Of a stretch of 64,000 nucleotides of DNA, positions 1-64,000 are shown in pieces (within the stretch, counting starts at the first letter, position 1; each line of letters opens with the position of its first letter). The translations under genes were made by a program, and so were the position numbers. Source of the DNA: Hungatella hathewayi WAL-18680 (GTDB lineage: Bacteria > Bacillota > Clostridia > Lachnospirales > Lachnospiraceae); contig NZ_JH379028.1 in NCBI RefSeq assembly GCF_000235505.1, forward strand, positions 717,483 through 781,482, in the 5' to 3' direction. Under the pieces are notes generated by a model. It did not search any database. It worked only from the letters and a program-made list of their open reading frames with translations, and had not been told where the DNA came from.

Positions 1-2868
1 GACGGCAGCGCTTTCCCCGCCGCTGTTTCGGTTTGACGCGGGAGGAGCGTCCTTCGTCCACTGCGCTGTCAGAGTTACGTCCTCCTCCGGCATTGGAAAG
101 GTGTTCCCCTCCACATAGGTGGTTCCTCCCCATGACCAGCCAGCAAACTGGTACCCATCGCGGGTGAGACTGCCGGTATTGCCTTCTACCGTGACAACCT
201 TCTCCTTGGGATAATAGGCGGTATCCGGTACCGTGCCGCCATCATGTTCCGTACTTGCATAAGCCACGGCGTAATACGGCCAGAGTACTGGCGCGGCGTC
301 GTTTTTCACAAGCACGCTGTCCGGAATAATGCCGGAAAGATTCTTGATATCCCCTGTGACATGAAGGGCATGACCGTCTGTATTTGAACCGGGACGGATG
401 TCCATGGATGCAGGAGCTCTGCTCACAGTCAGGTCACCATCCACCGCGATACCATGGCCTTCCGTGCCAGGGCCGCCGTAGACGGTGAGATGTCCGGCAA
501 AGTCCAGATTCAAGTCACCTTCGTAAGATATACCATTCCCTGGATAGGAACTGCCGGAGCCGGAGATATCGACAGTCAGAGAACCAGCCCCATTTATCGT
601 CCCTCCCCCTGAACCGTAAATCCTTTCACTTACACCCGTAACTGTCACCTCACCATCCACGGTCAGCTTATTATTTACCCAAATTCCTATTTCACCTTCA
701 ACAACCGTAGTCCCGGAACCACTCAAGGTAATGCTATCACCCAAAAGTCCTTTGCCTCTATATTTAGTACCCTTGAGGCCTTCCAACAATACATTACCAT
801 TTTTATTATCAATAACGATAACGGTTCCAGACAGACCAGCACTGCCTTCCACACCTCGAGAGACCATGGAACCGCTATTTATATTTACCGTAAGTTGGCT
901 CCCCGCAACTCCTCCCCCTCCCGTGAAACCAGTAAAAGGTTCACCGCCAATGGCTGTCAAATCAGCATCTCCAACTTCCACGGTTAGAGGACCTCCACTT
1001 TTAGATACTGCACTTTGTCCATCATTATTATAGTTATCAAAACTGCCGCCTGTAATCTTGCAAGTTCCCTTCACTGTAAGAGTACTGGCAGCACTATATA
1101 TAATATGAATTGCCCGCTTCCCCTTTTGGGCAGTGAGATTCAGGTTCTCAATGGTTAGAGAATTAATATTAGTATTATTCTCCATCTCAATACAGACACC
1201 GCTCACAGCCACTCCATCCGAAGTGACCGTCACATTGTTCACATCAATGGTCAGTATCGCGCCACCACTCGTATTGCTCCCGGTGATTCTGATAGTACCG
1301 CCGGCGCCGACCGAAAGCCCGCTGGCGCTCATATCGCTTTGGCCGTCCCATTCTACCAGTGGAGTGACGCCATTTTCGTCATATTGTACGCGATTTCCGT
1401 TCTTGTCAACAATGGTACAGCTTTTATATTCCGGGTCAGTGACGTTGGTTCCGGACTTTTTCATCTCCAGCACTGCCCCATCTGTTACCGACAGGCTGCC
1501 GCCATCTGCGTAAGCAGCCCTCCCATATCCACCGCCCACATCCAGGCCCTTATCACCGCCGGCTGCCGTAACTTTGGTATCTGGACCAGAGATTGTAACA
1601 GACGCACCAACACCAGCACCGCCTGCCACATAGCTGCCTGCCCTATCTTCTCTAGTACCGCCTCCAATTCCTGCACTGCCGTAACCGCCATTGGCAGTCA
1701 CCGTACCTCCGCGAATTTCAATAATACCACCATCACCAGCTGCTCCACCTCCTATTCCCGCGCCATTTTCACCACCTGACGCCGTAACATGGATGTTCCC
1801 ACTGATGATGATACAACCTCCATTCCTATCACTACCTCCGATTCCCGCACTGTTCCGCCCTCCCTGGACCTCCAAGCGGCCATTATCCGCACTAGTCAGC
1901 GTGAGCTCCGCATCCTCCGACACTTCAAGACCAGCACAATCCCATCCGCTTTTCAGGCTGTTTGTACCGGAGACAGTCACATCCGCTGTCCCTCCGGGTT
2001 CCACAGCAAAGGCACAACACCCGGATTTAAGACTTACATCAATGGTCACGCCCCGCAGCGTTATATCAACAGTCACCCCGTCTGGCACCGTAATCACAGC
2101 ATTTCTTACCGTCTCCGTCCCATCCCATGTACCGGAGATTTCATAGGTACCGGTTTGGTTCAGGCTGAAACCGCTGCCATCTATATATACCACCTCGCCG
2201 CCATCACTGGCCGCAATTGTGATACCGCCTTTCGTCACCGTATTGTTGGCAGCATACGTATTCGCTTTTGCCAGCTTCGACGGCGGCAGGACGCAGTCTC
2301 CCTCATGGCCGTCCGGAAGGGTGCAGCCATCCATGAGCGTACAGGGCTGGTTCTCCTCTTCCACCTTCACCGTCACGGTTATCTGCGGCGGCTTCACACC
2401 AGACGCCAGGACATAGTTTCCCACATCCGCCGTAAACACATAGTCCGCCGGTGTATCACCGTCATAGGGCGTTTTGCTGTCCCATGTCACCGGAATCAGT
2501 TCCTCCACTGTTGTAACGCGCGTCACCATCTTCTGCTCCCCGCCGTTCTCTCCCGTGTCTTCACTGGCATCATCGGGAGTAGCGGCTGGTGTGTCATTCT
2601 CTTCCTCCGTATCCGGTGTTACAATCTCCTCCGTGACATGGTAGACCTTCACGGACAGTTCCTCCGGCAGGTTAAGCTCCGTAAGCTGGCTTCCCACCGG
2701 AACCGTCTGCATTTTCACCTCTTTGGGAAGCGCCGCAAAGGACGCAATCTCACCGTCCTCCGGCACATGGGGCACCTGGGTTTCCGCCATCGCTGCCGCC
2801 GGAAGCTGAGCCGCCATCATTGCGGCGGACAACAGCACCGCCCATATCCGTTTTCTTCGTCGTATCAT
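1..2868 (-). CDS. Secreted beta-helix surface protein with InlB-type repeat (3' end outside window)
   Basis: The minus-strand frame is open from the ATG at 2868 to the window edge (956 codons visible, no stop), so the C-terminus is missing. Residues 1-28 form a signal peptide (basic MIRRRKR start, hydrophobic core, AMA cleavage region). An acidic, Thr/Pro-rich stretch follows at about 76-106. From about 215 to 830 it is a Gly/Thr/Val-rich repetitive region with GIGG motifs near 342, 369 and 402, typical of right-handed parallel beta-helix carbohydrate-binding-like proteins of clostridia. About 866-938 is a Listeria-Bacteroides (InlB B) repeat containing GYQFAGWSWGG and ending in VTLTAQW. The start at 2868 has AAGGAGG eight bases upstream; the ATG at 2874 is too close to it. 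It lies 37 bases after the pseudo-receiver gene on the same strand, so they probably share the promoter at 3324-3352. An adhesin or surface-display role is inferred; an anchor would be in the unseen C-terminus. Confidence 0.85.
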   Translation of the reverse strand, partial: MIRRRKRIWAVLLSAAMMAAQLPAAAMAETQVPHVPEDGEIASFAALPKEVKMQTVPVGSQLTELNLPEELSVKVYHVTEEIVTPDTEEENDTPAATPDDASEDTGENGGEQKMVTRVTTVEELIPVTWDSKTPYDGDTPADYVFTADVGNYVLASGVKPPQITVTVKVEEENQPCTLMDGCTLPDGHEGDCVLPPSKLAKANTYAANNTVTKGGITIAASDGGEVVYIDGSGFSLNQTGTYEISGTWDGTETVRNAVITVPDGVTVDITLRGVTIDVSLKSGCCAFAVEPGGTADVTVSGTNSLKSGWDCAGLEVSEDAELTLTSADNGRLEVQGGRNSAGIGGSDRNGGCIIISGNIHVTASGGENGAGIGGGAAGDGGIIEIRGGTVTANGGYGSAGIGGGTREDRAGSYVAGGAGVGASVTISGPDTKVTAAGGDKGLDVGGGYGRAAYADGGSLSVTDGAVLEMKKSGTNVTDPEYKSCTIVDKNGNRVQYDENGVTPLVEWDGQSDMSASGLSVGAGGTIRITGSNTSGGAILTIDVNNVTVTSDGVAVSGVCIEMENNTNINSLTIENLNLTAQKGKRAIHIIYSAASTLTVKGTCKITGGSFDNYNNDGQSAVSKSGGPLTVEVGDADLTAIGGEPFTGFTGGGGVAGSQLTVNINSGSMVSRGVEGSAGLSGTVIVIDNKNGNVLLEGLKGTKYRGKGLLGDSITLSGSGTTVVEGEIGIWVNNKLTVDGEVTVTGVSERIYGSGGGTINGAGSLTVDISGSGSSYPGNGISYEGDLNLDFAGHLTVYGGPGTEGHGIAVDGDLTVSRAPASMDIRPGSNTDGHALHVTGDIKNLSGIIPDSVLVKNDAAPVLWPYYAVAYASTEHDGGTVPDTAYYPKEKVVTVEGNTGSLTRDGYQFAGWSWGGTTYVEGNTFPMPEEDVTLTAQWTKDAPPASNRNSGGESAAV

Positions 2869-2905
2869 GGTCATTTCCTCCTTTTGTGTTAAATCCATCC
2901 TCCCT

Positions 2906-3289
2906 TTACTTCCAGGTGTTTCCGGCTTTTATTTCATCCCCCATACACCGCGATAACGCCTGCTCCACCTTGCCATAGGTCACCGGCTTTGTACCAAACC
3001 AGCCCAGGCACAGCCGGTATGCCTGAATTGCAAAATCCAAATCGGAAAACCAGATGCATTTCCTGGGAGACAGATGGGCGCTGGTGATGATATCCATTCC
3101 CGCGACGCCGCTCTGTGCCACGATTACCACATCCGGCTCCCCTTCTTTGAGCTGTCCAATCAGCCCCTGCCAGTCGGCACAGCCATCCGCACGCACTGGC
3201 TGTTGTCTCTCCTTTCCATAGCGACGGGCGTATTCCAGAATCTGTTCCCGCTCCGCTTCATCCCCATCACAGACCACAATTCTCCACAC
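2906..3289 (-). CDS. Receiver-only (CheY-like) pseudo-response regulator
   Basis: The 127-residue product has a response-regulator receiver fold and nothing after it, so it has no DNA-binding domain. The acidic pocket is visible at the N-terminus (VVCDGDE), the hydrophobic beta-3 strand reads DVVIVAQ, and the conserved Lys-Pro is present (FGTKPVTY). The position expected to hold the phospho-accepting Asp is Ala: the neighbouring LytTR regulator reads DIIFIDQ in the same place. The GTG at 3289 is chosen because GAGGTGG precedes it and because the best promoter (3324-3352) starts transcription near 3317, which excludes the earlier TTG at 3352 and ATG at 3328. It is the first gene of a probable operon with the surface protein. 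A role as a decoy or anti-regulator for the divergent LytTR system is inference. Confidence 0.7.
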   Translation of the reverse strand: MWRIVVCDGDEAEREQILEYARRYGKERQQPVRADGCADWQGLIGQLKEGEPDVVIVAQSGVAGMDIITSAHLSPRKCIWFSDLDFAIQAYRLCLGWFGTKPVTYGKVEQALSRCMGDEIKAGNTWK

Positions 3290-3323
3290 AATTCCCACCT
3301 CTCTTTTCTTCGCTGTTAACTTA

Positions 3324-3352
3324 ACCATAGCCAATCTTTTCTTGATTTTCAA
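3324..3352 (-). promoter_or_regulatory. Promoter of the pseudo-receiver/surface-protein operon
   Basis: On the minus strand a -35 box TTGAAA (3352-3347) and a -10 box TATGGT (3329-3324) are separated by exactly 17 bases. This predicts a start near 3317, about 28 bases before the GTG of the receiver gene. The poor -10 and the direct repeats abutting the -35 suggest an activator-dependent promoter. Confidence 0.55.
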
Positions 3353-3357
3353 TTGGC

Positions 3358-3392
3358 TGGCAGGAAATTGCAGATTTTGGCAGAAAATTGCA
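3358..3392. promoter_or_regulatory. Tandem 15-bp direct repeats, probable LytTR operator
   Basis: TGGCAGGAAATTGCA (3358-3372) and TGGCAGAAAATTGCA (3378-3392) match at 14 of 15 positions and are 20 bp apart, close to two helical turns. LytTR regulators of the AgrA family bind pairs of direct repeats spaced about two turns apart. The repeats lie just upstream of the minus-strand -35 box, centred near -48 and -68, the usual place for an activator site. The adjacent plus-strand gene encodes a LytTR regulator, which is the natural candidate to bind here. Confidence 0.6.
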
Positions 3393-3425
3393 TTGTCGGA
3401 CCTCCCATTTTCCTGTAAAATAAGA

Positions 3426-3454
3426 TTGACAACGGATTTATTTTCATGATGACA
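3426..3454 (+). promoter_or_regulatory. Possible promoter of the LytTR regulator/kinase operon
   Basis: A consensus -35 box TTGACA (3426-3431) is followed after 17 bases by a poor -10 (ATGACA, 3449-3454) with TG directly upstream. It lies about 40 bases before the regulator start codon. The weak -10 leaves the assignment uncertain. Confidence 0.4.
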
Positions 3455-3492
3455 GACAGATTTGTTTTTGGGGAAAGGGGGCGTTTGATGCG

Positions 3493-4218
3493 ATGAAAGC
3501 GGCCATCATTGATGATATTGCACTTTGCAGGGCGGAAGCGCGCTCCTGCTTTGTGCGTTACATACAGGATACCTGCGCCGGGGAGACTCCGGTTGTGGAG
3601 GAGTTCTCCTCTGGGGAAGAGTTTTTATCCCGGTTTACACCGGGGGATTACGATATCATTTTCATCGACCAGTACATGGACGGACTTTCCGGGATGAATA
3701 CGGCCAGGGAAATCCGCAGCCGGGACGAGCTGGCTGCTCTGGTGTTCGTCACCACCAGCCGTGAGCACGCCATAGAGAGTTACGGAGTGCGGGCCTGCGG
3801 CTATCTGGTGAAGCCTCTGAACTATGAGGATTTCCGGCAGACGATGGAGCTGGCCCGGCTGGACAAAATCCGGGGCGCCAGGTTCATCCGCCTGGAGCAG
3901 AACCGTCTCCTGCTGCGGGAGATTCTCTGGTGCAGCCAGAGCAGCCACTATGTCATGATTCACACGGACAAGCGGGGCGTTCTGAAATTCCGCATCCCTT
4001 TTGGGGAACTGACGGAAATACTCTCGCCTTACCCGCAGTTTCTCACCTGTTACAAATGCTGCATCGTCAATATGGACCGGGCGGAGCGCATCGACGGGCT
4101 GGATTTCGTGCTGGACAACGGGGAGCGGGTTCCATTTTCCGGACGTGACAGGAAAAGAATTATGGCGCTCTTTGACGATTATCTGTTCCAGCGGGAACGG
4201 GAGGAGGAAATGCTCTGA
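3493..4218 (+). CDS. LytTR-family response regulator (AgrA-like)
   Basis: The 241-residue protein is a cytoplasmic transcription regulator with an N-terminal receiver domain (about 1-120) and a C-terminal LytTR DNA-binding domain (about 130-235). The receiver shows the acidic pair IIDD at 5-8, the phospho-accepting Asp in IIFIDQYMDG, Thr in FVTTS and the Lys-Pro of YLVKPLNY. The LytTR part has the expected beta-rich pattern including QFLTCYKCCIVNMDRAERI. A GGGAAAGGGGG ribosome site precedes the ATG. The stop overlaps the kinase start (TGATG), indicating translational coupling. By family it would bind direct repeats such as those at 3358-3392 and so control the divergent surface-protein operon; this target is inferred from position. 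No AgrB or AgrD gene was found nearby, so the signal is unknown. Confidence 0.9.
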   Translation: MKAAIIDDIALCRAEARSCFVRYIQDTCAGETPVVEEFSSGEEFLSRFTPGDYDIIFIDQYMDGLSGMNTAREIRSRDELAALVFVTTSREHAIESYGVRACGYLVKPLNYEDFRQTMELARLDKIRGARFIRLEQNRLLLREILWCSQSSHYVMIHTDKRGVLKFRIPFGELTEILSPYPQFLTCYKCCIVNMDRAERIDGLDFVLDNGERVPFSGRDRKRIMALFDDYLFQREREEEML

Positions 4219-5573
4219 TGACAACGGTTGATTCTCTCATGGTTCTGTTGTTCTGCCTATTGGATTTTCTTCCCTTCAGTCTGCCTCAATACTGGCTGTT
4301 CCGGGATAAACTGCGGATTCCGTTCTGCTATACGGCTTTGATTCTGTCGGCGCTCACCGCCATTTACAGCGGGGTCTTTTATGCCATCAATTTGAATGGG
4401 TACCAGGCGGCGGCCCAGTGGACGACACTTGTCCGCTATGGGTTTCTGCTGCTTTTTCTGGCGCTCACCTTTGTGCTGATTAAAGAGCGTTTTACCAAGG
4501 TGCTGTTCACCAACCTGCTGCTGATCGCCTGGGCATTTTTTGTCTATGGCAATGCTAACTTTATTGAGAGCCGTTTTTTCTGGGACTTTTCCGATTTACA
4601 CCCGTATCTGGTTTATAATATCGCCCGCATCATCATTTATCTGATTATCAGCCCGTTTATCCTGCATTTTTTCTATCATACAGTGGCGGACGCCCTGAAA
4701 ATTGAGAATCCTGCCATGTGGCGGTATCTCTGGGAAATCCCGCTGTTTTCTACCATGTTTGGCATGCTCTACTGTTTCACCGACGATGTGTATGCCTATG
4801 CCACATGGCAGTTTATGGTTTCCCGGTACCTGATGCTGTTCGGCACCTGCTATGTATCCTATGTCGCCTTGAAGGTGCTGGAAATCTCCCGCAGCCGGAC
4901 CAGGCTGGAGGAGGAACTCAAGTATGCGGACCGAAGCCTGATGGCACAGAAAAAACAGTTTGACACTCTATCCGGCCATATGGATGAGATGAGGGCGGCC
5001 CGCCATGATTTGCGTCAGCATTTGACGGTAGTCCAGTCCTATATGGAGCGAGATGACAAGGACGGCCTCGGGGAGTATCTGGAATCTTACAGGAGTAAAC
5101 TGCCGCCCGATGTGATGGAATATTTCTGTGACGATGACGTGGTCAATGCGGTCATCAGTTATTATGCGGTGATGGCCAGAGGGACGGGCATCCGGTTTCT
5201 GGCGGACACCGTCTACCCAAAAAACTGCCCGGTGTCCGGTTCCGATATCACGGTGCTGCTTGGAAACCTCCTGGAGAATGCCGTGGAGGCCTGCCGGCGG
5301 GAAGCCGGTGATGAGAAATTATTTATCAAACTGCGGATGAAGCAGCGGGGACAGTCCATGCTGCTGATTCTGGTGGACAACACCTGCACTGTCAGTCCGG
5401 AGTTTGACGGAGATATTCCGCTGTCCTCCAAGCGGAAGGGACACGGGATTGGAATCGCCTCCGTCCGGGAAATCGCGGGGCGGTATGGCGGCGCCGTGCA
5501 GTTGAAACAGCAGGACGGGATGTTCTGTGCTTCGGTGCGGCTGATGCTGACGCGGAATGATGTGGGGAATTGA
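4218..5573 (+). CDS. GHKL sensor histidine kinase (AgrC-like)
   Basis: The 451-residue membrane kinase has about six hydrophobic segments in the first 210 residues, a short coiled coil (about 215-255) and a cytoplasmic kinase domain. The phosphorylatable His is in RHDLRQHL near residue 263. The ATP-binding domain shows the N box LLGNLLENAVEACRR and the G box GHGIGIASVREIAGRYGG, typical of the HATPase_c_5 group that pairs with LytTR regulators. Its start overlaps the stop of the regulator gene, so the two form one translational unit. AgrC/ComD-type kinases sense peptides; no peptide gene is visible here, so the ligand is unassigned. A long hairpin at 5596-5680 probably ends the operon. Confidence 0.88.
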   Translation: MTTVDSLMVLLFCLLDFLPFSLPQYWLFRDKLRIPFCYTALILSALTAIYSGVFYAINLNGYQAAAQWTTLVRYGFLLLFLALTFVLIKERFTKVLFTNLLLIAWAFFVYGNANFIESRFFWDFSDLHPYLVYNIARIIIYLIISPFILHFFYHTVADALKIENPAMWRYLWEIPLFSTMFGMLYCFTDDVYAYATWQFMVSRYLMLFGTCYVSYVALKVLEISRSRTRLEEELKYADRSLMAQKKQFDTLSGHMDEMRAARHDLRQHLTVVQSYMERDDKDGLGEYLESYRSKLPPDVMEYFCDDDVVNAVISYYAVMARGTGIRFLADTVYPKNCPVSGSDITVLLGNLLENAVEACRREAGDEKLFIKLRMKQRGQSMLLILVDNTCTVSPEFDGDIPLSSKRKGHGIGIASVREIAGRYGGAVQLKQQDGMFCASVRLMLTRNDVGN

Positions 5574-5595
5574 TGAGGAAATTGACGCGGAAATT

Positions 5596-5680
5596 AAAAT
5601 GCCGGAACAGGGAACCGGCTTCTCCATTGTCAGACAGTTGATCTGACCGTTGAGATATGGTTCCATGCTCCGGCATTTTT
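5596..5680 (+). terminator. Long stem-loop terminator after the kinase gene
   Basis: AAAATGCCGGA (5596-5606) is fully complementary to TCCGGCATTTT (5669-5679); inside it GGAACC pairs with GGTTCC and GTCAG with CTGAC, giving a three-tier hairpin. It ends in a T run (5676-5680). Because the outer stem starts with an A run it could also act on the converging minus-strand gene. Confidence 0.6.
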
Positions 5681-5762
5681 GATAGTTGGAATTTTTAGTT
5701 CACTTTGATACTTGCCAATTTCAGCATGTCAGTTTGTATATACAGATATCCGAGATATCCGC

Positions 5763-8336
5763 TTAGATAAACAGGTTCACATTGGATTCCTCCGCGTCGC
5801 CCAAGTAGGCGCCTACGCCTCCCAGCTCTACGCCGTCGATCAGTTCCTCCTCCTTGATTCCCATCACATCCATGCTCATGGTGCAGGCGAAAATCTTGAC
5901 GCCGGAGGCCATGGCTTTTTGTATCAGGGTCTCCAGAGAATCAACGCTCTTATCGTTCATAATCTTCTTCATCATCGCCGTGCCCATGCCGGCCATGTTC
6001 ATTTTGGAGAGCTTTAACTTTTTGCTGCCACGGGGAAGCATCGCTCCGAACATGGATTCCATAAAGGTCTTCTTCACCGGCTGCTTCTCTTCCTTTCGCA
6101 GGGCCGTCAGACCCCAGAAGGTAAAGAACATGGTGACAGGTCGCTCCATGGCGGCGGCTCCATTGGCGATGATGAAGCTGGCCAGCACTTTGTCCAGGTC
6201 GCCGGAGAATACGATGATGGTTTTTCCCTCCGGTGTGTCTTTCACAACGGTCTGCGGGGCGCTGGTGCATTTTCTGACACAGGCCACGTAGTCATTGCCA
6301 CGGCGCTCGTTGGAGACCAGCACATTTCCCGTGCGGCGGCACCAGGCGTCAATGTCCCTGGCAAATCCAGGGTCCGACGCGGAGACTTCCACCACATCGC
6401 CATCCCCAATCTCCTTCACCGTCTCAAACACCTTCATAATCGGTCCGGGACACTGGAGGCCGCTGCAATCCAGGCGGATAGCCGCCTTGGGGATGTCTGA
6501 GGTGGATGGCGTAGATGCCGTTCCTGCACTATCTTGCGTTGGAGCCGCACCTGTTCTATTTGGCGCTGAGGCTGCTCTTATGCCACCTGGCACAGTTCCT
6601 GCGGTTCCGGCACCTGGCGCAGACACTGTCTTCGAACCGTCATTCACGGATGCCGCCATCAATATCGGCGTCACATGATTCTCATAATGGGTGGACTGGT
6701 AGAAACGCATCCCTCCGGGATACACCTTCACATGCTGAAACCCGTGCTGCATCAGAATCCTGGCTCCATTATAGGCCCGCACTCCGATTGCGCAGAATAC
6801 AATAATCTCCGCCTCCTGATCCAGCTCCTTCAGCCGGCTGCGCAGCTGTCCTAACGGAATATGTCTCGCTCCCGGAATCGCGTAAGCCATCAGCTCCGCC
6901 TCCTCCCGCACATCCAGAACAACTGCGGCAGGATTTCTCTCCGCCTCATCCCAATCCGCAAAGGACACCAGCCCGGCGCGCACATTTTCAGCTACAAATC
7001 CCGCCATATTGACCGGGTCCTTGGCCGAAGAGTAAGGCGGCGCGTAAGCCAGCTCCAATTCCTTCAGCGCCTCTGTCCCGGCTCCTAAGCGCATGGCGAC
7101 GGCGATAGTGTCAATCCTCTTATCCACACCGTCCCGCCCCACAATCTGCGCTCCAAAAATCCGTTTCCCATCCACGGGAAACAGCAGTTTCAGTGTCAGC
7201 GGCACCGCCCCCGGATAGTACCCGGCATGGGAATTCTGGGTAATCAGAACCCGCTCATAGTCCTTCCCTCTCGCAAGCCCCCGCTTTAGAAGCGTTTTTT
7301 CATTGGCCCCGGTTGTCGCGGCCGTCAAATCAAACACCTTCGCCACCGAGGTTCCCTGGGTGCCCTGATACCGTTCCTGCCCGCCGGCAATATTATCCGC
7401 GGCAATCCGCCCCTGCTTGTTGGCCGGTCCCGCCAGCGGAACCATGGTGGGCTCCTTCCACACAAAGTCCTCCACCTCTATCACATCGCCGACCGCATAG
7501 ATATCCTTGTCGGACGTTCTCAAATACTCATCCACCACAATGCCGCCCCGCTCATTTAACGCAAGCCCAGCTTCCCTGGCCAGTTCACTGTTAGGACGGA
7601 CACCGATTGCCAGGATGACAAAATCCACCGTCACACGGTCCCCGCTCCTTAGCGTCACCGTCACCTGGTCCTTCTTCTCCGCAAAGGAACTTACCCCATC
7701 GCCCAGATACAGGTTCACCCCATTCTGCAGAATATTCTCATGGAGCAGCAGCGCCATCTCATAATCCAGCGGAGCCATCACCTGGTCCATGGCCTCAATC
7801 AGGGACACCTCCAGCCCGGCCTCCTTCAGATTCTCCGCCATCTCAAGCCCGATGAAGCCGCCGCCAATCACCGCAGCCGTCTTCGCTCCCTGCTCCCGGA
7901 TCATGGCCCGGATATCGTCCGTGTCCGGCACCGTCCACAGCGTTTTAATCCGCGGTGACTCAATCCCCGGAATATTCGGCCGCATCGGAGAAGACCCTGT
8001 AGAAATGACCAGCGTATCATACGCCTCCTCATAAGTCTCCCCGCTGTCCACCCGTTTCACAAGAACCGTCTTCTTCTCCCGGTCAATGGCGACTACCTCA
8101 TTTTTCACCCTCACATCCACTTCAAATTTCTTCTTCATCGCCTCCGGCGTCTGCAAAAGCAGCGCGTCCCGCGACTTAATCGTATCCCCCACATGGTAAG
8201 GCAGCCCGCAGTTCGCGTAGGAAATATACTCCCCCCGCTCCAGCATCACAATCACTGCCTCCTCATCCAATCTCCGCAGCCTGGCCGCACAACTGGCCCC
8301 GCCCGCAACACCACCGATAATCACTGTCTTATTCAT
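5763..8336 (-). CDS. CoA-disulfide reductase / rhodanese / TusA / DsrE fusion
   Basis: The 857-residue protein joins four sulfur-handling modules. Residues 1-450 are an FAD/NAD(P)H pyridine-nucleotide disulfide oxidoreductase of the CoA-disulfide reductase family: GGVAGGASCAAR dinucleotide site, active Cys43 in SYANCGLPYHVG, and a second nucleotide motif AVIGGGFIGLEMAE. About 455-550 is a rhodanese domain with catalytic Cys in VFCAIGVRAYNG. A low-complexity Ala/Thr/Gly/Ser/Pro linker spans about 565-610. About 615-685 is TusA/SirA with the CPGP motif (LDCSGLQCPGPIMK). The rest, about 690-857, is DsrE/DsrF-like (IIVFSGDLDK). Such fusions are taken to move persulfide sulfur between carriers or reduce per- and polysulfides in the cytoplasm; the exact substrate is not known. 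It has its own GGAGG site and appears monocistronic. Confidence 0.9.
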   Translation of the reverse strand: MNKTVIIGGVAGGASCAARLRRLDEEAVIVMLERGEYISYANCGLPYHVGDTIKSRDALLLQTPEAMKKKFEVDVRVKNEVVAIDREKKTVLVKRVDSGETYEEAYDTLVISTGSSPMRPNIPGIESPRIKTLWTVPDTDDIRAMIREQGAKTAAVIGGGFIGLEMAENLKEAGLEVSLIEAMDQVMAPLDYEMALLLHENILQNGVNLYLGDGVSSFAEKKDQVTVTLRSGDRVTVDFVILAIGVRPNSELAREAGLALNERGGIVVDEYLRTSDKDIYAVGDVIEVEDFVWKEPTMVPLAGPANKQGRIAADNIAGGQERYQGTQGTSVAKVFDLTAATTGANEKTLLKRGLARGKDYERVLITQNSHAGYYPGAVPLTLKLLFPVDGKRIFGAQIVGRDGVDKRIDTIAVAMRLGAGTEALKELELAYAPPYSSAKDPVNMAGFVAENVRAGLVSFADWDEAERNPAAVVLDVREEAELMAYAIPGARHIPLGQLRSRLKELDQEAEIIVFCAIGVRAYNGARILMQHGFQHVKVYPGGMRFYQSTHYENHVTPILMAASVNDGSKTVSAPGAGTAGTVPGGIRAASAPNRTGAAPTQDSAGTASTPSTSDIPKAAIRLDCSGLQCPGPIMKVFETVKEIGDGDVVEVSASDPGFARDIDAWCRRTGNVLVSNERRGNDYVACVRKCTSAPQTVVKDTPEGKTIIVFSGDLDKVLASFIIANGAAAMERPVTMFFTFWGLTALRKEEKQPVKKTFMESMFGAMLPRGSKKLKLSKMNMAGMGTAMMKKIMNDKSVDSLETLIQKAMASGVKIFACTMSMDVMGIKEEELIDGVELGGVGAYLGDAEESNVNLFI

Positions 8337-8370
8337 AAAGAACCTCCGTCATTTTTGTTAATCTGAAAAA

Positions 8371-8376
8371 ATTATA
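8371..8376 (-). promoter_or_regulatory. -10 box of the sulfurtransferase fusion gene
   Basis: The minus strand reads TATAAT at 8376-8371, about 35 bases before the start codon. No convincing -35 hexamer lies 16-18 bases upstream, so an activator or alternative recognition is possible. Confidence 0.4.
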
Positions 8377-8419
8377 ACAGAATTCCCGGCCGCGGTCTGT
8401 AACTCAGTCACATAACAGA

Positions 8420-8454
8420 CGGGACACCCCGGCGCAGCCGGAATATCCCGTTAA
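8420..8454 (-). terminator. GC-rich hairpin after the metallophosphoesterase gene
   Basis: On the minus strand ACGGGA and TCCCGT enclose an inner CCGGC/GCCGG stem just after the stop codon. The following bases contain only a short, broken T run, so it may be a weak terminator or a transcript-end stabiliser. Confidence 0.45.
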
Positions 8455-8473
8455 TTTTGTATAACAATATGGT

Positions 8474-9226
8474 TCAATTTCTCTTAAAATATTTCGCTTC
8501 TGTCAACTCCGCAATATACCCTTCCAAATCAGGAACCTTACGCTCCTTCGCCAGCCTGACAGCTCTGTCTATCTCGTAGGGTATTCTCACGAATTGAATA
8601 TCGAAGCTTGCTCCCATTTTCCTGCTTTCCTCCCCCTCAATCACCACATAAGAAGCCTGGCTCATGTCCAGCGGATTTCCGACACTCCCGGTATTCAGAA
8701 GGATTTTCCCATCAATCGTCTGCATGAACGCGCCGTGGATATCCGCATAAATCGCCACATCAGATTCCTTCTGAATCACTGCCTCTTCCCCGTATCCAAA
8801 CAATTCCCTTCTCTTCTCAATTGGACTGTCCGGAAAATACCGATAGAAATCCAGCGGATGTGCATGGAAGAACCGAACCAGCCGGCCACTTAAATACAGT
8901 TCCCCGGAATGGGGCAAAGTGCCAAAGTACTCCAGTCTTTCCTCTCCAATATCATCAAGAAACCACCGCACCCTGTCATTTAAATCAGCCGTCATTCCCT
9001 GCCTGTAATTGAGAAAATCCTCATAAAGCCCCATCTCCCAATTTCCCCTCACTATCACATCGCAGTTCTTTCGACAGATATCCATGGTCTCCCTGGAATT
9101 CGCTCCTTTCCCAACCATATCTCCCAGGCAAAATATCTTATCTGCCTTCCTTCTCTCAATATCCTCCATCACCCTCTCAAGCGCCGGCAAATTCCCATGG
9201 ATATCCGCTATCAATGCAATCTTCAC
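8474..9226 (-). CDS. Calcineurin-like metallophosphoesterase (YfcE/MJ0936-like)
   Basis: The 250-residue cytoplasmic hydrolase carries the metal-binding motifs of the family in order: IADIHGN at the N-terminus, CLGDMVGKG near 35, RGNWE near 60 (GNHD/E class), a His in FFHAHP near 117, and a final IYADIHGAF followed by LLNTGSVGNP. Family members hydrolyse phosphodiesters or phosphomonoesters with two metal ions; the natural substrate is not predictable. The start is the GTG at 9226, preceded by AAAGGAGGT; no ATG lies nearby. It is flanked by its own promoter (9287-9315) and a hairpin, so it is probably transcribed alone. Confidence 0.85.
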   Translation of the reverse strand: MKIALIADIHGNLPALERVMEDIERRKADKIFCLGDMVGKGANSRETMDICRKNCDVIVRGNWEMGLYEDFLNYRQGMTADLNDRVRWFLDDIGEERLEYFGTLPHSGELYLSGRLVRFFHAHPLDFYRYFPDSPIEKRRELFGYGEEAVIQKESDVAIYADIHGAFMQTIDGKILLNTGSVGNPLDMSQASYVVIEGEESRKMGASFDIQFVRIPYEIDRAVRLAKERKVPDLEGYIAELTEAKYFKRN

Positions 9227-9286
9227 ACGTCAACCTCCTTTACTTTAAAAGTCTCCCTATGCAAGTCCCTGTTTTTATATCCGTAT

Positions 9287-9315
9287 AATATAACATACTT
9301 AGTCCTCCATGTCAT
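9287..9315 (-). promoter_or_regulatory. Promoter of the metallophosphoesterase gene
   Basis: The minus strand shows ATGACA (9315-9310), a 17-base spacer and TATATT (9292-9287). It predicts a start about 55 bases before the GTG codon. Confidence 0.5.
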
Positions 9316-9407
9316 TAAAATTATATTTCCCCTATATCAAAAAACATAATCGGAAGTAAACTTCCAATCTCCTTTTTCCAATCTATGGTACACAATACTG
9401 GCCCAAA

Positions 9408-9480
9408 ATGAAAACCCCAGAGAAGCCACTCTGGGGTTTTTCGTTTTGCATATCCATGGATACTTAATTTCCTTTTGCCT
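9408..9480 (-). ncRNA. Putative diverged antisense RNA of a par-like cassette (orphan copy)
   Basis: This is a second, diverged copy of the antisense cassette at 9668-9739. It has the same extended -10 (TGGTATGAT, 9495-9487 on the minus strand) and the same terminator (AAAACCCCAGAG / CTCTGGGGTTTT, 9411-9422 and 9429-9440, loop AAGCCA). The part between promoter and terminator differs and resembles the toxin start region only loosely, so it may match a toxin encoded elsewhere or be a relic. Its -35 position overlaps the extended -10 of the toxin promoter on the other strand. Transcription is inferred, not shown. Confidence 0.45.
9411..9440. terminator. Symmetrical (bidirectional) terminator, upstream copy
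   Basis: A 12-bp stem AAAACCCCAGAG/CTCTGGGGTTTT has an A run on one side and a T run on the other, so it can stop transcription from both directions. It is nearly identical to the hairpin at 9671-9700. Confidence 0.75.
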
Positions 9481-9510
9481 ATTAATATCATACCACAAAT
9501 CGCTAATATA

Positions 9511-9519
9511 TGATATACT
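9511..9519 (+). promoter_or_regulatory. Extended -10 promoter of the small toxin-like gene
   Basis: TGATATACT fits the TGnTATAAT extended -10 form and predicts a start near 9526. A shifted TATAAT (9519-9524) is also possible. It overlaps the -35 region of the divergent antisense copy, so the two promoters could compete for polymerase. Confidence 0.5.
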
Positions 9520-9569
9520 ATAATTGTTGTCGCACCCTATACTGGCAACAGGAAGGGGGTGCTTACATA

Positions 9570-9650
9570 ATGAATTTACTCTCTTTTATTCTCTCTATCA
9601 CAGCAAGTGTCGTTGCCTACTTCATTTGCAAATGGCTAGATAAGAGATAA
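9570..9650 (+). CDS. 26-residue membrane peptide, Fst/par-type toxin-like
   Basis: The frame starts with ATG at 9570 after GGAAGGGGG (9551-9559) and ends with TAA at 9650. The peptide begins MNLLSFILSI, runs as one hydrophobic helix through the VVAYF segment, and ends with the charged tail CKWLDKR. Length, single membrane span and a W-L-D/N-charged tail match the Fst/Ldr group of type I toxins, whose members insert into the membrane. Its start region is repeated, without a start codon, at 9707-9735 inside a predicted minus-strand RNA. In the leader, GCACCC (9532-9537) can pair with GGGTGC (9557-9562) and hide the ribosome site, a common feature of type I toxin messages. It is too short for most gene callers. 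Toxicity is inferred. Confidence 0.65.
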   Translation: MNLLSFILSITASVVAYFICKWLDKR

Positions 9651-9667
9651 CAGCGACAATTAGCCTA

Positions 9668-9739
9668 ATGAAAACCCCAGAGTGGCCGCTCTGGGGTTTT
9701 CGCTTTGTGCTTACATATAGAATTTACTCTCTTTTGCCT
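9668..9739 (-). ncRNA. Predicted antisense RNA antitoxin (RNAII-like)
   Basis: A strong minus-strand promoter (9746-9774) would start an RNA of about 70 bases that ends at the symmetrical terminator 9671-9700. Its 5' half is the complement of 9707-9735, a 29-bp direct repeat of the toxin translation start (9559-9587) matching at 27 of 29 positions. The two mismatches fall on the start codon, so this copy encodes nothing. The RNA could therefore pair with the toxin message in trans across the start codon and also at the shared terminator. This layout is that of the enterococcal par (fst/RNAII) locus. The ppdK message, which has no clear terminator before 9700, might also read through here. Confidence 0.6.
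9671..9700. terminator. Symmetrical (bidirectional) terminator, downstream copy
   Basis: AAAACCCCAGAG (9671-9682) pairs with CTCTGGGGTTTT (9689-9700) around a 6-base loop. It ends the toxin message from the left and the antisense RNA, and probably the ppdK message, from the right. Confidence 0.8.
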
Positions 9740-9745
9740 ATCAAT

Positions 9746-9774
9746 ATCATACCACAAACCACTGACAATTACAA
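9746..9774 (-). promoter_or_regulatory. Promoter of the antisense RNA
   Basis: Minus strand: TTGTAA (9774-9769), 17-base spacer, and TATGAT (9751-9746) with the extended TGG just upstream. It lies after the ppdK stop codon and fits no protein gene, which supports a small RNA start near 9739. Confidence 0.65.
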
Positions 9775-9802
9775 GACTCGTTTCATCCGGATAAACACCC
9801 GT

Positions 9803-12427
9803 TTATCTCTCCGCCAACGCTGCCTGAGCCGCTGCCAGTCTTGCGATCGGTACGCGGAATGGGGAACAGGATACATAATCCAGTCCAATCTTATGGCAGA
9901 ATTCCACGGATGTCGGGTCTCCGCCGTGCTCGCCGCAGATACCTACGTGCATGTCAGGACGTACACCCTTGCCTAACTTGATAGCCATCTCCATCAGCTT
10001 GCCAACGCCATCCTGATCCAGTTTTGCGAATGGATCATTCTCAAAAATCTTGGTGTCGTAGTAAGCATTTAAGAACTTACCTGCGTCATCACGGGAGAAG
10101 CCATAAGTCATCTGGGTCAAATCGTTGGTACCGAAGCAGAAGAACTGTGCGTCTTTTGCAATCTCATCTGCTGTGATACATGCTCTCGGAATCTCAATCA
10201 TGGTTCCAACTTCGTACTCCAGCTCAATGCCAGATGCCGCAATCTCAGCGTCTGCAGTCTCAACCACGATATTCTTTACAAACTTCAGCTCTTTGTCATC
10301 ACAGATTAATGGAATCATAATCTCCGGACAAACCTTCCAGTCCGCATGCTGTTTCTGAACATTGATCGCCGCGCGGATAACAGCCTTGGTCTGCATCTTT
10401 GCAATCTCAGGATAGGTAACAGCCAGACGGCATCCACGATGACCCATCATCGGGTTGAACTCGTGTAAGGATGCGATGATTGTCTTGATCTGCTCCACAG
10501 TCTTGCCCTGGGAATCAGCCAGCTTCTTGATATCCTCCTCATCGGTAGGAACAAACTCATGTAACGGCGGGTCTAAGAAACGGATGGTAACCGGGTTGCC
10601 CTCCAGAGCCTCGTACAGAGCCTCGAAGTCTCCCTGCTGTACCGGAAGAATCTTCTCAAGAGCTGCCTCTCTCTCCTCCACAGTATCGGAGCAGATCATC
10701 TCACGGAATGCATCAATTCTGTCGCCCTCAAAGAACATATGCTCAGTACGGCAAAGACCGATACCCTCAGCGCCCAGCTCTCTTGCCTTTCTAGCATCGG
10801 CAGGAGTATCTGCGTTAGTTCTTACTTTCAGTCTTCTATACTTGTCAGCCCAGCCCATGATTCTGCCGAACTCGCCAGCGATAACCGCGTCCATGGTCTT
10901 AATCTGGCCATCATAAATCTTACCAGTGGAACCGTCTAAGGATAACCAGTCACCCTCATGGAATTCCTTGCCAGCCAGAGTGAACTTCTTGTTGGCCTCA
11001 TCCATAGCAATCTCGGAACAACCGGATACACAGCAGGTACCCATACCACGGGCTACTACTGCCGCATGGCTTGTCATACCGCCGCGGACTGTCAGGATAC
11101 CCTGAGCCGCCTTCATACCCTCGATATCCTCAGGAGATGTCTCAAGACGTACCAGAACAACCTTCTCGCCTCTTGCAGCCCACTCCTTCGCGTCCTCTGC
11201 CGTAAATACAATCTTACCGCAGGCAGCTCCAGGAGATGCAGCCAATGCTTTTGCCATCGGCTCAGCTGTCTTCAAGGTCTCGGTATCAAACTGAGGATGT
11301 AACAGAGTATCTAAGTTTCTAGGCTCAATCATAGCCACAGCCTTGTCCTCTGTAATCATGCCCTCATCCACTAAATCACAGGCAATCTTCAGTGCAGCCT
11401 TGGCAGTTCTCTTACCATTACGTGTCTGAAGCATGTACAGCTTCTTGTCCTCGATGGTGAACTCCATATCCTGCATATCTCTGTAATGGTCTTCCAGAGT
11501 ATGGCAGATACCAACGAACTGCTCGTATACTTCCGGCATAACCTCTTTCAACTGGTCAATCTTCTGAGGTGTGCGGACACCTGCCACAACGTCCTCGCCC
11601 TGTGCGTTCATCAGGAACTCGCCCATCAGATGCTTCTCGCCGGTAGCTGGGTCACGGGTAAATGCAACACCGGTACCTGATGTGTCGCCCATGTTACCAA
11701 ATGCCATCATCTGAACGTTAACAGCGGTACCCCAGGAATACGGGATATCATTGTCACGACGGTAAACGTTGGCTCTTGGGTTGTCCCAGGAACGGAATAC
11801 CGCTTTGATTGCTTCCATCAGCTGCTCCTTCGGGTCAACCGGGAAGTCCTGGCCAAGCATCTTCTTATACTCAGCTTTGAACTGGTTCGCCAGCTCTTTC
11901 AAATCATCGGCTGTCAAATCAACGTCCTGAGTTACGCCCTTCTCCTCTTTCATCTTGTCAATCAGCTCTTCAAAATACTTCTTGCCGACTTCCATAACAA
12001 CGTCAGAGAACATCTGGATAAATCTTCTATAACAATCCCACGCCCAACGCGGATTGCCGGATTTGGCTGCCAGAACCTCAACAACCTCCTCATTCAGACC
12101 CAGGTTTAAGATGGTATCCATCATACCTGGCATGGATGCTCTTGCACCGGAACGAACGGAAACTAACAGAGGATTCTCCTTGTCACCGAACTTTTTGCCG
12201 GTAATCTCTTCCATCTTTGTGATATGTTCCATGATCTGGCCCATAATCTCGTCGTTAATCTTCTTGCCGTCCTCATAATACTGAGTACAGGCCTCTGTCG
12301 TAATCGTAAAGCCCTGTGGTACCGGAAGGCCCAGGTTTGTCATCTCTGCTAAGTTGGCACCCTTGCCGCCTAACAGGTTCTTCATGCTGGCATTGCCTTC
12401 ACTGAATAAATACACCCATTTTGCCAT
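9803..12427 (-). CDS. ppdK: Pyruvate, phosphate dikinase
   Basis: The 874-residue enzyme interconverts pyruvate, ATP and phosphate with phosphoenolpyruvate, AMP and pyrophosphate; in anaerobic clostridia it serves glycolysis or gluconeogenesis. The N-terminal ATP-grasp domain begins with VYLFSEG and LLGGKGANLAEM. The central swivelling domain has the phosphorylated His in GGMTSHAAVVARGMG near residue 450. The C-terminal PEP/pyruvate barrel shows GLCRTEHMFF and the catalytic Cys of GICGEHGGDP. Length is normal. A GAGGAGGAAAATAACTT site precedes the ATG. It is transcribed alone from the promoter at 12580-12607 with a leader of about 145 bases; cre-like palindromes lie farther upstream, suggesting carbon control. 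Confidence 0.97.
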   Translation of the reverse strand: MAKWVYLFSEGNASMKNLLGGKGANLAEMTNLGLPVPQGFTITTEACTQYYEDGKKINDEIMGQIMEHITKMEEITGKKFGDKENPLLVSVRSGARASMPGMMDTILNLGLNEEVVEVLAAKSGNPRWAWDCYRRFIQMFSDVVMEVGKKYFEELIDKMKEEKGVTQDVDLTADDLKELANQFKAEYKKMLGQDFPVDPKEQLMEAIKAVFRSWDNPRANVYRRDNDIPYSWGTAVNVQMMAFGNMGDTSGTGVAFTRDPATGEKHLMGEFLMNAQGEDVVAGVRTPQKIDQLKEVMPEVYEQFVGICHTLEDHYRDMQDMEFTIEDKKLYMLQTRNGKRTAKAALKIACDLVDEGMITEDKAVAMIEPRNLDTLLHPQFDTETLKTAEPMAKALAASPGAACGKIVFTAEDAKEWAARGEKVVLVRLETSPEDIEGMKAAQGILTVRGGMTSHAAVVARGMGTCCVSGCSEIAMDEANKKFTLAGKEFHEGDWLSLDGSTGKIYDGQIKTMDAVIAGEFGRIMGWADKYRRLKVRTNADTPADARKARELGAEGIGLCRTEHMFFEGDRIDAFREMICSDTVEEREAALEKILPVQQGDFEALYEALEGNPVTIRFLDPPLHEFVPTDEEDIKKLADSQGKTVEQIKTIIASLHEFNPMMGHRGCRLAVTYPEIAKMQTKAVIRAAINVQKQHADWKVCPEIMIPLICDDKELKFVKNIVVETADAEIAASGIELEYEVGTMIEIPRACITADEIAKDAQFFCFGTNDLTQMTYGFSRDDAGKFLNAYYDTKIFENDPFAKLDQDGVGKLMEMAIKLGKGVRPDMHVGICGEHGGDPTSVEFCHKIGLDYVSCSPFRVPIARLAAAQAALAER

Positions 12428-12514
12428 AAGTTATTTTCCTCCTCGAGTTATGTAGAATTACTCTCTACTTGTTTTCTCTGCCGTCCGCATTTTACTTTCC
12501 ATGGCACGAAAATA

Positions 12515-12534
12515 GAGCTTGTCATGACAAACTC
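12515..12534. repeat. Palindrome in the ppdK leader
   Basis: GAGCTTGTCATGACAAACTC is a 20-bp near-perfect palindrome inside the predicted leader of ppdK, about 90-110 bases before the start codon. It could be an operator or a leader hairpin. Confidence 0.45.
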
Positions 12535-12579
12535 CAGAATCCGGCTCCCACGGGAAAGTCCCTCCGACGGCCTGTTAAT

Positions 12580-12607
12580 AGTATAACACAATTCGAAATC
12601 TAGTAAA
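12580..12607 (-). promoter_or_regulatory. ppdK promoter
   Basis: Minus strand: TTTACT (12607-12602), 16-base spacer and TATACT (12585-12580) with an extended TG one base upstream. The predicted start is near 12573. Confidence 0.6.
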
Positions 12608-12661
12608 GACTTTTACTGGAAAAAATCCTCACTTTTTTGGGGTATTTTTCATAAATTTTAC

Positions 12662-12794
12662 GTGTAAGGGCTTACAAAAATTGTCGTTTTCTGATATCCG
12701 TTTTACATTCGCATATACGAATATTATCCACAAAATTTCCCCCACAAGACCTGCCGGCGCCGCCCAGGCGCCCTGCTTTATGTAAGCGCTTACC
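12662..12794. promoter_or_regulatory. Two cre-like palindromes upstream of ppdK
   Basis: TGTAAGGGCTTACA (12663-12676) and ATGTAAGCGCTTACC (12779-12793) resemble catabolite-response elements (WTGNAANCGNWNNCW); the second matches the consensus fully. Between them ATTCGCATATACGAAT (12707-12722) is another palindrome. The 12428-12901 stretch holds no convincing gene. Two LacI/CcpA-type sites about 116 bp apart suggest looping or two control points, either for ppdK or for an unrecognised promoter. Confidence 0.5.
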
Positions 12795-12901
12795 AATTTT
12801 AATCCTGTCATGTGTCACAATTCCCGCTGCCGCCACACTCCTCTGCCCAATGCTGCCATACGAAAATGCCGGCTTCCGCCCTCTCACGCCGCCACCACTC
12901 C

Positions 12902-13585
12902 TCACAACTTTCCGTCCTCCACCACAAACCGCACCGCCTCCGGCCGGAACCCCGGCGACGCCTTATGAAACATCTGCCGGTACAACAGCTCCCGGATAAT
13001 GTAACACGTCTTCCCCAAGTACTCCCCGCGGGGCGTCTCCCTGAAAAAGTCGTCCTCCATCCCCTCGCTCAAATCATTTTCCAGCACGCCTTCAAAAATC
13101 TCATACTCTCCCAGAAGCTTGGCAAACAGCCTGGGCGTATACCGGTAATACGGCTTCTTCAGCTCCACCCCCGCCTGCTCCAGCACCTTTGCGATAAACT
13201 CCCCGCAGTGAAATGCCTTATACACCGGATGCCCGCCAAACACGGGAATCAACAGCATATTCAACAGGTTATACATAATCTCCCTGTCCCGCTTCACCTC
13301 GTCCATATAGGCCACCGCCCGCGCATACCCTTCCTCCGTCACCGGCACCCGGAAAATCTTCGTCTGAATCGGCACGTCCTCCCCCAGCGTGTAATACACC
13401 CGCTTCTCCTCGATATACCCGGAGATAGGCGGCGTCTTCGCCCGCAGTCTGGAAAATGCATAAAAATAAGTATAACTGTCATCCAGCGAAATCGCCACAT
13501 GGGTATAGGGATACCTGGTAGCCATCTGGCTCAGCCGCCCAAAGGTGGACGGCAGATACAGCAGCAGCACATACAACTCCTTCAT
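12902..13585 (-). CDS. Permuted papain-like (NlpC/P60 superfamily) protein
   Basis: The 227-residue protein is not a well-known enzyme, but it shows the order of a permuted NlpC/P60-type fold: a His in YPYTHVAISLDD near residue 29 followed much later by a Cys in FHCGEFIAKVLEQAGV. In permuted papain-like families these form the Cys-His pair of amidases or lipid-modifying enzymes. No signal peptide is obvious (the N-terminus KELYVLLLYLPSTFG is only mildly hydrophobic), so a cytoplasmic site is likely. The ATG at 13585 has GGGAGG six bases upstream and overlaps the degV stop (TGATG), showing coupling. The substrate is unknown; a membrane-lipid or peptide link through DegV is possible. Confidence 0.6.
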   Translation of the reverse strand: MKELYVLLLYLPSTFGRLSQMATRYPYTHVAISLDDSYTYFYAFSRLRAKTPPISGYIEEKRVYYTLGEDVPIQTKIFRVPVTEEGYARAVAYMDEVKRDREIMYNLLNMLLIPVFGGHPVYKAFHCGEFIAKVLEQAGVELKKPYYRYTPRLFAKLLGEYEIFEGVLENDLSEGMEDDFFRETPRGEYLGKTCYIIRELLYRQMFHKASPGFRPEAVRFVVEDGKL

Positions 13586-14484
13586 CACACACCTCCCGCA
13601 GCTTCCTCAAACGCCCCGTACCGGTCCACCACATCCAGGAAACAGATCCCCACAATCCGCTCCCCCGTATGGGCCCCGATGGCGCATCCCACCTGGGATA
13701 CCACCGGCCGTTTCACCTCCGCCCCCATTGACTTCATTATTCCCATCAATTCTTCCACCGCCTCCGGCACCGTCCCATGGCAGAAGGCCACCGGCTGGTT
13801 TTCAAATCCTGCTCCATGCTCCGCCACATACTCCGCCAGCGCCCGGTACGCCTTCTTCGTCCCTCGCACCAGCCGCAGAATTTTAAGACTCCCCTTCTCA
13901 TCCACCGTAATCACCGGCCGGATGGACAGCGTCTCCGCCACCATCCCCTTACCCCTGGTAATCCTTCCGCCGCGAATCAGATACTCCAGGGTATCCACCG
14001 TAAACACATGGCGGATATGCTCCCGGTAATACTCCGCCGCCTCCAGAAGCATTTCCCGGTCCGCCCCCTTCTCCCGAAGGCGCAGCAGATAATACACCAG
14101 CAGCCCAAAGCCCGCCGAAGCGCACCGGCTGTCCACAATACTCAAATCAAACTCCGGATACTCCTCCAGCAGATTCTCCCTGGCGATATGGGCCGCGTTC
14201 CAGGTAGCCGCAATCCCGGTAGAAAAACACACATACAAAACCGGCACCCCCGCCTCGGCATATCTTCGAAACGCCTCCTCAAACATATCCGGGTTAATGT
14301 GGTAGGTGCTGATTTCCCGCTTCCCCTCCCGCTGAATCTCGTAAAACTCAGACGGCCTTATGGTCTCCCCATCCAGGTAATCCTCCCCGTCAATCACCAC
14401 CGGCGTCGGTATCACATGCAGATGATAGTACTCTTTTATTTCCAACGGGATATCTGACGCAGAATCCGTTATAATTTCCAGCAT
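13585..14484 (-). CDS. DegV family fatty-acid-binding protein
   Basis: The 299-residue protein begins MLEIITDSASDIP and matches the DegV/FakB fold, whose members bind a fatty acid and present it to the FakA kinase for phospholipid synthesis. Family features are TDSASD at the N-terminus, STGIAATWNAA near 90 (the ligand-binding Thr/Ser region), IVDSRCASAGFG, the YLIRGGRI motif near 165 and the C-terminal IGAHTGERIVG. The ATG at 14484 is preceded by AGGAGGAAACAAAT; upstream in-frame codons lack a ribosome site. It is the first gene of a two-gene operon with the papain-like protein. No FakA kinase is in the window. Confidence 0.92.
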   Translation of the reverse strand: MLEIITDSASDIPLEIKEYYHLHVIPTPVVIDGEDYLDGETIRPSEFYEIQREGKREISTYHINPDMFEEAFRRYAEAGVPVLYVCFSTGIAATWNAAHIARENLLEEYPEFDLSIVDSRCASAGFGLLVYYLLRLREKGADREMLLEAAEYYREHIRHVFTVDTLEYLIRGGRITRGKGMVAETLSIRPVITVDEKGSLKILRLVRGTKKAYRALAEYVAEHGAGFENQPVAFCHGTVPEAVEELMGIMKSMGAEVKRPVVSQVGCAIGAHTGERIVGICFLDVVDRYGAFEEAAGGV

Positions 14485-14567
14485 ATTTGTTTCCTCCTGT
14501 TGATTTATCTCACATTTTACCATATAATAATCCTAATTTCTATACATAGAAGAAAAAGGGGGATATC

Positions 14568-15935
14568 ATGATACTTTTAGTCAAACCGGAACCTGCCCAC
14601 ACCGGCTTCTCGCTGGACATGGCGCTGAAAACGGAGCCGCTGGAACTGGAATACATCAAAGCCATGCTGACCTCCCACTCGATTTCTTCTTATATTTATG
14701 ACGCTTCCACCGACAGCCGCTCCTTCGAGTCCATTCTGGAACTGTACCGCCCACAGGCCGTGGCCATCACCGGCTACATCACCCAGGAATACCTGATGCT
14801 GTCCTACGCCAGAAGGGCCCGGGCTTTCTCCCCCAATACCATAACTATCATCGGCGGCTCCCACGCCCAGCACAACCAGGAGCATTTTTTCAAGCCGGAG
14901 GTCTCCTACATCTGCCGCTCCGACAACATTTACGCCATCCTGGACGTCCTGAATTACGAACATCTGGGAAATGCTTCCGCCACCGCCACGTCCCTGGACT
15001 CCATCGACGGCCTCTGCTACTTAAAAGACGGCACTTGGTTCACCAACCCGGTCCGCCCCTTTGACATCAACCTCCTGCCCATCCCGGAGCGCAGCCAGTT
15101 CACGGAGCACATGCACGCCTACCGCTACCTGGACGTGTCCCCCATCGCTCTCATCAAGACCTCCACCTCCTGCCCCTACCAATGCTCCTTCTGCTACGGC
15201 AGGACCTTAAACTGTGGAACCTACTATCAGCGGGACGTCGCCTCCATCATTGAGGAGCTGCTAACCATCCCCTGCGATAACATCCAGATTGCCGACGACG
15301 ATTTCCTCTTCGACATCCCCAGGCTTCTCGAATTCATGCGACTAATAAGAGAGCATCACATCCACAAAACCTTCATCTGCTACGGCCGTGCCGACTTCAT
15401 TTCCACCCACGAGGACCTGATGAAGGAGCTGGCCTCCATCGGTCTCAAATACTGCATGGTAGGCTTAGAAGCCGTGGACGACACCCGCCTGGACTCCTAC
15501 AACAAGCGCACCTCCAGCGATGCCAACCTGGAGACCATCCGCATTTTAAAGGAAGCAGGCATCCGTTTAACGGGCCTGTTTATCATCGATATCAATTTTA
15601 CCAGAAACGATTTCCGGGCCATGAGGCGATTTATCCACCGTCACAATATCACCTACACCGGCGTCTCCATCTTCACCCCCATACCGGGCACAGCCCTCTA
15701 CGAGGAGTACAAAGACAGACTCATCACCCACAACATGGAAAAATGGGATTTCATGCATCTGGTGGTGCAGCCGGTACATATGACACGTTTTCATTTCTAT
15801 CTGGAGTATTACCTGTTTGTCATGGATTTATTTCAGATAGCGCAAAAAGCGGGGATTTACCGCTTTCTGCGCCTGAAAGACTATAAGAATATCTTTTTAA
15901 AACTGCTGTTTTCCGATAGCTTCCGCCCTCATTAG
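14568..15935 (+). CDS. B12-binding-domain radical SAM protein
   Basis: The 455-residue protein has an N-terminal cobalamin-binding-like domain (about 1-130, with [14 protein letters not shown] and [11 protein letters not shown]) and a radical SAM core starting near residue 200 with the 4Fe-4S motif [19 protein letters not shown] before the core and [16 protein letters not shown] within it are typical of the BchE/P-methyltransferase-like group. The usual DxHxxG cobalamin-ligand motif is not clear, so the first domain may bind B12 base-off or not at all. Members catalyse methyl transfers or ring reactions on many substrates; none can be assigned. It has a GGGGGATATC ribosome site, is divergent from degV, and its stop overlaps the end of glyS tail to tail. 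Confidence 0.8.
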
Positions 15936-17329
15936 AAACGGAACTTATCCTCAAAGTAGGATTTCAGCTCTGCAATCGGCACGCGCTCCTGCTCCATGGA
16001 GTCACGGTCGCGGACGGTCACTGCCATATCCTCCTCCGACTCAAAATCGTAGGTGATGCAGAACGGAGTACCAATCTCATCCTGTCTTCTGTATCTCTTG
16101 CCGATGTTGCCTCTGTCGTCGAACTCGCAGTTGTAGTATTTGCTCATCTCGGCAAATACCTTCTCCGCGCCCTCGTTCAGCTTCTTGGACAGCGGCAGCA
16201 CACCAATCTTCACCGGAGCGATAGCCGGATGGAAATGCAGCACGGTACGCACATCTCCCTCGCCGATCTCCTCCTCGTCGTAAGCCGCGCACAGGAAAGC
16301 CAGTGTCACACGGTCAGCGCCAAGAGACGGCTCAATTACATAAGGAATGTATTTCTCCTTCTTCTCATCGTCAAAGTAAGTCATATCCTGGCCGGATGTA
16401 TTCTGGTGCTGGGTCAAATCATAATCGGTTCTGTCCGCAATCCCCCACAGCTCGCCCCATCCAAACGGGAACAGGAATTCCAAATCCGTAGTCGCCTTGC
16501 TGTAAAAGCACAGTTCCTCCGGCGCATGGTCTCTGGCTCTCATCTCGTCGTCCTTGATGCCCAGAGATTTCAGCCAGTTGATGCAATAATCCTTCCAGTA
16601 TGCAAACCACTCCAAATCCGTTCCTGGCTCACAGAAGAACTCCAGCTCCATCTGCTCAAACTCTCTGGTACGGAAGGTAAAGTTACCCGGTGTAATCTCG
16701 TTTCGGAAGGATTTTCCAATCTGGCCGATACCAAACGGAATCTTCTTGCGGGACGTTCTCTGCACGTTCTTGAAGTTTACAAAGATACCCTGAGCCGTCT
16801 CCGGTCTCAAATAAACCGTGTTCTTCGCGTCCTCGGTCACGCCCTGGAAGGTCTTGAACATCAGGTTAAACTGGCGGATATCGGTAAAATCATGCTTGCC
16901 GCAGCTTGGGCAGCAGATATTGTTGTCGTCAATGTACTTCTTCATCTCTTCCTGGGACCAGGCATCCACACTGCCCTCGATGGTAATGTCATGCTCCGCC
17001 ATAAAATCCTCAATCAGCTTATCCGCACGGAAACGCTCCTTGCAGGCTTTGCAGTCCATCAGCGGGTCGGAGAAGCCGCCCAGATGGCCGGAAGCCACCC
17101 ATGTCTGGGAATTCATCAGGATGGCGCAGTCCACGCCCACATTGTAGGGACTCTCCTGGACAAACTTCTGCCACCATGCCTTCTTCACATTATTCTTTAA
17201 TTCCACACCCAGGTTGCCGTAATCCCATGTGTTGGCCAGACCTCCATAAATCTCGGAGCCCGGATACACAAATCCTCTGGATTTCGCAAGCGCTACGATT
17301 TTTTCCATTGTCTTTTCCATCTCACTCAA
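15932..17329 (-). CDS. glyS: Glycine--tRNA ligase (dimeric type)
   Basis: The 465-residue class II synthetase attaches glycine to tRNA-Gly. It is the single-chain alpha2 form: it starts with [19 protein letters not shown], has the motif 2 region [25 protein letters not shown] (shown here in two parts: [12 protein letters not shown] and [11 protein letters not shown]), and ends with the anticodon-binding domain. Length is normal for the family. It lies 16 bases after a lipoprotein gene, and no T-box leader is present in that gap, so it is likely transcribed with era, recO and the lipoprotein. Confidence 0.96.
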
Positions 17330-17345
17330 ACCTCTTCTTCCTGTT

Positions 17346-17969
17346 TTATTTAAATACTAAATATGCCTGGCCGCCACTCACCACTGCCGTATATCCGTCC
17401 GCCAGCGACACGTTGCCGCTGTAAAACTGGATTTTGCCCTCTGTCTGAACGGTGGCGCTTCCTGTCAGTATTACCACATAATACTCACCTTTCTTCGTCA
17501 CGGAATCCGCGGAGGCATTGGAGCCGTCCTTGGCTTTCTTCCACGACGCGCCGGCAAGTTTTCCTTCCGACTGTCCCTTCTCCACGGTGGTAAACTCCAT
17601 CGCTTCTAACTGGGTCCAGTCATCGTTTGTCGCCGCCGCAAAGGTGCAGAGATCGGAAGCATTTTCATAATCGAACAGGGCAATGGCCTTTCCGTTCCCC
17701 AGTGTACAGGAACTGAGCGTCACCGCCGTTCTCCCCTGCTCCGTATTAAAATCAGCCACGGACTTTTCAATCGAGGCCTTCAACTCACCCTGGTCATAGT
17801 AGTCATTCGTATAAGTCTCAACCAACGCGCTGGAAATGCTCCCGTCCCTCGTCACAAAGACACTGCTCTGCTCAGGAGAAAACGTACTTGTGGAGCCCCC
17901 ACGGCCCGCGCACCCGGATAGCAGCGCGCCCGCCATCATCACCGCCAGGATTATTCTGGCCTTCTTCAT
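17346..17969 (-). CDS. DUF4358-like hypothetical lipoprotein
   Basis: The 207-residue protein has a lipoprotein signal: MKKARII, a hydrophobic stretch and the lipobox LLSGC, so it should be anchored outside the membrane. The mature part has no motif I can tie to a function; it contains a repeated pattern of short beta-type segments and is described here only as a DUF4358-like guess. The ATG at 17969 is preceded by AGGAGGG; the upstream TTG at 17975 is disfavoured by its spacing. It sits between recO and glyS on the same strand. Confidence 0.7.
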
Positions 17970-18056
17970 AAACAAACCCTCCTGATTTCAAAACCTGAAT
18001 TTTGCACATATGTAGAGATTATATCCGTTTTCCAACGCATTTTCAATACCATTTCC

Positions 18057-18707
18057 CTAATTTACCAAGGTTTTTAAAATCTCCAGAGAATGAAAGTCCC
18101 TGTCCACATACCTGGCCTTGTTTATCTCCACGCACTGCTTGAATTCCGCAAACACGGAATCCGTCACCTGAAAGGTGTACAGGGATTCTAGCGGCGACGC
18201 GATGACAAACTCCCAGGTATAGTTGGCCGAATCGCTGACCTCCCTGGGCGGATGCTCCGTGTACTCCCCGTTGTCCGCCATGGCCCGCAGCTCAAATATC
18301 CGCTGAATCAGCCGGTTTGGAATCGGAGGCTTCAAAAGCGCCCGCAGAGACTGGTACAATAAAAGCAGCATGGCGCTTCCGTCCAGGTTCTCCCTGGAAT
18401 AATAGTCCGCAAACTCCAGAAAATACTGGCCGTAGCAACACTGTTCCATGTCCATGCTGATTTCATCAAAATAATTGGTAATCTCGGCGCCATGCAGATT
18501 GTAGGCGTCCCGCCCCTCATACAGCTCAAACGTGCCAAACGCAAAGGGACGACTGGGGCCCATCAGCATACTGCCAGGGCGCCTTGCGCCCCTGGCAAAT
18601 GCCGTCAGTTTCCCCCGCTCTCTGGTGAGCAGCACCAGACGCTTGTCATATTCTCCCACGGGTGCGGATTTCAACACCATCCCCGTCAGCTTCACCGACT
18701 CCCTCAC
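18057..18707 (-). CDS. recO: DNA repair protein RecO
   Basis: The 216-residue protein matches RecO, which with RecR loads RecA onto SSB-covered single-stranded DNA. The N-terminal OB fold starts KLTGMVLKSAPVGEYDKRLVLLTRERGKLTAFARGARRP (seen as GMVLKSAPVGEYDK and GKLTAFARGARRP). The helical C-terminal part includes LRALLKPPIPNRLIQRIFELR. It is shorter than the usual 240-260 residues and lacks the CxxC pairs of the zinc site seen in many RecO proteins. It follows era by 71 bases on the same strand, a common Firmicutes order. Confidence 0.9.
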   Translation of the reverse strand: MRESVKLTGMVLKSAPVGEYDKRLVLLTRERGKLTAFARGARRPGSMLMGPSRPFAFGTFELYEGRDAYNLHGAEITNYFDEISMDMEQCCYGQYFLEFADYYSRENLDGSAMLLLLYQSLRALLKPPIPNRLIQRIFELRAMADNGEYTEHPPREVSDSANYTWEFVIASPLESLYTFQVTDSVFAEFKQCVEINKARYVDRDFHSLEILKTLVN

Positions 18708-18778
18708 GTCTCATCCTCTCCATCTCTATACCAATTCAAAATTTTTATCCTGACTATTTATCCTATATCTATTCATAT

Positions 18779-19681
18779 CTATTCTTTTGGATTATACCCA
18801 TAATTCTTCATATACAATTCGCTGTCCCGCCACTCCTTGCGGACCTTCACCCAGAGTTGCAGATTCACCTTCGTGTCCATCAGATTCTCTATCTCCACAC
18901 GGGCCGCGGTGCCAATCTTTTTCAGCATCGCCCCGCCCTTACCGATGATAATCCCCTTGTGGGAATCCCTCTCACAGACAATATTGGCCTCGATATCAAT
19001 CATCCCATTCTTCCGCTCCGTCATCTTCTCGATGGTCACGGCGATTCCATGGGGAATCTCATCATTTAACAGCCGCAGGGCCTTCTCCCGAATCAGCTCC
19101 GCCGCAATCTGGCGCATAGGCTGGTCCGTCACCGTGTCCTCGTCATAGAACTGAGGCCCCTCCGGCAGATATTTGAATATCAGCTCCGTCACCAGCTCCG
19201 TGTTCTTTCCCTTCAGCGCCGACACCGGAACAATCTCCGCGAAGTTGCAGATATCCTTGTAGGCGTCGATAAACTTAAGAATCTCATCCTGGTTCTTCAC
19301 CGTATCAATCTTGTTGATCACCAGCATCACCGGCGTCTTCACCTTCTGCAGCTGCTCCGCGATATGGCGCTCCCCGGCGCCGATAAATGTGGTGGGTTCC
19401 ACCAGCCACAGAATCACATCCACCTCACTCATGGTATGCTCCGCCACATTCACCATATATTCGCCCAGCTTATTTTTCGCCTTATGGATTCCCGGAGTAT
19501 CCAGGAAAATAATCTGCCCCCGCTCATCCGTGTACACCGTCTGAATCCGGTTTCTGGTTGTCTGTGGTTTATCAGAAGTTATCGCAATCTTCTGCCCTAT
19601 CAAATAGTTCATCAAAGTTGATTTTCCCACATTGGGCCTTCCAATCAACGTCACGAAACCTGATTTAAACGTATTATCCAT
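18779..19681 (-). CDS. era: GTPase Era
   Basis: The 300-residue GTPase helps 16S rRNA maturation and 30S assembly. G motifs are clear: GRPNVGKST (G1), TTRNRIQTV (G2), DTPG (G3), NKID (G4) and VSALKG (G5). The C-terminal KH domain has HKGIIIGKGGAMLKKIGTAAR, the GxxG loop that binds the 3' end of 16S rRNA. Length is normal. It leads the era-recO-lipoprotein-glyS string. Confidence 0.97.
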   Translation of the reverse strand: MDNTFKSGFVTLIGRPNVGKSTLMNYLIGQKIAITSDKPQTTRNRIQTVYTDERGQIIFLDTPGIHKAKNKLGEYMVNVAEHTMSEVDVILWLVEPTTFIGAGERHIAEQLQKVKTPVMLVINKIDTVKNQDEILKFIDAYKDICNFAEIVPVSALKGKNTELVTELIFKYLPEGPQFYDEDTVTDQPMRQIAAELIREKALRLLNDEIPHGIAVTIEKMTERKNGMIDIEANIVCERDSHKGIIIGKGGAMLKKIGTAARVEIENLMDTKVNLQLWVKVRKEWRDSELYMKNYGYNPKE

Positions 19682-19713
19682 TCTCTATCTCCATCCATCT
19701 TCTTTTGTTCCCG

Positions 19714-19750
19714 GGGCCGGAGGCGCCATCTTCCTGCCTCCTCCGGCCCA
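19714..19750. repeat. GC-rich hairpin between the PreP gene and era
   Basis: GGGCCGGAGG and CCTCCGGCCC form a 10-bp stem in the gap between the protease stop and the era start. It lacks a T run in either direction, so it is a hairpin of uncertain role rather than a clear terminator. Confidence 0.4.
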
Positions 19751-19803
19751 GTTTCATCTTCCTGCTGCCTCCAGCCCGGCATTATCTTCCGGCCCGGCAT
19801 TTC

Positions 19804-22728
19804 TCATCCATGATACAGATTCTTAATCTCACCAAACAGTTCCTTGCAGTTCTCAATCTTCTCTTCATTTCCAATCGTACAGAAACTGCCCGTCTTCAAC
19901 ACCGCGCTGACAATCCCCGCCAGCTTCCGGATATCCTCCGCTTGTGCATCCAGCACCTGGTCTCTCTCCTTCTGGAGCATCTCATTGCTCACATGGGACA
20001 GATAGGCGGACAATGCTCTTGCCCCCTTATCCGAAGGATTGAGCGGCGTATCCAGCCCGCTGATGGTGCCAATCACATACTTGGTCATGTCTCTCTCATC
20101 CACCGAGAAATTCTCCAGATAGTCCACGATGCCCTCGTAAACCTGATCCGTCTCCGCCAGATTCGGGTCACGGTAAGACACGAAATATCCCTCTCCGGAC
20201 ATTCCGAATCCGCTCATGCACCCGTAAGCGCCGCCCTTCACCCGCAGATTAATCCACAGATAATCATAGCTCAAAATCACCTTCAAAATCCGCAGCGCCC
20301 CCGTGTAAGAGAATCCGGCCTTCTTAAAATTGCCGCACCGCGCCACATAGTTGACCTGGGAAGCCGTCTTGAATCCCTCATTCCGGTTCCCCACCTCAAA
20401 CAGATAAGGATACACAACGCCGCTGCCCTCTGGAAGCGCCTCCGTCAGTCCTTTCATCGCCCCATCCACACAGGCAAACCCTTCGCCGTCCGAAGTCACA
20501 TTCACCAGCATATTGTCCACGGTAAACAGCTTCGCCGCCACCTCTTTCAATTTCTCAATCAGAGCTTTGCTGTTCTTCTCATAATCCTTCACCACATCCT
20601 CCAGGAAATGGTAGAATCCAACGCCGCCCGTCCTGTCATTAAATGACGCCGTCGCCGAGAAATAGGATGTCGCCCTGGCCACCGCCGCGCTGTGGGAAGC
20701 TCCCTCCAGTTTCATCCTGGACCGCGACTTGGTCTCCCTCAAAATCTCACCCAGCCGCTTCTCATCCTCCAGCTTCGACCTGGTCAATATCTCCGCCAGC
20801 ATGTCAAATCCGAATCCAATCTTATCGTACAACACCCGCACATCCGCAATAAATGCCCCGGTGAATCCATTTTCCCGCTCCAAATCCACATAGGAACCGG
20901 TGCTGAAGCTGATACCGCCGGAATTCAAATGAATCTCGCTGGTTAAGTCACTGTACGTAAAATTCTCCGTATCCACATATCCCAGCACCGATTTCAGCAG
21001 CCCCACATAAGGCAGATCCTCCACCGGCACCCGGTCCGTGTTGAACAGCACCTTCAGATACCCAATCCCGGACGTAAACATTTCCTGGTGAAGCACCAGG
21101 ACACCGTTCATCAGATGCTCCTTCCAGTGAATCTCCTCCGCCTTCCTGTCGATGTCCTCCCTGGAAAGCATAGGAATCTTCTCCAGCTCCTCGCTTGGGG
21201 ACGGCGTATCCTGATAGTTTTTCAGTTCCTCCGTCTCCTTCACCAGCGCCTTCACTTCCTGCGCCGACAATCCGGCCTTATATTCCGCCAGCTTCTTCGC
21301 CACCGCGGCATCCTCTTTCGCCGTCAGATTCCGCTCCGGGCTGACCACAATCACCGCCTCAAACGGGTTATCCAGCAGATAATCCCGAATCAGCGACTCA
21401 AAATATCCTTCTTCCACAGCCTTCTTCAGGAAATCAAAGGTCTCCTGATACTCCAGATGCATCATCGGGTCCCCGTCATACAGCCAGCTGTCCAGCGACT
21501 GAAGCCCATACATCAGCCCCTTTGGCGCCGTTCCAAAATCCGCCTCCCGGTAACGGAACTCAAAATAATTTAATCCCGCCAGCAGACTTTTCTTGTTAAT
21601 CCCGTCCTCCGCCAGCTTCCGAAGCGTCCCTTTTACAACCGCCAGGAACTCCCCTTTCTGCTCCTCGTTGGCATCCTTGGCCACCACGCTGAAGTAGGGC
21701 TGTAAAATGCCGTTGTCATAGCCGCCTAAAATATCATGGCCAATTCCCGCATCTAAAAGCGCCTGCTTTAATGGCGCACCGGGAGCGTCGAGAAGGGTGT
21801 ACTCCAGGATTTGGAAAGCCAGGTATAATTTCGGGTCCAGGTCTGTCCCCACCACACTGCTGACAGACAGGTAGGAAGCGTCCTCCTCCGGCTCATCCTC
21901 CGTGATGGAGTAGGTTATTCTGGAGTCCTTTGGCTCTGTGAATGGCTTCTGCATGTCGATGTGAGAATCCACTTCTTTTTTATCGTAGTGGCTTAAATAG
22001 GCTTCATCCAGCCACTCCAGCTTCTCCGCCATGTCCATATCACCGTAGAGGTAAATGAAGCTGTTGGATGGGTGGTAGTAGGTTCTGTGGAAATCTAAAA
22101 ATGCCTCGTAGGTTAAATCCGGCACGGATTTTGGGTCACCGCCTGATTCAAAGCCGTAGCAGGTGTCAGGGAATAACATTTTCTGGGTGTACCGGTCCAG
22201 TACACTTTCCGGTGAGGAGAAGGCGCCCTTCATCTCGTTGTAGACAACGCCGTTGTAGATGACGGGGGAATCTTCAGATTCCAGCTCGTAGTGCCAGCCC
22301 TCCTGCATGAAAATCTTTTTCTCGTTGTAAATGTTGGGATGCAGAACGGCGTCCATGTAGACGTCCATTAAGTTCTGGAAATCCTTGTCGTTGCAGCTGG
22401 CAATCGGATATACCGTTTTGTCAGGGTAGGTCATGGCGTTCAGGAATGTGTTTAAGGAACCTTTTACCAGTTCTACGAAAGGGTCCTTGACTGGGAACTT
22501 GTCGGAACCGCAGAGGACACTGTGCTCCAGGATGTGGGGCACGCCGGTGTCGTCGGACGGCGGCGTCCGAAATCCAATATAAAATACCTTGTTTTCATCA
22601 TCATTAGAAACCAGGAACACCCTGGCTCCCGTTTTTTTGTGTTCCAGAACGGTTCCGATGGAGTTTAGTTCCTCCATCTTTCTTTCATCCACAATTCTGT
22701 ACGCTGTCAAATCCTTTAAACTCTTCAT
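19804..22728 (-). CDS. M16C zinc metallopeptidase (PreP/insulinase family)
   Basis: The 974-residue protease belongs to the presequence-protease group of inverted zinc peptidases, which digest unfolded peptides inside a closed chamber. The zinc motif is HILEH (residues 65-69), and the downstream Glu lies in the YNEMKGAFSSPESVL region near 170. The order of two active-like and two inactive-like M16 halves and the total length fit the family. No signal peptide is present, so it is cytoplasmic. It has an independent start with a short gap after ydcF and is followed by a hairpin before era. Confidence 0.93.
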   Translation of the reverse strand: MKSLKDLTAYRIVDERKMEELNSIGTVLEHKKTGARVFLVSNDDENKVFYIGFRTPPSDDTGVPHILEHSVLCGSDKFPVKDPFVELVKGSLNTFLNAMTYPDKTVYPIASCNDKDFQNLMDVYMDAVLHPNIYNEKKIFMQEGWHYELESEDSPVIYNGVVYNEMKGAFSSPESVLDRYTQKMLFPDTCYGFESGGDPKSVPDLTYEAFLDFHRTYYHPSNSFIYLYGDMDMAEKLEWLDEAYLSHYDKKEVDSHIDMQKPFTEPKDSRITYSITEDEPEEDASYLSVSSVVGTDLDPKLYLAFQILEYTLLDAPGAPLKQALLDAGIGHDILGGYDNGILQPYFSVVAKDANEEQKGEFLAVVKGTLRKLAEDGINKKSLLAGLNYFEFRYREADFGTAPKGLMYGLQSLDSWLYDGDPMMHLEYQETFDFLKKAVEEGYFESLIRDYLLDNPFEAVIVVSPERNLTAKEDAAVAKKLAEYKAGLSAQEVKALVKETEELKNYQDTPSPSEELEKIPMLSREDIDRKAEEIHWKEHLMNGVLVLHQEMFTSGIGYLKVLFNTDRVPVEDLPYVGLLKSVLGYVDTENFTYSDLTSEIHLNSGGISFSTGSYVDLERENGFTGAFIADVRVLYDKIGFGFDMLAEILTRSKLEDEKRLGEILRETKSRSRMKLEGASHSAAVARATSYFSATASFNDRTGGVGFYHFLEDVVKDYEKNSKALIEKLKEVAAKLFTVDNMLVNVTSDGEGFACVDGAMKGLTEALPEGSGVVYPYLFEVGNRNEGFKTASQVNYVARCGNFKKAGFSYTGALRILKVILSYDYLWINLRVKGGAYGCMSGFGMSGEGYFVSYRDPNLAETDQVYEGIVDYLENFSVDERDMTKYVIGTISGLDTPLNPSDKGARALSAYLSHVSNEMLQKERDQVLDAQAEDIRKLAGIVSAVLKTGSFCTIGNEEKIENCKELFGEIKNLYHG

Positions 22729-22796
22729 TCATCTACCTCACTTTTTTCCTTTATCATAAGGCTCTCTGTGCCCCTACCGAATACACAGCTAACTAA

Positions 22797-23624
22797 TTAC
22801 ATATTACCCATTAATTTATCTTTTAGTATCGCCGCACACTCTCTCACACAAAGATGTGGAAATAAAAGCTTATCTGACTCCGACGCAATTCCATAAATCC
22901 CCGGAATCCCCCACTTTTCCGCAATCATCCTTGCCCGGAACACGTGGAAATTGCTGGTCAGCACGCCTATCTGGAGCGGCTTATCTTCCGCCACCACATA
23001 AGGCCCCGGCGCAATCGGCCTCATTTCCCTTGCCTGTTTTTCTCTCTTCTCATTCTGAATCTCATCAATCAGCACCTTGCTATATGCGATATTCTCCACC
23101 GTACTGGTAGAAATCGTCTCCATAGCCATCTGTTCCTCCGGCACCCCGTTATAAAGCAGATATTCATACATCGCCCGTGCCTCACTCATCGGCTCATCCG
23201 GCCCCTGTCCCCCGGACAGAATCAAAATTGTATCCGGATTTCTCTGGCTATATTCAATCGCCTTATCCAGCCGTTTCCTAAGAGAATTGCTCAGAGAATC
23301 CTCCTTCACCTTCGCCCCCAGCACAATCAAATAATCCAGATTCGGCACATCCGCGCTGGCCGCTCCCATAAACACAAGAACCTCCACCGTCACAAACACC
23401 ACCACGCAGGCGCCAAACAGCGTCGCCGCCGACACCGGCATCCACAGCGGCAGTTTCTTCGGATGCACCCTGGCGTACTTACAGCCCGCCGACACCAGAA
23501 AGAAAAATCCCGCCGCCAGCAGCCACACAAACGCAAACGACGTAGAAAACCCGGAATAAATAACAATGACAATATAATAAACCAAACAAACCACCGCCAA
23601 AACCCCAGCAATCCACATCATCAT
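22797..23624 (-). CDS. YdcF/SanA-like DUF218 membrane protein
   Basis: The 275-residue protein has several N-terminal membrane spans and a DUF218 domain: YLIVLGAKVKEDSLSNSL, LILSGGQGPDEPMSEA, IAYSKVL, and VLTSNFHVFRARMIA. YdcF/SanA proteins affect envelope properties; their biochemical activity is unsettled (S-adenosylmethionine binding is reported for YdcF). The ATG at 23624 is chosen for the GGAGG eight bases upstream; the earlier in-frame ATG at 23654 lies inside the U32 gene. It follows the U32 protease by 16 bases and is likely co-transcribed. Confidence 0.85.
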   Translation of the reverse strand: MMMWIAGVLAVVCLVYYIVIVIYSGFSTSFAFVWLLAAGFFFLVSAGCKYARVHPKKLPLWMPVSAATLFGACVVVFVTVEVLVFMGAASADVPNLDYLIVLGAKVKEDSLSNSLRKRLDKAIEYSQRNPDTILILSGGQGPDEPMSEARAMYEYLLYNGVPEEQMAMETISTSTVENIAYSKVLIDEIQNEKREKQAREMRPIAPGPYVVAEDKPLQIGVLTSNFHVFRARMIAEKWGIPGIYGIASESDKLLFPHLCVRECAAILKDKLMGNM

Positions 23625-23640
23625 CACGTCCGCCTCCAAT

Positions 23641-24870
23641 CTATTCCATCTCACTCCGCCTCAAAATATCAAACACCTGAACATCCACACCCAAATCCAC
23701 ATACACCACCTGCTTCGGATGCGGAGCGCTCTCCAAACTTCCCCCATCCTCATCATACAAAGCCTTCACCGTCACCACCAGGTTCCGCCCGTCCGGCTTC
23801 ATCACCTCAATCTCTTCCCCCACCGAAAACTTATTCTTCTGTTCAATCCGGCAGAACCCTCTCTCATCCACCGCATCCACCGTCCCCAGATACGTATAAT
23901 TCTTCACATACGTATTATTATCATATATCTGTGACGTCTCATCCGTCTTCCCAAAATAAAATCCCGTCGTAAACTCCCTATAAGTGCACTTCCCAATCTC
24001 CTCTTTATACCACTCCAAATTCTCCCGATACTTCTCCGGCGACTCCCTGTAATCATCAATCGCCTTCCGATAAGTCCGGGCCACCGTCGCCACATAAAGC
24101 GCCGTCTTCATTCTCCCCTCAATCTTAAAGCTGTCAATCCCCGCCTCAATCATCTCCGGCACATGCTCAATCATACACAAATCCTTAGAATTAAAAATAT
24201 AAGTCCCCCGCTCATTCTCATAAACCGGCATCACTTCCCCCGGCCTAGTCTCCTCCACAATCGAATACTTCCATCTACAAGGATGTGTACAAGCCCCCTG
24301 ATTCGCGTCCCTCCCCGTAAAATAATTACTCAACAGACATCTCCCCGAATAAGAAATACACATCGCCCCATGAATAAAGCTCTCAATCTCCATATCCTCC
24401 GGAATCCTCTCCCGAATCCCCCGAATCTCCTCCAGGGAAAGTTCCCTGGCCGTAACCACCCTCTTAGCCCCCAACTCATACCAAAACAAATAAGTCCCAT
24501 AATTCGTATTATTCGCCTGAGTACTAATATGAATCTCCATCCCCGGCATCACTCTCTTAGCAATCCGAAACACCCCCGGATCCGAAATAATCACCGCATC
24601 CGGCCCAATTTCCCTCAACTCCTCAAAATACTCCTCCACCCCCACCAAATCCTCATTATGCGCCAGTATATTCGCCGTCACATAAACCTTCACCCCTCTA
24701 CCATGCGCAAACTCAATCCCCTCTTTTATTTCCTCATTCGAAAAGTTCTTCGCCTTAGCCCGAAGCCCAAACGCCTCCCCCCCAATATAAACCGCATCAG
24801 CCCCATAAACCACCGCCGTCTTCAACACATCCAAACTCCCCGCCGGAATCAACAATTCAGTCTCTCTCAT
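23641..24870 (-). CDS. U32 family peptidase (TrhP/RlhA-like)
   Basis: The 409-residue protein starts ELLIPAGSLDVLKTAVVYGADAVYIGG (seen as LLIPAGSLDVLK and YGADAVYIGG) and contains the U32 signature region ESFIHGAMCISYSGRC, followed by the Cys-rich NQGACTHPCRW. These Cys residues hold an iron-sulfur cluster in characterised members. TrhP acts in prephenate-dependent 5-hydroxyuridine formation on tRNA and RlhA in 23S rRNA C2501 hydroxylation; this single-domain form is closest to TrhP. It is flanked by an O-methyltransferase upstream, which fits the tRNA U34 5-hydroxylation and O-methylation pathway (TrhP then TrmR). Confidence 0.88.
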   Translation of the reverse strand: MRETELLIPAGSLDVLKTAVVYGADAVYIGGEAFGLRAKAKNFSNEEIKEGIEFAHGRGVKVYVTANILAHNEDLVGVEEYFEELREIGPDAVIISDPGVFRIAKRVMPGMEIHISTQANNTNYGTYLFWYELGAKRVVTARELSLEEIRGIRERIPEDMEIESFIHGAMCISYSGRCLLSNYFTGRDANQGACTHPCRWKYSIVEETRPGEVMPVYENERGTYIFNSKDLCMIEHVPEMIEAGIDSFKIEGRMKTALYVATVARTYRKAIDDYRESPEKYRENLEWYKEEIGKCTYREFTTGFYFGKTDETSQIYDNNTYVKNYTYLGTVDAVDERGFCRIEQKNKFSVGEEIEVMKPDGRNLVVTVKALYDEDGGSLESAPHPKQVVYVDLGVDVQVFDILRRSEME

Positions 24871-25053
24871 CTATCTCCAATCCTCTCTATCCTAAATAAA
24901 AATATCTAACACTCTATCTTCCATCTCTATCTAAACCGTCCAACTCCCGGTTATATTCCCATTAATTTAAACCCCATCCCAATCCCCACATCCTAAAAAA
25001 TACCAGCCTTGTGAAACTCAGCATCCTTCCCCAGCGTCATCCAACGCCCAGCC

Positions 25054-25185
25054 GTGCGCAGGCAATTGACCCCATAGGGACCGTAAAGCCACGCCGGTCC
25101 TTGGGCTCCGTCCTTTGGAGCCCTAGTACCGCTGCCTGGCGCCCAGAGCGAGAGCGTGTCCCGGTGGGGTCAATAGCCTGCGTGC
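25054..25185. repeat. Large palindromic element with inner hairpins
   Basis: The ends are inverted repeats: 25054-25074 (GTGCGCAGGC then TTGACCCCA) and 25165-25185 (TGGGGTCAA then GCCTGCGTGC), imperfect only in the middle two or three bases. Inside, GGGAC (25077-25081) pairs with GTCCC (25158-25162), and GGGCTCC/GGAGCCC (25103-25123) forms a hairpin. The whole 132 bp can fold into one branched structure on either strand. It contains the stop codon and the last few codons of the O-methyltransferase gene. No second copy occurs in this window, so repeat family or RNA function is undetermined. The remaining gap 24871-25053 shows no gene. Confidence 0.65.
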
Positions 25186-25853
25186 GGCGTACTTTCGCCA
25201 ACAATCTCGCCCATTTTCACGCTCACCGCAACCCCATCCCCAATCGGCACCACCGCCGTCTCCACTCCCTCCATATGCTTCACCACATACAAAAACTCCC
25301 TCATCCTCCCATGAATCGTCCTCTTCCGTCTCTCCACCGCATACTTCGACTGCACCACATCCCCATCCTGCAGCACATTATCCGCCACCAGCACCCCTCC
25401 CGGCGCCAGCACCCTCATAACCTCCCCAATCCAATTCAAATACTGCCCCTTAGCCGCATCCATAAACACAAACTCAAACACCCCATCCCCAAATCCCTTC
25501 AACACATCCTCCGCATCCCCCTCAATCAAGCTTATCCTCTCCTCCACCCCCGCCTTCCGAAAGTTTTCTTTCGCCTTCTCAATCCTAGGCTCATACTTCT
25601 CCACCGTAGTAATATGCCCTCCCTCCGGCAGCACCATCTCCATCAGTAAAGCAGAATAGCCTACGGCCGTCCCCACTTCCAGGACAGCCCTAGGCTGTTT
25701 CATCGCCACCAGAGTCTTCAAAAAAGCCCCCGTCTCTTTTTTAATAATCGGAACCCGTTCTGCCACCGCCTCTCTCGCGATGGCATCCCGCAATTCCCCC
25801 TGACCGGCTTCCAAAGAATAAATAAAATCCCGAATTCTCTCGTCCCCTATCAT
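25170..25853 (-). CDS. O-methyltransferase (YrrM/TrmR-like)
   Basis: The 227-residue SAM-dependent enzyme has the family motifs VLEVGTAVGYSALLM (motif I, near 60), EGDAEDVL, FVFMDAAKGQY (metal and substrate region) and GGVLVADNVLQDG. TrmR (YrrM) in Bacillus methylates 5-hydroxyuridine at tRNA position 34, and the U32 gene next to it makes the hydroxyl group, so that role is likely here. The expected family end near GDGVAVSVK is followed by about 14 extra residues (MGEIVGESTPHAGY); the last eight or so are encoded inside the palindromic element at 25054-25185. The start overlaps the stop of the MltG-like gene by four bases. Confidence 0.88.
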   Translation of the reverse strand: MIGDERIRDFIYSLEAGQGELRDAIAREAVAERVPIIKKETGAFLKTLVAMKQPRAVLEVGTAVGYSALLMEMVLPEGGHITTVEKYEPRIEKAKENFRKAGVEERISLIEGDAEDVLKGFGDGVFEFVFMDAAKGQYLNWIGEVMRVLAPGGVLVADNVLQDGDVVQSKYAVERRKRTIHGRMREFLYVVKHMEGVETAVVPIGDGVAVSVKMGEIVGESTPHAGY

Positions 25854-26263
25854 CCTTCCGTTTCCTCTTCCTCAGGCCCATCCCGGAGCTCAATAATAAT
25901 CTCCTTCGCCGTCATAGAATTATTCAACGTAAACGTCCCCGGAATAATCTCATACTCCCCGGCCTTCCCATACTCATAAAACATACTCTGAATCAGAAAC
26001 GCATACTCATTCTTAATCAGTCCCTTGCTATCCAGCTCCTTAGCCACATCCATCAGGGAATCTCCATCCTCAATCTGCACCACCTTATCAATCCCCGGTG
26101 CCTCAGCCATAGCCGTAGAATGGAAAATCTCATACCCAAACGCGTACCCCTTGGTAATCCCTTCATACAACAGCAGCACCACCAGCGCATAGAAAATCAA
26201 TTTCCCCGAAATCCCAATAATCGCTCCGGTCACCCTGTTAATCTCTTTCGTCGTATTACTCAT
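25850..26263 (-). CDS. Short MltG/YceG-like membrane protein
   Basis: The 137-residue protein has one N-terminal membrane span (IGISGKLIFYALVVLLLYEGI) and an outer domain like the LysM-like N-terminal part of MltG: VQIEDGDSLMDVAKELDSKGLIKNEYAF and IIPGTFTLNNSMTAKEIIIEL. The catalytic YceG domain, with its Glu, is absent, so it cannot be a lytic transglycosylase. It may bind glycan or act as a scaffold. It lies between rnj and the O-methyltransferase in the same operon. This short form is a separate conserved type in clostridia rather than obviously truncated: there is no leftover sequence of the catalytic domain downstream. Confidence 0.75.
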   Translation of the reverse strand: MSNTTKEINRVTGAIIGISGKLIFYALVVLLLYEGITKGYAFGYEIFHSTAMAEAPGIDKVVQIEDGDSLMDVAKELDSKGLIKNEYAFLIQSMFYEYGKAGEYEIIPGTFTLNNSMTAKEIIIELRDGPEEEETEG

Positions 26264-26302
26264 AAGCTCTCATCCCTTTTTACGCGGCAAAGACCTCTCT
26301 GC

Positions 26303-27985
26303 TTATTCCACTTCCATGATAATCGGCAGAATCATCGGATTCCTCTTCATCTTCTTCCACAGGAAGTCACTCAAGCTGTCGCGGATAATATTCTTAATCT
26401 TGCCCCAGTCACTGACATGACGCTCCAGACAATCATCCACGGCCTCCACCACAATCTTTCTGGCCTGCTCCATCAAATCCTCGGACTCTCTCACATACAC
26501 AAAGCCCCTGGAAACGATATCCGGACCGGCCAACAACTGGTTACTGTACTTCTCAAGCGTAAGCACTACGATGATGATACCATTTTGAGCCAGGTTTTGT
26601 CTATCCCGAAGCACAATATTTCCCACATCGCCCACACCGAGGCCGTCCACCAGAATCGCGCCCGACTGCACGTGGTCCACCACCTTGCAAGACTCATTGC
26701 AAATCTCCACCACATCACCGGAGGACATCAGAAGAATATTCTCCTTCGGAATGCCAACCGCCTCCGCAAGCCCCTTCTGAGCCATCAGATGACGATACTC
26801 TCCATGAACCGGCAGCGCATATCTCGGTCTCAACAGCGAATAAATCAGCTTAATCTCTTCCTGGCAGGCATGTCCCGAAACATGGGTATCCTGGAAAATA
26901 ACCTCCGCTCCCTTGATGGACAATTCATTAATCACCTTCGAAACCGCCTTCTCATTACCCGGAATCGGTGTAGAACTGAAAATCACTACATCCCCCGGCT
27001 TAATCGAAATCTTCTTATGAATGCTGGCCGCCATTCTCGAAAGCGCCGCCATCGCCTCACCCTGGCTGCCCGTAGAGATAATCACCGTCTTCTCATCCGG
27101 ATAACTCTTCAGCTGGTCAATATCAATCAGCGTCCCCTCCGGAATCTTAATATACCCAAGCTCGCTGGCCGTCCCGATGACATTGACCATGCTTCGCCCT
27201 TCCACCACCACTTTTCGTCCATACTTGTAAGCCGAGTTGATAATCTGCTGCACCCGGTCCACATTGGAAGCAAACGTAGCGACAATAATCCTCTTATTCT
27301 TGTGGTCCGCAAAAATCCCGTCAAAGGTCTTCCCGACCGTCTTCTCCGACGCCGTAAATCCAGGCCGTATCGCGTTGGTACTGTCACACATCAGCGCCAG
27401 CACACCCTTCTTTCCCAGCTCCGCAAACCGCTGTAAATCAATGGAATCTCCGAACACCGGAGTGTAATCTATCTTAAAGTCACCGGTATGCAGGATAATT
27501 CCCGCCGGTGTGAAAATAGCCAGAGCAGACGCGTCTGCAATGCTATGATTTGTCTTGATAAATTCGATACGAAAGCATCCCAGGTTGATGGACTGGCCAT
27601 GCTTTACCACTTTTCTCTTCGTACTTCTTAACAGGTTATGTTCTTTTAATTTGTTGTCAATCAACGCAATCGTCAGTTTCGTTCCGTAAACAGGAGCATT
27701 AATCTGCGGTAAAATGTAAGGCAGCGCCCCGATATGGTCCTCATGTCCATGGGTAATGACAAATCCCTTAATCTTGTCCGCGTTCTGCTTTAAGTAAGTC
27801 ACATCCGGAATCACCAAATCAATTCCCAGCATATCGTCGGAAGGGAACGCCAGTCCGCAGTCCACGATAATGATGTTGTCCTCGTACTCAAAGGCCGTAA
27901 TATTCATACCAATCTGCTCTAAACCGCCTAACGGTATAATCTTCACCTTCGCCTCTGTATTCTGTTTTTTACCTTGTTGTTTCAA
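26303..27985 (-). CDS. rnj: Ribonuclease J
   Basis: The 560-residue metallo-beta-lactamase/beta-CASP nuclease performs 5'-to-3' and internal RNA cleavage in Gram-positive RNA turnover. The zinc motif GFVITHGHEDHIGALPYIL is clear near 80, the beta-CASP domain follows (VIISTGSQGEAMAAL, FSSTPIPGNE) and the C-terminal region has HVSGHACQEE and LPVHGEYRHL. Length is normal. It is preceded by fur on the same strand with a 65-base gap that holds two copies of TTTTTTAATTCTG in the plus-strand sense. Confidence 0.95.
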   Translation of the reverse strand: MKQQGKKQNTEAKVKIIPLGGLEQIGMNITAFEYEDNIIIVDCGLAFPSDDMLGIDLVIPDVTYLKQNADKIKGFVITHGHEDHIGALPYILPQINAPVYGTKLTIALIDNKLKEHNLLRSTKRKVVKHGQSINLGCFRIEFIKTNHSIADASALAIFTPAGIILHTGDFKIDYTPVFGDSIDLQRFAELGKKGVLALMCDSTNAIRPGFTASEKTVGKTFDGIFADHKNKRIIVATFASNVDRVQQIINSAYKYGRKVVVEGRSMVNVIGTASELGYIKIPEGTLIDIDQLKSYPDEKTVIISTGSQGEAMAALSRMAASIHKKISIKPGDVVIFSSTPIPGNEKAVSKVINELSIKGAEVIFQDTHVSGHACQEEIKLIYSLLRPRYALPVHGEYRHLMAQKGLAEAVGIPKENILLMSSGDVVEICNESCKVVDHVQSGAILVDGLGVGDVGNIVLRDRQNLAQNGIIIVVLTLEKYSNQLLAGPDIVSRGFVYVRESEDLMEQARKIVVEAVDDCLERHVSDWGKIKNIIRDSLSDFLWKKMKRNPMILPIIMEVE

Positions 27986-28050
27986 TCTGTTACCTCCATA
28001 TTCTAATTTTGTTCTTTTTTAATTCTGTTTTTTAATTCTGTTTTAAATCT

Positions 28051-28515
28051 CTAACTCTGTTTCTCTTCCTCTTCGAATTTCTTCCTGCATTCCTTACAAT
28101 ATCCGTACAATTTCACCTCATGGTCAACCACCGTGAAGCCCATCCTGTCATAAACCGCTCTCTCCAGCGCCTCCAGTAAATCGTCCTCAAACGAAATCAC
28201 CTGTCCGCACTGCCGGCAGATGGCGTGATGGTGGTGGTGCTTCTGCTCCCCGTCAAACTCTCCCAGCTCATAGCGGGCGAATCCGTCGTCAAAGCTGACC
28301 TTGTCAATCAGGCGCAGATCCACCAGCACCTGCACCGTTCGGTAGATGGTCGCCAGGCCAATCTCCGGATACTGGACTCTGACCAAATCAAAAATCTGCT
28401 CTGCCGTGAGATGCTCTCCCGGATGTTCGGCCATAATTTCCAGAACCAGCAGCCGCTGACTCGTCACCTTAAGTCCCTTCTCTTTGAGCATCTCCCTAAA
28501 CAAATCCTGATTCAT
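28051..28515 (-). CDS. Fur-family metal-dependent repressor
   Basis: The 154-residue regulator has a winged-helix N-terminal domain (LKVTSQRLLVLEIM, IGLATIYRTVQVLVDL) and a metal-binding C-terminal domain with a run of five His (QKHHHHHAICRQCG) and a second Cys pair CKECRK. The CxxC pairs form the structural zinc site. Fur, PerR and Zur are hard to tell apart by sequence alone; the Fur/Zur type is most likely. It lies between DUF1292 and rnj genes in the long minus-strand string. Confidence 0.9.
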   Translation of the reverse strand: MNQDLFREMLKEKGLKVTSQRLLVLEIMAEHPGEHLTAEQIFDLVRVQYPEIGLATIYRTVQVLVDLRLIDKVSFDDGFARYELGEFDGEQKHHHHHAICRQCGQVISFEDDLLEALERAVYDRMGFTVVDHEVKLYGYCKECRKKFEEEEKQS

Positions 28516-28544
28516 ACCAAAGCCCCTTTTTAACTATTATTATT

Positions 28545-28823
28545 TCATTTTTTCAGGTCTACGTCCATATCTTCCATCAGCTCTGAAAAAATCTTAAATA
28601 AATAATCCATCTCATCGTCGTCCTCCACAAACTCGTAAACCGCGTCTGCTTCCTCCGCTTTGGACATATCCTTGAGGATATAACAGTCTCCATCCTCGTC
28701 ATCTTCTTCGGCGTCCGTCACCAGCAGGTAGTTCATGCCATTAATCTTCGTCTCCTCCAGCACGTAGAACTCCACGCTCTCCCCGTCGTCCGTCTCCAGG
28801 GTAATCAATCTCTCTTCGTTCAT
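28545..28823 (-). CDS. DUF1292 (YrzB-like) acidic protein
   Basis: The 92-residue, very acidic protein matches DUF1292: ITLETDDGESVEFYVLEETKINGMNYLLVTD (seen as DGESVEFYVLEET and NYLLVTD) and the DEDGDCYILKD region. It is conserved next to ireB and ruvX in Firmicutes. Its function is unknown. Confidence 0.92.
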   Translation of the reverse strand: MNEERLITLETDDGESVEFYVLEETKINGMNYLLVTDAEEDDEDGDCYILKDMSKAEEADAVYEFVEDDDEMDYLFKIFSELMEDMDVDLKK

Positions 28824-28857
28824 CTTGTTTCTCCTTCTTTGAATCCGTTAAAAGCCT

Positions 28858-29274
28858 TTATATGGAATCCAGATAGCCTTGCAGAATAATACCGGCTGCA
28901 ATCTTATCTATGACTTCTTTTCTATGTTCTCTCCTGACGCCGCTCTCGATTAATATCTCCTCCGCCGCCACCGTCGTGAGACGCTCGTCCCACAAAATCA
29001 CCGGAAGTCCCGTTCTGCGCTCCAGCATGGCCTTAAACTCTTCCGTCTTTTTGGCCCGCTCTCCCACAGTATCGTTCATATTCTTAGGATAACCCAAAAC
29101 AATGGTTTCAATCTCATACTCGCCGATTAATGTCTCAATTCTGGCCAGTGTCTGCCGCAGTTTATTCTCGTCTTTCCTGGTAATCGTTTCCACTCCCTGG
29201 GCTGTGAGACCCAGCGCGTCGCTGACTGCCACTCCCACGGTCTTCGAACCGAAGTCCAGTCCCATGATTCTCAT
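28858..29274 (-). CDS. ruvX: Putative Holliday junction resolvase RuvX (YqgF)
   Basis: The 138-residue RNase H-like protein starts [19 protein letters not shown], with the first catalytic Asp in GLDFG; others lie in [16 protein letters not shown] and [13 protein letters not shown]. YqgF is linked to both Holliday-junction resolution and 16S rRNA end processing. The ATG at 29274 has GGAG nine bases upstream; the ATG codons at 29280 and 29289 are too close to it or lack a site. It follows ireB in the conserved order. Confidence 0.93.
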
Positions 29275-29365
29275 ATCCATGTACTCCATTTCATTCCCGG
29301 ACTAATTTCAGCCACACAAAAAGAAGCTGGCACCGCCAACAATTCTCCCTAACATATAATATGAC

Positions 29366-29402
29366 TGCCAGTTTCCGCCGTCCGACAGAATCTGACAGTC
29401 CC
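29366..29402 (-). repeat. Imperfect inverted repeat between ireB and ruvX
   Basis: GACTGCCAG and CTGACAGTC at the edges can form a 9-bp stem with one mismatch. It lies in the 140-base gap between ireB and ruvX, followed by an AT-rich TATTATATG stretch that may hold a secondary promoter. Function is not evident. Confidence 0.3.
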
Positions 29403-29424
29403 CTATACGCACTTACACACGCCC

Positions 29425-29685
29425 CTACTTTAACTTCTCTTCAATATACACAGACAAAAGTTCCTCCAGAATCTCATCACGTTCCACTTTCATGATCAGA
29501 CTTCTGGCGTTCTTGTGACTGGTAATATAAGTTGGGTCTCCAGACATGATATAACCAACAATCTGGTTGATTGGATTATATCCCTTTTCTGTCAACGCAA
29601 TATAGACCTGCTCTAAGACCTGGCTCACATCCATCTTATTCTCTTGTACGGTTTTAAAAAATTGTGTATTATGAATTTCGCCCAT
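29425..29685 (-). CDS. ireB: IreB family regulatory phosphoprotein
   Basis: The 86-residue protein matches UPF0297/IreB: TQFFKTVQ at the start, VYIALTEKGYNPINQIVGYIMSGDPTYITSHKNAR (seen as LTEKGYNPINQIVGY and GDPTYITSH) and the acidic C-terminus. In enterococci IreB is phosphorylated by the PASTA kinase IreK and affects cephalosporin resistance. It leads into ruvX and DUF1292, the standard Firmicutes trio. A promoter (29717-29745) lies between it and mtaB. Confidence 0.95.
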   Translation of the reverse strand: MGEIHNTQFFKTVQENKMDVSQVLEQVYIALTEKGYNPINQIVGYIMSGDPTYITSHKNARSLIMKVERDEILEELLSVYIEEKLK

Positions 29686-29716
29686 CTGTACCCACGTCCT
29701 TTAACTATTCTCCTCT

Positions 29717-29745
29717 ATTCTATACCACTTTCCCACATTCGGCAA
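29717..29745 (-). promoter_or_regulatory. Promoter of the ireB-ruvX operon
   Basis: Minus strand: TTGCCG (29745-29740), 17-base spacer, TAGAAT (29722-29717). It is placed between the mtaB stop and the ireB start. Confidence 0.5.
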
Positions 29746-29765
29746 CTAAAATATTTCTTACGAAC

Positions 29766-31114
29766 CTATTTTTTTAATAGATTTATGATTTCATCGGTGA
29801 GAAAACCGTCCAAATACCCGGTAATCATGGTTCCTTTCCTGGTTTCATCCCAGGGAACCGCTGCTCTCACATACTCTTTTGTGTAACCGGCCAGGTAGTC
29901 GACGCCGTCCACCGTCACCTTTTCCTCCAGAAGCACCTCTTTTTCCTGTCCCAGGAAACTCTCCCGGTACTCCCTCGACATCCGCTCCGTCAGAGCCAGC
30001 AGCTCGTCGCTTCTTACCGCCTTCACCTGCTCCGGCACCTGGTCCTCCATGACAGCCGCTTTAGTGCCCGCCCGCTTGGAATACTTAAACACATGCATTT
30101 CATAAAAATGCACCCGCTCCAGATACCGCTTCGTCGTCTCAAACTCCTCCGCCGTCTCCCCCGGAAAGCCCACAATCACATCCGTCGTAATCGCCGGGTT
30201 GTCAAAATATTTCCGCAAAATCTCACACCGCCCCGCGTAATCCTCCGTGGTGTAGTGACGGTTCATCCGCCGCAGCGTCTCATCACAGCCGCTCTGCAGC
30301 GACAGATGGAAATGGGGGCAGATGGTAGAAAGGCCCGCCAGCGTGCTCACAAACTCCTCCGTGATGATTCTGGGCTCCAGCGAGCCAAGCCGGATTCTCT
30401 CTAACCCCGGCACCCCGTCAAGCCGCACAATCAGCCCAAGCAGATTCTCCTTTTCTCTTCCGGGAAATCCACCCCGTAGGAGCTTAGATGAATCCCGGTC
30501 AGCACAATCTCCCGGTACCCGGCCGCCACCAGCGTCTCCACCTCCGCCACAATCTCCTCCACCTGACGGCTTCTCACCCGCCCCCTGGTATAGGGGATAA
30601 TGCAGTAGCTGCAAAACTGGTTGCACCCGTCCTGAATCTTGATAAACGCCCGGGTGTGGTCCGCGATTTTTTTGATGGCCAGCCGCTCATACTCCTTCGT
30701 CTTTCCGATGTCGATGATGTGGCTTCCCCCGGAGATGTGGGTCGCCCCATCGCCCTCCGACGCCGACCGCTCCTCAAAATAAGCGTCCAGAATCTCAATC
30801 AATTCCGTCTTTTTGTTGTTGCCAATCACAATATCGATGGCCTCGTCCTTCTTAAGTTCCTCTCCTGCCGCCTGGACATAACATCCCGCCGCCACCACCA
30901 CGGCGTCCGGATTCATTTTCCTGGCCCGGTGGAGCATCTGTCTCGATTTCCTGTCCGCAATGTTGGTGACGGAGCAGGTGTTAATCACATAGACATCCGC
31001 CCCCTCCCGAAACGGCACAATCTCATAGCCGGCTTCCTCCAGCATCTGCTGCATGGCTTCCGTCTCATAAGAATTCACTTTACATCCCAAATTATGCAGG
31101 GCTGCCTTTCTCAT
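29766..31114 (-). pseudogene. mtaB: tRNA t6A37 methylthiotransferase MtaB, interrupted by one frameshift
   Basis: Two frames together encode a full-length (about 449-residue) MtaB, which makes ms2t6A at tRNA position 37. The first part (31114 to about 30461) has the UPF0004 domain Cys residues (NLGCKVNSYE, NTCSVTN, AGCYVQ) and the radical SAM motif CNQFCSYC. The second part (about 30460 to 29766) resumes with GREKENLLGLI and runs through the SAM barrel to the TRAM domain. The switch is in TTTCCCGGAAGAG near 30458-30466; one missing base would restore the frame. The remaining sequence is free of decay, so a sequencing error or very recent mutation is likelier than an old pseudogene. The ATG has AGGAGATAGATTCA before it. 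Confidence 0.85.
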
Positions 31115-31209
31115 TGAATCTATCTCCTGTCTGCGTTTCCCCTAAGCCTATGCAAAGAGGACTATCCGAATTTTACATCATATTAACCTGAATTTATGCA
31201 ATCTAACTA

Positions 31210-31238
31210 TTGACTTTTCCTCCATTCATCTGTACTAT
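31210..31238 (+). promoter_or_regulatory. Promoter of the HPr-like gene
   Basis: TTGACT (31210-31215), 17-base spacer, TACTAT (31233-31238). The predicted start is near 31245, giving a leader of about 58 bases. Confidence 0.55.
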
Positions 31239-31250
31239 TGAAGGAGGTGA

Positions 31251-31302
31251 GGGACATACCCCGCCGTATATTTTATGTAACTCAATGAAGGAGGGGTATC
31301 CC
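31251..31302 (+). promoter_or_regulatory. Leader hairpin hiding the ribosome site of the HPr-like gene
   Basis: GGGACATACCCC (31251-31262) can pair with GGGGTATCCC (31293-31302) over 10 base pairs with a two-base bulge. The right arm includes most of the GGAGGGG ribosome site and ends at the base before ATG. Translation should need opening of this stem. A second GGAGG (31243-31247) lies in front of it. Confidence 0.5.
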
Positions 31303-31536
31303 ATGAAAACTGTTCGTATTTCTTTAAATTCTATCGATAAAGTAAAAGCATTCGTGAATGATTTGACCAAATTTGATGAGGATTTTGACCTGGTATCCGG
31401 CAGATACGTTATCGACGCCAAATCCATTATGGGCATCTTCAGCCTGGACTTATCCAAACCGATTGATTTGAATATCCATGCCGAGAGCAACATCGATGCC
31501 ATTATGGAACTGCTGGCTCCGTACATCATTCCGTAA
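31303..31536 (+). CDS. HPr-like protein lacking the active-site His
   Basis: The 77-residue protein has the HPr fold pattern with the regulatory-Ser region VIDAKSIMGIFSLDLSKPI, like HPr/Crh KSIMGVMSL. The usual GLHARPA segment with His15 is replaced by NSIDKVKAFVNDL, so it cannot carry phosphate in the PTS sugar chain. It could still be a Ser-kinase target or a CcpA co-effector like Crh. Similar short HPr-like proteins are common in Lachnospiraceae. The ATG at 31303 follows GGAGGGG; the longer upstream frame lies before the promoter start. It is monocistronic and ends at the hairpin 31561-31587. Confidence 0.8.
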   Translation: MKTVRISLNSIDKVKAFVNDLTKFDEDFDLVSGRYVIDAKSIMGIFSLDLSKPIDLNIHAESNIDAIMELLAPYIIP

Positions 31537-31560
31537 TTTCATACTTACTTAAGGAATTCA

Positions 31561-31590
31561 AAAGCTGCTTATACAAGCAGCTTTTTTATT
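31561..31590. terminator. Bidirectional terminator between the HPr-like gene and thiI
   Basis: AAAGCTGCTT (31561-31570) pairs with AAGCAGCTTT (31575-31584), followed by a T run. The A run on the left lets it also end the thiI operon, whose stop is at 31608. Confidence 0.85.
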
Positions 31591-31607
31591 TTCCAAAACT
31601 TGAAATC

Positions 31608-32789
31608 CTAATCGCACCAAATCACTTCTCTCGTCTCAATGGCCGCCGCCATCATCTCATCAATCTTCTCCTGCAGCTTCATCTCCGACTTATGGATAAT
31701 ATTGATATTCGGCTTCGTCACCGGATGCTTCGCCACGAAGATGGTACAGCAGTCCTCATACGGCTGAATCGACGTCTCAAACGTGTGAATCTTCTCGGAA
31801 ATATCCACAATCTCCTGCTTGTCAAATCCAATCACCGGACGGAACACCGGCAAAGTGCACACCTCGTTGGTGGCCGCCAAAGACTGCACCGTCTGGGACG
31901 CCACCTGCCCGATACTCTCCCCCGTAATCAGGGCCAGAGAGCCGGTCTCCTTCGCGATATGCTCCGCAATCTTCATCATATACCGTCTCATGATAATAGT
32001 CAGCTCCTCATGAGGACACTGCTCATAGATATAGAGCTGGATATCCGTAAAATTCACCACGTGCAGCTGAATCGGCCCAGAATACACCGCCACCAGCTTC
32101 GCCAAATCCACCACCTTCTGCTTGGCCCGCTCGCTGGTGTAAGGCGGCGCGTGGAAATAAACCGCGTCAATCTTCACGCCCCTCTTGGCAATCATATATC
32201 CCGCCACCGGGCTGTCAATTCCGCCGGACAGTAAAAGCATGGCCTTCCCGTTGGTCCCCACCGGCATCCCGCCAGGTCCCGGAATCATCTGGGAGTAAAT
32301 ATTCACCTGGTTGCGGACTTCCACCCGCACATACACATCCGGCTTATGCACATCCACCTTCATCTCCGGATACGCCTCCAGAATCACCTCGCCCAAATCC
32401 CGGTTCATCTGCTCCGACGGCACCGGATAATTCTTGTCGGCCCTTCTGGAGTCCACCTTGAATGTGAAATGTTTGTCAGGGTACACCTGGTCGATATAGG
32501 AGACCACTTCCCGCTTCAGGTTCTCAAAATCCTTCTCCTCTATCTGCACCATAGGGCAGATCCAGGCGATGCCAAACACCTTCTGTAACTCTTCCACCGC
32601 CTCGTCGAAGTCGTAATCACCCAGCGCCTCCACGTAGATACGTCCGGATTCCTTGGAAATCTGAAACTCCCCCTCCACATGCTTCAGGGCGCGGCGCATC
32701 TGCTTGATTAAGGCGTCCTCGAACATAAACCGGTTCTTGCCCTTGGTTCCGATTTCCGCGTATTTAATTAACAATGATTTATAAAACAT
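31608..32789 (-). CDS. thiI: tRNA uracil 4-sulfurtransferase ThiI
   Basis: The 393-residue enzyme makes 4-thiouridine at tRNA position 8 and may supply thiamine thiazole sulfur. It has the NFLD/THUMP RNA-binding domain (about 1-165) and a PP-loop ATPase domain with LLSGGIDSPVAGYMIAKRG near 190. The C-terminal rhodanese domain of the E. coli type is absent, as in most Firmicutes; these rely on a dedicated cysteine desulfurase, and one is directly upstream (two-base gap). Confidence 0.95.
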   Translation of the reverse strand: MFYKSLLIKYAEIGTKGKNRFMFEDALIKQMRRALKHVEGEFQISKESGRIYVEALGDYDFDEAVEELQKVFGIAWICPMVQIEEKDFENLKREVVSYIDQVYPDKHFTFKVDSRRADKNYPVPSEQMNRDLGEVILEAYPEMKVDVHKPDVYVRVEVRNQVNIYSQMIPGPGGMPVGTNGKAMLLLSGGIDSPVAGYMIAKRGVKIDAVYFHAPPYTSERAKQKVVDLAKLVAVYSGPIQLHVVNFTDIQLYIYEQCPHEELTIIMRRYMMKIAEHIAKETGSLALITGESIGQVASQTVQSLAATNEVCTLPVFRPVIGFDKQEIVDISEKIHTFETSIQPYEDCCTIFVAKHPVTKPNINIIHKSEMKLQEKIDEMMAAAIETREVIWCD

Positions 32790-32791
32790 AC

Positions 32792-33947
32792 TTATCCTCT
32801 CTTGTATCTGCGAAGCACCGGAAGCAGTTCCTTCAGCACCTCGATACTGTAATCAATTTCTTCCTTCGTGTTAAATAACCCAAAACTGAACCGCAGAGTG
32901 GCGTCCAGCAATTCCTTCTTCACACCGATGGCCTTTAACGTATCGCTGACCCCCGGATGATTGGAGGAGCAGGCCGAACCGGAGGACACGTAGATGCCCT
33001 TCTCCTCCAGCGCGTGCAGCAGCACCTCACTGCGGATACCGTCAAAGCTGACGCTGACCACCTGGGGGGCGCTCAATCTTCCCCGCTCGCTGTTGATATG
33101 GGTTCCCTCCACCTCAGCCATCCGGTCTATCATATAATCCTTGAGACCGTAGAGATAGTCCAGCTTCTCCTCATGGTTGGTGTACATCTCCTTCGCCGCC
33201 ACGCCAAGACCTGCCACGCCGGGAACATTTTCCGTCCCGGAACGCATGCCCTTCTGCTGGCCGCCGCCAAGAATCAGAGGTTTCACCTTCACCTTCTCAT
33301 CAATGTATAAAAATCCCACGCCCTTCGGCCCGTGAATCTTGTGGCCGCTGACGCTGAGCAGATCAATCCCCTGTCTCTTAGGGCGGATGGTGTACTTTCC
33401 ATAAGCCTGAATCGCGTCCACATGGAAGATGGTCTTCGGGTTCTTCTGTTTGATCACCTTAGATATCTCCTCCACCGGCTCTACGGCCCCAATCTCATTA
33501 TTCACATGCATGATGGAGACAAGCAGGGTATCCGGGCGGATGGCCTCCTCCAGCTCCTTCAGGCTGATATGCCCCTTCTCATCCACCGGCAGATACGTAA
33601 TCTCATACCCGTGGTCCGCCAGCATCCCCAGCGGATTGTAGACGGATGCGTGCTCAATGTTGCTGCTGATAATGTGCTTCCCGGCCCGCTCATTGCCGAA
33701 GGCCGTGCCCATCAGAGCCATATTGTTGGACTCCGTGCCGCCGGAGGTGAATAAAATCTCCTTGTCCTGCAACCTTCAACGTCTTCGCAATCTCGGCTCT
33801 CGCCTGTTTGATATAATTCTCCGCCACCATGCCCTTGGAATGCTTGGCCGCCGCGTTGCCGTAATCCTCCGTCATGGTCTTTACCACAATATCCTTCACG
33901 CTGTCCAACACTCTGGTTGTCGCGGAATTGTCAAAATATGCTTCCAT
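32792..33947 (-). pseudogene. Cysteine desulfurase (NifS/IscS-like), interrupted by one frameshift
   Basis: Two frames together give a complete PLP enzyme of about 384 residues that takes sulfur from cysteine. The first part (33947 to about 33772) starts MEAYFDNSATTRVLDSV and the second (about 33772 to 32792) resumes at LQDKEILFTSGGTESNNMA. Visible key residues are the PLP Lys in SVSGHKIHGPKG and the catalytic Cys loop SSGSACSSNHPG. The shift lies in AAGGTTGCAGGAC (minus strand) near 33769-33774, where one extra base breaks the frame. It sits directly before thiI, so it is the expected NifZ-type sulfur donor. The rest is undamaged, favouring an assembly error. Confidence 0.85.
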
Positions 33948-33955
33948 ATAATCTC

Positions 33956-34693
33956 CTAACTTTCCAATTGAAACATCAGTATGGACAGAATCGCAAGTCC
34001 CGCCGTCTCCGTGCGTAGAATCCGTTTTCCCAGCGTCACCGGCCGGATATCCGCTTCGCAGGCTGCCTCAATCTCACTGTCCTCGAAACCGCCCTCCGGT
34101 CCGATGAAAATGCCCACGCTCTTCCCCGGTCCGACTCTCTCCAGTTCCTTCCTGGTTCCCGCCATGCCCTCAGCATGCTCAAAGGGAATCAGATTCACAT
34201 CCAGATTCTTTGCAAATGCAAACGCCTCTGAAAGGCTCATCACCCCCGTCACCTCCGGGATGATGAGCCGTTTGGACTGCTTGGCCGCGCTCTCCGCAAT
34301 GGAATTCCAGCGCTTCACTCTCGCCTCTTCCTTTTTTGCATCCAGCTTCACCACCGCCCGCTTCGTCATTACCGGTATCACCTGGTACACGCCCAGCTCC
34401 ACCGCTTTCTGGACAATCAGTTCCATCTTATCGCTCTTAGGCAGTCCCTGAAACAGGTACAGCTTTGCCGGAAGCTCCGTCCCCTCTTCATTCACGGACA
34501 GAATCCTGGCCGTCACCTCCTCCGGGGACACCTCATCAATCTCGCAGTGGTAATCCTTATCCATTCCGTTGCTGATTAACACCTGCTCCCCCGGCTTCAT
34601 GCGGAGAACATTTTTGATGTGATTCACATCGCTGCCCGTAATACAGATATGACTCTCCCCAATCTGCTCCGGTGACACAAAAAAATGGTACAC
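33956..34693 (-). CDS. rsmE: 16S rRNA (uracil(1498)-N(3))-methyltransferase RsmE
   Basis: The 245-residue SPOUT enzyme methylates U1498 of 16S rRNA. The N-terminal PUA-like part contains HIKNVLRMKPGEQVLISNG and the knotted C-terminal part has FIGPEGGFEDSEIEAA and LGKRILRTETAGLAIL. It follows prmA by 15 bases. Confidence 0.96.
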   Translation of the reverse strand: MYHFFVSPEQIGESHICITGSDVNHIKNVLRMKPGEQVLISNGMDKDYHCEIDEVSPEEVTARILSVNEEGTELPAKLYLFQGLPKSDKMELIVQKAVELGVYQVIPVMTKRAVVKLDAKKEEARVKRWNSIAESAAKQSKRLIIPEVTGVMSLSEAFAFAKNLDVNLIPFEHAEGMAGTRKELERVGPGKSVGIFIGPEGGFEDSEIEAACEADIRPVTLGKRILRTETAGLAILSILMFQLES

Positions 34694-34708
34694 GCCTGTT
34701 ACGCTCCT

Positions 34709-35665
34709 TTATCGTTTGCGGGCCGTGATGGACACCCACTCGCCCTGGTAGGTAGTTTCGATGATTTCCAGCGCCTCGTTCTGGTTCATGGCCTCCTTCA
34801 CCGCCTCCTCCTTCATATTGATAATGCCGGAGGTGATGAAGATGCCGCCCTTTTTCAAGTGTACCGGAATCTCCTTCTGCAGTAAGATAATCACATCAGC
34901 CAGAATATTGGCCACCACAATATCGTAGCGCTCATATCCCACCTGGTCCTGAACCGCCTTGTCGTCAATGATATTGCCCTGAAGTACCCGGAATTTCTCA
35001 CCGCCAATCTGGTTGGCCTCTAAGTTCTCTCCCACGGCCGTGATGGCATTTTCATCCAAATCCGTGCCGAACACCTCTTTGGCCCCCAGCTTCAGCGCCG
35101 TGATTCCCAGTATTCCGCTTCCCGTTCCCACATCCAGAATCTCCGAATCCGGCGTGAGATATTTGCGAAGCTGGCGGATGCAGAGCTGGGTGGTCTCGTG
35201 CTGGCCGGTTCCAAAGGCTGTACCCGGGTCAATCTGAATCAGCAGCTTGTCCTCATGCTCCTTTGGCATTTCCTCCCAGGTTGGCTTAATCAGGATATCG
35301 TCCACCGTAAACGGCTTAAAGTACTGTTTCCAGTTGTTAATCCAGTCCTTGTCCTCCGTCTCCGACGCCTCGATAGTCCGCTCTCCCACGTCCACGAACT
35401 GGCTCAAATCATCCAGTCCCTCCTCAATCTCCTTAAGAATCCGCTCCAAATCGGAGAGATCCTCCAGGTAAAAGCTGACCTTCGCCACACCCTCGTCCGG
35501 CGGAAGCTCCGGTAAAATGTCAATAAACATTCCCTTGGTCTCAGCCTCCGTCAATGGAATATTATCCTCAATTTCAATTCCTTCAATACCGATTTCATCA
35601 AATAAGTTACTGATTAAATCCACCGCCTCCGTGGTGGTGGTCAGTGTAAATTTATTCCATTTCAT
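34709..35665 (-). CDS. prmA: Ribosomal protein L11 methyltransferase
   Basis: The 318-residue SAM enzyme trimethylates L11. It starts MKWNKFTLTTTTEAVDLIS and has the family motif IDPGTAFGTGQHETTQLC, followed by EILDVGTGSGILGITALKLGA (motif I, seen as LDVGTGSGILGI) and VVANILADVI (NxxA type). It is followed directly by rsmE, a usual pairing. Confidence 0.96.
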   Translation of the reverse strand: MKWNKFTLTTTTEAVDLISNLFDEIGIEGIEIEDNIPLTEAETKGMFIDILPELPPDEGVAKVSFYLEDLSDLERILKEIEEGLDDLSQFVDVGERTIEASETEDKDWINNWKQYFKPFTVDDILIKPTWEEMPKEHEDKLLIQIDPGTAFGTGQHETTQLCIRQLRKYLTPDSEILDVGTGSGILGITALKLGAKEVFGTDLDENAITAVGENLEANQIGGEKFRVLQGNIIDDKAVQDQVGYERYDIVVANILADVIILLQKEIPVHLKKGGIFITSGIINMKEEAVKEAMNQNEALEIIETTYQGEWVSITARKR

Positions 35666-35683
35666 CCCATACTCCTTGCCGGC

Positions 35684-36433
35684 TTACTGCCCTGTTATAA
35701 TTTTTATAAATAGAATCGTCAACACCACCAGTACGATGGGGTGCACAATCTTCTGTCCATTGTTCACCACCATACCGGAGCCGATATAATGACCTCCGAT
35801 ACAGAATACCGCCGCCGCAAATCCCAGCGGGTACATCACCTTGCCGTTAATAATAAAGGTAATCAGGGCCGCGATATTGGACGACAGATTGATGACCTTC
35901 GTCAGTCCCGACGCCTTCTGAATATTCATCTTCGCCACCCCGGTCAGAATCAGGATGAGAAATGTCCCCGTTCCCGGTCCGTAGAACCCGTCGTACATCC
36001 CCACCACAAAGGCGGCCATGATGGCAATCGCCAGCACCCGGTTCTCCGGCAGCGTGTCAATCCCTTCCCCAGCCCCCATGTTCTTGTTGCGGAGCACGTA
36101 GTAGGCCACGATGGGCAGAATCACAATCATCATATTCTTAATCACCGATTCGCTGACCAGCAGAGACAGATTCGCCCCGATAGGGGAGCCAATCAGCGCC
36201 GCCACCGACGCCGCAATCGCGATTTTCCCATGAATAAATCCATTTTTTCCATAACGAATCGTCGAAACGGTGGTTCCCAGGGTGGAACTCAGTTTATTCG
36301 TGCCAAGCGCCATATGAGGCGGCACCCCGGCTATCAAAAACGCAGGAAGGGAGATAAGACCGCCACCCCCTGCAATCGAATCAATAAAACCAGCCAAAAA
36401 CACAAGCGGGCAGACAATCAGATACGATATCAT
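35684..36433 (-). CDS. TauE/SafE (TSUP) family membrane exporter
   Basis: The 249-residue membrane protein has about eight spans and the TSUP signs FLAGFIDSIAGGGGLISLPAFL near the start and VGMYDGFYGPGTGTFLIL in the second half (an internal duplication). Family members export or import sulfite, sulfonates, thiosulfate or similar organic sulfur anions. The ATG at 36433 has AAGAGG upstream, and the promoter starts transcription near 36474, excluding the longer frame. It leads an operon with prmA, rsmE, cysteine desulfurase and thiI, hinting at a sulfur-related substrate. Confidence 0.88.
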   Translation of the reverse strand: MISYLIVCPLVFLAGFIDSIAGGGGLISLPAFLIAGVPPHMALGTNKLSSTLGTTVSTIRYGKNGFIHGKIAIAASVAALIGSPIGANLSLLVSESVIKNMMIVILPIVAYYVLRNKNMGAGEGIDTLPENRVLAIAIMAAFVVGMYDGFYGPGTGTFLILILTGVAKMNIQKASGLTKVINLSSNIAALITFIINGKVMYPLGFAAAVFCIGGHYIGSGMVVNNGQKIVHPIVLVVLTILFIKIITGQ

Positions 36434-36480
36434 ATTAAAAATCCTCTTCCTTACGTATTTTTTACAAAAACCCATGTTAC

Positions 36481-36509
36481 ATAATATCATAATTTATTTT
36501 TTATTGCAA
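36481..36509 (-). promoter_or_regulatory. Promoter of the TSUP-prmA-rsmE-desulfurase-thiI operon
   Basis: Minus strand: TTGCAA (36509-36504), 17-base spacer, TATTAT (36486-36481) with an extended TGA before it. The 150 bases upstream (36510-36658) show no gene. Confidence 0.6.
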
Positions 36510-36658
36510 TAAAACCGTCCGCTCCCGCATTAATCTATTGAACGGATTAAAAAGGCTTCTGTTCCTGGCAAGATTCCGGTGAACACATATCAAACGAAAT
36601 TCCTGAATGCATTACACTCCATCACACAACCGGAGGGGCGTCGGGCAGGGGCACACAT

Positions 36659-36704
36659 AAAAAAAGAAGGTCCGCTGGCACTTAGCCGGCGAGCCTTCTT
36701 TTTT
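36659..36704. terminator. Strong terminator of the DUF3798 importer operon
   Basis: AAAAAAGAAGG (36660-36670) pairs with CCTTCTTTTTT (36694-36704), with an inner CGC-GGC/GCC-GCG stem. T and A runs on both sides make it symmetrical. Confidence 0.85.
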
Positions 36705-36726
36705 ATTGATTATTTTTTCGCGGTTC

Positions 36727-37191
36727 TTAAATATCTCCGCCAATTCCAAACTCATCCACCGTGGTTTCCTCTTCCGCCTCGGTCTCCTCCACCTTGGAAA
36801 CAAACTCGGAGAGGAAGGCATCCTCGGAAAGTCCTGCCAGATAGGTCGGCAGGTTGATGACTATGCCATCCATGTTGTACGGCAGGCTCAGGCTCACATT
36901 GTAAACCATGACACTGTCGCCCTTGTTTGGCGTCACCTCAAAACTCACATCGAAAGTCTGGCCGATGTTGACGGACATGGCTCTCTCTTTATCGTAGAGC
37001 TTGCCAATCCGCTCTCCATCCACATAAACTTCCACCTTATAGAACGATTCATAAGTCTGACCATTATAATCCATGGTCACGTTATCCATATAAACCGTAT
37101 GGCCGCGGCCGATCATCATCATAATGCCTGCAATGATGATTAAAAGCAGGACTGCCCCAAGCTGAAACAGTAATGTACGTTTATTTTTCAA
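36727..37191 (-). CDS. DUF6672-like membrane-anchored protein of the importer
   Basis: The 154-residue protein has one N-terminal membrane anchor (LFQLGAVLLLIIIAGIMMM) and an outside domain with MDYNGQTYESFYKVEVYVDGERIGKLYDKERA (seen as DYNGQTYESFYKVEVYVDG). The end is acidic (EETEAEEETTVDEFG). It overlaps the permease before it by four bases and is the last gene of the ABC operon. Its job is unknown; position suggests an accessory role in capture or assembly. Confidence 0.75.
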   Translation of the reverse strand: MKNKRTLLFQLGAVLLLIIIAGIMMMIGRGHTVYMDNVTMDYNGQTYESFYKVEVYVDGERIGKLYDKERAMSVNIGQTFDVSFEVTPNKGDSVMVYNVSLSLPYNMDGIVINLPTYLAGLSEDAFLSEFVSKVEETEAEEETTVDEFGIGGDI

Positions 37192-38315
37192 TTCGCGTCC
37201 TCCTCATCCTGGTCAAGTTTTAGCTGTTCACCGGCTTTGCTCTTGGCCCGACGTTTTTTCGTCTCATACATAATCAGAGCAAGGGTGATAACACCGTAGG
37301 AGATAAACACGCGGAAATACTCACCAATCATGGAGTCTCCCGTAATCTTGGCTCCTGCGGACGGCGCCACAATGAACATCAAGTGGAACAGGATTGCTCC
37401 CAGGAACACGTTGCCGATGTTTGCCCTGTCAACAGACGCACCGCCTACCAGCAGCGCCGCGATACAGAACATACCAATCTGCTTGTGGGAACTGTATGTG
37501 GAAATATTTCCCATATTCTGTAAATAAATTACCATACCGATACCGGCGCAAACCGTGGACATCACGATGGCGATGATTCTGGTGCGCTCCACCTTGATAC
37601 CGGCATCACCGGCCACATCCATATCCTGGCCCACGGCACGCATGTCCTGGCCAAGTTTCGTTTTGCGGAACCAGATAATAAACAGACACAGCAGTGCAAT
37701 CACAAGTAACGTCAGCACCGGAATCTTGACGCCGCCGATGCGGACCGCCATCAGATTGTCCAGAGACTGTCTCATATTCAGCAGGCTGACCGTGTTACGG
37801 ATGCCGTACCCACGTGGCAGCTTGATGCTGGAATGCTTGATCGGGATAACCGGTCCCATCATGTACAGCACCACCAGCTGGTAGATACCATCCATGAAGA
37901 AGGCTATAATGTAGCTGGTAATCATCTCACGGCCCTTGGCCATATTCAGCATCTTTCCGCAGAATACACCCAGCAGGATGGAAATCGGAATTGAGATGAT
38001 CATTGCAAGAATCATTCCCGGAATGCCCCAGACCTGCCAGTCAGCCACAAAGATGAAACCAATCTGTCCTGCCATGGCGCCCAGCGTCATACCGAAGTTC
38101 AGACCCATACCGGCCATAATCGGAATCAGCAGGCTGAGAATCAGGAACGCGTTTCTGCCCAGTCTGGTCATAATCTCGTTGAGCAGATAAGCCGGTGAAA
38201 ACCCGGACAGTGGAATACAGACGGCGCAGATAATAACAAACATCAGCGGAACCGAGTTATTCCGGACTAATTCTATTATGCTGTTGCTGCCGCTCTTTTT
38301 CTTTTTTGTACTCAT
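37188..38315 (-). CDS. ABC importer permease 2 (BPD_transp_2 type)
   Basis: The 375-residue membrane protein has about eight to ten spans of the ribose/BMP permease type (BPD_transp_2): GMGLNFGMTLGAMAGQIGFIF and a GASVDRANIGNVFLGAILFHL region near the end. The C-terminus is a charged cytoplasmic tail. It overlaps the other permease by four bases and pairs with it to form the channel. The plus-strand frames here are shadows. Confidence 0.92.
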   Translation of the reverse strand: MSTKKKKSGSNSIIELVRNNSVPLMFVIICAVCIPLSGFSPAYLLNEIMTRLGRNAFLILSLLIPIMAGMGLNFGMTLGAMAGQIGFIFVADWQVWGIPGMILAMIISIPISILLGVFCGKMLNMAKGREMITSYIIAFFMDGIYQLVVLYMMGPVIPIKHSSIKLPRGYGIRNTVSLLNMRQSLDNLMAVRIGGVKIPVLTLLVIALLCLFIIWFRKTKLGQDMRAVGQDMDVAGDAGIKVERTRIIAIVMSTVCAGIGMVIYLQNMGNISTYSSHKQIGMFCIAALLVGGASVDRANIGNVFLGAILFHLMFIVAPSAGAKITGDSMIGEYFRVFISYGVITLALIMYETKKRRAKSKAGEQLKLDQDEEDAN

Positions 38316-39385
38316 TTTGTCCCCTCCGTCTTTCTGGTCAAAGCGTAGAGAATCATACCGTTTGATACGATTATACGGATAACCTCGCTCATGTCCATAT
38401 GAATCATGGAATTCATTACCGTTGGGGTCATGGTTACAATACCCTGGAACAGGAACGTACCGATGATAACATTGGTAATGGATGCCTTATTGACCGAAGC
38501 GCCGCCAATCAAAATAGCGGAAACTGCCGGAAGCGCCATATAGAACGGTGCCATGTAAAGCTGGATGAAACCAAAGCCCTGCTCATACATCAGAATACCA
38601 ACCGCGGCAAGCCAGGTAGACATGATAACGGAAAGCATTCTGGTTCTGTCAATGTTCACACCGGAAGCTCTCGCGAACGCCGGGTTGGAACCCACAGCCG
38701 TCATCGCCGTACCGGTTTTCGTGTGAAGAAACGCCCACATCAGGAAGGCCAGCAGTGCGAAAAGCAGAAGGCTGCCCACCGGAATGGATAAGTGGCCGAT
38801 ATTAATCTGAAGGAAGTTGGCAAGCACCTTGTCATAAAATCCTTCCAGAGAGATGGTGGTACGAAGTCCCTTGCCGGCCAGGCCCCAGACCATCGTCGGG
38901 CTGCTGTAAGGAAGCAGAAGCCACATCATACACATAAAGGAAACGGAGGAGAATCCCACATACGTGGCAATCATCATCTCGCCGCCCTTAATCTTGTTGA
39001 GCAGCCAGCCGTAGCCGCCGCCAAAAATCACGGCAAACGGTGTGGAAATCAGAATCGCCATCACAAAACTCATGGGGCCGCTGAAACCGAACTGGATGGA
39101 CATAGTCGCCCCCAGAAGTCCGGAGATAATACCAAGCGGCAGACCGAAGTTCAGTCCACAGCCGGAGTGTATCATCGGCACCATCGCCAGCACCATAACG
39201 GCATTCCAGCTGAAACGGTTGATGGTATTGGTAATCTGTGTCGGGAGGTCCGCTCCGACAAATGGCGTCAGAACAAACATCAGCAGAAGGAATCCGGTGA
39301 TAATCAGTCTCGGAAGACCGAAGTTGTTCAGAAACTCCTTCACCTTTGCCTTATAATCATTTTTACTGTTTACTATTTTATCCAT
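38312..39385 (-). CDS. ABC importer permease 1 (BPD_transp_2 type)
   Basis: The 357-residue paralogue of the next permease has matching segments: HSGCGLNFGLPLGIISGLLGATM and LIGGASVNKASITNVIIGTFLFQGI. About nine spans are visible. The two homologous permeases next to a double ATPase are the usual layout of nucleoside or ribose-type importers. Confidence 0.92.
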   Translation of the reverse strand: MDKIVNSKNDYKAKVKEFLNNFGLPRLIITGFLLLMFVLTPFVGADLPTQITNTINRFSWNAVMVLAMVPMIHSGCGLNFGLPLGIISGLLGATMSIQFGFSGPMSFVMAILISTPFAVIFGGGYGWLLNKIKGGEMMIATYVGFSSVSFMCMMWLLLPYSSPTMVWGLAGKGLRTTISLEGFYDKVLANFLQINIGHLSIPVGSLLLFALLAFLMWAFLHTKTGTAMTAVGSNPAFARASGVNIDRTRMLSVIMSTWLAAVGILMYEQGFGFIQLYMAPFYMALPAVSAILIGGASVNKASITNVIIGTFLFQGIVTMTPTVMNSMIHMDMSEVIRIIVSNGMILYALTRKTEGTK

Positions 39386-39396
39386 GCTGTTCCCCC

Positions 39397-40986
39397 TTAT
39401 TTAACCTGGCTGACCATCAGCAGGCCGAATTCTTCCGAAGACTCGGTCGCCGGCAGGATTCCAGCAATCTTACCGCCTGAAACGATGGCGATGCGGTCAC
39501 AAGTTGTTCTCAGCTCTTCCAGCTCCGATGAAATCATCACAACCGTAACGCCGTTTTCCCGGTTGAACCGTTTTAATGCATCCAGCACCAGCGACTTCGC
39601 GCCCACATCAATTCCTCTCGTCGGTTCGGAGACAAACAGGAATTTCGGTTCCAGTGCAAATGCTTTTGCCAGACAAACCTTCTGCTGGTTACCGCCGGAA
39701 AGTTCCTTGGCCTTCTGCATGGAACTGGTACACTTTATCTGCAGCTCATCGATGTATTTCTGGGTCACCTCATGGATTGCCTTTTCATCTCTCCAGGAAA
39801 TCATGCCGCCCAGATACTTCTTGAGAAATTTATTCTGAATCTGCATCGCGGTAAACGCGATATTCCATTCCAGGGTCTCGTCCAACAACAGACCAACCCC
39901 TCTTCTGTCCTCGGATACAAATGCCAGAGATGCATCCAGACATTTTCTCGGACTGTTAAGCGCTATCTTCTGGCCGTCAAACTCTACCGTTCCGCCAGCT
40001 TCATAGAGTCCCATCACACCGTTTGGAATTCCCAGTTTTCCCTGTCCGGCCAATCCGCCGATTCCAAGGATTTCCCCTTCCTTCACATCCAGGTTGACAT
40101 CGCGCACCGTCTCACCGGGCATATCAACCCAGAGATTGCGGATGGACATGATGGTCTTTGCGTTGGGGTCGATTTTGATATCCGACTTGACAGCGGCCTG
40201 AACATTTCTTCCCACCATCCACTTGGTGATATCCGCCACGTCCGTCTCTTTCGCCGCCACGTCTTTTACCACATAACCGTCTCTCATGATGACAACTTTG
40301 TCGCAGACCGACAAAATCTCATGCAGTCTGTGGGTGATGAAAATCACGGCAATACCTTTTGCAGCCATGCCGCGAATCGATTCCAGCAGAGCTTCCGCCT
40401 CCTGCTCTGTCAGAACAGCCGTCGGCTCATCAAGAATCAACAGCTTTAACTGCTCCTTGCTGAGTTCTCTCGCTATCTCCGTAAACTGCTTATGACCAAC
40501 CGGCATTTCATTGATGGTCATCTCCGCATCAATCTTAACCCCCATCTTATCGATGGCCTTCTCGGAGATTTCCGCCATCTTCTTATAATCGAGGGTATCT
40601 AATCGGTCTCCAAATACCTCGGAGACTATATTCTTTTTCTTCGGCTCCCGGTTCAGCAGGATATTTTCGGTGGCCGTGAAGCCCGGAATCAGGGAGAACT
40701 CCTGATGTACCATTCCGATTCCCGCTTCCAGTGCATCAAACGGAGTGGAGAAGCTGACCTTCTCACCGTTAATCAATACATCTCCGCCGTATCCTCCGGT
40801 TTCTCTGATGACGTCCATACCGAAGAGGAGCTTCATCAGCGTACTCTTACCGGCGCCATTTTCGCCCACCAGGCCCAGAACCTGTCCGGCCTCCAGCGTA
40901 AAATTAATATCAGTCAAGACCTGATTGCCGAAGAAATCCTTCTTGATATTTCTCATCTCCAATAATGGAGCATTGTTATTTGTCAT
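39397..40986 (-). CDS. ABC importer ATPase with two nucleotide-binding domains
   Basis: The 529-residue protein has two fused ATPase domains (about 10-250 and 265-520) as in RbsA/MglA/NupO. The first has Walker A GENGAGKSTLMKLLFG and Walker B LLILDEPTAVLTEQE; the second has a degenerate Walker A (GGLAGQGKLG) and signature ELSGGNQQKVCLAKA with VSEPTRGIDVGAKS. The ATG at 40986 has AGGTGG upstream; the ATG at 40998 has no site. It follows the binding-protein gene by 75 bases. Confidence 0.95.
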   Translation of the reverse strand: MTNNNAPLLEMRNIKKDFFGNQVLTDINFTLEAGQVLGLVGENGAGKSTLMKLLFGMDVIRETGGYGGDVLINGEKVSFSTPFDALEAGIGMVHQEFSLIPGFTATENILLNREPKKKNIVSEVFGDRLDTLDYKKMAEISEKAIDKMGVKIDAEMTINEMPVGHKQFTEIARELSKEQLKLLILDEPTAVLTEQEAEALLESIRGMAAKGIAVIFITHRLHEILSVCDKVVIMRDGYVVKDVAAKETDVADITKWMVGRNVQAAVKSDIKIDPNAKTIMSIRNLWVDMPGETVRDVNLDVKEGEILGIGGLAGQGKLGIPNGVMGLYEAGGTVEFDGQKIALNSPRKCLDASLAFVSEDRRGVGLLLDETLEWNIAFTAMQIQNKFLKKYLGGMISWRDEKAIHEVTQKYIDELQIKCTSSMQKAKELSGGNQQKVCLAKAFALEPKFLFVSEPTRGIDVGAKSLVLDALKRFNRENGVTVVMISSELEELRTTCDRIAIVSGGKIAGILPATESSEEFGLLMVSQVK

Positions 40987-41061
40987 AGTTTTGCCCACCT
41001 AAAACAACAGGGGAGAGTCACCCCTCCCTCTGTCGTCAAATTTATTATTTGCAATAGAATC

Positions 41062-42345
41062 TTATTTGATGGTGAAATATTTCTCAGGAACTTCAATCTT
41101 TGTGGAGCCCATGAAGTGGCCAGGATCGCCCATGATATAGGTATCCTGGTATACCAGGAATACTTTGTCTAACTTAACGCCTGTTTCCACGTTGGTGTAG
41201 TTGGAACCATTCCACTCAGCCTTTGGAGAGAATACCTGATAAGCCTTAGCGATATCATCGATATCTGCAAGCTCGCTCTCGCCCTTTAAGACGTTCATCG
41301 CGTGCTGTGCAAGACCGGCTGTTGTAGTATAGCCATAGGAGTAAGCCCATGTACCAAAGTGGTCAGCGCCGCCTCTCTCAACGATGGTGGACTCTACTTT
41401 AGCAAGAATCTTGTCAAAGTCTCCAGCCTCTTCTGTCAGGTCGATACCAAGCGCTCCAGGATATCCCATCAGTGGGGATGGAAGGTCAGCCTCGATAAAG
41501 TATCCGCCGTATTCCATCAGCTGTTTTAACAGTGGCTCGGTATGAGCATCGTTGGTACAGAAGTAAGCAGCGTTCTTGCCGTACTTCTCAACCCACTCCG
41601 GAACCTTCTCCAGAATGTAAGCCTGGGCACCGGCTACGCCGACGTCAGAAGTTGGGTCCGGAGCGGTCTCAAGAACGAACTCCATGCCAAATTCCTTACA
41701 AGCCTCTTTCATAACGGCAACACGACGGCTCATGGTCTCGTATGCCATATGACGTGGGAAGGAAATATGTACAAAGGTATCACAGCCCAGCTCGTGAGCG
41801 GTACGGATGATTAAGTATCCACGTGCAACGAAGTCGTTGTTGCAGACTAAGTCAGCCGCGCTTCCAATCTCCGGTAAATCCTCGTGGGCCTCACCGGCGA
41901 TACAGATGATGTCCGGGCGGCTCTCTTTAATCTTACGGAATGCTTCTGTTGTTCCAGGAACGGACTGGTTTACGATGATTGCCTTCATCTGAGGGTCATC
42001 GGAAAGGTTTACAATCGTCTGGATCGTGGTCTCAAGCTCCTCTGTGAAGTTGTCAGGATAGATAGCCAGTTTGACAATATCCTCACCATACATCTTCTGG
42101 AACTCCTCAGCGCCACGTCTGTCATCCTCGGACTGGGATACGGAACCGGTTACAATTCCGATATGGAAGTCTTCGGAAGGAGCCATCTCTGTGGCTTCTG
42201 TCTCTGCTGCGTCATCAGCCTTGGTCTCTGCCGCTGTTGTCTCTGCCTTGGTCTCTGCAACCGGCGGAGTTGTGTTTTTGCTTCCACAGGCGGAAAGTGA
42301 AACTACCATGGCGCCTGCAAGCATCACGCTTAAAATCTTTTTCAT
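41062..42345 (-). CDS. DUF3798 lipoprotein, substrate-binding component
   Basis: The 427-residue lipoprotein has the signal MKKILSVMLAGAMVVSLSAC (lipobox SLSAC) and a Thr/Glu/Ala-rich linker (about 25-55), then a periplasmic-binding-protein-like DUF3798 domain: FHIGIVTGSVSQSEDDRRGAEEF (seen as FHIGIVTGSVSQSEDDRR), AIIVNQSVPGTTEAF and GADHFGTWAYSYGYTT. The fold is of the BMP/sugar type 1 binding group. Its ligand is unknown. It is the first gene of the operon with the double ATPase, both permeases and DUF6672. Confidence 0.9.
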   Translation of the reverse strand: MKKILSVMLAGAMVVSLSACGSKNTTPPVAETKAETTAAETKADDAAETEATEMAPSEDFHIGIVTGSVSQSEDDRRGAEEFQKMYGEDIVKLAIYPDNFTEELETTIQTIVNLSDDPQMKAIIVNQSVPGTTEAFRKIKESRPDIICIAGEAHEDLPEIGSAADLVCNNDFVARGYLIIRTAHELGCDTFVHISFPRHMAYETMSRRVAVMKEACKEFGMEFVLETAPDPTSDVGVAGAQAYILEKVPEWVEKYGKNAAYFCTNDAHTEPLLKQLMEYGGYFIEADLPSPLMGYPGALGIDLTEEAGDFDKILAKVESTIVERGGADHFGTWAYSYGYTTTAGLAQHAMNVLKGESELADIDDIAKAYQVFSPKAEWNGSNYTNVETGVKLDKVFLVYQDTYIMGDPGHFMGSTKIEVPEKYFTIK

Positions 42346-42371
42346 ACATTACCTCCAAATAATTATTTATA

Positions 42372-42396
42372 AAAGGGCAGTATCCCCCCTTTTATA
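42372..42396 (-). promoter_or_regulatory. Hairpin or operator at the transcription start of the DUF3798 operon
   Basis: ATAAAAGGG and CCCTTTTAT form a palindrome with a 7-base centre in the leader, about 10-35 bases after the predicted start. It could be a repressor operator or an RNA hairpin. A further IR, GTTAACACTT with TTAATTAAC, lies just upstream of the -35 box. Confidence 0.4.
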
Positions 42397-42405
42397 TTAG
42401 TATTA

Positions 42406-42433
42406 ATTGTAGCATACACCCACATTTTGTCAA
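42406..42433 (-). promoter_or_regulatory. Promoter of the DUF3798 importer operon
   Basis: Minus strand: consensus TTGACA (42433-42428), 16-base spacer, TACAAT (42411-42406) with an extended TGC. It is one of the strongest promoter matches in the window. Confidence 0.7.
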
Positions 42434-42513
42434 TAGTTAACACTTTAATTAATTAACTCGCCAGTGAAATTCGTGAAATTTTTGCCCCTGAAATGATACC
42501 AATAACAGAAAAT

Positions 42514-42545
42514 GGAGCGGATAACGACACTGCCGCCACCGCTCC
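42514..42545 (-). terminator. Hairpin after the sugar-importer operon
   Basis: GGAGCGG pairs with CCGCTCC (7 bp) around an 18-base loop, followed on the minus strand by a short T run (ATTTT). It lies 30 bases after the permease stop and is a weak terminator candidate. Confidence 0.5.
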
Positions 42546-42574
42546 ATGAACATAATTTTCTACCTTCAATCCAT

Positions 42575-43384
42575 TTATCCTTTAATCCCGGAATTCGCAA
42601 TCCCCTCAATAAACCCTTTCTGAAGGAAAAAGAACACAATCAGAACAGGGAAGCTTAAAAGCACCACGCCGGCCATGGTTTCGTTTGGCCGGATAAAGTT
42701 GGCAGCCTTGATGGTGTTTAAGCCCACCGCCAGCGTAAACTTCTCCGTCTTCGCCAGAAATGTGGACGGAACCAGATAAGCATTCCAGCAGCTGGTGAAG
42801 TTCAGTATCGCCAAAGTGGAAATCAGCGGTCCCGACAGTGGCAGAACCACACGGAAGTAGGAACCGATATATCCAAGCCCATCCACCCTTGCCGCCTCAA
42901 TCAGCTCATCGGGAATCGACAGATAAAACTGACGCGCCATAAAAATCGAGAGACTGCTCACCATAAACGGAATCACAAGCCCCTTTATCGTGTTGTGCCA
43001 TCCGAGACTGGCCACCATGATATAGAGCGGCGTCAGCAGAAGCTGGAATGGAATCATCAGGGTGACCAGGACGCTGTTAAAGACAAACTTCCGCCCCCTA
43101 AATTCCAGCTTTGCCAGAGCGTAGCCGGCCAGCAGGCTGGTGGTAATATTTCCCGCCAGCGTTAACACCGTCACCAGCACGGTATTGACATACCATTGCA
43201 GCATGGGATAATCCTCAAACAGCTTTTTGTAATTGTCCAGAGAAATCACATGCAGAGGTGGAATCTTATTTACATACTCAAACGGTACCAGAGAGGTCAC
43301 AACCGCGTACCCCAGAGGCAGCAAAAATACCAGTGTCAACAAAGCCATTACGGCATACAATAAACATATTCTAACCCGTTTCAC
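42575..43384 (-). CDS. Carbohydrate ABC importer permease (MalG type)
   Basis: The 269-residue membrane protein has six spans and the EAA loop of MalG-type permeases: ELIEAARVDGLGYIGSYFRVVLPLSGPL. It begins RVRICLLYAVMALLTLVFLLPLGYAV. It follows the first permease by three bases and works with it and the binding protein at 44316. No ATPase is encoded here; such CUT1 importers often share a single MsmK-type ATPase from elsewhere. Confidence 0.94.
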   Translation of the reverse strand: MKRVRICLLYAVMALLTLVFLLPLGYAVVTSLVPFEYVNKIPPLHVISLDNYKKLFEDYPMLQWYVNTVLVTVLTLAGNITTSLLAGYALAKLEFRGRKFVFNSVLVTLMIPFQLLLTPLYIMVASLGWHNTIKGLVIPFMVSSLSIFMARQFYLSIPDELIEAARVDGLGYIGSYFRVVLPLSGPLISTLAILNFTSCWNAYLVPSTFLAKTEKFTLAVGLNTIKAANFIRPNETMAGVVLLSFPVLIVFFFLQKGFIEGIANSGIKG

Positions 43385-43387
43385 TTT

Positions 43388-44297
43388 CTAATCCTCCAGA
43401 CGTATCAGTTTTCTCTGAGCTGCCGAAATCACAAGGATAATGATAAAAAGAACCATGGCAATCGCGCTTCCATACCCCATCTTGTAATACTTAAAGGACT
43501 GGGTGTAGAAGAACGTCAGCAGCGTACTGGTTGCCCCCGCCGGAGACCCCAGGCCCCCATTTGACGAGGTGATAACGGAAATCTGGTCAAACAGCTGGAA
43601 TGACTGGATAATCCCGTAGGTGACAACCAGAAATGTGGTTGGTTTCAAATTCGGCACCGTAATTTTTAAAAATGTCTGTACCTTCCCCGCCCCGTCAATC
43701 TGCGCCGCTTCGTAGAGCTGGGGAGAGATATTCTGAAGACCCGACAGGTAATAAATCATGTAAAATCCAACCGTCTGCCACAGATAGAGAATCCCGATAA
43801 ACGGCATAGCCAGCGCCACATTGGCGTACCATGTCACATTGGGCAGTCCAAACAGTGACAGAAAGGAAGACATCGCCCCGCCCTTCACAAAGAAATACAT
43901 AAACACAGTGGCCGCGGCCACGGAGGAAAGCACATAGGGCGTGTAAAAAAGCCGTTCTGAAAAATCCTTTCCCCCTCAGCTTTGCATTGACCGCCACTGC
44001 CAGAAGCAGCGCCACACAGGTCTGAACCGGAACCGTGACAGCCACAAACAGAAGCGAATGTGTCAGGGCCTGATAGAATTCCGAATCATGAAACAGATTC
44101 TTGTAGTTTGCCAATCCGATAAACGCGGCCCTGTCTTTAAACATATAATTAAAATCCTGAAAACTGATTAAAAATGCCTGAATCAACGGATATACAAACC
44201 AGATACACAGCATAATCACCGCAGGCGCCAGAAACAGCACGGCCGCCAGGGTCGATTCTTTTCTGTGATTGTAACGTTTCTTCCTACCTGTTGTCAT
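43388..44297 (-). pseudogene. Carbohydrate ABC importer permease (MalF type), one frameshift
   Basis: Two frames give a complete CUT1 permease of about 303 residues. The N-terminal frame (44297 to about 43945) has four spans and KLRGKGFFRTAF; the second frame continues with YTPYVLSSVAAATVFMYFF and carries the EAA motif YEAAQIDGAGKVQTFLKITVPNL. The switch is at a run of six A (43945-43950; T6 on the coding strand). Seven would restore the frame, so this is a homopolymer shift, the most typical sequencing error but also a possible slippage site. Without it the importer would not work. It lies between the binding protein and the second permease. Confidence 0.88.
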
Positions 44298-44315
44298 GAT
44301 ACACCTCTTTTACTC

Positions 44316-45596
44316 TTATTGATTGCCATATTTGGCAGCCAGATTGTCAAGAATGCCCTTGGAATCCGCTTCCTTCCCGGCATACTCCACTTCCTCGAAT
44401 GCTCTGACCAAATCGGTCTGGAACTCCTGAGCGTTGGCCGGATATCCGAAGGATGTGGCCCACTCCAGGGATTCTTTCGCAGGAGCAATCTTTGGATTTT
44501 CTTCAAAGTACCAGTCTCTTAAAGAGAGAAGACTTGGCATATTCCCCACAATCTCAGCCGTCAGCCTCTGGGCATTTTCATTGCACAGATAATAAGCTGC
44601 CTGGGCCGCCTTCTCCGGATTCTTGCTGCTGCTTAACACCGCAAAACCCTGGCTGTGCAGCGTACATCCGTGGTTTCCGTTGCCGCCCGGCATGGGAACT
44701 ACCTCATAATTAATGTCGGGAGCCGCCTCCTTCATCATACCGATATACCAGGTTCCGCCGGTGGTCATCGCACATTTCCCTCCTGCAAATACTTCCCCGT
44801 CCCAGGATAAGCCCACATCCTTCGGGTTGACGGCCAGCCCTTCCTCATACATCTTAAAGATGTAGTCAAACGCGTCCACATTGGCCTTGCTGTTAATCTC
44901 ATCCCCATTTTTCCAGCCGCCCCCAAAGGAATTCATATACTGGGTGGGATGGTAGCCCTGGGAGAAGTCGATACAGAGACCTGCCACATCATCCTTCGTC
45001 AAGACCTTCGCCGCCTCATATACCTCATCCCAGGTCTTCGGCATTTCCCCAAGGCCCGCTTCGTCCCACATATCCTTGTTGATGATAAACAGTCCGGGAG
45101 CCGCTGTCGCCGGAATTGCGTATAGTTTTCCTTCCCAGGTCCAGGCTTCCACCGCGTTCTCATCAAAGCCGGACAAGTCAAAGCCGTAATCATTTAATGG
45201 AAGAAACAGTCCCTCCGTTATGTATCCCAGATGGCCCTCGTTGGACGGAACAATGATGTCGGGAGCCGTTCCCGCCGCTATCTGTCCGGGAAGGCTGTCC
45301 CAGAAATCAGCGGTTCCCGCATAGTGGGCCAGCTCCACTTTCACGCCTGGAATCGCCGCCTCGATTCCTTCCAGGGATTTTTCGTAGGCTTCCGTTTCAC
45401 CAGAGTCTCCCCAGTATCCCAAAGTAACGGTTACCGTCTCCCCGTTGTCCGCCTTGGTATCTGCGGAAGCACCCGCCGCCTCCTTTGCGGCTGTCGTATC
45501 CGCAGTATTTTCCGCCTTGTTACCACATCCCGTCAATGATATTCCCGCCACCATGGACGCAGTCAGTAGAACAGATATCAGTTTCTGTTTTTTCAT
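44316..45596 (-). CDS. Extracellular sugar-binding lipoprotein (family 1)
   Basis: The 426-residue lipoprotein has the signal MKKQKLISVLLTASMVAGIS and lipobox LTGC. The mature protein begins with an Ala/Asp/Thr-rich tether and has the SBP_bac_1 fold: VTLGYWGDSGETEAYEKSLEG, YITEGLFLPLNDY and GNHGCTLHSQGFAVLSSSKNPEKA (seen as QGFAVLSSSKNPEKA). Family members bind mono- or oligosaccharides for CUT1 importers. The ATG at 45596 has AAGGAG upstream; the longer frame starts within the promoter. It is the first gene of the importer operon, divergent from the GH65 operon. Confidence 0.93.
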   Translation of the reverse strand: MKKQKLISVLLTASMVAGISLTGCGNKAENTADTTAAKEAAGASADTKADNGETVTVTLGYWGDSGETEAYEKSLEGIEAAIPGVKVELAHYAGTADFWDSLPGQIAAGTAPDIIVPSNEGHLGYITEGLFLPLNDYGFDLSGFDENAVEAWTWEGKLYAIPATAAPGLFIINKDMWDEAGLGEMPKTWDEVYEAAKVLTKDDVAGLCIDFSQGYHPTQYMNSFGGGWKNGDEINSKANVDAFDYIFKMYEEGLAVNPKDVGLSWDGEVFAGGKCAMTTGGTWYIGMMKEAAPDINYEVVPMPGGNGNHGCTLHSQGFAVLSSSKNPEKAAQAAYYLCNENAQRLTAEIVGNMPSLLSLRDWYFEENPKIAPAKESLEWATSFGYPANAQEFQTDLVRAFEEVEYAGKEADSKGILDNLAAKYGNQ

Positions 45597-45653
45597 AATC
45601 AGTTTACTCCTTTTTCCTTGAAGTTTTTTGGTTCGGCTCCGAGCTCTATGGTT

Positions 45654-45683
45654 AGTATAGCATTCTTCATCCCGCACAATCAA
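45654..45683 (-). promoter_or_regulatory. Promoter of the sugar-importer operon
   Basis: Minus strand: TTGATT (45683-45678), 18-base spacer, TATACT (45659-45654) with extended TGC. Confidence 0.6.
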
Positions 45684-45773
45684 TTACTGGTTTTTTGCTT
45701 ACCTTAATGTATTTTTACCACAAACAGCTGACAAAAAAGCAAGAAATCATGAAGAATAACCAAATATTCATAT

Positions 45774-45802
45774 TTGTAATTCCATTTTTTATCAGATACA
45801 CT
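45774..45802 (+). promoter_or_regulatory. Promoter of the GH65 operon
   Basis: TTGTAA (45774-45779), 17-base spacer, TACACT (45797-45802). It lies about 50 bases before the GH65 start and back to back with the importer promoter, a layout suited to shared control. Confidence 0.5.
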
Positions 45803-45852
45803 AATGGCATGATGCAGACAGCATATGGAAATGAAAGGAGAACATTGATTTT

Positions 45853-48144
45853 ATGTCAGGAAATGAACATTCATGGGTATTGTCCTGTGAGGAATTTTGC
45901 AGCGAAACGAAACTGCACACCGCTCCGATTTATACCATCGGAAACGGTCTCTTCTGCTGCCGGGGTTTTATGGAAGAAGAACAGGAAGGGATCGCGGGGC
46001 TCGGCGGCATCTATATGGCCGGTGTCTTTGGCCATGCGGATTACCGGCCCTGGCGGGGAGAAGGACGGGAACTGGTCAACATCCCCAACTTCTTTGCCCT
46101 GCGGATTTTTATCAACGAAAAACCTATCACCATCACGGAGGAAACCGTTACTTCCTTTAATATGGAACTGGATATGCAAAACGGCATCTTCAAAAGAAGC
46201 TATGTCTATCAGGAGGATGGCACACCGCTGGCCGCCTTCTCCTTTGAACGGTTTGCCGGATGGCATGAAAGGCATATGGCCGGACAGTCCCTATCCGTCA
46301 CACCGCTTCAGCCGGATCTGGATATTCAGATAGAACTGGATACCAGGACGGATATCACCAACTTGAACCTGGTCAGCTGTGAACCCTACCCCATCCAGCC
46401 CGGCAGAAAGCAGTTTGACGAGGATGTTCACACGGAACAGGTTGTCTCCGTGACCATTCCCCGCCCTGAGCAGATTCGAATGGCATTTGTCCAGAAAACC
46501 ACAGCATCCGGAGCCAGCCGGGAAGTAACCCCTTCTTGTCACTGCTACCACATCACCAGTAAGCCAGGTGAAACAGCCATCATCAAAAAACTGATAGCTG
46601 TCAGTCTCTCGCTGGAGGATGGAGACGCCGTGGAAGAACTGGCCGTTCAGCGGCTTGGCGGGCTTAACAGTTATCAGGAAGAGCTGGAGCAGCATGAGAA
46701 CGCGATGGCCCGGTTCTGGGAGACTTCCGACATTCTGTTACAGGGTTCCCCGGAAGACCAGCAGACCATCCGCTACAACATTCTACAGCTGGCCCAGTCC
46801 TGTCCTTCCCACACCAGCCACGCCAGTATCGGTGCCAGAGGACTCACCGGGGAAATGTATGAGGGCAGCGTGTTCTGGGATACGGAGATTTTCATGCTTC
46901 CATTTTTCTCCCTGGTTCACCCGGATTCTGCCCGCCAACTGTTAACCTTCCGCCGCCACACCCTTCCGGAAGCCAGGATTCACGCCAGGAACAACTGGTT
47001 TGAGGGGGCCATGTACGGCTGGCAGGTGAATGCCATGGGCGTGGAACAGACTCCCCAGGGGGTGGGCGCCTACTATTCCATCCATGTCATCGCGGATATC
47101 GCCTATGCCATCTTGGACTACTTAACCTGCACGGGAGACACCGGATTCATGCTGGACGGGGGACTGGAGATTCTGATCGAAACCGCCAGATTCTGGGCCA
47201 GCCGGGTGAGTCTTAATGAGGACGGATTCTACCACATCCTCGCCGTGCGGGGGCCAAACGAGTACGATGTGCTGGTCAACAACAATCTGTACACCAATAT
47301 GATGGCCCGGGAAAATTTCATCCTCTGCCGGGAGCTTTTGGATGAATTCTCCCAGTCCCACCCGGAAACGCTGGCCAGTCTCTTAAGCAGGCTTCATCTT
47401 ACAGAGCAGGAAGTGGCCCACTGGAAAGAAATCGAAGAACATATCCTGCTCCCCTACGACGGGAAGCAGAAGCTGTGGCTGGAGGACGACACGTATTTAC
47501 GCCGCACGCCTCTGGATATGAAGAAAGCCAAACCCACAGCCAAGCGGATTATCGACACCACGATTCCCTATGAAGCCCTTCCGTTTTACCAGGTGTCCAA
47601 ACAGGCGGATGTTCTCCATCTGATGAAAAATCTGCCATGGTATTTTACGGAGGAGGAGATACGGACTGCCTACGATTTCTACCAGCCCAAAACTGCCTTT
47701 GACTCCTCCCTGGCATACAGCATGTTCGCGCTGATGGCAGCAAGACTGGGCAATATGGAGGAGGCCGTATCCTACTATGAAAAATCCTCCCAGCTGGATA
47801 TCAGAAATGTACAGTTAAATACCATAAGCGGTCTCCACTTTGCCAATTTCGGCGGAACCTGGCAGGCGCTGGTATTTGGTTTTGGAGGTATTCAGATACG
47901 GAAAGAACAGACTGAAATCAATCCCCATCTGCCTGGGAAATGGGAGCGCATGGTCTTTACCCTGATTTTAAAAGGACATCCCATCCGGTTTGATATCAGT
48001 CACAGCCAGATACGGCTGGAAAGTCTGGCAGACAGCCATGCAGCTTCTGCCGTCTTCCTGGTAAACGGCAGGCAGTACCACTTAAACGGCGGGGACACCC
48101 TGCTCATCCCAATGGCACAGGAGGTATCTCATGAAGAATTATAA
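45853..48144 (+). CDS. Glycoside hydrolase family 65 disaccharide phosphorylase
   Basis: The 763-residue cytoplasmic enzyme has the three-part GH65 layout: N-terminal beta-sandwich (about 1-270), linker, (alpha/alpha)6 barrel (about 310-680) and C-terminal beta domain. The general-acid Glu lies in VRGPNEYDVLVNNNLYTNMM (family form GPDEY), and the phosphate-binding region includes YQVSKQADVLHLM. EGSVFWDTEIFMLPFF is also typical. Family enzymes phosphorolyse alpha-linked disaccharides (maltose, trehalose, kojibiose, nigerose) to beta-glucose 1-phosphate; the N for D in the motif prevents a firm pick. An AAAGGAG site lies 12 bases before the ATG. It overlaps the HAD gene by 14 bases. Confidence 0.92.
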   Translation: MSGNEHSWVLSCEEFCSETKLHTAPIYTIGNGLFCCRGFMEEEQEGIAGLGGIYMAGVFGHADYRPWRGEGRELVNIPNFFALRIFINEKPITITEETVTSFNMELDMQNGIFKRSYVYQEDGTPLAAFSFERFAGWHERHMAGQSLSVTPLQPDLDIQIELDTRTDITNLNLVSCEPYPIQPGRKQFDEDVHTEQVVSVTIPRPEQIRMAFVQKTTASGASREVTPSCHCYHITSKPGETAIIKKLIAVSLSLEDGDAVEELAVQRLGGLNSYQEELEQHENAMARFWETSDILLQGSPEDQQTIRYNILQLAQSCPSHTSHASIGARGLTGEMYEGSVFWDTEIFMLPFFSLVHPDSARQLLTFRRHTLPEARIHARNNWFEGAMYGWQVNAMGVEQTPQGVGAYYSIHVIADIAYAILDYLTCTGDTGFMLDGGLEILIETARFWASRVSLNEDGFYHILAVRGPNEYDVLVNNNLYTNMMARENFILCRELLDEFSQSHPETLASLLSRLHLTEQEVAHWKEIEEHILLPYDGKQKLWLEDDTYLRRTPLDMKKAKPTAKRIIDTTIPYEALPFYQVSKQADVLHLMKNLPWYFTEEEIRTAYDFYQPKTAFDSSLAYSMFALMAARLGNMEEAVSYYEKSSQLDIRNVQLNTISGLHFANFGGTWQALVFGFGGIQIRKEQTEINPHLPGKWERMVFTLILKGHPIRFDISHSQIRLESLADSHAASAVFLVNGRQYHLNGGDTLLIPMAQEVSHEEL

Positions 48145-49018
48145 AGCTGTCTTCTTTGACTGGGATGGCACCGCCGTCACCAGCCGGACCGCCGATTCCA
48201 AAGCCGTGACCACGGCTATGGGGAACTTGCTTGACAAAGGCATCTGCCTCATCATCGTCAGCGGAACGACCTATGACAATATCTGCGGCGGCGCCCTCCA
48301 TAAACAGTTTTCTCCCGCCCAGCTCTCCCACCTGTATCTGGGGCTGGGGCGGGGAAACCACTGCTTCGGCTTCTCCCCTCAGGCAGAATTAGTCCCCCTT
48401 CAGGACCTGACCCCCTCCATGGAGGACTTACTAAAGCTCCACGAAGTCTGCTTTCACCTGCACGCAAGACTTCTGAGCCGCTACCAGCTGCCAACAGATA
48501 TCGTATTCAGCAGAGACAACTACTGTAAGATTGATTTGATGGTAAACAATACGAGAAATCAGGATGCACTCTATATGCAGAAAGATGAAATCAGCCGGAT
48601 TGAAAATCTTCTCGCCGAACACCAGATAGACGGCGGACTTTTGGCCCTGTTACAGCTTGCCAAAGATGTGGGGACAGAGCATGGATTATCCATCCAGTGT
48701 ACCACCGACGCCAAATATCTGGAGGTTGGCTACACCACAAAATCGGATAATATCACATGGTTTATGCAGTATTTTAAGGAGCGTTCCATCGGTGTGGAGG
48801 ACTGCTGCTTCTGGGGTGATGAATTCGGCGCCATCACTCCCGGCATCTGGGGAAGCGATTCCCAGATGATTACCCCGGCGTCCAAAGGCGGTGATTTTTT
48901 CAGCGTCAGCGATATCCAGCTTCCTCTCCCGGATGGTGTTGTGAAGGTTGGCGGCGGCGTTCCCAGCTTTCTTCATTTTCTGGGAGAACTGGGAAAGGAG
49001 GAGCATCATGCTTCCTGA
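48131..49018 (+). CDS. HAD-family sugar phosphatase-like protein
   Basis: The 295-residue HAD hydrolase has motif I FFDWDGTAVTSR (Asp9, Asp11), the motif II Ser/Thr in IIVSGTTYD, a Lys region near TDAKYLEVG and the motif IV FWGDEFGAITPGIWGSDSQM. The cap resembles the Cof/SPP type rather than beta-phosphoglucomutase. It lacks a clear beta-PGM signature, so the glucose 1-phosphate made by the neighbour is probably handled otherwise. It has AGGAGGTATCTC before ATG and overlaps both neighbours, showing tight coupling. Confidence 0.85.
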   Translation: MKNYKAVFFDWDGTAVTSRTADSKAVTTAMGNLLDKGICLIIVSGTTYDNICGGALHKQFSPAQLSHLYLGLGRGNHCFGFSPQAELVPLQDLTPSMEDLLKLHEVCFHLHARLLSRYQLPTDIVFSRDNYCKIDLMVNNTRNQDALYMQKDEISRIENLLAEHQIDGGLLALLQLAKDVGTEHGLSIQCTTDAKYLEVGYTTKSDNITWFMQYFKERSIGVEDCCFWGDEFGAITPGIWGSDSQMITPASKGGDFFSVSDIQLPLPDGVVKVGGGVPSFLHFLGELGKEEHHAS

Positions 49019-49892
49019 GCGCATCCTGGTTCTGGTCCCTCATCCGGACGATGAGGCCCTCCTGGCCTCCGGCGTCATCAGCCGGGCTGTGAGTGAGGAA
49101 AAACAGCTTTGGACTGCCATCGCCACCAACGGCGACTACCTCTGTGGCGATTACACCAAGGGCAGCCGCCGTCTGGCGGAAAGTCTGGCAGCTATGAGCT
49201 ATCTCGGCCTTCCAAAAGAGCGTGTCCTGTTTCTCGGATATCCGGATACCGGAATGGAGCCGGAAGCCAGCTTTTTGAGCGGTCTGCTCCGGGAAACGGA
49301 CCTGGAGAACCTACATACCTCCTGCGCATCCCGGATGACCTACGGCATCACCGGCGGTAAACCAGATTTTCATATGGAGCAGACCGGCTGTCATGGATGG
49401 TATCATCGGAAAGGATTTGAAGAAGACATGGACCGGTTGATGAAGATGGTCAAACCGCAGCTGGTGATTACCACTTCACGGTATGATATCCACGGGGACC
49501 ATAGCGCCCTCTCTCATTTTACGGAGCAGGCGCTGATGCGCTATGTGTTGAGTGGATACGAAAAGCCCCTCCTGTGGGAAGGGCTGGTACACTCTCCGGC
49601 CGGCGACTGCCGCTGGCCGGTTCCTGATGGAGAGGATTCGGATTTCACTCTGCCGGACGGAATGGAACACCTGCCGGATTTTCTCTCCTCCTGGGAACAG
49701 AGAATCCGAATCCCTGTTTTGGAAGATGACCGGCAGGCAGGACGAAAGCGGACAGCCATACAGATGTACGCCTCCGCTTTAAAAGATGAGGAGCCGGAGG
49801 TTGTCCGTTACCTTCTCTCCTTTGCCAAACGGGAAGAGCTGTTTTTTGAGATACCATACGAAGTCACAGCATCCGCTTCTTGTATTCCGTAG
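49008..49892 (+). CDS. PIG-L family deacetylase
   Basis: The 294-residue zinc amidase has the family motif LVPHPDDEALLASG near the start and the second metal motif SRYDIHGDHSALSHF. Family members remove N-acetyl groups from sugar derivatives such as GlcNAc-PI, GlcNAc-inositol, bacillithiol precursors or chitobiose. The ATG at 49008 follows AAAGGAGGAGCATC and overlaps the HAD stop. Its tail overlaps the end of the converging yesN-like gene by 29 bases. In a disaccharide locus this suggests an N-acetylated sugar, though GH65 enzymes are not known to take these. Confidence 0.88.
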   Translation: MLPERILVLVPHPDDEALLASGVISRAVSEEKQLWTAIATNGDYLCGDYTKGSRRLAESLAAMSYLGLPKERVLFLGYPDTGMEPEASFLSGLLRETDLENLHTSCASRMTYGITGGKPDFHMEQTGCHGWYHRKGFEEDMDRLMKMVKPQLVITTSRYDIHGDHSALSHFTEQALMRYVLSGYEKPLLWEGLVHSPAGDCRWPVPDGEDSDFTLPDGMEHLPDFLSSWEQRIRIPVLEDDRQAGRKRTAIQMYASALKDEEPEVVRYLLSFAKREELFFEIPYEVTASASCIP

Positions 49893-51442
49893 GCGTTTCT
49901 CCCGTGATTTTCTTAAACACACTGGAAAACACGATGGAGGAGGAAAATCCGGTTTTCTCCGCCACCTCGTACAGCTTCATGTTGCTGCCGCTTATCATCC
50001 TCTTTGCCTGCTCAATCCGGTACTGATTGATGTAAGCGGTCAGCGACTGTCCGATTTCCTGGGAAAACAGGCGGCTTAAATAGCTGGAATTGACCCACAG
50101 CTTTCCTGCCAGCCATTCCAGTCCGATATCCTCACTGTAATTCTGCTGAATCAGAAGGACCGCCTTTTTTATCAAACTGTTTTTATTCCTGGGTGTCATC
50201 CGGCACACAGTAACCCCTGATTTTGTCCATGATGGACTGCTTGTACTCCCGGCTGCTGTCAAACTCCCGGTAAGGCTCCGCCACCGGCATTTCCCCGGCC
50301 AGGGAACATTGAAGCAGGAACTCATGGATACAGGTTTCACAGCGATGAATAAACTCCGCAGGCCGGATATTATAAAGGTTCTGTGCAATCTGCGTCACCG
50401 CCGTGTCATAACAGATTTCTATCTGCGCCATATTCCGGCTCTGCAATTCCTCCTGAAAGCGGCTCCCAAACTCCTCCAGAAATTTCCGGCACTCTTCCCC
50501 GTCCGTAATGTAATCACTGATACACAGCGTGTTCTCCTGCAGCGGATAGAACGCCAGCGGCTCCAGTTCCTTCATCCTCCGGTAGATTGTGTGGCATTCC
50601 CGGATATTGGAAAATGGAAGGCTGTAACGAACCCGGCTCTGGATTCCAAGGGGGCTGTTGTTCAAGACTTCCGCCACTTCGCAGACCTCAGCAATCACGC
50701 CATGCAGCGGCATCTTCTTCTCAAATCCAAGAAAAATCGTAAAATCTCCCATCTCGTTGGGCAGCAGGAAATACGTTTTCTCTCCCAGCTGCTCCCTCAG
50801 CGTGTGCTCAAAAAGCGCAAAGAAATGCACATTGTCATTATTGGTATACCGCTGTACCACCGCCTGGTAGTTCACAATCTGTATCATCAGAAGGACGATA
50901 TTCTGTCCTTCTTTAAAAAAGCCAAGCTCCTCCTTCAGAAGCGTCTCCATCTCCTCTAAGGCATCTCCGTCATGGTTTAACCAATAGTGAATCCGGCTGC
51001 CAATCTCCTGCTGCCGGTTGCGCAGCGCCGCCGTCTCCAGGATGGCATACTGCTGTTTCTTCTTCGCTTCCTCCGATGCCGCCTGGCTCATCCCCTTCAC
51101 CAGCTCCAGGAAGGTCTCATCTGTGATTTCATTTTTCAGGATATAATCATAACAGCCGGTGCGAATGGCCTTTTTGGCAAATTCAAATTCATCGTGGCAG
51201 GTCAGGAACGACACCACACAGGGATATTTATGACTGTCAATCCATTCCATAACCTCCAGCCCGTTCATGACCGGCATGGTGATATCGATGATGGCCAGGT
51301 CAATCTGCCGGCTCTCCATGATATCAATGACCGCCCGGCCATTTTCCGCCTCATACAGTTCGTAGCCGGCTCCCTGCCAGTCTATGGCGGTTGTGAGAAA
51401 GTCTCTCACAGCCTGCTCGTCATCCGCAATCAATATTGTCAT
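49864..51442 (-). pseudogene. YesN/AraC-type response regulator, one frameshift
   Basis: Two frames give a response regulator of about 525 residues. The first (51442 to about 50190) has the receiver domain (ILIADDEQAVRDFL; phospho-Asp in LAIIDITMPVMNG; Lys in CYDYILKNEI) and the long middle linker, ending at a stop just after PDDTQE. The second (about 50190 to 49864) continues NKNSLIKKAVLLIQQNYSED and carries the two AraC helix-turn-helix motifs (LAGKLWVNSSYLSRLFSQE; VAEKTGFSSSIVFSSVFKK). One extra base in CCCAGGAATAAAA near 50187-50192 causes the break. The remaining C-terminus is intact, so an assembly error is likely. It pairs with the kinase upstream and probably controls the sugar importer. 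Confidence 0.87.
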
Positions 51443-51468
51443 GTGGTCTCCTTTCCCTGCTGGCTTCG

Positions 51469-53223
51469 TCACAGTGGCAGCTTTGGAATTCTCGCCGTCA
51501 CGGTTGTGTAGGCTCCGTATCTGCTCTCAATTTGAAGCGTATATTCCTTCCCAAATAATGTTTCCAGCCGCTGTCTCACATTGTCAATTCCGATTCCAGA
51601 ATAGCTGGATTTCTCTTTCTGGGCGTGGCTCTCGGTGATTTTCTTCAACTGCTCGTCGGTCATTCCCATACCGTTGTCCGTGACTGTCACCAGGATGGAC
51701 TCCTCCTCGCAGACAATGGTCACCAAAACCGTTCCCGCCTCCGCCTTATCCGCGCCGAAGGCATGTACATAGCAGTTTTCAATCACCGGCTGGATTAAGA
51801 ATTTCAAGCATTTGTACTGGTAACATTCCTCATCAATATCAAAATCAATATCTACATCATCCCCGTACCGGATTCTCATAATCTGAATATAATTTTCCAG
51901 CTGCTCCAGCTCCTGGGAAAATGGAATCACATCGTCGGTACATTTAATGGTAAAACGCAGAAGGGATGCCAGGCATTCCAGTCCGTGGGAAATCTCTTTC
52001 GCGCCGATTCTGTCCGCCCTGTACCGGATGGCATTTAACGTGTTGTACAGAAAATGCGGGTTGATCTTAGATTGCAGCACCTCGTAGGACAGTCTGGCCT
52101 TCTCCTGCTCATGGCTGGTGGCCTCCTGGATGAGAAGCTCCATCCGCTCCATCAGCTGGTTGAACGCCTTGCTCAAATCTCCCATTTCCCCCTTCAGGGG
52201 CTCGCATCTGACCCAAAGCTGGTTCTCCTGTCCGGTCATCATGGCCGTCTTCAGTTTTTGAATCGGCTCCGAGATGTAGTGGCTGGACCACCGGATAAAG
52301 ACAGCCGCATATACGACATAAAATAACAGGAACAGACTTCCCGCCATGAACAGGGGCTGTTTTAAATTCAGCGCCGAAAAATCCGTGGACAGATAGAGAA
52401 ACTGTAATCCGCTCTCCGGCGCCGTATACCGGTTTACATGGTAATTTCCGTCAAAAGAGCCGGTGTCCATCTCCGATAACAGTGGATAATCCTCTTCAAA
52501 TTCCCGGGAACTGCTGTAAATCAGCCGCTCATAGGAATCCAGCACCACAAAGATATCCGTCTCCCTGTCCTGAACCACCTGATTCCATCCCGGGTAAAAA
52601 CTCTCGATGCCCAAATCAATCCGAAAGACTCCTATCTTCTGGTCCTTCAGCACATTCATCAGTCTCTGGGCAATCGGTATGGTGACACCACTTTTTAAAT
52701 ATAGTTCATCGCAGACCGCCGGCGCCACAAGATAGCTGTCCACGTCCATAGCCTCCTGATACCAGCTGCTCTGTGTCAAATCATACCAGTCCTCATTGTG
52801 GACATTCACGGAGATGGACGGCGCCCGCCGTTTGTAATAGACACTGTTTGTATTGTCCAGCACCAGCGTGATGGACGCAATGTTGGGTTCATAATAGATA
52901 ATATTGCCCAGCAGCTTGTTGGTCTGGGCGTCATTTAAATTCTTATTCCGGTTCCCGCTCTCCGAATATTCCGTGGTAATGATGTCATAGAGCACGGTAT
53001 CCGTATAGGGTTTCTCAAGCAGCTTAATCATCCGCAGATAAATCTGGTCAAAGGACACCGCCGCCGTCTGCAAAAAATCGTTCCGCGACGCGTCAATGGC
53101 CTCCAGCGCCGATTTCCGCACCTGAAAGAACAGTCCAAAACTCAGCAGGGCCAGAATGGGAAGCACCAGAAATATCTGCACCAGCGCCAGTTTTGTCTGA
53201 AAATACCAGATTTTCCGTTTCAT
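51469..53223 (-). CDS. YesM-type sensor histidine kinase
   Basis: The 584-residue kinase has an N-terminal span (VQIFLVLPILALLSFGLFF), an external sensing domain (about 45-285), a second span (PLFMAGSLFLLFYVVYAAVFI), a HAMP segment and a kinase domain with the phospho-His motif INPHFLYNTLNAIRYRADR and ATP-binding motifs (FLIQPVIENCYVHAF; VTDNGMGMTD; GIGIDNVRQRL). YesM/YesN systems control sugar uptake. It overlaps the regulator gene by a few bases downstream, and the wall-binding-protein gene lies 31 bases upstream. Confidence 0.94.
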   Translation of the reverse strand: MKRKIWYFQTKLALVQIFLVLPILALLSFGLFFQVRKSALEAIDASRNDFLQTAAVSFDQIYLRMIKLLEKPYTDTVLYDIITTEYSESGNRNKNLNDAQTNKLLGNIIYYEPNIASITLVLDNTNSVYYKRRAPSISVNVHNEDWYDLTQSSWYQEAMDVDSYLVAPAVCDELYLKSGVTIPIAQRLMNVLKDQKIGVFRIDLGIESFYPGWNQVVQDRETDIFVVLDSYERLIYSSSREFEEDYPLLSEMDTGSFDGNYHVNRYTAPESGLQFLYLSTDFSALNLKQPLFMAGSLFLLFYVVYAAVFIRWSSHYISEPIQKLKTAMMTGQENQLWVRCEPLKGEMGDLSKAFNQLMERMELLIQEATSHEQEKARLSYEVLQSKINPHFLYNTLNAIRYRADRIGAKEISHGLECLASLLRFTIKCTDDVIPFSQELEQLENYIQIMRIRYGDDVDIDFDIDEECYQYKCLKFLIQPVIENCYVHAFGADKAEAGTVLVTIVCEEESILVTVTDNGMGMTDEQLKKITESHAQKEKSSYSGIGIDNVRQRLETLFGKEYTLQIESRYGAYTTVTARIPKLPL

Positions 53224-53254
53224 GTGCCCTTCCCCTTTTCCTTTTTCTCCTATC

Positions 53255-53815
53255 TTACGGTATCATCGCCCCGTCAGCCCCAACCTTATATCCGTCCGGG
53301 GTTGTGGTGTTCATGAGAAGTTTTCCCAAGGTCCCGTCGGAGCGGGTGTTGAGATAATAGGCTTTCCCGTCCACAATCTGCCAGCCGGTCCGCATGGAGG
53401 CAAAAGTGCCGTCATCCACCGGGTTCATATAGAAATAGTTGCCGTCCACCTGAATCCAGCCGGTCACGGCGTGGCCGTCGGCGTTGAAGAAGTACCAGCG
53501 GGAGTCGATGTATTTCCAGCCGTTGACCGGCCAGCCGCCATCGGCGTACTGGTACCACCAGCCGGAGGGACTGTACCGCCAACCCTGTGGGTAGGAATCG
53601 TCGTCGTCCGGGCCGTCAAACTCATCCGGGCTTGTGGATATCATGGGGGAAATGGTTCCCGCCCCGTTCCATCCCGGAAATAAACGCACGGAAGTGTCGC
53701 CGCTGCCGGCCGTCTCTCCTCCCACGCCTGGCCCGCGGGCCGCCAGCGCCGCCTGGGGACTCATAAGAGCGATTGCCAGTGCCAGGGAAATACCTTTTAT
53801 CCATCGTTTCATCAT
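53255..53815 (-). CDS. Secreted cell-wall-binding (choline-binding-repeat-like) protein
   Basis: The 186-residue protein has a signal peptide (MMKRWIKGISLALAIALM, cleavage after AALA) and an acidic/Gly-rich middle. Its C-terminal half contains repeated aromatic units: GWWYQYADGGWPVNGWKYI, RWYFFNADGHAVTGWIQVDG, NYFYMNPVDDG, TGWQIVDGKAYYLN. These resemble the choline/cell-wall-binding repeats of Gram-positive surface proteins. No catalytic domain is present. It is the first gene in the string with the YesM/YesN pair; a sensory or structural link is possible but unproved. Confidence 0.8.
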   Translation of the reverse strand: MMKRWIKGISLALAIALMSPQAALAARGPGVGGETAGSGDTSVRLFPGWNGAGTISPMISTSPDEFDGPDDDDSYPQGWRYSPSGWWYQYADGGWPVNGWKYIDSRWYFFNADGHAVTGWIQVDGNYFYMNPVDDGTFASMRTGWQIVDGKAYYLNTRSDGTLGKLLMNTTTPDGYKVGADGAMIP

Positions 53816-53879
53816 GTTTGTTCTCCTCCGTATATTTCTCTATTGCCATTGATTCCTGTAACTGTTACTTTTTTCCAAT

Positions 53880-53888
53880 ATTATATCA
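53880..53888 (-). promoter_or_regulatory. Extended -10 promoter of the wall-binding protein/two-component string
   Basis: Minus strand reads TGATATAAT (53888-53880 region), an extended -10 without a good -35. It precedes the ATG by about 65 bases. Confidence 0.45.
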
Positions 53889-53944
53889 GATTGGCGGGGA
53901 AAGAAAAAGGGATTTTCTCTTACAATGTAAACTGGGGATTTGAC

Positions 53945-53973
53945 TGGACATGAAGAAGAGGATTCTCTATAAT
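53945..53973 (+). promoter_or_regulatory. Promoter of the luxE-luxC-like operon
   Basis: TGGACA (53945-53950), 17-base spacer and perfect TATAAT (53968-53973), about 50 bases before the start codon. Confidence 0.6.
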
Positions 53974-54022
53974 GAGATTATAGAAATAAAACTGCCACAT
54001 CGGCATGGCCGGGAGGGTGAAT

Positions 54023-55159
54023 ATGGACTACCGAAAAAAGCTGTTTTTTTATCCAAAACTGTACGACCATCCCCATACGGACGCCCTCTTTGTGACGGCC
54101 ATGAAGGGAAATGCGGCCTTTCACGAAAAGCATTGTGAGGGATACCGAAAGATTCTGGCGGCTGGCCGTGTCCGGCCGGAGGATATTCATAACGTGGAGG
54201 ATTTGTCCAAACTGCCTCCCATTCCCACCCTGTTTTTCAAAAAACACCGGCTGTGGTCACTGCCGCCGGGCCGGGCTGTCTTAAAGGCAACCTCGTCGGG
54301 CACCGGAGGAATGGCCAGCCATGTGGGGTATGACGCGAAAGGTCTGGGCTTCGGCCTTGTCATGGCCGTGCGGACCGCTCTCTTTCACGGGCTGTTTTCC
54401 TTAAAACCGACCAACTACCTGATTCTCGGCTATGAGCCGGGGCGGGAGAATCACACTATCATCTCCAAGACCCAGAGCGCTTCCCGCCTTTACGCCCCTG
54501 TGATCCTCCACACGGAATACGCGCTTCGCCGCTGCCGCGGAGAATACAGGCTGAATCGACGAGGAATTCAGGAAGCGCTGGAGCGGTATGCGAAGATGAG
54601 ATGGCCGGTGCGGCTGATTGGATTTCCGGCGTATACTTATTTTCTCCTGATGGAGCTTAAAAAGGCCGGTATTTCCTACCGTCTTCCCAAAGGTTCCATG
54701 GTGATACTGGGCGGGGGGTGGAAGCAGTTTTACAAAGAACAGGTGGACAAACAGGAGCTTTACCGGCTGTTGGAGGAGACGCTTGGAATCCCGGAGAGCC
54801 GCTGTCTGGAATTCTTTGGCGCGGCGGAGCATCCCGGTATCTATTGCAGCTGCAAAAACCATCATTTTCATGTCCCCATCTATGGAAGAGTTATCATCCG
54901 GGATGTCAAAACGCTGGAACCGCTGGGGTTTGGGAAGCCGGGGATTTTGAATCTGCTCTCCCCTATGGCGGAGAGTATGCCGCTGTCCAGCATTATGACC
55001 GATGATTTGGCCGTTCTTCACCGGGGACGGGACTGTGGATGCGGGATTGACGCCCCCTACTTTGAGATACTTGGGCGGGCCGGTCTGGGAGAAATCAAGA
55101 CCTGCGCCGCCGGGGCGGAGAAATATCTGTCGTCAGAGAATAAACGGGAGGGGCTATGA
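54023..55159 (+). CDS. LuxE-like acyl-protein synthetase
   Basis: The 378-residue protein matches LuxE, the ATP-dependent enzyme that activates a fatty acid for reduction. It has the adenylate-forming signature LKATSSGTGGMASHVGYD, plus PTLFFKKHRLWSL, HPGIYCSCKNHHFHVPIYGRV (seen as FFGAAEHPGIYCS) and LNLLSPMAESMPLSSIMTDDLAVL. The C-terminal region has Cys (GRDCGCGID, shared with PaaK/LuxE relatives). The ATG at 54023 has GGGAGGG upstream; the frame's first ATG has none. It overlaps luxC by four bases, so the two proteins are probably made together, as in the LuxC/LuxE complex. Confidence 0.85.
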   Translation: MDYRKKLFFYPKLYDHPHTDALFVTAMKGNAAFHEKHCEGYRKILAAGRVRPEDIHNVEDLSKLPPIPTLFFKKHRLWSLPPGRAVLKATSSGTGGMASHVGYDAKGLGFGLVMAVRTALFHGLFSLKPTNYLILGYEPGRENHTIISKTQSASRLYAPVILHTEYALRRCRGEYRLNRRGIQEALERYAKMRWPVRLIGFPAYTYFLLMELKKAGISYRLPKGSMVILGGGWKQFYKEQVDKQELYRLLEETLGIPESRCLEFFGAAEHPGIYCSCKNHHFHVPIYGRVIIRDVKTLEPLGFGKPGILNLLSPMAESMPLSSIMTDDLAVLHRGRDCGCGIDAPYFEILGRAGLGEIKTCAAGAEKYLSSENKREGL

Positions 55160-56382
55160 GAATTTCGGAATTGAAGTCACGGATATGCAAAACGCTGGAA
55201 GGACCCGTTCCGGAACCGGAGGTCGTTCTGTCGGCCTGTCAGCGCGTGTCAGAGAAGCTTGCGCGGGGAGACTACCGGCTGCTGCTTGAGGAAACCGGGC
55301 GGGCCGGGTCTGTGAGCGCACGGGAACTGGAAGAAGCTGTGGTGATGCTCAGCCGGGACTATTTATCGGCACGGCTTGTGTTAGAGCTGGGAGTAGACTT
55401 AGAGCGGGGGGATTCCTTTCCTCTCGGTGTTCTGTTTCACATCGGCGCCGGCAATCTGGACGGGCTTTCCGCATACAGCGTCGTGGAAGGTCTGCTGGCC
55501 GGGAACATCAATCTGCTGAAGCTGCCGGCTGGGGAGCAGGGCGTCTCCGCTTTTCTTCTGAGGGAGTTAATCCGGATGGAGCCGTCGCTTCAAAACTATA
55601 TTTATGTGTTTGATTTCCCATCCTCCAATCAAAAGCGGATGCGACAGCTGATGGAGCTGTCTGACGCCGTGGTGCTGTGGGGCGGGGACGAGGCCGTCCT
55701 CTCCGTGCGCTCCCTGGCGCCACCCAATACACGGCTGATTGAGTGGGGGCACAAGTTAAGCTTTGCCTATGTCACGGAAACCGGTTTGGGGAAAGAGGCA
55801 GAACTGCTGGACCTGGCCCGCCATATGATAGAAACCGGCCAGACGCTGTGCAGCTCCTGCCAGGGCATCTACCTGGATACTGACCGCATAGATTTGGTGA
55901 AACAGTTCTCGAAGCGGTTTTTATCCGTGCTGAGACAGGCTTACGACGAAGCCGCCAGGGAAAAGGGAGCGCCGGATATGGGCGTCACCGCAAGAAATAC
56001 TCTCCGGGTCCAGGAAGCACGGATGAGCGCCATGATGAATTCTGATTCTGCGGAGAGTGCCGTCGTTTATGGAGATGGCTGTGTCAGTGTCACCGCCTCT
56101 TCCGACTGCGATTTAACGTTGTCTCTTCTATATGGAAACTGCTGGGTGAAGCCGCTTCCCAGGGCAGAAATCATCTCCGCCCTTCATGAACAGAAGAGCC
56201 ACCTTCAGACCGTGGGACTGCTGTGCGGGGAGGACGAACGTGAGGCGCTTGCCTACCTGCTCTGCCGGGCCGGCGCTGTCCGCATCTGCGATGGCGGCAG
56301 CATGTCGAAACTCCATACTCCGGGCGCTCACGACGGCGAATATCCCTTGAGAAGATACCGCCGAATCATCACAAAAGGCTGA
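55156..56382 (+). CDS. LuxC-like acyl-CoA (fatty acid) reductase
   Basis: The 408-residue enzyme of the aldehyde-dehydrogenase superfamily reduces an activated fatty acyl group to a fatty aldehyde with NADPH. Family motifs are LGVLFHIGAGNLDGLSAYSVVEGLLAGN (seen as VLFHIGAGNLDGLSAYS), VLWGGDEAVLSVRSL and the catalytic Cys region GQTLCSSCQGIYLD near 235. It directly follows LuxE with a four-base overlap. There is no luxA, luxB or luxD nearby, so light is not the output; plasmalogen-related or signal-lipid aldehydes are possible uses. A terminator overlaps its stop. Confidence 0.88.
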   Translation: MRISELKSRICKTLEGPVPEPEVVLSACQRVSEKLARGDYRLLLEETGRAGSVSARELEEAVVMLSRDYLSARLVLELGVDLERGDSFPLGVLFHIGAGNLDGLSAYSVVEGLLAGNINLLKLPAGEQGVSAFLLRELIRMEPSLQNYIYVFDFPSSNQKRMRQLMELSDAVVLWGGDEAVLSVRSLAPPNTRLIEWGHKLSFAYVTETGLGKEAELLDLARHMIETGQTLCSSCQGIYLDTDRIDLVKQFSKRFLSVLRQAYDEAAREKGAPDMGVTARNTLRVQEARMSAMMNSDSAESAVVYGDGCVSVTASSDCDLTLSLLYGNCWVKPLPRAEIISALHEQKSHLQTVGLLCGEDEREALAYLLCRAGAVRICDGGSMSKLHTPGAHDGEYPLRRYRRIITKG

Positions 56383-56409
56383 AACCCACACCGGGATTTC
56401 AGCCTTTTT
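56373..56409. terminator. Bidirectional terminator between luxC and dnaJ
   Basis: AAAAGGCTGAAA (56373-56384) pairs with TTTCAGCCTTTT (56397-56408) and the next T extends the tail. The stem includes the luxC stop codon and also serves the converging dnaJ message. Confidence 0.85.
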
Positions 56410-56430
56410 CTTTCAATCATTTTATTCTGT

Positions 56431-57606
56431 TCACTTGAAGAACCCTTTTTTCTTATGGTTCCCGCTCTCTTTTCCCTCGTCCTCACCGGACTTGGTAATC
56501 TTTCCTGTCATCACCTCGTCGAACCGGCGCAGCGCTTCTCTCTGCTCCTCGTTCATCCGCTCCGGCACCTGGACTACCAGGGTGACATAGTGATCGCCGC
56601 GGACCGCCTTGTTGCGCAGGGACGGCACGCCCTTGCCTTTCAAGCGGACTTTCGTGTCGGTCTGGGTTCCGGACTTCACCTCGTACTCTACCTGGCCGTC
56701 CACCGTGTTGATGCGGATTGGACCGCCGAGAGCCGCTGTGGCGAAGGAAATCGGAACAGTGGAATAGATATTCATATCCTTACGGATAAATACCGGATGC
56801 TTGGAGACAACCGCCTCCACCAGCAGATCGCCCCGCTCGCCACCGTTGGTGCCTGGCTCGCCGGCTCCGGCCATACGGATGCTCTGTCCGTCGTCGATAC
56901 CGGCCGGTATGGTTACTTTCAGTTTCTTTCGTCTCGTGATGTACCCCGTACCGCGGCAGTCCGGACATTTTTCCTTGATAATCTGGCCGCTGCCTCCACA
57001 GTCCGGACAAGTCTGCACGTTCTGCACCTGGCCGAACATGGACTGCTGGGTGTACATAATCTTGCCCTTGCCGTTACACTTCGGGCAGGTCTCCGGCTTG
57101 GTTCCGGCTTTTGCCCCGGTTCCGTGACAGGATGCACACTCATCCTTATAATTGATCTCAATCTCTTTCTCACATCCGAAGATGGCTTCCTCGAAGGAAA
57201 TGCGGATGCTGGTTCTCACATTGGCGCCGCGCATGGGACCATTATATCTGGCGCCTCTGGAACTTCTTCCGCCGCCAAAGATATCGCCGAAAATATCCCC
57301 AAAGATATCGCCCATATCAGCCCCGCTGAAATCGAATCCGCCGAATCCGCCATAACCGCCGCCACCAGCGCCGCCGTCGAAGGCCGCATGGCCAAACTGG
57401 TCATACTGCCGTCTCTTCTCCGGGTCACTGAGGACGGTATAAGCCTCAGATGCCTCTTTAAACTTTTTCTCCGCCTCCGCGTCGCCCGGGTTGGCATCCG
57501 GATGATACTTTTTCGCCAGCGCGCGGTATGCCTTCTTGATGGCCGCGTCATCCGCCGTCTTGTCTATGCCCAGGACTTCATAATAATCTCTCTTGCTCTC
57601 TGCCAT
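56431..57606 (-). CDS. dnaJ: Chaperone protein DnaJ
   Basis: The 391-residue co-chaperone has the J domain ([31 protein letters not shown], seen as [10 protein letters not shown] with the HPD motif), a Gly/Phe region with repeated GDIFGDIF, the zinc finger with four CxxCxGxG motifs ([32 protein letters not shown]) and the C-terminal substrate domain. It is the last gene of the heat-shock operon, set apart from dnaK by two hairpins. Confidence 0.97.
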
Positions 57607-57625
57607 GTCAGTCTACCTTTCATAC

Positions 57626-57672
57626 ATCACCAAAAAGTGTTGTAAATGATTTCTACAACACTTACCGGTGAT
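57626..57672 (-). terminator. Terminator-like hairpin before dnaJ
   Basis: On the minus strand AAGTGTTGTA and TACAACACTT (57663-57654 and 57644-57635) form a 10-bp stem directly followed by TTTTT (57636-57632). Outer bases ATCACC and GGTGAT can extend it. It would stop part of the transcription before dnaJ. Confidence 0.7.
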
Positions 57673-57692
57673 ATCAAATTTCTCTTTTATCA

Positions 57693-57716
57693 GGTGGCCG
57701 GTACATACCGGCCACC
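57693..57716 (-). repeat. Perfect hairpin just after dnaK
   Basis: GGTGGCCGGTA and TACCGGCCACC are perfectly complementary (11 bp) with a two-base loop, starting 10 bases after the dnaK stop. There is no T run, so it may protect or process the message. Confidence 0.6.
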
Positions 57717-57725
57717 TATGGTATT

Positions 57726-59624
<1,899 letters not shown>

Positions 59625-59666
59625 TTATTTCCTGATGTTCGTCAATTTCCAATTTCCAGTTTCCAA

Positions 59667-60347
59667 CTAGTTAGCCACCTGGACCATGCTGTGTCTCACC
59701 ACGGAGTCCCGGTACATGTAACCCTTTTGAAGCTCCTGGGCCACAATATTCTCACCCAGATTTTCATCTTCAATATGCATCACCGCATTGTGGAAGTTGG
59801 GGTCAAATTCCTGCCCAACCGCCTCGATTGGCTTCACACCTGCCTCTTCCAACGCCTTCAACAGCTGCTTATATATCATCTCCATCCCCTCCGCAAACGG
59901 CGAACCCTTTGCATCCTCCGGGATGGCGGCCAATCCTCTCTCAAAATTATCTACCACGGGGAGCATTCTCTCGACGATATCCTTCGCCCCAATCTCATAC
60001 ATCGCTGACTTTTCTTTCTCCGTCCGCTTTCTGTAATTGTCAAACTCCGCCATAGTTCTGCGCACCCGGTCCGTCAACTCTTCGATCTGGGCGTCCCTCG
60101 GGTCCTTCTTGTCTTTCTTCTTGCCGAAAAAGCCTTTCTTCTCCGGCTCTTCCTGGCTCTTCCCGGAGTCTTCGGAATCATTTTCTTCTCCGGTCTCCGC
60201 TCCGGCCGTCTCTGTTTCCGGCACTTCTTTCCCTGCTGGCATCTCTGTCTCTGCCTGCGCGTCCGCCTCTCCCGCCGTCTCCGGCGCTCTGACGTCCTCC
60301 GTCTCCTCCGGCATCACTGCCTCATCTCTCATCTCTTCACTATTCAC
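59667..60347 (-). CDS. grpE: Nucleotide exchange factor GrpE
   Basis: The 226-residue dimeric protein releases ADP from DnaK. A long acidic, Glu/Ala/Thr-rich N-terminus (about 1-70) is followed by a coiled coil and the GrpE core: AEFDNYRKRTEKEK, LPVVDNFERGL, GVKPIEAVGQEFDPNFHNAVM and QKGYMYRDSVVRHSMVQV. The GTG at 60347 is preferred for the GAGG five bases upstream and because it comes just after the hrcA stop; the ATG at 60368 and codon at 60386 lie in hrcA and lack a site. Confidence 0.9.
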   Translation of the reverse strand: MNSEEMRDEAVMPEETEDVRAPETAGEADAQAETEMPAGKEVPETETAGAETGEENDSEDSGKSQEEPEKKGFFGKKKDKKDPRDAQIEELTDRVRRTMAEFDNYRKRTEKEKSAMYEIGAKDIVERMLPVVDNFERGLAAIPEDAKGSPFAEGMEMIYKQLLKALEEAGVKPIEAVGQEFDPNFHNAVMHIEDENLGENIVAQELQKGYMYRDSVVRHSMVQVAN

Positions 60348-60357
60348 AGTTTCCTCG

Positions 60358-61395
60358 TCACCTTTCATCTTTTTTAAAGGTCGCATCCAGCTGTGTCATC
60401 AACGTTTTCAGCGTCTTTAACACCTTTTCGTAATCCATGCGCTTGGGACCTATGATACCTATAGTCCCACGGATGCCCTCTCCCAATTCATAATTCGCTG
60501 TCACCACACTGCAGTCTTTCATGGCCTGCACGGGAGTCTCATCGCCAATGTAAACCTGGATTCCGGAGTTTTCCTCCGATTCGTTCACATCCGATATCAA
60601 ATCCTGCAAAAGCTCGGTGTGTTCTAAGGTTCCCAACAGCTGGCTGGCTTTCTCGCCATCGCTCAGCTCCGGATACTTGAAAATGTTGGTGGCCCCGCTG
60701 GTATAGATCTGAAGGTCATCCTCATCGGCCTTGATGGCGTCGGCGACTTCGTTCAGCACCAAATCCACCACCTGGCTGTGATTGCCCGCCTGCTCTTTCA
60801 GGCTGCTGATAACGCCCAGATTAATCTCCTCGATGGTCAGTCCGTTTAAACTGCTGTTGAGCAGAATATTCAGATTCAGCAGTTCCTCATCTTCAATCTC
60901 CTCGTGAATGGTCACCATGGTGTTCTTGATAATGTTGCCTTCCACTACTGTCACTATCAACAGCTTGTAGGTGTCCACACGGGACAGCTGGATAAATTTC
61001 AGTTTGTTGTGGTGGTACTGGGGAGCGCTTATCAGGGCCGCGTAGTTGGTATTGTTGGCCAGCAGCTTTGCCAGCTGCTTTAACACCAGCTCCAACCGGT
61101 CCACCCGCTGAATCATCAGCTCCTGAAGCTCCGTCACCTGAAGTTCCTTCTCCTCCATAATCTGGTCCACATAGAATCGGTAGCCCTTGTCAGAGGGAAT
61201 TCTTCCGGCGGAAGTGTGGGGCTGTATGATATAGCCCATCTCTTCCAAATCCGACATCTCATTGCGGATGGTAGCGGAACTCCACTTGGACTCCGTGTAT
61301 TTGGAAATGGTTCTGGAACCCACCGGTTCGCCGGTATCCATATAGTTCTTGATGATGGCTTTTAATATTGTAATCTTTCTGTCATCCAGCTCCAT
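60358..61395 (-). CDS. hrcA: Heat-inducible repressor HrcA
   Basis: The 345-residue repressor controls its own operon through the CIRCE site. The winged-helix DNA-binding part begins MELDDRKITILKAIIKNYMDTGEPVGSRT (seen as DRKITILKAIIKNYMDTGEP) and includes SSATIRNEMSDLEEMGYI; the C-terminal GAF-like part has IGIIGPKRMDYEKVL. The ATG at 61395 has GGAAAGGATGGG upstream and lies after the CIRCE promoter; longer frames start inside CIRCE. It overlaps grpE slightly. Confidence 0.95.
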   Translation of the reverse strand: MELDDRKITILKAIIKNYMDTGEPVGSRTISKYTESKWSSATIRNEMSDLEEMGYIIQPHTSAGRIPSDKGYRFYVDQIMEEKELQVTELQELMIQRVDRLELVLKQLAKLLANNTNYAALISAPQYHHNKLKFIQLSRVDTYKLLIVTVVEGNIIKNTMVTIHEEIEDEELLNLNILLNSSLNGLTIEEINLGVISSLKEQAGNHSQVVDLVLNEVADAIKADEDDLQIYTSGATNIFKYPELSDGEKASQLLGTLEHTELLQDLISDVNESEENSGIQVYIGDETPVQAMKDCSVVTANYELGEGIRGTIGIIGPKRMDYEKVLKTLKTLMTQLDATFKKDER

Positions 61396-61483
61396 ATCAC
61401 CCATCCTTTCCATCCGTAATCTGTAACTGAGACGCTGGCAGGAGATTTCAAATCTACACTCATTACCAGTATCTTCTAGCTTG

Positions 61484-61510
61484 TTAGCACTCATTCATGT
61501 CGAGTGCTAA
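61484..61510. promoter_or_regulatory. CIRCE operator (perfect)
   Basis: TTAGCACTC, nine bases, GAGTGCTAA: the exact CIRCE consensus, just after the predicted start of hrcA transcription. HrcA binding here represses hrcA-grpE-dnaK-dnaJ until heat titrates GroEL. Confidence 0.97.
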
Positions 61511-61523
61511 TATCTATGTTCCT

Positions 61524-61552
61524 AATATAATCCTTTGCCCCGTCTTTGTCAA
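61524..61552 (-). promoter_or_regulatory. Sigma-A promoter of the hrcA operon
   Basis: Minus strand: TTGACA (61552-61547), 17-base spacer, TATATT (61529-61524). CIRCE lies right after it. Confidence 0.8.
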
Positions 61553-61638
61553 TAGGTTTTTACAAAAACTTTTCTTCCTAAATATAGAAGATTTATGTCA
61601 CCCAACTGTTAGGATAATCTTACAAAATCAGGAATTTC

Positions 61639-61666
61639 TTGACTTTTAACAAAATTGTAATATAAT
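61639..61666 (+). promoter_or_regulatory. Promoter of the first 3D-domain gene
   Basis: TTGACT (61639-61644), 16-base spacer and perfect TATAAT (61661-61666), about 40 bases before the ATG. Confidence 0.65.
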
Positions 61667-61707
61667 TGTAACTGATAAACCATAACAACTACTTTGCGAG
61701 GGACATC

Positions 61708-62247
61708 ATGAAAACAATCTGTAATATTTGTAAAAAGAGTATGAGAGCAGCCGCACTGACTGCCATTTGTATCTTATGTTTTTCTTTCACGGCGTTTGCC
61801 GGGACAGAAACCTCGGACAAGGGTCCCGGCGTTCCACAGGTGGAAGAGCCGACAGAACCTGCCGAATTGAAAGAGGGCGACTCCCTCGGCATTTTCAAAA
61901 CAACCGGTTACTGCAGCTGTGAGAAGTGCTCTAAGGGCTCCGGACTGACCTACAGCGGCACAACTCCTACCCCCAACCACACCATTTCCGCAGATTTAAC
62001 ACTTCTGCCACTTGGCACCAAGGTGAAAATCAACGACATCGTCTACACGGTGGAGGATATGGGCGGCGGCGTTGACGGCCGGAAAATTGACATCTACTAT
62101 GGCTCCCATGAGGATGCATTGGCCCACGGCTTATCCAACACGGAAGTATTTTTCGTCTCCAAGCCGGAGGAAAAGAAAGTGGAGGCCCCTGCCGAAGAGA
62201 CCAAACCTTCCAGACCGCTCAACGGCCCCGGGGATGCATATTCATAA
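61708..62247 (+). CDS. Secreted 3D (Asp-Asp-Asp) domain protein, short form
   Basis: The 179-residue protein has a signal peptide (MKTICNICKKSMRAAALT, then ICILCFSFTAFA) and a 3D domain: IFKTTGYCSCEKCSKGSGLTYSGTT, ISADLTLLPLGTKVKI and YTVEDMGGGVDGRKIDIYYG with the three conserved Asp. This double-psi barrel is the lytic core of MltA/Rpf-like wall hydrolases. The tail is Pro/Glu-rich and may span the wall. GAGGGACATC precedes the ATG. A terminator separates it from its paralogue. Confidence 0.9.
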   Translation: MKTICNICKKSMRAAALTAICILCFSFTAFAGTETSDKGPGVPQVEEPTEPAELKEGDSLGIFKTTGYCSCEKCSKGSGLTYSGTTPTPNHTISADLTLLPLGTKVKINDIVYTVEDMGGGVDGRKIDIYYGSHEDALAHGLSNTEVFFVSKPEEKKVEAPAEETKPSRPLNGPGDAYS

Positions 62248-62302
62248 ATAACACCGGAATGAACGGGAGATATACTGATAAAACCTACATAAGATGCCGA
62301 AA

Positions 62303-62342
62303 AAGGGATACGTAAGAAATATTACGTATTCCTTATTTTTTT
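62303..62342 (+). terminator. Terminator after the first 3D-domain gene
   Basis: AAGGGATACGTAA (62303-62315) pairs with TTACGTATTCCTT (62322-62334), followed by a long T run to 62342. Confidence 0.8.
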
Positions 62343-62352
62343 GCCCATTTTG

Positions 62353-62380
62353 TTGACAAATCCTGGAAAACATGTAAAAT
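62353..62380 (+). promoter_or_regulatory. Possible promoter of the second 3D-domain gene
   Basis: TTGACA (62353-62358), 16-base spacer, TAAAAT (62375-62380). A second AT-rich candidate with a TATAAT lies around 62420. The leader would be 60-90 bases. Confidence 0.5.
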
Positions 62381-62479
62381 TCATACTTAATGTTCATATA
62401 TTACAATTCTGTTACATATATATAATATGTGTTAAGAGTTATTGCAAATATATTGAACAGCTAAGAAAGGAATTTTGTT

Positions 62480-63211
62480 ATGAAAACAGTTATGAATTTT
62501 GTTACCAAAAAAAGACATGTGATGATAGGAATGATTATAACGATGCTGCTGATGGTTTTGGGCAGCACCACGGCTTTCGCCTCCACCAATGAGGGACGCC
62601 TGGACGGCCTGTTGGGCGGCAATATTGTGGGATGGGCCTGGAACAGCAGCACGCCGGATACTCCCGCCACCGTAAAAGTGGTAGTAAAGAAATACAGCAC
62701 TTCCGAAATTGTACAAGATACCACTCTTTCCGCCGAAGAATACCGGGATGATTTGAAGGCTTCCGGCAAAGGGACCGGAAAATATGGATTCACCGTTCCC
62801 ATAACCTGGGATACCACAGACACCAGCCTCTACCTGGTGGAATGCACCGTCAACGGCGAGGCCGTTACCAACTCCCTGTACTGCCAGGGCGGGGAAATCG
62901 CTTCCGCGGCCAACGGCGGACTGATTCCACTCGGCACCTTCAAGACCACCGCCTACTGTCCATGCCGCTCCTGCTCCTCAGGCTGGGGTGGACGGACCAG
63001 CACCGGCACCATCGCCACCGCGGGCCGCACCATCTCCGTGGACCCATCCGTGATTCCCCACGGCAGCCACGTCATGATTAACGGCGTAATTTATACCGCG
63101 GAGGATATCGGCAGCGGAGTCAACGGAAAGCATATTGACATTTTCTTCAACACCCATGCGGAGTGCCGAAGCTATGGGGTGAGAAATGTGGAGGCATTTC
63201 TGGTCGTTTAA
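62480..63211 (+). CDS. Secreted 3D domain protein, long form
   Basis: The 243-residue protein has a signal peptide (residues 1-35 or so, ending in TTAFAS) and an added N-terminal region (about 40-145) with GNIVGWAWNSSTPDTPATVKV, like a Big/beta-sandwich domain. The C-terminal 3D domain has FKTTAYCPCRSCSSGWGGRTSTGT, ISVDPSVIPHGSHVMINGV and YTAEDIGSGVNGKHIDIFF. It is a paralogue of the gene before it and probably also a wall-active enzyme. It follows an own promoter; the stop at 63211 is 75 bases from the hemW end. Confidence 0.9.
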   Translation: MKTVMNFVTKKRHVMIGMIITMLLMVLGSTTAFASTNEGRLDGLLGGNIVGWAWNSSTPDTPATVKVVVKKYSTSEIVQDTTLSAEEYRDDLKASGKGTGKYGFTVPITWDTTDTSLYLVECTVNGEAVTNSLYCQGGEIASAANGGLIPLGTFKTTAYCPCRSCSSGWGGRTSTGTIATAGRTISVDPSVIPHGSHVMINGVIYTAEDIGSGVNGKHIDIFFNTHAECRSYGVRNVEAFLVV

Positions 63212-63288
63212 ACACCTATCACAAAAGCCGGTTCCCCATGAAGGGTTACCGGCTTCTCCTTTTGACTCTTCTTATCTCTAATTGTCAT

Positions 63289-64000
63289 TCAATCATCCAG
63301 CAGAAATTCACTCAGCACATAGTTGCTGATATCCACGCCAAAATCCGTCAGACGCACCCAGGGACTCTCCACCTCAATCAGTCCGTCCTCCTCCAGGCGC
63401 CTCAGCACTTCTCCGTACACATTCCACATATTGCACCCAAACCGGTTCATGAACTCCGAGCCGGATACTCCCTGGCTCATACGAAGGCCGAGAAACATGA
63501 ACTCCTCCATCTGGGCCTTGGTGGACATCTCCTCGATCTCCTTGTGGAGTTTTTCATCCGCATCCGGCTGGTTCATGTGGATGGCCTTGTAGGTCTCCAA
63601 ATCCGTCTCATTGTGGAACCGAAAGCCCTGTATGTAGGAGGATGCTCCAAGTCCCAGCCCCAGGTACTCCACGCCGGTCCAGTAACCGATATTGTGACGG
63701 CAGGCAAATCCCGGTCTGGCGTAATTGGACACCTCGTACCGCTCATAGCCCTGCTCTTTTAAATACTTCTTGGTGGCGTAATAAATCTCCCGCTCCTCGT
63801 CCTCATTTGGCAGCAGCTCCGGATGGGGATGGTACAGCTCATAAAACAGAGTCCCCTCCTCGATAATCAGACTGTACGCCGAGATATGCTCCGGCTTCAG
63901 CATGACCACCTTTTTGAGAGTGTTCTTCCAGGAAGCCACCGTCTGCCCCGGCAGGGCCGACATCAAATCCACGCTCACGTTATGAAAGCCGGCCAGCCTC
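63289..64000 (-). CDS. hemW: Radical SAM heme chaperone HemW (C-terminal part, 5' end outside window)
   Basis: The minus-strand frame is open at the window edge with no start, so only the last 237 residues are visible. It contains NVSVDLMSALPGQT, HISAYSLIIEEGTLFYEL and YEVSNYARPGFACRHNIGYWTG typical of HemW, followed by the helical C-terminal region and VSGSEFMNRFG. HemW binds heme and inserts it into enzymes. The radical SAM CxxxCxxC motif lies beyond the edge. It converges on the 3D-domain gene. Confidence 0.93.
   Translation of the reverse strand, partial: RLAGFHNVSVDLMSALPGQTVASWKNTLKKVVMLKPEHISAYSLIIEEGTLFYELYHPHPELLPNEDEEREIYYATKKYLKEQGYERYEVSNYARPGFACRHNIGYWTGVEYLGLGLGASSYIQGFRFHNETDLETYKAIHMNQPDADEKLHKEIEEMSTKAQMEEFMFLGLRMSQGVSGSEFMNRFGCNMWNVYGEVLRRLEEDGLIEVESPWVRLTDFGVDISNYVLSEFLLDD

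Follow-up and report, generated by a model that had tools for sequence, protein, structure and literature searches.

LuxE-LuxC pairs in luminescent and non-luminescent bacteria

The LuxE and LuxC families are already known, and so are LuxE-LuxC pairs that occur without a luciferase. In the luminescence system each protein contributes one cysteine, LuxE a C-terminal thiol and LuxC the catalytic residue. The Photobacterium/Vibrio LuxC-LuxE complex (PDB 7xc6) resembles the pair described here in both partner families, in both catalytic cysteines and in the overall LuxC fold. However, our pair has no LuxAB, its identity to the luminescence proteins is low, LuxE precedes LuxC, and there is no luxCDABE operon.

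LuxE and LuxC are also found in the flagellin glycosylation islands of non-luminescent Aeromonas and Enterobacteriaceae, where the glycan islands group them with genes for acyl carrier protein (ACP), FabG and AMP ligase (PMC7874193, PMC4875605). These islands and the present locus have in common the presence of LuxE with LuxC in the absence of luminescence, but the clade to which our pair belongs lacks the ACP, FabG and AMP ligase setting. What is new here is a deep, self-contained clade in gut Clostridia that has no carrier protein, no luciferase and no fixed partners. A search of the open-access literature returned no description of LuxE or LuxC of gut anaerobes.

Organization of the luxEC locus

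The window, that is, the whole stretch of DNA that was analysed, comprises 64,000 nt of Hungatella hathewayi WAL-18680 (NZ_JH379028.1), and plain coordinates are positions in it. The first gene of the pair (54023..55159, + strand) is luxE-like and encodes a protein of 378 aa, a predicted ATP-dependent acyl-adenylating or acyl-protein synthetase according to PF04443, the 7xc6_E profile, the AlphaFold2 model and its PaaK fold. The second (55156..56382, + strand) is luxC-like and encodes a 408-aa protein, a predicted NAD(P)H-dependent acyl-thioester reductase of aldehyde dehydrogenase fold according to PF05893 and 7xc6_A. The stop of luxE and the start of luxC overlap by 4 nt (ATGA). The overlapping LuxE-like and LuxC-like genes of the initial annotation are thus confirmed by the open reading frames and by both Pfam families.

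The luxE start is the ATG at 54023, and the N-terminus MDYR/MSYR-KLF is common to the relatives. A ribosome binding site, GGGAGG, can be read from the sequence at 54011..54016 (+ strand). About 50 nt 5' of the start there is a sigma-70-like promoter sequence, TGGACA-17 nt-TATAAT (53945..53973, + strand), which is a consensus match only, with 11 of 12 positions matching in a consensus scan. The pair is followed by an intrinsic terminator hairpin at 56373..56408 (-20.8 kcal/mol, with z -6.7 relative to 200 shuffled sequences). Both signals had been ascribed to the pair from the outset and are recognizable here. Since dnaJ converges on luxEC from the other side and the hairpin also faces that gene, the terminator is probably shared between them.

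Upstream of luxEC lies a divergent gene for a choline-binding-repeat protein (53255-53815, - strand), adjoined by the histidine kinase and response regulator of a two-component system (50183-53223, - strand). No functional link between luxEC and these upstream neighbours was seen.

The LuxE and LuxC families are represented by one copy each in the 5.7 Mb genome. The luciferase family PF00296 has no match in this whole genome, while the control was positive in 10 of 14 genomes, which bears out the luciferase-free (no luxAB) character attributed to the pair. PF02273, the LuxD family, has no match in the genome either, but its control was positive nowhere. The luciferase LuxAB expected of a luxCDABE luminescence system was found neither beside the pair nor elsewhere in the genome.

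Structure and catalytic residues of LuxE and LuxC

Both proteins exceed the curated cut-offs of their families. LuxE matches PF04443 with an E-value of 1.3e-42 (146.6 bits against a curated cut-off of 24.9) over profile positions 44-385 of 391, and LuxC matches PF05893 with 1.5e-51 (176 bits against 21) over positions 86-399 of 401. Against the proteins of PDB 7xc6, LuxE gives 1.5e-18 as a single sequence and 6.5e-42 by profile (7xc6_E), and the corresponding values for LuxC are 1e-9 and 3.3e-36 (7xc6_A). The profile alignments to this solved complex are nearly full length. The LuxC protein falls about 70 aa short of the 7xc6_A chain, which has 477 residues. However, the scores for the NCBIfam equivalogs are far short of their cut-offs (80 bits against 550 for LuxE, 48.5 against 750 for LuxC), which indicates that the pair is not a luminescence orthologue.

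The same profile alignments place LuxE Cys361 (codon 55103..55105, + strand), the predicted acyl-carrying thiol, at the C-terminal GC of 7xc6_E, and LuxC Cys232 (codon 55849..55851, + strand), the predicted catalytic thiol, at the cysteine of QQACFSTQ in 7xc6_A. The former is invariant in 68 of 68 LuxE proteins and the latter in 59 of 59 LuxC proteins; further motif residues are likewise invariant in both alignments. Both catalytic cysteines are intact, and therefore the mutated catalytic residue that the initial annotation had named as evidence against its reading is not seen.

The AlphaFold2 models have mean pLDDT values of 87.1 (LuxE) and 92.6 (LuxC). The best solved fold match of LuxC is 7xc6_A (E 3.7e-19, TMq 0.75), an aldehyde dehydrogenase fold, with 21% identity to Photobacterium LuxC in the fold alignment. 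For LuxE, PaaK-type ligases rank best among the solved structures (E 1.9e-16, TMq 0.69). Its top matches, PaaK1, PaaK2, BT_0428 and ClxA, are ligases of aryl or other acids, and the best 50 fold matches are all PaaK-type or other adenylating enzymes, with 7xc6_E absent from them. LuxE shares with PaaK-type ligases (2y27, 2y4o, 4r1l and ClxA, 9s3l) the adenylate-forming fold. However, known PaaK ligases hand the acyl group to CoA and not to a thiol of their own, whereas LuxE is shorter and carries a C-terminal thiol.

Four residues of LuxE, C277, H283, C338 and C340, are invariant in the proteins of the window type and in the other aligned LuxE proteins of the bacterial family, and we infer that they form a metal site. 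Similar cysteines, in a comparable Cys...Cys-x-Cys motif, are present in the PaaK-like 4r1l and 9s3l but missing from 7xc6_E.

Distribution, conservation and gene neighbourhood

A scan of genome contigs gave 390 relatives of the window LuxE, and nearly all of the best 80 of these 390 are labelled Clostridia or other Bacillota, many of them from gut or rumen. Carriers include the culturable Hungatella hathewayi DSM 13479 and [Clostridium] asparagiforme DSM 15981. Of the 299 genera of its own bacterial family, about 13 carry a pair of the window type. Across the phylum, which was sampled sparsely with 398 genomes, an E-value of 1e-60 was reached by the window's own genome only.

Pairs of the window type form a deep clade. 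The family's remaining LuxE-LuxC pairs, whose LuxE proteins are only 25-28% identical to the window type, are set off from it by a very long branch (support 100/100). The dN/dS values of 0.09 and 0.15 for the two genes, taken from the nearest unsaturated pair, indicate purifying selection. LuxE and LuxC protein distances are correlated over 54 loci (r 0.87, a value as high in 0 of 2000 permutations), although shared descent would raise r too.

Wherever both genes were called, at 69 of 69 loci, LuxC comes directly after LuxE, and the 4-nt overlap is present in 33. There is no third conserved gene beside the pair: the 55 adjacent co-directional genes comprise 75 Pfam families, none of them in more than three members. 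Consistent neighbours, whose comparison the initial annotation had proposed, were thus sought across the relatives' loci and not found. The genes next to the pair are unrelated, for instance those of leuS, trpA, ribosomal protein S16 and thiC loci. No ACP, FabG or AMP ligase gene occurs among the window neighbours or the 55 adjacent genes of relatives. Clusters of short open reading frames at six loci (L058/L063/L073 and L070/L085/L111) were considered as carrier-protein clusters, but the genes there proved to be unremarkable, with housekeeping, regulatory or unknown functions.

The remaining LuxE-LuxC pairs and fusions in the family (loci L113-L128) resemble the window pair in gene order, catalytic cysteines and the LuxE Cys/His motif, but they cluster with carrier-protein-sized open reading frames and genes for AMP ligase, FabG, thioesterase or KASIII, which the window clade does not. 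In this setting they recall the LuxE/LuxC genes that occur in flagellin glycosylation islands. In other genera of the family, LuxE and LuxC are fused in a single frame (L126:7977-10478, L127:7980-10463 and L128:7986-10310), and these fusions adjoin carrier-protein-sized open reading frames and other fatty-acid-type genes.

In one of the pair-bearing genomes, G171, the LuxE-LuxC copy (L136:9100-10858) is truncated and seems to be decaying, which suggests that this genome, at least, can do without the module. This copy, together with the fatty-acid-type clusters around the other pairs of the family, which resemble those of flagellin glycosylation islands (PMC7874193, PMC4875605), could suggest that the window pair is a functionless remnant of a cluster for a surface glycan or a natural product. 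Such an origin is extremely improbable in view of the deep separate clade, the purifying selection, the full conservation of the catalytic residues, and the pair's own promoter-like site and terminator.

Predicted function of the pair

We consider that the pair is probably a two-gene operon for a LuxE-LuxC-like carboxylic-acid reductase, most likely acting on fatty acids. Families, fold and residues give good grounds to predict an ATP- and NAD(P)H-dependent conversion of acid to aldehyde. LuxE would adenylate the free acid with ATP, and the acyl group would be captured on LuxE Cys361. From there it would presumably pass to LuxC Cys232, where the thioester would be reduced, by NAD(P)H as we suppose, to the aldehyde. 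Without a luciferase, the aldehyde would presumably either undergo further reduction by a cellular dehydrogenase or enter the synthesis of lipids or metabolites.

The aldehyde dehydrogenase fold of LuxC, in which oxidation is common, and the plasmalogen synthase candidates of the hosts might also suit a pair that runs towards the acid, for the salvage or detoxification of aldehydes from plasmalogens or host lipids. We regard this direction as very unlikely, since the constant pairing with an adenylating LuxE is in keeping with the activation of an acid, and an aldehyde dehydrogenase alone would suffice for detoxification.

The neighbourhood of the pair offers no conserved gene that would point to a substrate or a product. 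With respect to the substrate of the proposed acid reductase, a medium- or long-chain fatty acid is tentatively favoured because of the kinship of LuxC to the long-chain reductase. It is also possible, although we lean less towards it, that the pair reduces a non-fatty acid (aromatic, short-chain or a metabolite) for fermentation redox balance or to make a small-molecule product. The PaaK-like fold and Cys/His motif of LuxE, with PaaK1, PaaK2, BT_0428 and ClxA as best matches, point in this direction at the level of fold and motif. In addition, fatty-acid genes are not found as a rule beside the pair. However, LuxC is nearest to the long-chain reductase 7xc6_A in both sequence and fold, and PF04443 covers most of LuxE. 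Thus, from the initial annotation, an acid reductase of LuxE/LuxC type without luciferase is upheld by family, fold, catalytic residues and conservation, but the long-chain specificity is not, the LuxE model being nearest to PaaK-like ligases.

Individual loci show other genes beside the pair. Two related Clostridium strains carry a gene for cyclopropane fatty acid synthase immediately upstream (L034:8770-9957 and L035:8725-9912), a weak hint at lipids. At another locus (L131:8404-11329) the genes that come after LuxE-LuxC encode a hydrolase resembling hormone-sensitive lipase, a condensation/PapA-like protein and DUF6320, possibly an ester-forming extension. As a general partner, the DUF6320/condensation-type acyltransferase was discarded, as it is present in 6 of 13 pair-bearing genomes and in 101 of 299 family genomes (p 0.25).

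Relation to ether lipids

Ether lipid, alcohol and signal production had been suggested as uses of the aldehyde, and ether lipid is the weakest of the three. A supply of fatty aldehydes by the pair for plasmalogens or other ether lipids could be reconciled with a review reporting that exogenous long-chain aldehydes, unlike alcohols, are used for bacterial plasmalogen synthesis (PMC9702350), and with the presence of PlsA-type marker domains in 35 of 40 pair-bearing genomes. However, the marker domain is found in 288 of 299 family genomes with or without the pair, so that there is no specific association and co-occurrence is uninformative as evidence. Bacterial plasmalogens reportedly derive from a diacyl lipid whose ester is reduced directly (PMC9702350). 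The WAL-18680 genome also encodes a protein of 1441 aa (L145:490-4815, contig C4) that is a candidate fused PlsA-like plasmalogen synthase. In this protein two activase domains are combined with DUF2229 and a weak match to HGD-D, and its size is comparable to that of the reported single-gene plsA of about 4.2-4.9 kb (PMC12838417). As the marker does not track the pair and the route starts from a diacyl lipid, luxEC is probably not needed for plasmalogens; an accessory role is conceivable, but we see little chance that aldehyde supply for ether lipids is its function.

Implications for gut Clostridia

A bolder proposal, which we put forward as rather unlikely, is that luxEC constitutes a distinct, self-contained module with which gut and rumen Clostridia reduce an acid different from the substrate of the luminescence enzymes, making an undescribed aldehyde or alcohol that possibly acts on the host or on microbial neighbours. 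If active, the pair would provide strict gut anaerobes, culturable species among them, with an ATP-driven route from free acid to aldehyde, in a module that is small, compact and directly testable.
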